From a virus: a stretch of 22,795 nt of DNA. Made by a program: the position numbers and the translations under genes. Numbering within the stretch: position 1 is the first letter of the stretch; each line of letters begins with the position of its first letter. The stretch is taken from positions 1 through 22,795 of the IMG/VR virus record IMGVR_UViG_3300042898_000010, one strand, 5' to 3'. Positions 1 to 22,795 of the stretch are shown piece after piece. A model generated the notes under the pieces. It was given only the letters and a program-made list of their open reading frames with translations. It made no database searches and was not told where the DNA came from.

Positions 1-26
1 GTCAATTACGGAGGGGAGCAAAGTCA

Positions 27-63
27 GGAGGGGGTAGTCCGGATGGTCACCATCCCTCCCTCC
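27..63 (+). other. Imperfect hairpin in purine/pyrimidine-rich leader
   Basis: A perfect 6-bp inverted repeat, GGATGG (41-46) and CCATCC (50-55), has a 3-nt loop. It can be extended across an internal loop by GGAGGG (27-32) pairing with CCCTCC (58-63). No T-tract follows, so it does not look like an intrinsic terminator. A role at the packaging site or in an RNA leader is possible but is inference only. Confidence 0.4.
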
Positions 64-100
64 CTCACTTCCAAATTTTGTGCTAATCTACGCATGAGGG

Positions 101-120
101 CTGCTTTCGCGGCGAAGCAG
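101..120 (+). other. Hairpin CTGCTT/AAGCAG upstream of terS
   Basis: CTGCTT (101-106) pairs perfectly with AAGCAG (115-120) around a GC-rich 8-nt interior. It lies about 57 bases before the small terminase start. There is no immediate T-tract, so I do not call a terminator. Its function is unknown. Confidence 0.35.
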
Positions 121-176
121 AAGGTGTCATATCTTTTGGTGTAGCAGTCCTCACTTTCACAAGACAGGAAAACTTT

Positions 177-548
177 ATGGCAAAAAAACCACGACACATT
201 TTGAAGTACCTTGAGGACCCAAATACTTGGGACAAGTCAGCTTTTGAAACTGCCATCCGCGCAGAAGTAGAAAGTGGCACAGGTGCGCTTACTGCAAGCG
301 ATGAGTTTTTGATTGGCTCTTTGGTTCTTGTGGTTGACAGCTTGCTTACAGCACAAATCAACATTGCTGAAGCCGGGCATGTAACGGTCTATGGCAACAA
401 TGAAGGCGTGACTGCTTGGTACAAAATTCGCACCGAGATGACCGATAAGGCTATCAAGATTCTTGCGGAGCTTGGCCTTGTTGCCCGTGGCAGACCAAAG
501 ATTGCTAATAAAGTGACTGATGTAGATGAGCTATTCGCCACTGCTTAA
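177..548 (+). CDS. terS: Phage terminase small subunit (probable)
   Basis: A 123-aa basic and helical protein, the first gene before the large terminase. It fits the small terminase role: recognising phage DNA at the packaging site and recruiting the large subunit. The assignment rests mainly on position, size and immediate coupling to the ATPase. The C-terminal part (around RTEMTDKAIKILAELGL, then RGRPK) resembles the tail of P27-like small terminases, but I cannot confirm a family. The start is supported by AGGAA at 166-170, six bases before the ATG. Its end overlaps the large terminase start by 23 bases in another frame, which suggests translational coupling. It could be an unrelated small packaging protein. 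Confidence 0.7.
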   Translation: MAKKPRHILKYLEDPNTWDKSAFETAIRAEVESGTGALTASDEFLIGSLVLVVDSLLTAQINIAEAGHVTVYGNNEGVTAWYKIRTEMTDKAIKILAELGLVARGRPKIANKVTDVDELFATA

Positions 549-2205
549 ACCGGCGTTTCAGTACGCAATTAGCGTAGTTCGTGGTGACATAGCAGCATGT
601 GAGGATGTAAAGCTGGGTTGCCAGCGGTTCCTTGATATGGCAGAGCGCAAAGACGCACCCTACGAATTCAAGGCTGAGAAAGCTGAACACATACTAAAGT
701 TTGTCAAATTCTGTCGCCATGTAAAGGGACCGGAAGCTGGCAAGCCTATTGAACTAGCCCCATTCCAGATTCTATTTTTGGCTGGCATTTATGGCTTTCG
801 AGCAAAAAGCGACATCAATACTCGTTGGGTGACAGATGTTATTTTGTTTGTACCTAGAAAGTCAGGAAAGACTACTTTGGCCTCCATCATTGCCCTGTAC
901 GAATTGCAGTTTGGCGATGCTGGCGCAGAGGTGTTTACCCTAGCTACTAACCGCGACCAAGCGTCTATTTGTTTTGATTCGTCTAAGGCTATTGTTGAAG
1001 GCATGAAAGCAGAGCTTGCTGCCAAGTTCATTGTTTACCGCAGTGAGCTAAAGAAAGCTGGCGACTCTACTTCTACGTACCGCGCCTTATCCCGTGAGAA
1101 CAGGAAAACGGGTGATGGTAAAAACCCTAGTGTGGCTATGGTGGACGAAGCAGCGCAGATTATTGAGAGGTCATCTATCGAGGTCCTGCACTCTGGTATG
1201 GGCGCTCGTAAGAACCCATTGCGGATGTACCTGACCACTGCCAGCTTTACTAAGGAAACCAAGTTCTACGAAGATTTGAACCATTTCCGGTCTGTGTTGC
1301 GTAGTGCTGCTGAAGATAACTTTAGATGGTTTGGCTTGCTGTATAGCATTGACCCCGGAGATGAGTGGAGCAATCCTGATGTCTGGGGTAAAGCCAATCC
1401 CATGCTGGACATTTCCGTTACCAAAGAACACATCAAACACATGGCAGATGAGGCTTCTGCCAAACCAGCCAGCTTGAATGAGTTCCTGTGTAAGCAATTA
1501 AACATCTATGTTTCTGCCAATAGCGCATGGGTTGATAGGCGGTTTTGGGATGACTCTATTGCCAAGATGTCGGCAGACAAGCCTGAATCTACATTTATTG
1601 CGTTTGACTTGGCGCACAGCCGAGATTTGAATGCTGTTTGTACCTTGCACAGATATGGGGAAGAAGATTTCTATGCCAAATTCCAGTTCTTCTTACCAGA
1701 GGAATCTATGGACTTTGTTCCTAACCATTACAAGCCCATCTATCTACAAGCTCAAGCCAGTGGTATCCTAAAGCTAACTCAGGGTAATGTTACAGACCTG
1801 AATGAGATAGAAACCTACATCAAGCAGGAGTGTATTGACCATGATGTTAAAGAAATTGCTTTCGACCCTTACAACGCCGCTGCGCTGGTTGCAAACCTCT
1901 ACAGCCACGGACTACCTGTCAAAAAAGTGGGCCAAGGTATGGCTGTACTGTCAAACCCAAGCAAAACGACTGAGCAGCTTATTCTCAAGAAAGCAGTAAA
2001 GCATGATGGCAATCCATTTGTGGGTTGGCAGCTTGGAAACTGCGAGGTTTACACCGATGTCAACGGTAATGTAAAGGTGCGTAAGAATGAGGCAGACCCA
2101 TCTGCCAAAGTTGATGGTATTATTTCTATGATTATGGCTTTACACTGCCACTTAGATAATGTTTTCGTGACGGAATCATTTGGCTTTAGGTCATTAGATT
2201 GGTAG
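526..2205 (+). CDS. terL: Phage terminase large subunit (HK97-type)
   Basis: A 559-aa packaging motor: an ATPase that translocates DNA into the prohead plus a nuclease that cuts the concatemer. Residues about 80-120 carry a Walker A segment (VPRKSGKTT), about 202-210 a Walker B segment (VAMVDEAA, Asp-Glu pair), and LTTAS near 236 fits the coupling motif. The C-terminal half shows the acidic clusters of an RNase H-like nuclease: FDLAHSRD near 360, FDPYNAA near 445 and KVDGI near 528. The length is normal for the Terminase_1 (HK97) group. The ATG lies inside the small terminase gene, and the reading frame has no better upstream start. It is separated by 24 bases from the portal gene. Confidence in the family is high; whether packaging is cos-type or headful cannot be told. 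Confidence 0.95.
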   Translation: MSYSPLLKPAFQYAISVVRGDIAACEDVKLGCQRFLDMAERKDAPYEFKAEKAEHILKFVKFCRHVKGPEAGKPIELAPFQILFLAGIYGFRAKSDINTRWVTDVILFVPRKSGKTTLASIIALYELQFGDAGAEVFTLATNRDQASICFDSSKAIVEGMKAELAAKFIVYRSELKKAGDSTSTYRALSRENRKTGDGKNPSVAMVDEAAQIIERSSIEVLHSGMGARKNPLRMYLTTASFTKETKFYEDLNHFRSVLRSAAEDNFRWFGLLYSIDPGDEWSNPDVWGKANPMLDISVTKEHIKHMADEASAKPASLNEFLCKQLNIYVSANSAWVDRRFWDDSIAKMSADKPESTFIAFDLAHSRDLNAVCTLHRYGEEDFYAKFQFFLPEESMDFVPNHYKPIYLQAQASGILKLTQGNVTDLNEIETYIKQECIDHDVKEIAFDPYNAAALVANLYSHGLPVKKVGQGMAVLSNPSKTTEQLILKKAVKHDGNPFVGWQLGNCEVYTDVNGNVKVRKNEADPSAKVDGIISMIMALHCHLDNVFVTESFGFRSLDW

Positions 2206-2229
2206 AATGTGCGGAAATAGGAGAAAATC

Positions 2230-3630
2230 ATGGGACTTTTGGATGTTTTTAGCAGTAAAAAAGTAACAAATAATGAGAGTAACTCGTTGTTTGGTCAAAC
2301 TGCATTGGGCAACAATATTGTTTACCAAAGTAATAAACAGCAGCCAAATGTAAATACCCAAATACTCTATGTCACAACTGCCAGCACTACTAATGCTGGT
2401 CGTCCTGTTGACATGTCCATGCTCACTCGCAACAGTACAGTGATGTCCTGTATTGCAATTAAGGCAAGGGCGCTTGCACAACTGCCTATCAATATTTGCT
2501 GCGAAAGCGAAGATGGCGAATATGTAAATGCCATCAAAGACCCGTCAGTTGGCAATCGTGATAAGACAAAAGCAAAGCAAGTAGCCAAGCTTTTGAACAA
2601 TCCAAATAACTTTCAGAGCAAATATGAGTTCTGGTATCAGTGGCTCATGTGGTATGAGCTTGCTGGTGAAGCGTTTACTTTGTGGTGGCGTAAAGACCAA
2701 GAAAGTGCAACAGAGACACCTCTGGAGATGTACATCTTGGACAGCACTTTAATTGCCGTAACAATCAATCCTGCTCGTTATCCATCCTACCGATTGTCTA
2801 CACCGTCTTACGGTTTCAGCCGTGACCAGCCACTTAAAGCGCATCAAATCATGCACTGTAAAGAGATGGCATGGCAAGGTTCTGCCGGTTTTAACAAAGG
2901 TATCTTGGCTGCTGAACTGGTGGCTTTGGACCAAGACATTGACCTGTACGCAAACTATGTCATGCAGAACGGTGCGAAGCCATCTGGCATGTTTTCTACC
3001 GAAGCTGTTGTGCCGGACGCAAAATATAAAGAGATTGCAGCCCGTCTGAAGGAAGCTTGGAGCAACATGACAGGCTCACGCCAATCTGACCCATCTAAGC
3101 CCGGTCAGGGCATGCTGCTCGACCAAGGCATGAAGTACACGCCTTTGGAAATGCTCAACTTGCAAGATGCTGATGCTGCTAACCTGAAGATGCAAACCAT
3201 GCGCCGTATTTGCGGCCTGTTTGGTGTGCCTCCGCAGATGCTTGGCATTATTGATGGCAAGTTTAATAACAGCCAGACGCAAATGGATGAGTTCTATAAA
3301 GGGACTATGTATCCAATGCTGGTCAACATTCAAGAGAAGCTGAAGCAGCACCTGTTTACAGGTTACCCATCATTGTGTGTTGAGTTTGATACTAGCGACT
3401 TCTTAAAGGGCGCACCACTTGACCAAATGAACTTTGCTACCTCTGGCGTGACCAATGGAATTATGACTCCTAACGAAGCCCGTCAATATATGGGCATGCC
3501 TAATGTCGAAGGTGGTGATAAATTGGTCCAACCTAATAAACCGGCTGATGCTATTGCCGGAAGTTCATCACAAGATACTGGTGGCGGTGGTGGAAACCAA
3601 ACTAAGAAAATGAATATAGGAAAGACTTGA
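2230..3630 (+). CDS. Phage portal protein (HK97 family)
   Basis: A 466-aa protein that would form the dodecameric ring at one capsid vertex, the DNA entry and exit channel and terminase docking site. Seen in the sequence: an early block with STVMSCIAIKARALAQLPI (about 77-95), a KYEFWYQWL region, and a late block with RRICGLFGVPPQMLG then the NSQTQMDEFY stretch, all characteristic of the HK97-type portal family. The C-terminus becomes glycine- and lysine-rich (GGGGGNQTKK), a likely flexible tail. Start choice is supported by AGGAGA just before the ATG. It lies directly between the large terminase and the prohead protease, the expected position. Length is normal for the family. Confidence 0.93.
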   Translation: MGLLDVFSSKKVTNNESNSLFGQTALGNNIVYQSNKQQPNVNTQILYVTTASTTNAGRPVDMSMLTRNSTVMSCIAIKARALAQLPINICCESEDGEYVNAIKDPSVGNRDKTKAKQVAKLLNNPNNFQSKYEFWYQWLMWYELAGEAFTLWWRKDQESATETPLEMYILDSTLIAVTINPARYPSYRLSTPSYGFSRDQPLKAHQIMHCKEMAWQGSAGFNKGILAAELVALDQDIDLYANYVMQNGAKPSGMFSTEAVVPDAKYKEIAARLKEAWSNMTGSRQSDPSKPGQGMLLDQGMKYTPLEMLNLQDADAANLKMQTMRRICGLFGVPPQMLGIIDGKFNNSQTQMDEFYKGTMYPMLVNIQEKLKQHLFTGYPSLCVEFDTSDFLKGAPLDQMNFATSGVTNGIMTPNEARQYMGMPNVEGGDKLVQPNKPADAIAGSSSQDTGGGGGNQTKKMNIGKT

Positions 3631-3636
3631 TAAATA

Positions 3637-3852
3637 ATGCAAACTGATACAAAATATCTGGTAGCATTAGCAAAACAGGTTCGTCAACCTGTAATACAGT
3701 TGCCTGTTCTTTTAGGGCAACCCCCTAAAATACAAGATAACAACCAATCTATGGCTTTAGGGGCTATTAATGAAGCAAATGAATCTAATCTGCGAAGCAA
3801 GATTAAACCTAACGGAAAAAGCCGCAAACGGCGAACCCACAGGCAAGATTGA
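3637..3852 (+). CDS. Small ORF between portal and protease (doubtful)
   Basis: A possible 71-aa product starting six bases after the portal stop and overlapping the first 83 bases of the protease gene in a different frame. I do not recognise it. The only Shine-Dalgarno-like sequence (AGGAAAG at about 3618) is rather far upstream, about 13 bases. The C-terminal third, rich in Lys and Arg, is probably only an out-of-frame reading of the protease start. If translated, ribosomes would run through the hairpin at 3710-3730 and over the protease ribosome binding site, so it might act as a leader peptide rather than a working protein. It may equally be untranslated spacer. Confidence 0.3.
   Translation: MQTDTKYLVALAKQVRQPVIQLPVLLGQPPKIQDNNQSMALGAINEANESNLRSKIKPNGKSRKRRTHRQD
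3710..3763 (+). promoter_or_regulatory. Candidate RNA switch controlling protease translation
   Basis: Three complementary segments are visible. Segment A, TTTTAGGG (3710-3717), pairs perfectly (8 bp, 5-nt loop) with segment B, CCCTAAAA (3723-3730). Segment C, TTTAGGGG (3756-3763), contains the ribosome binding site of the protease gene and is also perfectly complementary to B (CCCCTAAA, 3722-3729). B can therefore pair with A or with C but not both. The A-B form would leave the ribosome site free and the B-C form would mask it. The pairing is directly seen in the sequence; a regulatory role is inferred. Confidence 0.4.
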
Positions 3853-4552
3853 AGCCCGCATTACTTCTTGGGGTCCACGCGAAGGTGCGGATGGTCGCCG
3901 TTTTAACTACCAGCCAGAAGGCTTTATGGATTGGGCAGAACAATTTGCCTCCTCCGGTAGACCACTCCCAATGTTCCTAAATCACAATGCAGAGTCTATG
4001 CCTGTTGGCGAATGGACAAGCATTGAGATGGATGATGAAGGCATGAGCGCAAGTGGTCGCTTGTTCCTGAACACCACTGCTGGCTCAGATTTGTATCAAG
4101 TTATGAGCGAGTCACCTAACATGTTTGGTGGTGTCTCTGTTGGCGCTTACGCTGACGAATATCAGATGGTTAATTCTGATGGAGAACCCGACCAATCTGA
4201 AGAAGCTTACTTCCAAATCACTAAAGGTGGTCTGCGTGAGACTAGCATTGTGATGTACCCTAATAATCCTAAAGCTGAAGTTAGCAAGCTCGAATTCTTC
4301 ATGGAAGACGGCTCTGTTGACTTGCGACAATTAGAACAATCTCTGCGAGATGCAGGGGTTTCTAAACAGAATGCGGTTGCTGCTGCTTCTGTATTTAAAC
4401 AGGTGCTTGAGCAGCGAGATGCTGTAACAAAGCCTGTTGAAGACGCACCAATTTTGAGAGATTCAGAAGCGGAAGCAACCGAAGCGAAGATTCTTGAAGC
4501 TTTAGAGCAAAGAGAACTTCTTAAACTCCTAGACAAACGACTTAAAGGTTAA
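3770..4552 (+). CDS. Prohead maturation protease (HK97 gp4-like, S78)
   Basis: A 260-aa serine protease that would cleave the scaffold-like part of the capsid protein during head maturation. The expected catalytic residues are in place: His72 in MFLNHN and Ser123 in GGVSVGAY, as in peptidase family S78 (PF04586). After about residue 165 the protein becomes a charged helical extension (coiled-coil-like, ending in LLKLLDKRLKG), probably a scaffolding or capsid-binding tail that is removed later. The ATG at 3770 is preceded by AGGGG six bases upstream, and an in-frame stop at 3758 excludes a longer form. The capsid gene follows after two bases. Possible regulation by the upstream RNA pairing is described separately. 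Confidence 0.92.
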   Translation: MKQMNLICEARLNLTEKAANGEPTGKIEARITSWGPREGADGRRFNYQPEGFMDWAEQFASSGRPLPMFLNHNAESMPVGEWTSIEMDDEGMSASGRLFLNTTAGSDLYQVMSESPNMFGGVSVGAYADEYQMVNSDGEPDQSEEAYFQITKGGLRETSIVMYPNNPKAEVSKLEFFMEDGSVDLRQLEQSLRDAGVSKQNAVAAASVFKQVLEQRDAVTKPVEDAPILRDSEAEATEAKILEALEQRELLKLLDKRLKG

Positions 4553-4554
4553 TC

Positions 4555-5904
4555 ATGTCACAAGTAATCTTAGAAAAATTGGACGCAATCGAAGCTAAAC
4601 AAGCTGAGAGCGTTGCGGCTGTAGAAGCCAAAATCCCCGCTGCTGTTGAAGCTATCAAAGCTGAATTCAGCGAAATGGTTGCTGCTTTGGAAGCAAAAGT
4701 TTCTTCTATCGAAGCTCCTGCTCTTATCAAAGCTCCTGCCAAAACAACTCGTCAAGATGTCAATCGTTCTGTTAAAGAGCAATTGGTTTCTTTCTACAAA
4801 GGCAACGGTCGCGTAGAGAAAGAACTGCAAATCTTTGCTGACGAATCACAAATGCAAGCCTACCTGAACGAAGCTTCTGCTTTGACTGCTGGTGGTGATG
4901 GCAAAGGTGGTCGCACAGCTTATGACCCAGTGTTTGCTGCACTGCGTTTGGCTAACCCATTGCGCGGTGTTTCACGCACTGTTGCTACTGATGGTTCTTC
5001 TTATCAGTTCCGTGTCAAAACGGGCAACGCTGGCGCTGCTTGGGGTTATGCAATTCAAAACAACGGTGCGACTACAACTGAAGACACAACAATCTGGCAA
5101 TTAGTTTTGCAAGATTTGAATGTGCAGTTCCCTATTCGTACTGCTGCCCTTGATGACATTGATGGCTTGGAAGCAAATGTGGTTGACGACATGTTGGCTG
5201 AATTTTCACAGTCTGAAGCGTTGTCAATGATTCAGAATAACGACCAAGCAGCACAATCTGCCACTAACCCATACGGCGGAACAAACGGCTTGCGCGGTTT
5301 AGACCAATATGCTGGTTCTAACGCTACATACGCTGGTGGTACTTGCTCTACAGCGGCATTTGGTACAAGTGGTACAGGCTCTAGCACTGGTTTGCATAGC
5401 TTGGCTACTTATGACCAGACCACTACTAACGCTGCTACTGTTGGCGCAAACAACATCACCTATACCGATGTTGTGAATTTCATCTATCAATTGCCACAAC
5501 AATACTGGACTGCAAACGCTAAGTTTGTGATTAGCCCAATCTTGTTGAACGCAATTCGTGCATTGAAAGACAACAACGGCGCACCTATCTTCAATCGTAA
5601 CGAAGGTTTGTCTGTCGAAGGTATTGTTGGTCAGTTGATGGGCTTTGATGTTGTTGTGAATAAGTATTGCGATACTCCTTCACAAACAACGGCAGGTTCT
5701 GCTGGTACTAACAGTTTGTACCCAATGTTCTTTGCTGATTGGAGCCGCTTCCACACAATCGTGGACCGCTTGAACATGGTTATGCGCCGTTATGACCAGA
5801 CATTGCCCGGTTTCATCACCTTCTACGGTGAGAAGCGTTTGGCAACATCTGTTCGTGATCCTAATGCTGGTGTGCGTTATCGCTCAACTGGCACAGCGAC
5901 CTAA
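4555..5904 (+). CDS. Major capsid protein 1, HK97 fold with delta domain
   Basis: A 449-aa shell subunit. Residues about 1-60 are an Ala/Glu/Lys-rich coiled coil (AAVEAK, VEAIKAEF, ALEAKV), followed by a helical linker to about 105. This matches the scaffold-like delta domain that the S78 protease removes in HK97-type phages. The mature part begins around SALTAGGDGKGGRT (about 108-121) and carries FAALRLANPLR, FPIRTA, NNDQA, GLRGL and, near the end, PGFITFYGEKRL and VRDP. Its start lies two bases after the protease stop with AAAGGTT upstream. A strong intrinsic terminator directly follows the stop, so most late transcripts may end here. The next gene encodes a paralogue without the delta domain. 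The exact cleavage point cannot be read from the sequence. Confidence 0.92.
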   Translation: MSQVILEKLDAIEAKQAESVAAVEAKIPAAVEAIKAEFSEMVAALEAKVSSIEAPALIKAPAKTTRQDVNRSVKEQLVSFYKGNGRVEKELQIFADESQMQAYLNEASALTAGGDGKGGRTAYDPVFAALRLANPLRGVSRTVATDGSSYQFRVKTGNAGAAWGYAIQNNGATTTEDTTIWQLVLQDLNVQFPIRTAALDDIDGLEANVVDDMLAEFSQSEALSMIQNNDQAAQSATNPYGGTNGLRGLDQYAGSNATYAGGTCSTAAFGTSGTGSSTGLHSLATYDQTTTNAATVGANNITYTDVVNFIYQLPQQYWTANAKFVISPILLNAIRALKDNNGAPIFNRNEGLSVEGIVGQLMGFDVVVNKYCDTPSQTTAGSAGTNSLYPMFFADWSRFHTIVDRLNMVMRRYDQTLPGFITFYGEKRLATSVRDPNAGVRYRSTGTAT

Positions 5905-5915
5905 TAGTTGCAATC

Positions 5916-5946
5916 AGCGGGGGGGTAAAATCCCCCGCTTTCTTTT
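5916..5946 (+). terminator. Rho-independent terminator after capsid gene 1
   Basis: AGCGGGGG (5916-5923) pairs perfectly with CCCCCGCT (5932-5939), with an 8-nt loop and an immediate T-rich run TTTCTTTT (5939-5946). It sits in the 53-base gap between the two capsid genes. No good promoter is seen after it, so downstream head and tail genes probably depend on read-through. This would give a high capsid 1 to capsid 2 ratio, as the terminator after T7 gene 10 does for its downstream genes. Confidence 0.85.
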
Positions 5947-5957
5947 AAGGACACACC

Positions 5958-6986
5958 ATGACCATCACTAAAAAAATCTTATCTGCTATTCAAGAAACAA
6001 TTCAAACAGGTCAAAGAGTTTCAATTGATTTGCGTGAAGCATCTGCAATCACAGGTTCTGGTGATGGTGTAGGTGGTCGCACATTTTTTGATAACGCTTT
6101 TGCTGCTCTGCGTTATGCAAACCCGATTCGCGAGATGTCGCGTGTTATCCCTGCTGCTGGCTCAAGCGTTCAGTTTGTTGCTAAGACAGGTAATGCGGCA
6201 AATCAAACAAACCCATTTGGTTACACATTCACTCCAGACAGTGGTACACCAAATACAAACACATCAATTTGGCAATTGCCAACTCGCGTTATTACAGCGC
6301 AACTGCCGATTCGTACAGCAGTAATGTCTGATGTAAATTACTTGAACGAAACAATTGTTGAAGACTTGATGCTAGAGTTCGCGCAAATTGAAGGCGCTTC
6401 AATGGTGTTAAACAATGACCAAGCTGGCTCTACGACTACAGTAAACGGTGCTACAAGCGGTTTGCGTGGTTTGAACATGTACACAAGTGCAGCAGCATCT
6501 GCTTATGGCACAAGTGGCACTGCAATTACAAATGGTATCCATTCAATTGCAACATTTACACAAGCAGCGGCAGCGGTTACATATTCTGACATTACAGATA
6601 TGACTCGTTTGTTTCCTGCTCAATATTGGAATTTGCCCGGCACTGCATGGATGATGCACCCGCAGACAGTTCACGAATTGCGTAATTTAGGTGGCGCAGC
6701 AGCAATTAAACAGTTTGCTGAAACTGGTGATGATGATGGCGGTGCTGGTGTTAACATTTTTGGCTTCCCTGTGATTGCTAATCCAAACATGCAAACTACA
6801 GGTGCTGGCAAGTTTAATATTTACTTGGCAAACTGGCCCCGTTTTGTGACTATTGCTGATGTGGAAGAAATGACCATTCAAGCAATGGAGCAGACAGCCC
6901 CCGGTTTTATTACCCTATTTGCTGAAAAGCGTTTGGTAAGTACTGTCCGTGACCCATTTGCTGGTATTCGTTTAGTTGGCGTGTAA
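5958..6986 (+). CDS. Second capsid protein, HK97 fold without delta domain
   Basis: A 342-aa paralogue of the preceding capsid protein. Its Arg41 aligns with Arg120 of the first protein, so it starts about 79 residues later and lacks the coiled-coil scaffold domain. Shared blocks in the same order include GGRT, FAALR, ANP, LPIRTA, NNDQA, GLRGL, PGFIT, EKRL and VRDP, so it spans the whole HK97 fold. Start is supported by AAGGA seven bases before the ATG, just after the terminator. It may form a special position such as the pentamers (as T4 gp24 does beside gp23) or be a minor lattice component; that is inference. Another reading is that this is the main shell protein and capsid 1 is the co-assembly partner. 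The connector gene follows after three bases. Confidence 0.85.
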   Translation: MTITKKILSAIQETIQTGQRVSIDLREASAITGSGDGVGGRTFFDNAFAALRYANPIREMSRVIPAAGSSVQFVAKTGNAANQTNPFGYTFTPDSGTPNTNTSIWQLPTRVITAQLPIRTAVMSDVNYLNETIVEDLMLEFAQIEGASMVLNNDQAGSTTTVNGATSGLRGLNMYTSAAASAYGTSGTAITNGIHSIATFTQAAAAVTYSDITDMTRLFPAQYWNLPGTAWMMHPQTVHELRNLGGAAAIKQFAETGDDDGGAGVNIFGFPVIANPNMQTTGAGKFNIYLANWPRFVTIADVEEMTIQAMEQTAPGFITLFAEKRLVSTVRDPFAGIRLVGV

Positions 6987-6989
6987 ACC

Positions 6990-7661
6990 ATGAGCGCAGT
7001 AGATTATCAATACGGTTCGCCTTATTCGGCGCAAACACGCAATCCGTTTAACTATGAAAAGTTTGAACAGATTGACCGGGATAATGTTACGCCTTGGCTT
7101 ACTCTTGAAGAAATCACTCAGCACATTAATTTGTATGATGATGAAAGTCAAGACACCTATCTAAAGGCTCTAGAACTGGCTACAAGGCAAGCAATTGAGG
7201 ACTACCTAGGTCTGAGTATCTTTAGTGTGACTTATCGCGTCTGGTACGGCACATCTAGCCTTGCTGCTGCACCTGTTTGCTTTGACTTGCCTGAAGTTAG
7301 TCAAAATCAATACTCTAATCAACCGCAAGTTTATATTGATTCTCTTGGGTACTGGACTGACGCATTCCCTCCTGTTTTTACAACAGTTGCTTCAAATCAG
7401 TATTACTATGATGCTTCTGGTAATAAAGTCATTGTGTCTTCATTGCCAACATCAATTAATACAGTAATGACTGCTCCTATTGTGCTTCAATACACTACTG
7501 TAGCAAACCCAATTTCAGCCTATCCTGTGATTAAACAGGCTGGCCTGTTGTTGTTTACGCACCTGTATAACAATCGTGCAAATGCCACTGAAGTTAAGTT
7601 GAAAGACATACCTTTTGGCGTGACTACATTGTTAAGAAACTACAAGCCTTTGGTGATGTGA
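6990..7661 (+). CDS. Head-tail connector (gp6-like / phiE125 gp8-like)
   Basis: A 223-aa protein expected to form the adaptor ring under the portal. The N-terminal helical part (WLTLEEITQHINLYDDESQ, then YLKALELATRQAIEDYLGL, roughly 36-75) is the typical core of the HK97 gp6 / phage head-tail connector family, followed by a beta-rich insertion and a C-terminal helix near FTHLYNNRA. It starts three bases after the second capsid gene without a clear Shine-Dalgarno sequence, so translation is likely coupled. The next gene starts two bases after its stop. The family call rests on the helical core and on position. Confidence 0.8.
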   Translation: MSAVDYQYGSPYSAQTRNPFNYEKFEQIDRDNVTPWLTLEEITQHINLYDDESQDTYLKALELATRQAIEDYLGLSIFSVTYRVWYGTSSLAAAPVCFDLPEVSQNQYSNQPQVYIDSLGYWTDAFPPVFTTVASNQYYYDASGNKVIVSSLPTSINTVMTAPIVLQYTTVANPISAYPVIKQAGLLLFTHLYNNRANATEVKLKDIPFGVTTLLRNYKPLVM

Positions 7662-7662
7662 T

Positions 7663-8007
7663 ATGGGAATCAAACGGTATGAAAACATCACAGTCAACAA
7701 TTTGACCTTTGGTCAATCTGACTTTGGTGAGCAAAGCACAACCCAGACTACATGGTTTGGGACACGTGCGCTTGTTGGTGATGTTGCCAACAGTGTAAAA
7801 ATTGCTGATAAATACCGTTTGTATCAGGACTTAGTGAATTTCACTTTGAACTACACGCCAAACATGAAGACTATGGTTGATAGCCAGAACCTCTATTCGA
7901 TTACATGGCGCAATGCAAACTGGCGCATTACTGATGCAAGAGAATCTAACGACCGGATGCATGTAACCTTTATGTGCTACCGTTCTGACCCAGTTACGGC
8001 GGTTTAA
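7663..8007 (+). CDS. Head-tail joining / head closure protein
   Basis: A 114-aa beta-rich protein. The C-terminal half shows a pattern typical of the phage head-tail joining family (PF05521, SPP1 gp16-like): YSITWRNANWRITDARE followed by a strand ending in MCYR. It would seal the connector and provide the docking face for the tail. Its ATG lies two bases after the connector stop and its stop abuts the next ATG, consistent with coupled translation. Size and order support the call; sequence evidence alone is moderate. Confidence 0.7.
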   Translation: MGIKRYENITVNNLTFGQSDFGEQSTTQTTWFGTRALVGDVANSVKIADKYRLYQDLVNFTLNYTPNMKTMVDSQNLYSITWRNANWRITDARESNDRMHVTFMCYRSDPVTAV

Positions 8008-8430
8008 ATGGCTACACAGAACAATGTCGTTATTTACGGAAAAGCCATTGAGTACCAATTAGCTAGTATTGTTACGCCTGTGCCTGTGTATGCTGCGTTT
8101 AATCGTAATTTTGCTACTCAGTCTAAGTTTATTACTTGGATGCTGAGAAATGTCCACCAACCTGTTTATACGGGCCAGACGCAATCTAATAAGGGCATTG
8201 ACCGCCCTATTTTTCAGATTTCTATTTTCACTCAGAACATAGAAGAGGGCTTTGCAATATCGAATCAGATATTACAATCGTTGCATGGTTATAGCGGTAT
8301 GTTTGGGAATCCATCAAGCGGGGGGTTTTATATCTCCAAGGCTGATGTGTATTGGCTTTACAACAGTTATAACAATGAAGAAAATATGGCGCAAATCTTT
8401 TTAGATTGCACTTTAGACATCCCAACATAA
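8008..8430 (+). CDS. Tail terminator / tail completion protein (probable)
   Basis: A 140-aa protein immediately before the tail tube genes, where HK97- and lambda-like phages encode the tail terminator (gpU or HK97 gp9 role). That ring caps the finished tube and joins it to the head. The central IFQISIFTQNIEEGFAIS region followed by a helix and ending in a strand (IFLDCTLDIPT) fits the DUF3168/terminator fold. The start directly follows the preceding stop. I do not see a diagnostic motif, so position carries much of the weight. Confidence 0.6.
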   Translation: MATQNNVVIYGKAIEYQLASIVTPVPVYAAFNRNFATQSKFITWMLRNVHQPVYTGQTQSNKGIDRPIFQISIFTQNIEEGFAISNQILQSLHGYSGMFGNPSSGGFYISKADVYWLYNSYNNEENMAQIFLDCTLDIPT

Positions 8431-8463
8431 GACAGTTTATTAACTCTTTGAAGGAAACTCAAA

Positions 8464-8961
8464 ATGGCTTTACCAAATAAAATTTTGCCGGGTTTTAGTG
8501 CTGCGCTATATGCTCAACCGGGAACAACTCCAACTCCATTGACATTGACTCAATTGTCTTTGGTCGCCAGCGTTGCACCACTTGCCATTTCTGGCAATCT
8601 GGTTCAAGTTGAAGCTGTACCAGCTTTTGGTCAGGATGATGCAGTAGCTAACTTTTCAGTCGCTGGTTCACGCCAATCTGACAAGATTCCTACTCAGTCA
8701 GCACCTACATCAATGACGATTACTGCTGCTTGGAACCCCGGCGATGCAGTGATTAACACATTGCTGCGTACAGATGCCTACTCTGGCGTGGTTGACCGCA
8801 CCTTTGTGATTAGCGCAACTGAAGGCGCAAACATTGTGTATTACGCTTTTGTTGGTCGCGTGTCTCAATTCCAAATTGATGCTGCACCCGGCGCTGAAGC
8901 TAAATGCACATTTACAGTTCATCCTCGCGGCAACCTGTTCGGTTGGTGCAACAACGCTTAA
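8464..8961 (+). CDS. Tail tube (major tail) protein 1
   Basis: A 165-aa protein placed between tail terminator and tail chaperone, the standard site of the major tail protein whose hexamer rings form the tube. It begins with LPGFSAALY and has two strongly conserved blocks shared with the next gene: VEAVPAFGQDDAVANF to SMTIT (about 50-83) and GRVSQFQIDAAPGAEAK near 124-140, then HPRGN. AAGGAAAC precedes the ATG. The tube role is inferred from context, size and beta-rich composition; no searchable motif was tested. It could also be a tube-associated decoration subunit, with gene 2 the actual tube, or both may build a mixed tube. Confidence 0.75.
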   Translation: MALPNKILPGFSAALYAQPGTTPTPLTLTQLSLVASVAPLAISGNLVQVEAVPAFGQDDAVANFSVAGSRQSDKIPTQSAPTSMTITAAWNPGDAVINTLLRTDAYSGVVDRTFVISATEGANIVYYAFVGRVSQFQIDAAPGAEAKCTFTVHPRGNLFGWCNNA

Positions 8962-8973
8962 AGGAGCATCAAA

Positions 8974-9495
8974 ATGGCAATTCCTAGTTTAGTTCTACCC
9001 GGCTTTAGTGCCGCGCTATGGATGCAAAATAGCGCCACTCCTACGCCACTTACTCCTTCTAACCTTTCTGTTTGGGCGGCTCAAGTAGCAACCATTTGCG
9101 GTACTGCTGTTGGCGGTACAGGCGCTTCTGGTCAACAATTAAATGTGGAAGCAGTTCCCGCATTTGGTCAAGACGATGCTGTTGCCAACTTTATGGTTGC
9201 TGGCTCACGCCAATCGGACAAAATCCCAACTCAGTCTGCTCCTACCAGCATGACAATCACATCAGCTTGGAATCCTAGCGATGCCGCCCTGTTGTTGATT
9301 CGTGGTGATTCAACTAATGGCGTGACAGACCGTACTTTTGTTATTACAGCTTCTACATCTGCAACCAGCACTATTGCTTATGCATTTAATGGTCGCGTAA
9401 GTCAATTTCAAATTGATGCGGCTCCCGGTGCTGAAGCTAAGTGTACTTTCACTATTCACCCACGGGGCAACCAGTACGGTTGGTCTAACCCATGA
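8974..9495 (+). CDS. Tail tube (major tail) protein 2, paralogue
   Basis: A 173-aa close paralogue of the preceding tail protein, 12 bases downstream with a strong AAAGGAG site. The N-terminus (LPGFSAALW), the block from VEAVPAFGQDD to SMTIT, AWNP, and the C-terminal GRVSQFQIDAAPGAEAK to HPRGN are nearly identical between the two, while residues about 15-50 and 85-110 differ in sequence and length. In the 38 codons from VEAVP's Glu to the Thr of SMTIT I count one amino acid change but about 22 synonymous differences, so the pair is old and under purifying selection. Its stop overlaps the next ATG (ATGA). The function is probably the same as, or complementary to, protein 1. Confidence 0.75.
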   Translation: MAIPSLVLPGFSAALWMQNSATPTPLTPSNLSVWAAQVATICGTAVGGTGASGQQLNVEAVPAFGQDDAVANFMVAGSRQSDKIPTQSAPTSMTITSAWNPSDAALLLIRGDSTNGVTDRTFVITASTSATSTIAYAFNGRVSQFQIDAAPGAEAKCTFTIHPRGNQYGWSNP

Positions 9496-9707
9496 CCTTG
9501 ACTGAAGCTATTGAAACGCTGGCTTCTACATATGCAGACCCTGTGCTTATTGCACGGGGTTTACCCGTAGATGCACAGGAAGTTGCCACTGCTTTGGCGG
9601 CTGCTACTCCTGATACAACAGAGTTTGTCGCTCTGACACTATTGGCTCAGTTTAATCCTTATACTGCGCCAGCAACTAGAACAAAAACAGTTCAACCTAC
9701 AGAATAA
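9492..9707 (+). CDS. Small protein of unknown function after tail tube genes
   Basis: A 71-aa Ala/Thr-rich acidic protein that I do not recognise. The N-terminal half looks helical (LTEAIETLASTYADPVLIARGL) and the C-terminus is Thr/Pro-rich and probably disordered. Its ATG overlaps the stop of tail protein 2 (ATGA), so it is probably translated by coupling. It sits between tube protein and chaperone, a common place for small tail accessory genes. No function is assigned. Confidence 0.6.
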   Translation: MTLTEAIETLASTYADPVLIARGLPVDAQEVATALAAATPDTTEFVALTLLAQFNPYTAPATRTKTVQPTE

Positions 9708-9710
9708 AAC

Positions 9711-9935
9711 ATGACTACGATAATAAAAGACAACAATGACCTATTGAGTTTCCTAGTAGCCCAATCTGATTCTTCCAAGAATTGGTTTGGGTTTACTCAA
9801 CAAAGAATTACTGCAATTGCTTTGGCGCATGACATTGCCAGACATCATGCAGATAAAATGACTGCTACTCAAGTTGTCGAATATGCAATAGAGTTGAATG
9901 AAGTCATTTACCACAAGATTATTAAAGCACACTAA
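9711..9935 (+). CDS. Small helical protein of unknown function
   Basis: A 74-aa protein, not recognised. It appears almost fully alpha-helical, with a central TQQRITAIALAHDIARHHAD segment containing a His pair and a C-terminal helix VVEYAIELNEVIYHKIIKA. No membrane segment or signal peptide is seen. It starts three bases after the preceding stop and ends nine bases before the chaperone gene, inside the tail operon. It may be a tail assembly accessory factor, but that is context only. Confidence 0.6.
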   Translation: MTTIIKDNNDLLSFLVAQSDSSKNWFGFTQQRITAIALAHDIARHHADKMTATQVVEYAIELNEVIYHKIIKAH

Positions 9936-9944
9936 AGGAACGAC

Positions 9945-10409
9945 ATGACAAGACTATCTTCTGCTCTAGGCAGCACCTACGCTTCTGATTCCCTGCGAAC
10001 AAAGACTTTTGAATTGGGTGGACACACATTTAAGGTTCGTGTCCCACTGACAAGAGAGATGGAATTAATTCAAGAGCGTATAGAAATTATTGACGAATCT
10101 GAATACAAAACCAGATTTGAAAAAATGACAACCTCATTCAAGGACAGCACTGCGCTTGAAGGTATTGTCGTTACAGATGATGATGTGATTATTGAAGGCC
10201 GGTCCACACGGGAACTGGTAAGGTCCATCATGCAAATGGAAAACCGCACAGTTGAATACATCAAGTTGATTGTTCCTGAACATGACAATCTTGATGATAT
10301 TACTTACAAAGACATTGATGAAGAGTGGCCTTTCCAAGTTCAATTGGAAGTTCTGAACAAGATTTCAGAGGCCATTCAGCCGGGATATAAGGACTCCAGA
10401 AAAAACTAA
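9945..10409 (+). CDS. Tail assembly chaperone, zero-frame product (G-like)
   Basis: A 154-aa protein in the position of lambda gpG, upstream of the tape measure. It starts with AAGGAACG before the ATG. The N-terminal part has a strand-rich start (TFELGGHTFKVRVPLTRE, about 22-39) followed by charged helices, as in tail chaperones that derive from a targeting domain. The last codons read AGA AAA AAC TAA, which is an in-frame A AAA AAC slippery heptamer ending one base before the stop. The downstream -1 frame is open for 114 codons, so a fused longer product is expected. The short form would be made in excess. Role: escorting tail tube subunits and the tape measure during assembly. Confidence 0.8.
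   Translation: MTRLSSALGSTYASDSLRTKTFELGGHTFKVRVPLTREMELIQERIEIIDESEYKTRFEKMTTSFKDSTALEGIVVTDDDVIIEGRSTRELVRSIMQMENRTVEYIKLIVPEHDNLDDITYKDIDEEWPFQVQLEVLNKISEAIQPGYKDSRKN
10400..10406 (+). other. Programmed -1 ribosomal frameshift site A AAA AAC
   Basis: The heptamer AAAAAAC lies in the correct phase (A from the AGA codon, then AAA, AAC), directly before the TAA stop at 10407-10409. A one-base backward slip continues as CTA ATC AAG in a frame open to 10750. An 11-bp stem with one bulge can form at 10430-10456 (GCCA plus GAGCGTA with TATGCTC, A, TGGC, loop TATT). It begins about 23 bases after the heptamer, farther than usual for a stimulator. Frameshifting at this gene pair is conserved in lambda-like phages (lambda G/GT). 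Confidence 0.85.
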
Positions 10410-10750
10410 TCAAGGACATTCGCCTCCAAGCCAGAGCGTATATTTATGCTCATGGCGGGTGTCCTGATGAAGTTCCTACGGATGACATGCGAAATATTGA
10501 GATTATGCTGTCCGATGGCATGCTTGGAAACAAAGCTATTTTGGTAGCTTTAAGCTCCTTGACTACGGGCAATTTAAACTCGAAAATGGCTAAAACGGCA
10601 TCACCTTTCCAAATGAAAGATGTGTTGCCATCTACGCATGAATATATTGTCCCGCCGTTGAGCGAAGAAGAAAAGAAAGCAGAAGTCAATAAACGATTGA
10701 TGTCTTTCTTGAAAACTAGACCGGGTGCGGAGGAATTTTTGAAAGAGTGA
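10406..10750 (+). CDS. Tail assembly chaperone -1 frame extension (T part of GT)
   Basis: This frame has no ATG until 10487, but it is open from the slippery site, so it is read as the C-terminal part of a G-T fusion: 154 plus 114, about 268 residues. The extension begins LIKDIRLQARAYIYAHGGCPDEVP and shows helices and an acidic/basic C-terminus (LSEEEKKAEVNKRLMSF). In lambda the T part binds the tail tube protein while G binds the tape measure. A separately initiated 87-aa form from 10487 lacks a good ribosome binding site. The gene ends one base before the next ATG. Confidence 0.8.
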   Translation, partial: LIKDIRLQARAYIYAHGGCPDEVPTDDMRNIEIMLSDGMLGNKAILVALSSLTTGNLNSKMAKTASPFQMKDVLPSTHEYIVPPLSEEEKKAEVNKRLMSFLKTRPGAEEFLKE

Positions 10751-10751
10751 A

Positions 10752-11243
10752 ATGGTCTACATACCAGAAAAGCTTACCTTTGAGCTTGAAGGTTTTGCTG
10801 AGTTTGAGCAGCAGCTTAGAGAAATAGCTGACGGCTTTCGTGGTGATTTAGTAGCCCGTAATACTCTTGTCCCTGCCGCCAAGATAGCTATGGAGTCAGT
10901 TTATAACTCCGCAGTGTCTAGAGCGCCTGTAGGCGATAAGCCTAGGGACGATAAAAACCCTTTTCACATGCGAGACACCATCCGGTTGGATGCCCGTATT
11001 CCTAACGAAAAGGACAAGCGAAGCGAGTATGTCAATGAAACAGATGCAGCCATTGCTGTAGTTTCTGTCAAGAAAAGTGCTGTATCTCTTGCTCAAGAAT
11101 TTGGCACATCAAAAATACCAGCGCGTCCATTTTTGCGTATATCTTTACAGCAAGATTCTGGAACAGTGTTAGACGCTTTAAAATCACAATTGGGTAGTCG
11201 AATACCAGATTACGCAGCAAAGCTGGCTAGAAGGAAAAAATAA
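10752..11243 (+). CDS. HK97 gp10-like tail component
   Basis: A 163-aa protein with the pattern of the HK97-gp10 / putative tail-component family: an early FEQQLREIADGF segment, a helix with MESVYNSAVSRAPV, then HMRDTI, and a late EFGTSKIPARPFLR motif that is the family hallmark. In HK97-like genomes this gene lies before the tail terminator gene. Here it is between the chaperone and the tape measure. Its exact role is not settled; it is thought to act at the neck or in tail completion. The last codon's stop TAA overlaps the tape measure ATG (TAATG). Confidence 0.75.
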   Translation: MVYIPEKLTFELEGFAEFEQQLREIADGFRGDLVARNTLVPAAKIAMESVYNSAVSRAPVGDKPRDDKNPFHMRDTIRLDARIPNEKDKRSEYVNETDAAIAVVSVKKSAVSLAQEFGTSKIPARPFLRISLQQDSGTVLDALKSQLGSRIPDYAAKLARRKK

Positions 11244-13651
11244 TGGCTTCTCAAAATATTGCTAGATTGGGCGTTGTCCTTGGATTGGACACTGCTGAAT
11301 TTACCGCTTCCATTGACAAGGCAATTTCAGAAAATGCCAAGCTAAAAAATGCTATTCGCAAAGATAGCAATGCTGCTGCGGCTGAGATTGTTAATCTGAA
11401 ACATGCCACAGATGACTACGGTAAAACGCTTACCAAAGTTCAAATGATGGAGCGAGAGACAACTTCTGGGCGCTTTATGAATGCGTCTAAGGAGATGAAG
11501 CAGCAGCTTCTTGAAAGAGCTAAAGCTTATGATGCTGTTGCAACTGCAACAACAAAAGCTGTTGATGCTCAGTTTAAAATGAACGCCCAGCAGAAGATGG
11601 GTTTAACCTATCAGACAACCGACCTTGTTACTTCTCTGGCTGCTGGGCAAAATCCATTTATTGTTCTGTTGCAACAGGGTGGTCAATTAAAAGACCAGAT
11701 GGGTGGCCTTGGCAACATGTTCAAAGCCATTGGCACTATCCTAACTCCAATGCGATTGGCTATTGGCGGGGTTACCGCTGCCTTTGGTACGCTGGCTTAT
11801 GCAGCTTATGCTGGTAGAGCAGAGTTTGACAAACTAAAAGACACAATTACTTTGACAGGTAATTTTGCTGGCGTAACTACTGAAAAGTTTTATTCACTAT
11901 CTACTGAATTAAGCGGTAGGACAAACGCTTCTCTTGGAACAACAAAAGATGCTTTAAATGCTGTTCTTGCTTCTGGAAAGTTTACGGCTGCATCAATTAG
12001 TTCTGTCACTCAAGCAATTATTTCATATTCACAAATTTCTGGAATAGATGCCAAGGCTGCTGCCGACAAGTTAATGAGTGGACTAGATGGGACGGCATCT
12101 GGAGCTAGAGCTTTAAATAAGGAAATGAACTTCCTTACTCTTGAGCAATACAAACAAATTGAAGCACTTGAAAAGGCTGGAAAACTACAAGATGCGGCAA
12201 AAGTTGCCTCTATTGCTTTAAATACTCAATTGGCTGCACAGCGAAGAGAGCTTGGCTATCTTGATAAAGCATGGGAAACCACAACCAATGCGCTAAGTAA
12301 GTTTTGGAACCTGTTAAAAGAAATTGGTAAGCCAGAAACAACAGACCAAGTTATTGCCCAGCTTGATAGACAAATTCAAGCTGTACAAGCATCTGTTAGT
12401 AAAAGTACAGGTGATAGCCCGTTTGAGAAAGAACAAAGAAAACAACTTCAATTATTAAAAGACCAAAGGGAAGCAATTCTTGAAACTGAGCGTTTGAAAG
12501 CTCGTTCAGTAGCAGCTAGAGATGTTGGTGATGCCAAACAAAAAATTGAAGATAGGGCTTCTGCCGGCGGCATTGATAAAGAAAAACAAATTATTGCTGC
12601 TACTGAAAAAGCCAAAGCAAGTATCAAATACACACAAGCTCTTGCAAGTGCCAATGAAATAGGAAAAATAGAATTAGAAGCTACAAAACAAATTGAAGAA
12701 AAAAGGGCAGAATTTAAAGCTAAAAGCGAAGTAGATAAAAGAGCATTTGGCGGTCTTCTTGCAAAACAACTTGCTGCTGAAGAGCTTGATATTGAAGTAA
12801 AGAAAAACGAAAAGATTCGTTTGCTTCGTCAAAAACAAATGCTTACCACATATCAATTTGGGGTGGAGCAGCAGAAAACATTTGATGATGAGATGACTGC
12901 AGAATATCTTTTGCAGGAAAGCATTAAACAACAAATTCGAGATAAAACAAAATCTTTGGAAATGGACAAAGAAGATTTAATACTCAAGAACCGAATGATT
13001 TATGCCACTGAAAAAGAAGTACAGTTGGCTCAACTTTCATTAAAGTATCAAAGAGAAAAAGAAAAGCCATTTGCAAATATTGAGGCACTTAATCAACAAG
13101 AAGCAATTGAAAGATTTAATATAGAACTGCAAGACACAATGAAAAAGACCTCGGAAGTCTTTGACAGTGTATGGGGCAACATGGGTTCTGCTATTGATAA
13201 ATTTGTCAGAACCGGCAAGTTATCAATGAAAGATTTTGCCCGTAGTGTCATTCAAGATTTGATTGCCATCCAAATGAAGGCAGCAGCGTTGTCTTTCTTG
13301 CGGATGATGTTTGCTCCCACAATGGGTCCAACAATAGATGGAGGTGGTGCATTACCATCCAGCTTTAATCAATACTTGGCTCCTAGGGCTGCTGGTGGCC
13401 CTGTATCTGGCAACACGCCTTACCTTGTTGGTGAAAAAGGTCCAGAGTTGTTTATGCCTTCTGGTTCAGGAACAATCATTCCAAATGGCGCAACAGGTCA
13501 AATGGGTGGCGTTACCAATGTCACCAACAACTACATCAACGCTATTGATACCAAATCGTTTGAGGACCGCTTGCTTGGCAGTCATAATGCTGTTTGGGCT
13601 GCAAATCAATATGCTGGCAAATCATTAGCAGTTAACAGGGGCCGCGCATGA
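11243..13651 (+). CDS. Tail length tape measure protein (lambda gpH-like)
   Basis: An 802-aa, largely helical protein that would set tail length and pass into the cell envelope during DNA entry. Residues about 119-160 carry LTYQTTDLVTSLAAGQNPF and LLQQGGQLKDQMGGLG, a signature of lambda/P22-type tape measures (TMP_2). A hydrophobic, Ala/Gly-rich segment follows (about 165-190). Long charged coiled coils fill the middle, a lambda_C-like segment near 645-680 contains FVRTGKLSMKDFARSVIQDLI, and the C-terminus has GGPVSGNTPYLVGEKGPE, common in tape measures. At the usual 0.15 nm per residue a tail near 120 nm is predicted. A siphovirus is likely because no contractile sheath gene is seen. AAGGAAA precedes the start. 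Confidence 0.93.
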   Translation: MASQNIARLGVVLGLDTAEFTASIDKAISENAKLKNAIRKDSNAAAAEIVNLKHATDDYGKTLTKVQMMERETTSGRFMNASKEMKQQLLERAKAYDAVATATTKAVDAQFKMNAQQKMGLTYQTTDLVTSLAAGQNPFIVLLQQGGQLKDQMGGLGNMFKAIGTILTPMRLAIGGVTAAFGTLAYAAYAGRAEFDKLKDTITLTGNFAGVTTEKFYSLSTELSGRTNASLGTTKDALNAVLASGKFTAASISSVTQAIISYSQISGIDAKAAADKLMSGLDGTASGARALNKEMNFLTLEQYKQIEALEKAGKLQDAAKVASIALNTQLAAQRRELGYLDKAWETTTNALSKFWNLLKEIGKPETTDQVIAQLDRQIQAVQASVSKSTGDSPFEKEQRKQLQLLKDQREAILETERLKARSVAARDVGDAKQKIEDRASAGGIDKEKQIIAATEKAKASIKYTQALASANEIGKIELEATKQIEEKRAEFKAKSEVDKRAFGGLLAKQLAAEELDIEVKKNEKIRLLRQKQMLTTYQFGVEQQKTFDDEMTAEYLLQESIKQQIRDKTKSLEMDKEDLILKNRMIYATEKEVQLAQLSLKYQREKEKPFANIEALNQQEAIERFNIELQDTMKKTSEVFDSVWGNMGSAIDKFVRTGKLSMKDFARSVIQDLIAIQMKAAALSFLRMMFAPTMGPTIDGGGALPSSFNQYLAPRAAGGPVSGNTPYLVGEKGPELFMPSGSGTIIPNGATGQMGGVTNVTNNYINAIDTKSFEDRLLGSHNAVWAANQYAGKSLAVNRGRA

Positions 13652-14283
13652 GCTTCCAAACAATCTTTGAAATACAACAATCCATGACGGTAAACAACCG
13701 CCGTATGGTTGGTCAACAAGTGGCCCGTTCTGGCTACATTACGGTGGCTCAATACCTAACCGCAGTACCTTGGGTGTTTACCATTACTCCGCACAATTAT
13801 CTTTACTATCCACAGGTTAGGTCTGTTATTCAAGCGATTGACAACAAAGACCGTCAACTGGCGGAGAACATCTTTTTCCAAAGTTCTAACCTATCTTGGT
13901 TTATGGCTTACCAAGGCGATATACCCTCTGCCAGCTTTGCTAGTGTGGTTTTGGCTAGTACCCCATCGGCTAACACTCAAACGCTGTCTATAACCGTTCC
14001 TACGGGGTCTGGCTTCGCTTTTAAGGCTGGTGACTTTATTATGGTTGGTGGCTATACCTACAAAGTTACGGCAGATGTGGCTAGGGCAAGTACACCCGTA
14101 TCCGTGGGAATTCACCGCCCGTTAATTGGATTACCTACAAGCGGAACGCAAGTTTTTATTGGCAATGATTGCGTCATTCAAGTTGTTGCAGAAGCCTGCC
14201 CGACATATACTTTAAACCCAATGACGAACGGTGCGTTTGTTCAATGGGATGCTCCATTTGTGTTTAGGGAATACATTACATGA
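13648..14283 (+). CDS. Minor tail protein (distal tail-like, probable)
   Basis: A 211-aa beta-rich protein directly downstream of the tape measure, the place of lambda gpM or distal tail proteins. Its first third (FEIQQSMTVNNRRMVGQQ, then GYITVAQYLT) and the central SITVPTGSGFAFKAGDFIMVGG strand block look like a tail-tip ring protein, but I see no family signature that I can name with certainty. Its start overlaps the tape measure stop (ATGA) and its end overlaps the next start in the same way, so it is part of a tightly coupled tail-tip set. Confidence 0.6.
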   Translation: MSFQTIFEIQQSMTVNNRRMVGQQVARSGYITVAQYLTAVPWVFTITPHNYLYYPQVRSVIQAIDNKDRQLAENIFFQSSNLSWFMAYQGDIPSASFASVVLASTPSANTQTLSITVPTGSGFAFKAGDFIMVGGYTYKVTADVARASTPVSVGIHRPLIGLPTSGTQVFIGNDCVIQVVAEACPTYTLNPMTNGAFVQWDAPFVFREYIT

Positions 14284-14939
14284 CAACTATTAATGCGGTT
14301 ACTGGTTCGCAGATTAACCATGCAGAATTTGTAAGACTTACAGTTGGAACTGCTGCGACCGTTTATACATTTTGTAATGCGGCTGCACCTGTTACGGTTA
14401 GCGGTATTACATTTTCAAATCTTGGTGCTTTGCTTAATGTTGGTGATGTTCAGCGCGACATTAAATCTACTTCTGACGATATGACCATTCAGTTAACGGG
14501 CATTGACCCAACTAACATTGGCATTATTCTAGGCAACCAGATTAAAGGCTCATTGGTAGAGGTTTGGAGAGGTTTTCTTGATTCAAATAACCAAATCATA
14601 ACGACACCTACTACACAATTCTTTAAACGCTACCAAGGTATTATTAGCAGCGTTTCAATTACAGAAGATTTTAATTCCCAATTGAGAACCCGCATAGCAA
14701 CATGCTCTATTGCCTGTTCATCAATGAGAAGGGTTTTGGAAAACAGGTTATCTGGAATTAAAACAAATCAAAATAGTTGGCAATTGTTTTATTCTGGTGA
14801 CACATCAATGAATCGTGTTGCTCAAATTTCAAATACTTATTTTGATTTTGGTTCGCCTCCAATGATGCAAACACAAGCAAGCGAAACAACAATTACAAAA
14901 GATACGACAGTTTATGAAAACGGCAAAGTCATAGCATGA
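14280..14939 (+). CDS. Tail tip hub protein, DUF2163-like (probable)
   Basis: A 219-aa protein. The N-terminal half is beta-rich with paired strands (INHAEFVRLTVGTAATVYTF, then GDVQRDIKSTSDDMTIQLTG). The C-terminal part has MRRVLENRLSGIKTNQNSW and a YSGDTSMNRV segment. These resemble DUF2163/BR0599-type tail hub proteins found before tail-tip genes. The call is by overall look and position. It overlaps both neighbours by four bases (ATGA). The conserved Cys residues near 135-145 could be structural; unlike lambda gpL I cannot claim an iron-sulfur site. Confidence 0.55.
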   Translation: MTTINAVTGSQINHAEFVRLTVGTAATVYTFCNAAAPVTVSGITFSNLGALLNVGDVQRDIKSTSDDMTIQLTGIDPTNIGIILGNQIKGSLVEVWRGFLDSNNQIITTPTTQFFKRYQGIISSVSITEDFNSQLRTRIATCSIACSSMRRVLENRLSGIKTNQNSWQLFYSGDTSMNRVAQISNTYFDFGSPPMMQTQASETTITKDTTVYENGKVIA

Positions 14940-15382
14940 TAAGACCCGCAACAAGATACGACATACCTAGATTATTGGAAATTGTGGAAGCTTACGCTTA
15001 TGAAAACCCAATTAAAACGCTTGGCAAGCCTGATAACCACAACCCGCAGCATGTTGAACAGTTGTTGTTCAGCATCATGTTAGGAAAAGGTTTTATCTAC
15101 ATTGATAAGGATTTAAGGGGGGCCATCATTGCTGTAAAGCAAAACAATGTCTGGTGTCCTAAAGTTAAAGAATTGCATGAGCTTTTATGGTGGGTTGAGC
15201 CTGAATACAGAGATGGGACATTGGGCGGTCGATTGTGGAAAGCTTTTGACCAAACAGGAACTGAAATGTTAGAGCGTGGAGACATTGATTTCATAGTCAC
15301 ATCAATCTCTTCTAAAGGCCCGTGGATTGATTACACTAAGCGTGACTACGAAGCAGTTACAGCAAGTTTTGTGAAGGAATAA
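14936..15382 (+). CDS. GNAT-family N-acetyltransferase-like protein
   Basis: A 148-aa protein with a GNAT layout: N-terminal IRPATRYDIPRLLEIVEAY, a central strand IYIDKDLRGAIIAVKQN, then motif A, WWVEPEYRDGTLGGRLWKAF (about 85-104), which would hold the acetyl-CoA pyrophosphate. Compared with the usual RxxGxG, the first glycine is Thr95 while Gly97 and Gly98 remain, so binding may be altered. It is translationally coupled (ATGA) to the tail hub gene and lies two bases before the J-like gene, so it belongs to the tail operon. Possible roles are acetylation of a tail or host protein. The substrate is unknown; the fold could also be used structurally. Confidence 0.8.
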   Translation: MIRPATRYDIPRLLEIVEAYAYENPIKTLGKPDNHNPQHVEQLLFSIMLGKGFIYIDKDLRGAIIAVKQNNVWCPKVKELHELLWWVEPEYRDGTLGGRLWKAFDQTGTEMLERGDIDFIVTSISSKGPWIDYTKRDYEAVTASFVKE

Positions 15383-15384
15383 AG

Positions 15385-18300
15385 ATGGTTGGAACATTAA
15401 TCGTTGCAGCAGCAGCTGGAACCACAGCGGCGGGTGTCGCAGCATCTTTTGCATTAACTGCTACTGCTTTTGCTGTTAACTTTGCTGTGTCAATGATTGT
15501 CACTAGGATGTTTGCTGATAATCCAGAAACACAGCAAGACATGGGTGTTCGTCAACAAGTACCGCCAAGCCAAGTTAACGCAGTTCCTATTGTCTATGGC
15601 GATGCTTATATGGGTGGCACGTTTGTAGATGCGGTTTTGACAACAGACCAAAAAACAATGTATTACGTTTTGGCTATATCAAGCATTAGTCAATCAAATG
15701 CAACTTTAGGAACTGCGGCGGGCGTGTTTAATTACGACACAACTAAGATGTACTACGGCGACCGCCTAATTACTTTTGATGGCACAGACTTAACAAAGGT
15801 TGTTAGTCTTACCGATGAAGCGGGTAATGTTGACACAAAGATTAGTGGCAATCTGTACATTAACCTTTACAAATCTAGTAACGCAGGTGTGATTACTTCT
15901 GTTAACGGTGCATCTGCGCCGAGTACAGTCATGGGCGGTTCTGATATTGCCGTTGGGCAAAGATGGCCCGCCACAAACAGACAAATGAACAATTTAGCAT
16001 TTGCTATTGTCAAGCTTGTTTATAACCGTGATGCTGACACAACTGGACTTAATCCAATTACATTTCGTGTTAGCCATTATCCTAATGGTGCAAGTGTCGC
16101 CAAGCCCGGAGATGTTTGGCTTGATTACATTACAAACCAAGAATATGGCGGCGCTGTAGGCTGGATGCCTAACGGTACATTTAGTGCTGCATTTGTAGAT
16201 ACGGCTTGTGTTGCGCCATTAAATTCATATTCAGATGCCACAATTACTTATACACCGGCTGGTGGTGGTTCTCCTGTAACACAATCTCGTTATCGAATAA
16301 ATGGTGTACTAGATGCTGGTCAATCAGTTTTAAGCAATATTGACCGCATCATGTCGTCTTGCGATTCGTGGATGACATACAACGCTGCTTTGGGACAATG
16401 GTCTGTTGTCATTAATAAAGCAGAGACAGCAGCATATGCATTTACAGACAACAACATTATTGGTGAAATTCGAGTTAGTGCAAGCGACATCACAAGTTCA
16501 ATCAACCAAGTTGAAGCAAGATTCCCATTTAAAGAAAACCGTGACCAAGCTTCATTTGTTAACTTGGAAACACCTTTTGGTTTGCTTTATCCAAATGAAC
16601 CAGTAAACAAATATTCAATCACTTATGACTTGGTAAATGACTCTGTACAGGCTCAATATCTTGCTAATCGTTTGCTTGAGCAAGCGCGAGAAGATTTGAT
16701 TGTTTCGTTTAGCACAACTTATTACGGTATTCAAGTTGATGCCGGGAATGTAATTAGTGTTACCAATTCTGACTATGGATGGTCAAATAAATTATTTCGT
16801 GTGATGAAGGTTAATGAGGCTTCATTGCCTGATGGCTCACTTGGTGCAAAACTAGAATTAAGTGAATACAGTGCTGCTGTTTATGATGATCAAGACGTTA
16901 CGCAATACGCCCCTGTTGCTAACTCAAACCTTGCATCACCCGCATATTTTTCTGCGCTATCTGCGCCAACAGTTTCAGCAACTTACCCGTCTGCAAGTAT
17001 TCCATCATTTGATGTAACAATAACAATACCAACAACAGGTCGCGTGACGTTTGGCACTTTGTATTACACAACTACGCCCGCTACGCCTACAAGTTATTTG
17101 GTGTTAGATATTGCAAATTCTGCAAATAATATCCCTGTAGTTAACGGCACAACGTACACGTTTGCAAACATAACATTACCTGCGGGAACATATTACTTTG
17201 CGTTCACAGTCGGAAATGAAACCGCTACATCAACAAAAAGCGCAAACAGTTCTGCGTTTGTTTGGAATCCCGTGGGAATGGTTGGGCCAACTGGTGATTC
17301 AGGATTAAGCGCAATCACCGCATATAGGTCGCAAAGCCAAACGTCTGCCGCCCCTGCTACGCCCTCAAATACCATAGGTGCTACTGCCCCTGCGGGATGG
17401 TCATTAACTGCGCCTAGCGTTACCGTGGGTAATGTTCTTTGGTATTCTTTTGGTCAATACAATTCTAGCGGGTCAACAATTAGCGGAATCCCTGCGGGAC
17501 AAACGCAATGGGGCGTACCAACTGCGGCTAGTGTTTTTCAAGATATTAAATCTGACAACTGGAACGGTTCAAACCCGCCTAACTTTGCTAACCCTGCAAC
17601 TTACGGTACGGCGGGTTATTACATTCAACAATCCACAGGCGATGTGTTTTTTAACAATGGTTTGTTTCGTGGAAACATTCTGTCGCAGGGTCAATTTAAA
17701 TTATCTGGCTTAGGCTATACATACGGCGGTAGCCTTTCACAAAATACCGTTGCCTACATTGATGGTTCAGCAACGATTTGGGGTGTTTACGCAAAAGGTG
17801 CTGACATTTTTACAACTGCTGTAACTGGTGAAAGTTACGGCGGCGTTGGTGTGCAAGGCAGTTCAACTGGCGGTGTTGGCGTTGGAGTTGGTGTTTACGG
17901 TTTTGCTGATACAACTGGAACTGCTTTACTTGCAATAAATAATTCTGCTTCAGGATACGGGTTCAGGCTTACTGGTCGTATGACTATTGACAATAATTTG
18001 CAAGTCAATAATTTAAATGCTAATTATTTGCAGGGTAATGCGGCAAGCGCGTTTTATATGTCTGGTGGCGCATTAGGTACGCCATCAAGCGGTAACTTTA
18101 CTTCAGGTAGTTTCACTTGGCCTACATTTAATCAAAATACAACAGGTAATGCCGCAACTGCTACTTATGCAACAAGCGCGGGGTCAGCATCGACAGCATC
18201 TTATGCAAGCAATGCGGGTGATTCAGCGGGATTAGGCGGTGTTAATTCTTCAGGTTGGGCGCGTATCTTTGTGGGCGATGCTGGAACTGGAAATGCCGCA

Positions 18301-18669
18301 GGTGCGGGCATGAACTTTAATTGTCTTATTTCGGGGTATCAATTCCGAGGCACATCAAACTTCATGTATTTAGAACCTGTTTCCGATATACGCTTAAAAG
18401 AAAATATTGAACCTGAAACACTAGGTCTAAATTTTATCAATGCTTTAAAACCAGTTACTTATCACATGATTGGTAAAGAAAGAAAATCTCACGGTTTTAT
18501 TGCACAAGATATTGAAAATTTAATTACCGGCGAAAAAGATTCGTTAAAAATTGAAAATGCAGATGGCATGAAGGGCGTTGACTATATGTCTTTAATTGCG
18601 CCTTTAGTAAAATCAATTCAAGAATTGACCGCCAAAGTTGAAATACTAGAAAAACAATTGAAAGGTTAA
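15385..18669 (+). CDS. J-like tail tip protein fused to fibre and S74 chaperone
   Basis: A 1094-aa host-recognition protein. Residues 1-43 are hydrophobic and Ala-rich. About 58-500 resemble lambda gpJ/TipJ-type tail proteins (VPPSQVNAVPIVYGDAYMGG; RYRINGVLDAGQSVLSNIDR; EQAREDLIVSF). About 525-630 looks like a fibronectin III-like module, then a GPTGDSG hinge near 634. About 640-995 is fibre with GVGVGVGVYG and GTPSSGNF elements and Ala/Thr/Ser-rich repeats. The C-terminus is an intramolecular chaperone of peptidase family S74: SDIRLKENI with Ser1000 and Lys1005 spaced as the known catalytic pair, SHGFIAQDI (His1036), and a final coiled coil. Self-cleavage before Ser1000 would release about 95 residues after trimerisation. 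Confidence 0.9.
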   Translation: MVGTLIVAAAAGTTAAGVAASFALTATAFAVNFAVSMIVTRMFADNPETQQDMGVRQQVPPSQVNAVPIVYGDAYMGGTFVDAVLTTDQKTMYYVLAISSISQSNATLGTAAGVFNYDTTKMYYGDRLITFDGTDLTKVVSLTDEAGNVDTKISGNLYINLYKSSNAGVITSVNGASAPSTVMGGSDIAVGQRWPATNRQMNNLAFAIVKLVYNRDADTTGLNPITFRVSHYPNGASVAKPGDVWLDYITNQEYGGAVGWMPNGTFSAAFVDTACVAPLNSYSDATITYTPAGGGSPVTQSRYRINGVLDAGQSVLSNIDRIMSSCDSWMTYNAALGQWSVVINKAETAAYAFTDNNIIGEIRVSASDITSSINQVEARFPFKENRDQASFVNLETPFGLLYPNEPVNKYSITYDLVNDSVQAQYLANRLLEQAREDLIVSFSTTYYGIQVDAGNVISVTNSDYGWSNKLFRVMKVNEASLPDGSLGAKLELSEYSAAVYDDQDVTQYAPVANSNLASPAYFSALSAPTVSATYPSASIPSFDVTITIPTTGRVTFGTLYYTTTPATPTSYLVLDIANSANNIPVVNGTTYTFANITLPAGTYYFAFTVGNETATSTKSANSSAFVWNPVGMVGPTGDSGLSAITAYRSQSQTSAAPATPSNTIGATAPAGWSLTAPSVTVGNVLWYSFGQYNSSGSTISGIPAGQTQWGVPTAASVFQDIKSDNWNGSNPPNFANPATYGTAGYYIQQSTGDVFFNNGLFRGNILSQGQFKLSGLGYTYGGSLSQNTVAYIDGSATIWGVYAKGADIFTTAVTGESYGGVGVQGSSTGGVGVGVGVYGFADTTGTALLAINNSASGYGFRLTGRMTIDNNLQVNNLNANYLQGNAASAFYMSGGALGTPSSGNFTSGSFTWPTFNQNTTGNAATATYATSAGSASTASYASNAGDSAGLGGVNSSGWARIFVGDAGTGNAAGAGMNFNCLISGYQFRGTSNFMYLEPVSDIRLKENIEPETLGLNFINALKPVTYHMIGKERKSHGFIAQDIENLITGEKDSLKIENADGMKGVDYMSLIAPLVKSIQELTAKVEILEKQLKG

Positions 18670-18671
18670 AT

Positions 18672-18947
18672 ATGCCAAGAAAAGTAATTATTCCTACGGA
18701 AACGGTTTATCAAGAAATCCAATCCTTAGAAGAATCACCATCAAGCAAATTGGTTCGGGTTGTAGTTGGCAATGTAGATGCTGACGGAAAATTTACAGTT
18801 CCTCAATTTTTTAAGATGTACGAAATTAGGGCAGAAATGTATGATGACTTAATTTCTGCAAATCCGCCTTGGAATCCTACTAAACCTGAAGGAACTTATT
18901 TCAATGAAGATTTGTGGCATTTTATTGATTTATTAAAAGAATCTTGA
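18672..18947 (+). CDS. Small protein of unknown function after J-like gene
   Basis: A 91-aa acidic protein, not recognised. It has a short beta segment (KLVRVVVGNVDADGKFTVPQFF) and an aromatic C-terminus (NPPWNPTKPEGTYFNEDLWHF) ending in a helix. The start lies two bases after the J-like stop, so it is co-translated with it. The position between two receptor-binding genes would suit a fibre-attachment or assembly factor, but this is only context. It may be a structural tail protein or chaperone. Confidence 0.6.
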   Translation: MPRKVIIPTETVYQEIQSLEESPSSKLVRVVVGNVDADGKFTVPQFFKMYEIRAEMYDDLISANPPWNPTKPEGTYFNEDLWHFIDLLKES

Positions 18948-18971
18948 TAAAATAACGCAACAAGATAAAAC
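18944..18971 (+). promoter_or_regulatory. Weak candidate promoter before second fibre operon
   Basis: TTGATA (18944-18949, 5 of 6 to the sigma70 -35) and TAAAAC (18966-18971, 4 of 6 to the -10) are separated by 16 bases, overlapping the end of the 91-aa gene. It is the only longer gap in the tail region and could re-start transcription of the fibre genes. Such matches are common by chance in AT-rich DNA. Confidence 0.25.
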
Positions 18972-18980
18972 ACCATTAGC

Positions 18981-18995
18981 CCGCAAGAGTTGCGG
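18981..18995 (+). other. Perfect 6-bp hairpin in 75-base intergenic gap
   Basis: CCGCAA (18981-18986) and TTGCGG (18990-18995) pair perfectly around a GAG loop, within the 18948-19022 gap. No T-tract follows, so it is not a typical intrinsic terminator. It lies about 27 bases before the next start codon and could stabilise or process the mRNA; function unknown. Confidence 0.4.
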
Positions 18996-19022
18996 TAGTT
19001 CTAACTGAGTACAGGGAACGCT

Positions 19023-19511
19023 ATGGCGATTTTCAACCGTAATACACTCGCGCAAGTGAGTGGCTTTGACAATCCAATTCTCGCTGGAGAACTGGTTTAT
19101 AACCAAAATACCTATTGGAATTTGACGTTTACGAATTCCAATACAAACCTACCTATCAATTTGACGGGCGCGACAATCAACGCACAGATTGTTCGTAGGC
19201 AAGTAACAAACATCATTGACACTCGCAATGGTCTAACTTTTGACATTGCAGACTACAACCCGACACCGACCGCTATTCCGCTTACCGTATCCAACATTGT
19301 TGCGGCTTCAGGCACTTGCACATTGGTAATTGACTCGACCACTTGGGGACTGCTAACGACAGATGCCCAACTTGATATTAACGCTACAAGTTGCGTTGGT
19401 TACTCAGGTCGGGTCAAGGTTTCATTTCCTGCAAGTGGCTCAACGCCCGCTGATGACCAAATCATATTTTTGTTGTTCTTGATACGTTCTGACGGAATCG
19501 TGGTTATATGA
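19023..19511 (+). CDS. Tail/baseplate-like protein upstream of fibre (probable)
   Basis: A 162-aa beta-rich protein. The N-terminal part (GELVYNQNTYWNLTFTNS, then PINLTGATINAQIVRR) looks like an immunoglobulin-like or BppU-like N-terminal fold that often anchors fibres to the tail tip. The C-terminus contains SGRVKVSFPASGSTPADD and a hydrophobic strand IIFLLFLIRSDG. AGGGAA is five to six bases before the ATG. Its stop overlaps the ATG of the collagen-like fibre gene (ATGA), which supports a fibre-attachment role. The assignment is structural guesswork plus context. Confidence 0.55.
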   Translation: MAIFNRNTLAQVSGFDNPILAGELVYNQNTYWNLTFTNSNTNLPINLTGATINAQIVRRQVTNIIDTRNGLTFDIADYNPTPTAIPLTVSNIVAASGTCTLVIDSTTWGLLTTDAQLDINATSCVGYSGRVKVSFPASGSTPADDQIIFLLFLIRSDGIVVI

Positions 19512-22500
19512 CGCAGGGCATTATTGTTTCCCCCGCTAATAGGGGCGTACAGGTCGTTGTAACAGACGAGAACAACGTACAACTCTTGGTTGATAGCAAC
19601 CGAGGTGTTAGCCTTGAAATCGTGCCACAGCCCCGTATAGAGGTTTTAATTGACAAAGGCGTAGAGGGCGCACAAGGGCCAGTAGGACCACAAGGTCCGG
19701 TCGGCCCACAAGGGCCACAGGGAACAGCGGCAACGGTTGCGGCAGGTACTACGACCACAGGCGCGGCAGGTACAAGCGCCATTGTCACTAACTCAGGCAC
19801 ATCAAGCGCGGCAGTATTTGATTTCACCATACCGCAGGGTATTACGGGTGCTACAGGCGCGGGGGTCGCTGTAGGCGGCACAACAGGTCAAGTGTTGGTC
19901 AAGGCAAGTAACGTCAACTATGACACCACTTGGGCAACCATCACAGGAACTTTGGTTTATCAGGGTTCTTGGAACGCATCTACAAATACGCCTACGCTGA
20001 CTTCTAGTGTTGGCACAAACGGTTATTACTATGTTGTTGGCACAAGCGGTTCAACAAATCTGAACGGCATCACCGATTGGGTTGTAGGCGATTGGGCTAT
20101 CTTTAACGGCACTATTTGGCAGAAGATTGACAACACCGACCTAGTGTCATCTGTTAACGGACAAACAGGCGTAGTGGTGCTGACGGCATCTAGCGTAGGT
20201 GCGTTAGCGATTGCAAACAACTTGTCTGATTTGGCTGATGCGCCAACGGCTAGAACTAACTTAGGTTTAGGTACTGCGGCAACGCAAAACAGCACAGCAT
20301 TTGCTACTGCGGCTCAAGGTGCAACAGCAGATACAGCATTACAGACTGTTACGTCTGCCGATGGAAGCATCGTAGTTTTACAAACTGGCACAAATATAGA
20401 TTTGGCAGTATCTGCGGCATCCCCTGCTTCTACATTGCTTACGCAAGTTCGTAATACAACAGGTGCAACCTTAACCAAGGGTACTGTTGTTTATATCTCA
20501 GGTGCAACGGGACAGATTTCTACTGTATCAAAAGCGATTGCATCAAGTGATGCTACATCTGCTCAAACTTTGGGCATGATTACCACTAATTTGGCAAATA
20601 ACTCAAATGGTTATGTAACTGTTTTTGGTTTGCTTCAAAACATAAATACATCCGCCTATACCGATGGCGCACAGTTGTATTTAAGCGGTACTGTTGCGGG
20701 TGCGGTAACGGCTACAAAACCATCTGCGCCTATTCATCTAGTGTATGTTGCTGTTGTTGAATACGCACACCCAACGCAGGGTAAGTTGTTGGTTAAGGTT
20801 CAAAACGGGTATGAGTTAGCCGAAATCCATGATGTGTCGATTGTCAGCCCTACAACAGGTCAAACGCTTGTTTACGATTCTGTTACAGACCTTTGGAGCA
20901 ACAGCAATGCGCCTACCATCACAGGCGGCACGATAAACAACACAGTCATTGGCGGCACAACCCCTGCGGCTGGTACGTTTACTACAGTAACAACACCTAT
21001 TGTTGGGGCGGCTACTGGTTCATCTACAACTGGACTTGATTTAAACGTCAATAGCAAAGCGCAAGCACGTATTGTTGAGATTGGTGATGGAACTAGACCA
21101 CTGGTCATCAATGGCGGTTCAGCAGGTGGAGCGCAAATTCCAGGCATCAGTGTTCCTGCAATTTTGGGTATTAGTGCTGGTGGCGGCAACCCTGTCAACT
21201 TTTATACAAACGGGCGCGTAACAACACAGCAATTCCAAGTATCCCACACCGCATCAGCAGTCAATTACGTTCAGGTGACTGGTGCGGCTACTGGTGGAAG
21301 ACCAACTATTAGTGGGCAAGGAAGTGATGCTAATGTTGACTTAAACTTTTTATCCAAGGGAACAAGTGGCGGTCATATATTTACTGCTAACAATGCAATT
21401 CAAGCAGTTGTTTCTCCCACAGCATCAGCAGTTAATTATGTTCAACTGACAGGAGCAACCACTGGCGGCAATGTTCAAATTTCAGCGCAAGGTACTGATG
21501 CAAGCACTGGAATTAGCCTTGTAAGTAAAGGTGGCGGTGGTTCGGTATGGAAAGGTGATGGCGGCGTTTACTTCCAAAACAATGCGGCTAACAATTTATT
21601 CTCTGTTGAAAACACATCATCTACAGTCAACAGATTAACGGCTACTGGTAGTGCCACGGGTTCAGGGCCACGCTTGTTTGCCCAAGGCTCAGACACCAAC
21701 ATAGACCTAAACCTGACTACCAAGGGTACTGGTGCGGTTAGATTTAATACAGGGGGAGGACTTGGGTTTAGAGTATCTGAGGCATTCCTAACAGGCACAG
21801 CAGTAAACTACATTGATGCTTCTGGAAGACAAACAGGTCTTGGGCCAGTATTATCTGTTAACGGTTCAGATACAAACGTTCGGTTTAATATTACTTCTAA
21901 GGGTTCAGAGGCTGTTGGTATATACACAAACTTAGCTAATCAACTACAATTAAACATTGCCAACACAACCAGCGCAGTCAACTACCTACAAGCCACAGGC
22001 GGTGCTACAGGTTCAGGCGTTACCTTATCAGCTCAAGGTTCAGACACAAACATTGACATCAACCTAGTACCAAAGGGTACAGGCACTACTGTCTATACGG
22101 GTGGCGTAACAATCAATGGAACGCTGACTGCTCAGAATGAAGTGCTGAAGGGTACTGGGCAGAATTTAATTTTAAGAAGTCAAGCATTAACAACAGCGCC
22201 TTGGACATTAAATGCAAGCCCCACAACGGCATCATATACAGACCCATTAGGCGGTAGTACAGCCACTCAATTTACAACCTCGGCAGGTAATAGCGGCGTA
22301 TACCAGTTTATTTCTTCCTCAAGTGGTCTAACACTAACATTTTCTGTATACATAAAATACATATCTGGAGATGGAACGGTTTCACTTGGAAACCAAGCAA
22401 ACCCATCAACAGGAACATTGGTATTTAATTCTTCTGCTGGAACAATTACTTCTGCTGGCGCAAGTTTGACCGCATCAGGCGTTGTTAATGCGGGAAGTGG

Positions 22501-22795
22501 GTGGTATCGTGTTTGGGGTACGTTTGTTACAACTGGCACATCGTTGGCAATGGTTGTTTACTCAAACAACGCATCAGCATCTTCATTTGGCGCTTGGGGT
22601 GTTCAGTATGAAATTGGCAGCACTCTAAACACCTACATCCCCACAACCACAACAGCGGTTTACGGAACCCCATCCCTATCCTTTTCAGGTGTATCAACAA
22701 TAGGATTAGAGTCTAACGGCTCACTCTTTGTTCAACCTGCTGGTACTGGTGCATTACAAGCACAAGCCACTACATCATCTGCTACTGGTGGTAAT
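19508..22795 (+). CDS. Collagen-like, repeat-containing tail fibre (partial, 3' open)
   Basis: An open frame of 1096 codons runs off the right edge, so the C-terminus is missing. The ATG overlaps the preceding stop. Domains in order: beta-rich start (1-50); eight Gly-X-Y triplets of the GPVGPQ type (51-74), a collagen-like trimeric stalk; a segment with NNLSDLADAPTARTNLGLG (about 238-256), as in Phage_fiber_2-type proteins; a beta domain (about 300-460); a GGTTPAAGTFTTV motif near 480; five related units of about 57-65 residues (582-878); and a jelly-roll or lectin-like segment (about 886-1055) starting LILRSQ and ending NTYIPTTTTAVYG, a common phage carbohydrate-binding pattern. This would be a second receptor-binding fibre next to the J-like protein. 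Codon use is Ala/Thr/Gly-heavy, as expected for fibres. Confidence 0.88.
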   Translation, partial: MTQGIIVSPANRGVQVVVTDENNVQLLVDSNRGVSLEIVPQPRIEVLIDKGVEGAQGPVGPQGPVGPQGPQGTAATVAAGTTTTGAAGTSAIVTNSGTSSAAVFDFTIPQGITGATGAGVAVGGTTGQVLVKASNVNYDTTWATITGTLVYQGSWNASTNTPTLTSSVGTNGYYYVVGTSGSTNLNGITDWVVGDWAIFNGTIWQKIDNTDLVSSVNGQTGVVVLTASSVGALAIANNLSDLADAPTARTNLGLGTAATQNSTAFATAAQGATADTALQTVTSADGSIVVLQTGTNIDLAVSAASPASTLLTQVRNTTGATLTKGTVVYISGATGQISTVSKAIASSDATSAQTLGMITTNLANNSNGYVTVFGLLQNINTSAYTDGAQLYLSGTVAGAVTATKPSAPIHLVYVAVVEYAHPTQGKLLVKVQNGYELAEIHDVSIVSPTTGQTLVYDSVTDLWSNSNAPTITGGTINNTVIGGTTPAAGTFTTVTTPIVGAATGSSTTGLDLNVNSKAQARIVEIGDGTRPLVINGGSAGGAQIPGISVPAILGISAGGGNPVNFYTNGRVTTQQFQVSHTASAVNYVQVTGAATGGRPTISGQGSDANVDLNFLSKGTSGGHIFTANNAIQAVVSPTASAVNYVQLTGATTGGNVQISAQGTDASTGISLVSKGGGGSVWKGDGGVYFQNNAANNLFSVENTSSTVNRLTATGSATGSGPRLFAQGSDTNIDLNLTTKGTGAVRFNTGGGLGFRVSEAFLTGTAVNYIDASGRQTGLGPVLSVNGSDTNVRFNITSKGSEAVGIYTNLANQLQLNIANTTSAVNYLQATGGATGSGVTLSAQGSDTNIDINLVPKGTGTTVYTGGVTINGTLTAQNEVLKGTGQNLILRSQALTTAPWTLNASPTTASYTDPLGGSTATQFTTSAGNSGVYQFISSSSGLTLTFSVYIKYISGDGTVSLGNQANPSTGTLVFNSSAGTITSAGASLTASGVVNAGSGWYRVWGTFVTTGTSLAMVVYSNNASASSFGAWGVQYEIGSTLNTYIPTTTTAVYGTPSLSFSGVSTIGLESNGSLFVQPAGTGALQAQATTSSATGGN
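21251..22141 (+). repeat. Five diverged ~58-aa tandem repeats in tail fibre
   Basis: Units begin at about 21251, 21422, 21617, 21794 and 21968. Each reads roughly S-A-V-N-Y-x-Q-x-T-G, then an x-A-Q-G-S-D-x-N-(I/V)-D-(L/I)-N stretch and S/P/T-K-G-T/G-G. Spacings are 57, 65, 59 and 58 residues. They are clearly related at protein level but diverged in DNA, so they are old rather than recent slippage copies. They probably form successive beta-rich shaft segments. Confidence 0.8.

Follow-up and report, generated by a model that had tools for sequence, protein, structure and literature searches.

A probable programmed -1 frameshift in a lambda G/GT-like tail chaperone gene pair, with a slip site that varies among viral relatives

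Results

Gene neighbourhood and anatomy of the locus

The window analysed here is the whole stretch of a virus record, 22,795 bases long, and it carries a head and tail module. From 5' to 3', the module begins with terminase, portal, an ORF that we take by resemblance to be a head protease, two capsid-like genes and a head-tail connector. It continues with two major-tail-like genes, two small ORFs, the pair of reading frames described below, an HK97 gp10-like gene, the tape measure gene and a distal tail gene. The pair thus sits between the major tail genes and the tape measure gene, as in the gene order of lambda G/GT. The features of the locus and the flanking tail genes are as follows.

8464-9495: two major-tail-like genes (phrog_158, weak matches, E-values 4e-4 and 7e-6)
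9945-10409, + strand: frame-0 gene, 154 aa, putative lambda gpG-like or HK97-like tail assembly chaperone (ORF; weak fold match to 2OB9)
10389-10393, + strand: Shine-Dalgarno-like AAGGA, 6 nt 5' of the heptamer, a possible 5' stimulator
10400-10406, + strand: slippery heptamer A_AAA_AAC, with Lys AAA as P-site codon and Asn AAC as A-site codon (sequence, conservation)
10407-10409, + strand: frame-0 stop codon TAA, immediately 3' of the heptamer
10406-10750, + strand: 114 codons and a stop codon in the -1 frame, coding for the T-like domain (ORF, conservation, selection)
10487-10750, + strand: 87-aa ORF from an ATG within the -1 frame, a shortened reading of the T domain
11243-13651: tape measure gene

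The 3' end of the frame-0 gene reads AGA AAA AAC TAA, which places A_AAA_AAC in phase. From there the -1 frame can be read for 114 codons up to its stop codon at 10748-10750. The initial annotation had described this arrangement and a fused product of 268 aa, and the sequence agrees on the phase, the open frame and the sum of 154 and 114 residues. It had also left one base between the heptamer and the stop codon, but TAA follows with zero bases between. In the window, gene calling from ATG start codons would shorten the second domain by 27 of its 114 codons. We counted 19 in-phase heptamers of the form X_XXY_YYZ, with Y being A or T, among 24 ORFs with 7,361 codon positions. A_AAA_AAC occurs once among them and is the only one that abuts its stop codon, the next closest heptamer being 57 nt off. 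The raw sequence AAAAAAC is rarer than expected in the window, with 4 copies on both strands versus a mean of 11.6 in shuffles. As a raw sequence the heptamer is no rarity, and the case for the site is built on its phase, its place and its conservation.

A stable stem begins 6 nt downstream of the heptamer

The sequence 3' of the heptamer is predicted to fold into an outer stem of 12 bp, which begins 6 nt after the heptamer and encloses a 7-bp hairpin.

10413-10424, + strand: 5' arm of the main stem, a putative stimulator (fold, paired changes; the outermost pair has an alternative register)
10434-10440, + strand: 5' arm of the inner hairpin (paired changes AU to GC and GC to AU)
10445-10451, + strand: 3' arm of the inner hairpin (paired changes AU to GC and GC to AU)
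10454-10465, + strand: 3' arm of the main stem (fold, paired changes)

The 70 nt downstream of the heptamer have a folding energy of -29.6 kcal/mol (z -4.9), and none of 200 shuffles was equally stable. For the 56 nt from +6, the energy of -27.4 kcal/mol was equalled by 1 of 7,580 stepped 56-nt windows, and this one starts at 10411 within the same hairpin. The 22 other gene ends tested gave energies from -2.6 to -18.5 kcal/mol. Many studies of -1 frameshifting focus on structures located 5-9 nt downstream of the slip site (PMC5009743, in excerpt), and the +6 stem of the window falls inside this range for X_XXY_YYZ sites. The initial annotation placed the nearest strong stem about 23 bases downstream and considered it far for a stimulator. 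That distance applies to the inner hairpin (10434-10451) only, and the concern is removed by the long outer stem, which starts 6 nt after the heptamer.

The -1 frame is kept in all relatives compared, and the slip site varies in type

Scans of viral contigs yielded 177 loci, two of the scans contributing the best 80 of 358 and the best 80 of 102 relatives, and the addition of one isolate, Methylophilaceae phage P19250A, gave 178 loci in all. Five loci were dropped, four cut by a contig end and one with an early stop. The 173 loci readable across the junction and the window make up 174 rows. The -1 frame is open beyond the frame-0 stop in all 174; the distance from there to its own stop is 338-374 nt in 171 rows, and the contig ends earlier in the other 3. 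No row has the two frames fused or separated by stops, an arrangement that the initial annotation had named as speaking against a frameshift.

The sequence at the junction falls into several types. A_AAA_AAC stands directly before the stop codon in 73 of the 174 rows (TAA 53, TGA 18, TAG 2), and in 7 more it reads A_AAA_AAC TCC TAA, with the stop one codon further. G_GGA_AAC directly precedes the stop in 11 rows. An AAG-type site directly before the stop is found in the remaining 83 (82 AAG, 1 AAA), P19250A among them, and comprises G_TCA_AAG (62), C_TCA_AAG (13), T_TCA_AAG (3), T_TTA_AAG (2), C_GAA_AAG (2) and G_TCA_AAA (1). The frame-0 stop of these 83 rows is TAG or TAA, and TGA in none. 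The stop therefore abuts the slip codon in 167 of the 174 rows and comes one codon later in 7. All 91 sites ending in AAC are full X_XXA_AAC heptamers, whereas 80 of the 82 ending in AAG lack a full heptamer, the exceptions being the two T_TTA_AAG sites. Conservation of the heptamer, which had been proposed as a check, is thus found at the level of the site class and the -1 frame, with the full AAC heptamer kept in 91 of the 174 rows and an AAG-type site in 83.

We sorted the rows by the protein motif after the slip site into type A (85 rows including the window) and type B (the remaining 89, namely the P19250A-like loci and part of the G_GGA_AAC loci). If the adjacent stop is ignored, the next frame-0 stop comes 63-144 nt further on in type A and 3 or 12 nt further on in type B. 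An alignment of 54 representatives of the second domain has 11 invariant columns, and the window and P19250A share 43% identity in the first domain and 27% in the second. P19250A (L045, 6001-6812 of KX815270) is annotated with two separate hypothetical coding sequences, the second from its own ATG; this second coding sequence is likely the T domain minus its first codons.

A scan of genome contigs with the chaperone alignment returned 81 pattern matches, none of them a relative. A second scan, with the portal protein, brought up two MAG contigs, L180 and L181, from a collection other than that of the loci above. Their bins are named Gammaproteobacteria and Alphaproteobacteria, and a bin name is no evidence of the host. 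L180 has G_GGA_AAC TAA, the T domain in the -1 frame and the stem core at +6, but it adds little and is no independent test because its chaperone is 89% identical to that of another locus in the sample, L094. In L181, a tblastn search with the chaperones gave no match, and the pair was spotted by eye in the ORF list: A_AAA_AAC TAA, a T-like ORF in the -1 frame (also by eye) and a 14-bp stem from +6 with a longer loop. The stability of this stem is modest (z -1.83 and -2.39). A fold limited to 64 nt gave no stem (z -0.03), the 14-bp stem appearing in a longer stretch.

Codon choice at the site and history of the site types

Type A has 29 distinct upstream sequences, in which Lys at the site is encoded by AAA in 27 of 27 and Asn by AAC in 29 of 29. 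Gene-wide, counted over all type-A rows with near copies included, Lys is encoded by 715 AAA versus 719 AAG and Asn by 453 AAC versus 220 AAT. The third base of the preceding Arg codon is A in the 27 sequences with AAA and G in the 2 with GGA, so that a silent base tracks the heptamer type. At codon -6, AAG is found in 26 of the 29 sequences, with Lys codons elsewhere split about 50:50. The upstream AAGGA is accordingly enriched, and its role may perhaps be that of a stimulator.

In a quick tree of 92 chaperones, from which the site residues had been left out, the G_GGA_AAC rows L055 and L058 nest in a branch of 49 A_AAA_AAC rows (SH-aLRT 99), and four changes of site type are enough to explain the tree. 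The tree has open forks, long branches and an arbitrary root. In E. coli, tRNA-Asn shifts only in tandem and tRNA-Lys is able to shift alone (PMC5009743, in excerpt). The occurrence of AAC sites only in full heptamers, and of AAG sites mostly without them, fits this rule. A point against the frameshift reading of the window, from the same source, is that ribosomes of E. coli shift far less readily on A_AAA_AAC than on A_AAA_AAG.

Purifying selection in the -1 frame ahead of the internal start codon

As a measure of selection we used the synonymous share of single-base codon differences, counted over the first 81 nt from the slip site in pairs of sequences that differ at 20 positions or fewer. 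This stretch lies upstream of the ATG at 10487 in the window. These shares are descriptive only because pairs of related sequences are not independent. For the -1 frame, frame 0 and the +1 frame, they were 0.81, 0.14 and 0.10, respectively, in type A (58 distinct sequences) and 0.78, 0.14 and 0.05 in type B (43 distinct). The first 35 nt alone gave 0.77 (type A) and 0.79 (type B) in the -1 frame. As yardsticks, the end of the frame-0 gene in its own frame gave 0.81 and 0.73, and the interior of T 0.86 and 0.63, for types A and B, respectively. This pattern of differences indicates that purifying selection on the codons ahead of the internal ATG of the window is confined to the -1 frame and, on sequence evidence, that the stretch from the slip site to the first possible start codon is translated in that frame.

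Paired changes in the downstream stem

In the minimum-energy fold, 2 to 7 unpaired nt separate the site from the first pair in all 96 distinct sequences. Cells changed on both sides of a pair numbered 49 in type A (56 distinct sequences) versus 14.2 in shuffles, and 26 in type B (40 distinct) versus 9.4; neither value was reached by any of 500 shuffles. When the 3' partners were displaced by 1 to 3 columns, the paired cells fell from about 93% to at most 57%. Two of five covariation measures lay within the shuffle range, namely double-change pairs (283 and 90 of 500) and further pair types (41 and 427 of 500). As drawn, the outermost type-A pair is unpaired in 47 of 56 sequences, and inner type-B pairs are unpaired in 11 to 16 of 40. 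Comparison of the sequences thus points to a stem with paired changes beyond those in shuffles.

Stability was controlled with 200 synonymous recodings per sequence that keep the -1 protein. The mean z was -3.55 for type A, with none of the 200 recodings as stable in 34 of 56 sequences, and -2.99 for type B, with none as stable in 13 of 40. The weakest stem, in L172, had a z of -1.14, with 30 of 200 recodings equally stable. Hence, some relatives, L172 and L181 among them, have a stem of unexceptional stability.

Weak fold resemblance of the frame-0 protein to a tail assembly chaperone

Profiles of Pfam, PHROGs and NCBIfam gave no meaningful match of either protein to a named family, chaperone families included, the best stray match being YopX in 3 of 66 members (E-value 0.00054), and a PDB sequence search with both protein profiles found nothing relevant. 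The AlphaFold model of the frame-0 protein has a pLDDT of 84.3, and its first-ranked match in the PDB is 2OB9, the HK97 tail assembly chaperone. The match is weak: the Foldseek E-value is 0.73, the TM-score by target is 0.59, and the VIA alignment has a Z of 6.0 (under 8) with an r.m.s.d. of 3.6 over 100 residues and 11% identity. The second rank is 5IR0, a PICI-like ORF of unknown function, with a Z of 5.9, and the third has a Z of 2.9. In the viral fold library, this model had two matches with E-values up to 0.001, both uncharacterised proteins, and entries named tail assembly chaperone appeared first at E-values of 0.2 and above. The T domain model is helical (pLDDT 84.5, pTM 0.52), and a fold search of the PDB with it found nothing, the lowest E-value being 2.2. 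The position before the tape measure gene, together with the weak match of the predicted fold to 2OB9, makes a tail assembly chaperone the likely, although unproven, identity of the frame-0 protein.

Discussion

Programmed frameshifting and its alternatives

We interpret the locus as a lambda G/GT-like tail chaperone gene whose translation involves a programmed -1 frameshift, and on the sequence evidence this is very probably the correct reading. It draws on the anatomy of the locus, its conservation and its gene neighbourhood, on selection specific to one frame, on paired changes in the stem and on a weak fold resemblance. The initial annotation had proposed the same reading, and it holds up: the site class, the -1 frame and the stem are kept, the gene order fits, and the closest fold, weakly, is that of HK97.

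The context of the stop codon, named in the initial annotation as a possible influence on efficiency, may play a part, given the adjoining stop in 167 of 174 rows. A different account would have a single peptidyl-tRNA slip while the stop codon waits in the A site, so that competition with the release factor sets the rate and the heptamer is accessory. The near-constant adjacency of stop and slip codon favours this account, as do the 83 rows with A_AAG or A_AAA sites, in which a full heptamer occurs only in the two T_TTA_AAG, and A_AAG alone is a known shift site (PMC5009743, in excerpt). However, every one of the 91 AAC-ending sites lies in a full heptamer, which is expected if tRNA-Asn shifts only in tandem, as the same excerpts report for E. 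coli. Moreover, a sense codon separates heptamer and stop in seven rows, and a stem spaced at +6 is well placed for slippage while the A site holds the last codon. We consider slippage of a single tRNA against the stop codon unlikely. Another possible origin of the downstream protein is a separate gene with its own start at the ATG at 10487, as in the annotation of P19250A. The window has an ATG at +80, and of 47 distinct type-B sequences 42 have one at +35 and all 47 have one at +107. But the start codons vary between the types and also within type A (+80 in 34 and +98 in 52 of 61 distinct sequences), the codons upstream of the starts, including the first 35 nt, show purifying selection in no frame but -1, and the Shine-Dalgarno-like sequence before 10487 is, by eye, just GGA. 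We rejected an independent start as the main reading because of the variable start codons and the selection upstream of them, and we hold it to be very improbable, although a shortened T product from an internal start could be made alongside.

The six consecutive A residues at the junction raise two further explanations. RNA polymerase could slip on this run and produce mRNAs with an altered number of A residues, in which the frames are fused. Relatives have GGGAAAC or TCAAAG at the junction, and the lack of a long homopolymer there, together with the RNA stem with paired changes kept just 3' of the site, led us to reject transcriptional slippage as the main reading; its probability is extremely low. 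Homopolymers are also a usual place for indel errors, and a sequencing error, or decay of the gene, might have split one long ORF. However, the two frames stand in this relation in all 174 rows, which come from many contigs and include several site types. In practice this refutes an error or a pseudogene and leaves this explanation a negligible probability.

Proposed mechanism and relation to known systems

From the evidence for programmed frameshifting we infer that the shift occurs, as well as its rate, the tRNA movements and the role in tail assembly, which would be as follows. Most ribosomes on 9945-10409 would stop at the TAA at 10407 and release the 154-aa gpG-like protein. A minority would be held at A_AAA_AAC by the stem-loop from +6, perhaps aided by the AAGGA 6 nt upstream. 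Here tRNA-Lys and tRNA-Asn would slip back one base together, and reading would continue in the -1 frame to 10750. The shifted product, about 268 aa long, would resemble gpGT and carry the T domain as an extension. If lambda is a guide, the tape measure protein may be coated by G molecules in large number and GT molecules in small number, the T part recruiting the major tail protein.

The locus shares with lambda gpG/gpGT the two ORFs before the tape measure gene, the second ORF in the -1 frame, slippage near the end of the first ORF and the expectation of a short and a long product (PMC5009743, in excerpt). Unlike lambda, it has A_AAA_AAC instead of G_GGA_AAG (the lambda heptamer is taken from the initial annotation), with a stop codon adjoining the heptamer and a long conserved stem starting at +6, and profile searches match its proteins to no named chaperone family. 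As to HK97, its tail assembly chaperone (2OB9) is the best, although weak, PDB fold match of the frame-0 protein, with the low identity given above. The excerpts of PMC5009743 also list G_GGA_AAC and A_AAA_AAC for tail genes of the haloarchaeal viruses HCTV-1 and HCTV-2. These two heptamers are common to the family of the window, but the viruses are archaeal, and the comparison is one of heptamers. For the P19250A-like relatives, which have N_TCA_AAG or similar sites, the counterparts are the single-tRNA shift sites A_AAG of IS1222 and the Bacillus cytidine deaminase gene (PMC5009743, in excerpt). Unlike in those, A_AAG here adjoins a stop codon, precedes a stem and lies in a tail chaperone gene.

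The mechanism is already well known, and the protein family is unnamed in the libraries searched. Among the papers found by literature searches, no title or abstract opening describes a frameshift for P19250A-like phages. The portions of PMC8163748 consulted contain 'frameshift' twice, for another phage and in a reference, and lack 'chaperone', and those of PMC8024684 contain neither word. The analysis suggests a likely function for two hypothetical proteins common to many IMG/VR phages, 358 relatives having passed one scan. The most notable feature of the locus is the variation of the slip site within one family, from AAC heptamers for two tRNAs to AAG sites beside a stop codon. One protein pair has presumably kept the -1 shift while its slip site changed between the AAC heptamer and AAG, and this natural series allows slippage by two tRNAs to be compared with slippage by one in the same genomic setting. 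A more speculative idea, prompted by the sequences, is that the slip codon is tied to the adjoining stop so that the G:GT ratio follows the supply of release factor, and that the P19250A-like branch lost the heptamer and uses a single tRNA-Lys shift at A_AAG before the +6 stem. We judge it distinctly unlikely; if true, the family would offer a -1 analogue, coupled to the stop codon, of the +1 switch of RF2.

Further observations on the module

A search for tRNA genes across the window found none. The two capsid-like proteins encoded in tandem (4555-5904 and 5958-6986) are 40% identical over 343 aligned positions, and the first of them, the one copy that was scanned, matches Phage_capsid of Pfam. 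In P19250A, the capsid gene is followed by a hypothetical gene of similar size. The tandem major-tail-like proteins (8464-8961 and 8974-9495) are 66% identical to each other, and L181, by eye, has two as well. In the window the HK97 gp10-like gene (10752-11243) separates the chaperone pair from the tape measure gene, and in P19250A a gp10-like gene precedes the chaperone. An acetyltransferase-like gene (14936-15382; phrog_1249, E-value 3e-11) is found within the tail module. The long ORF at 19508-22795 has a short collagen-like GPxGPx stretch close to its start and may encode a tail fibre.
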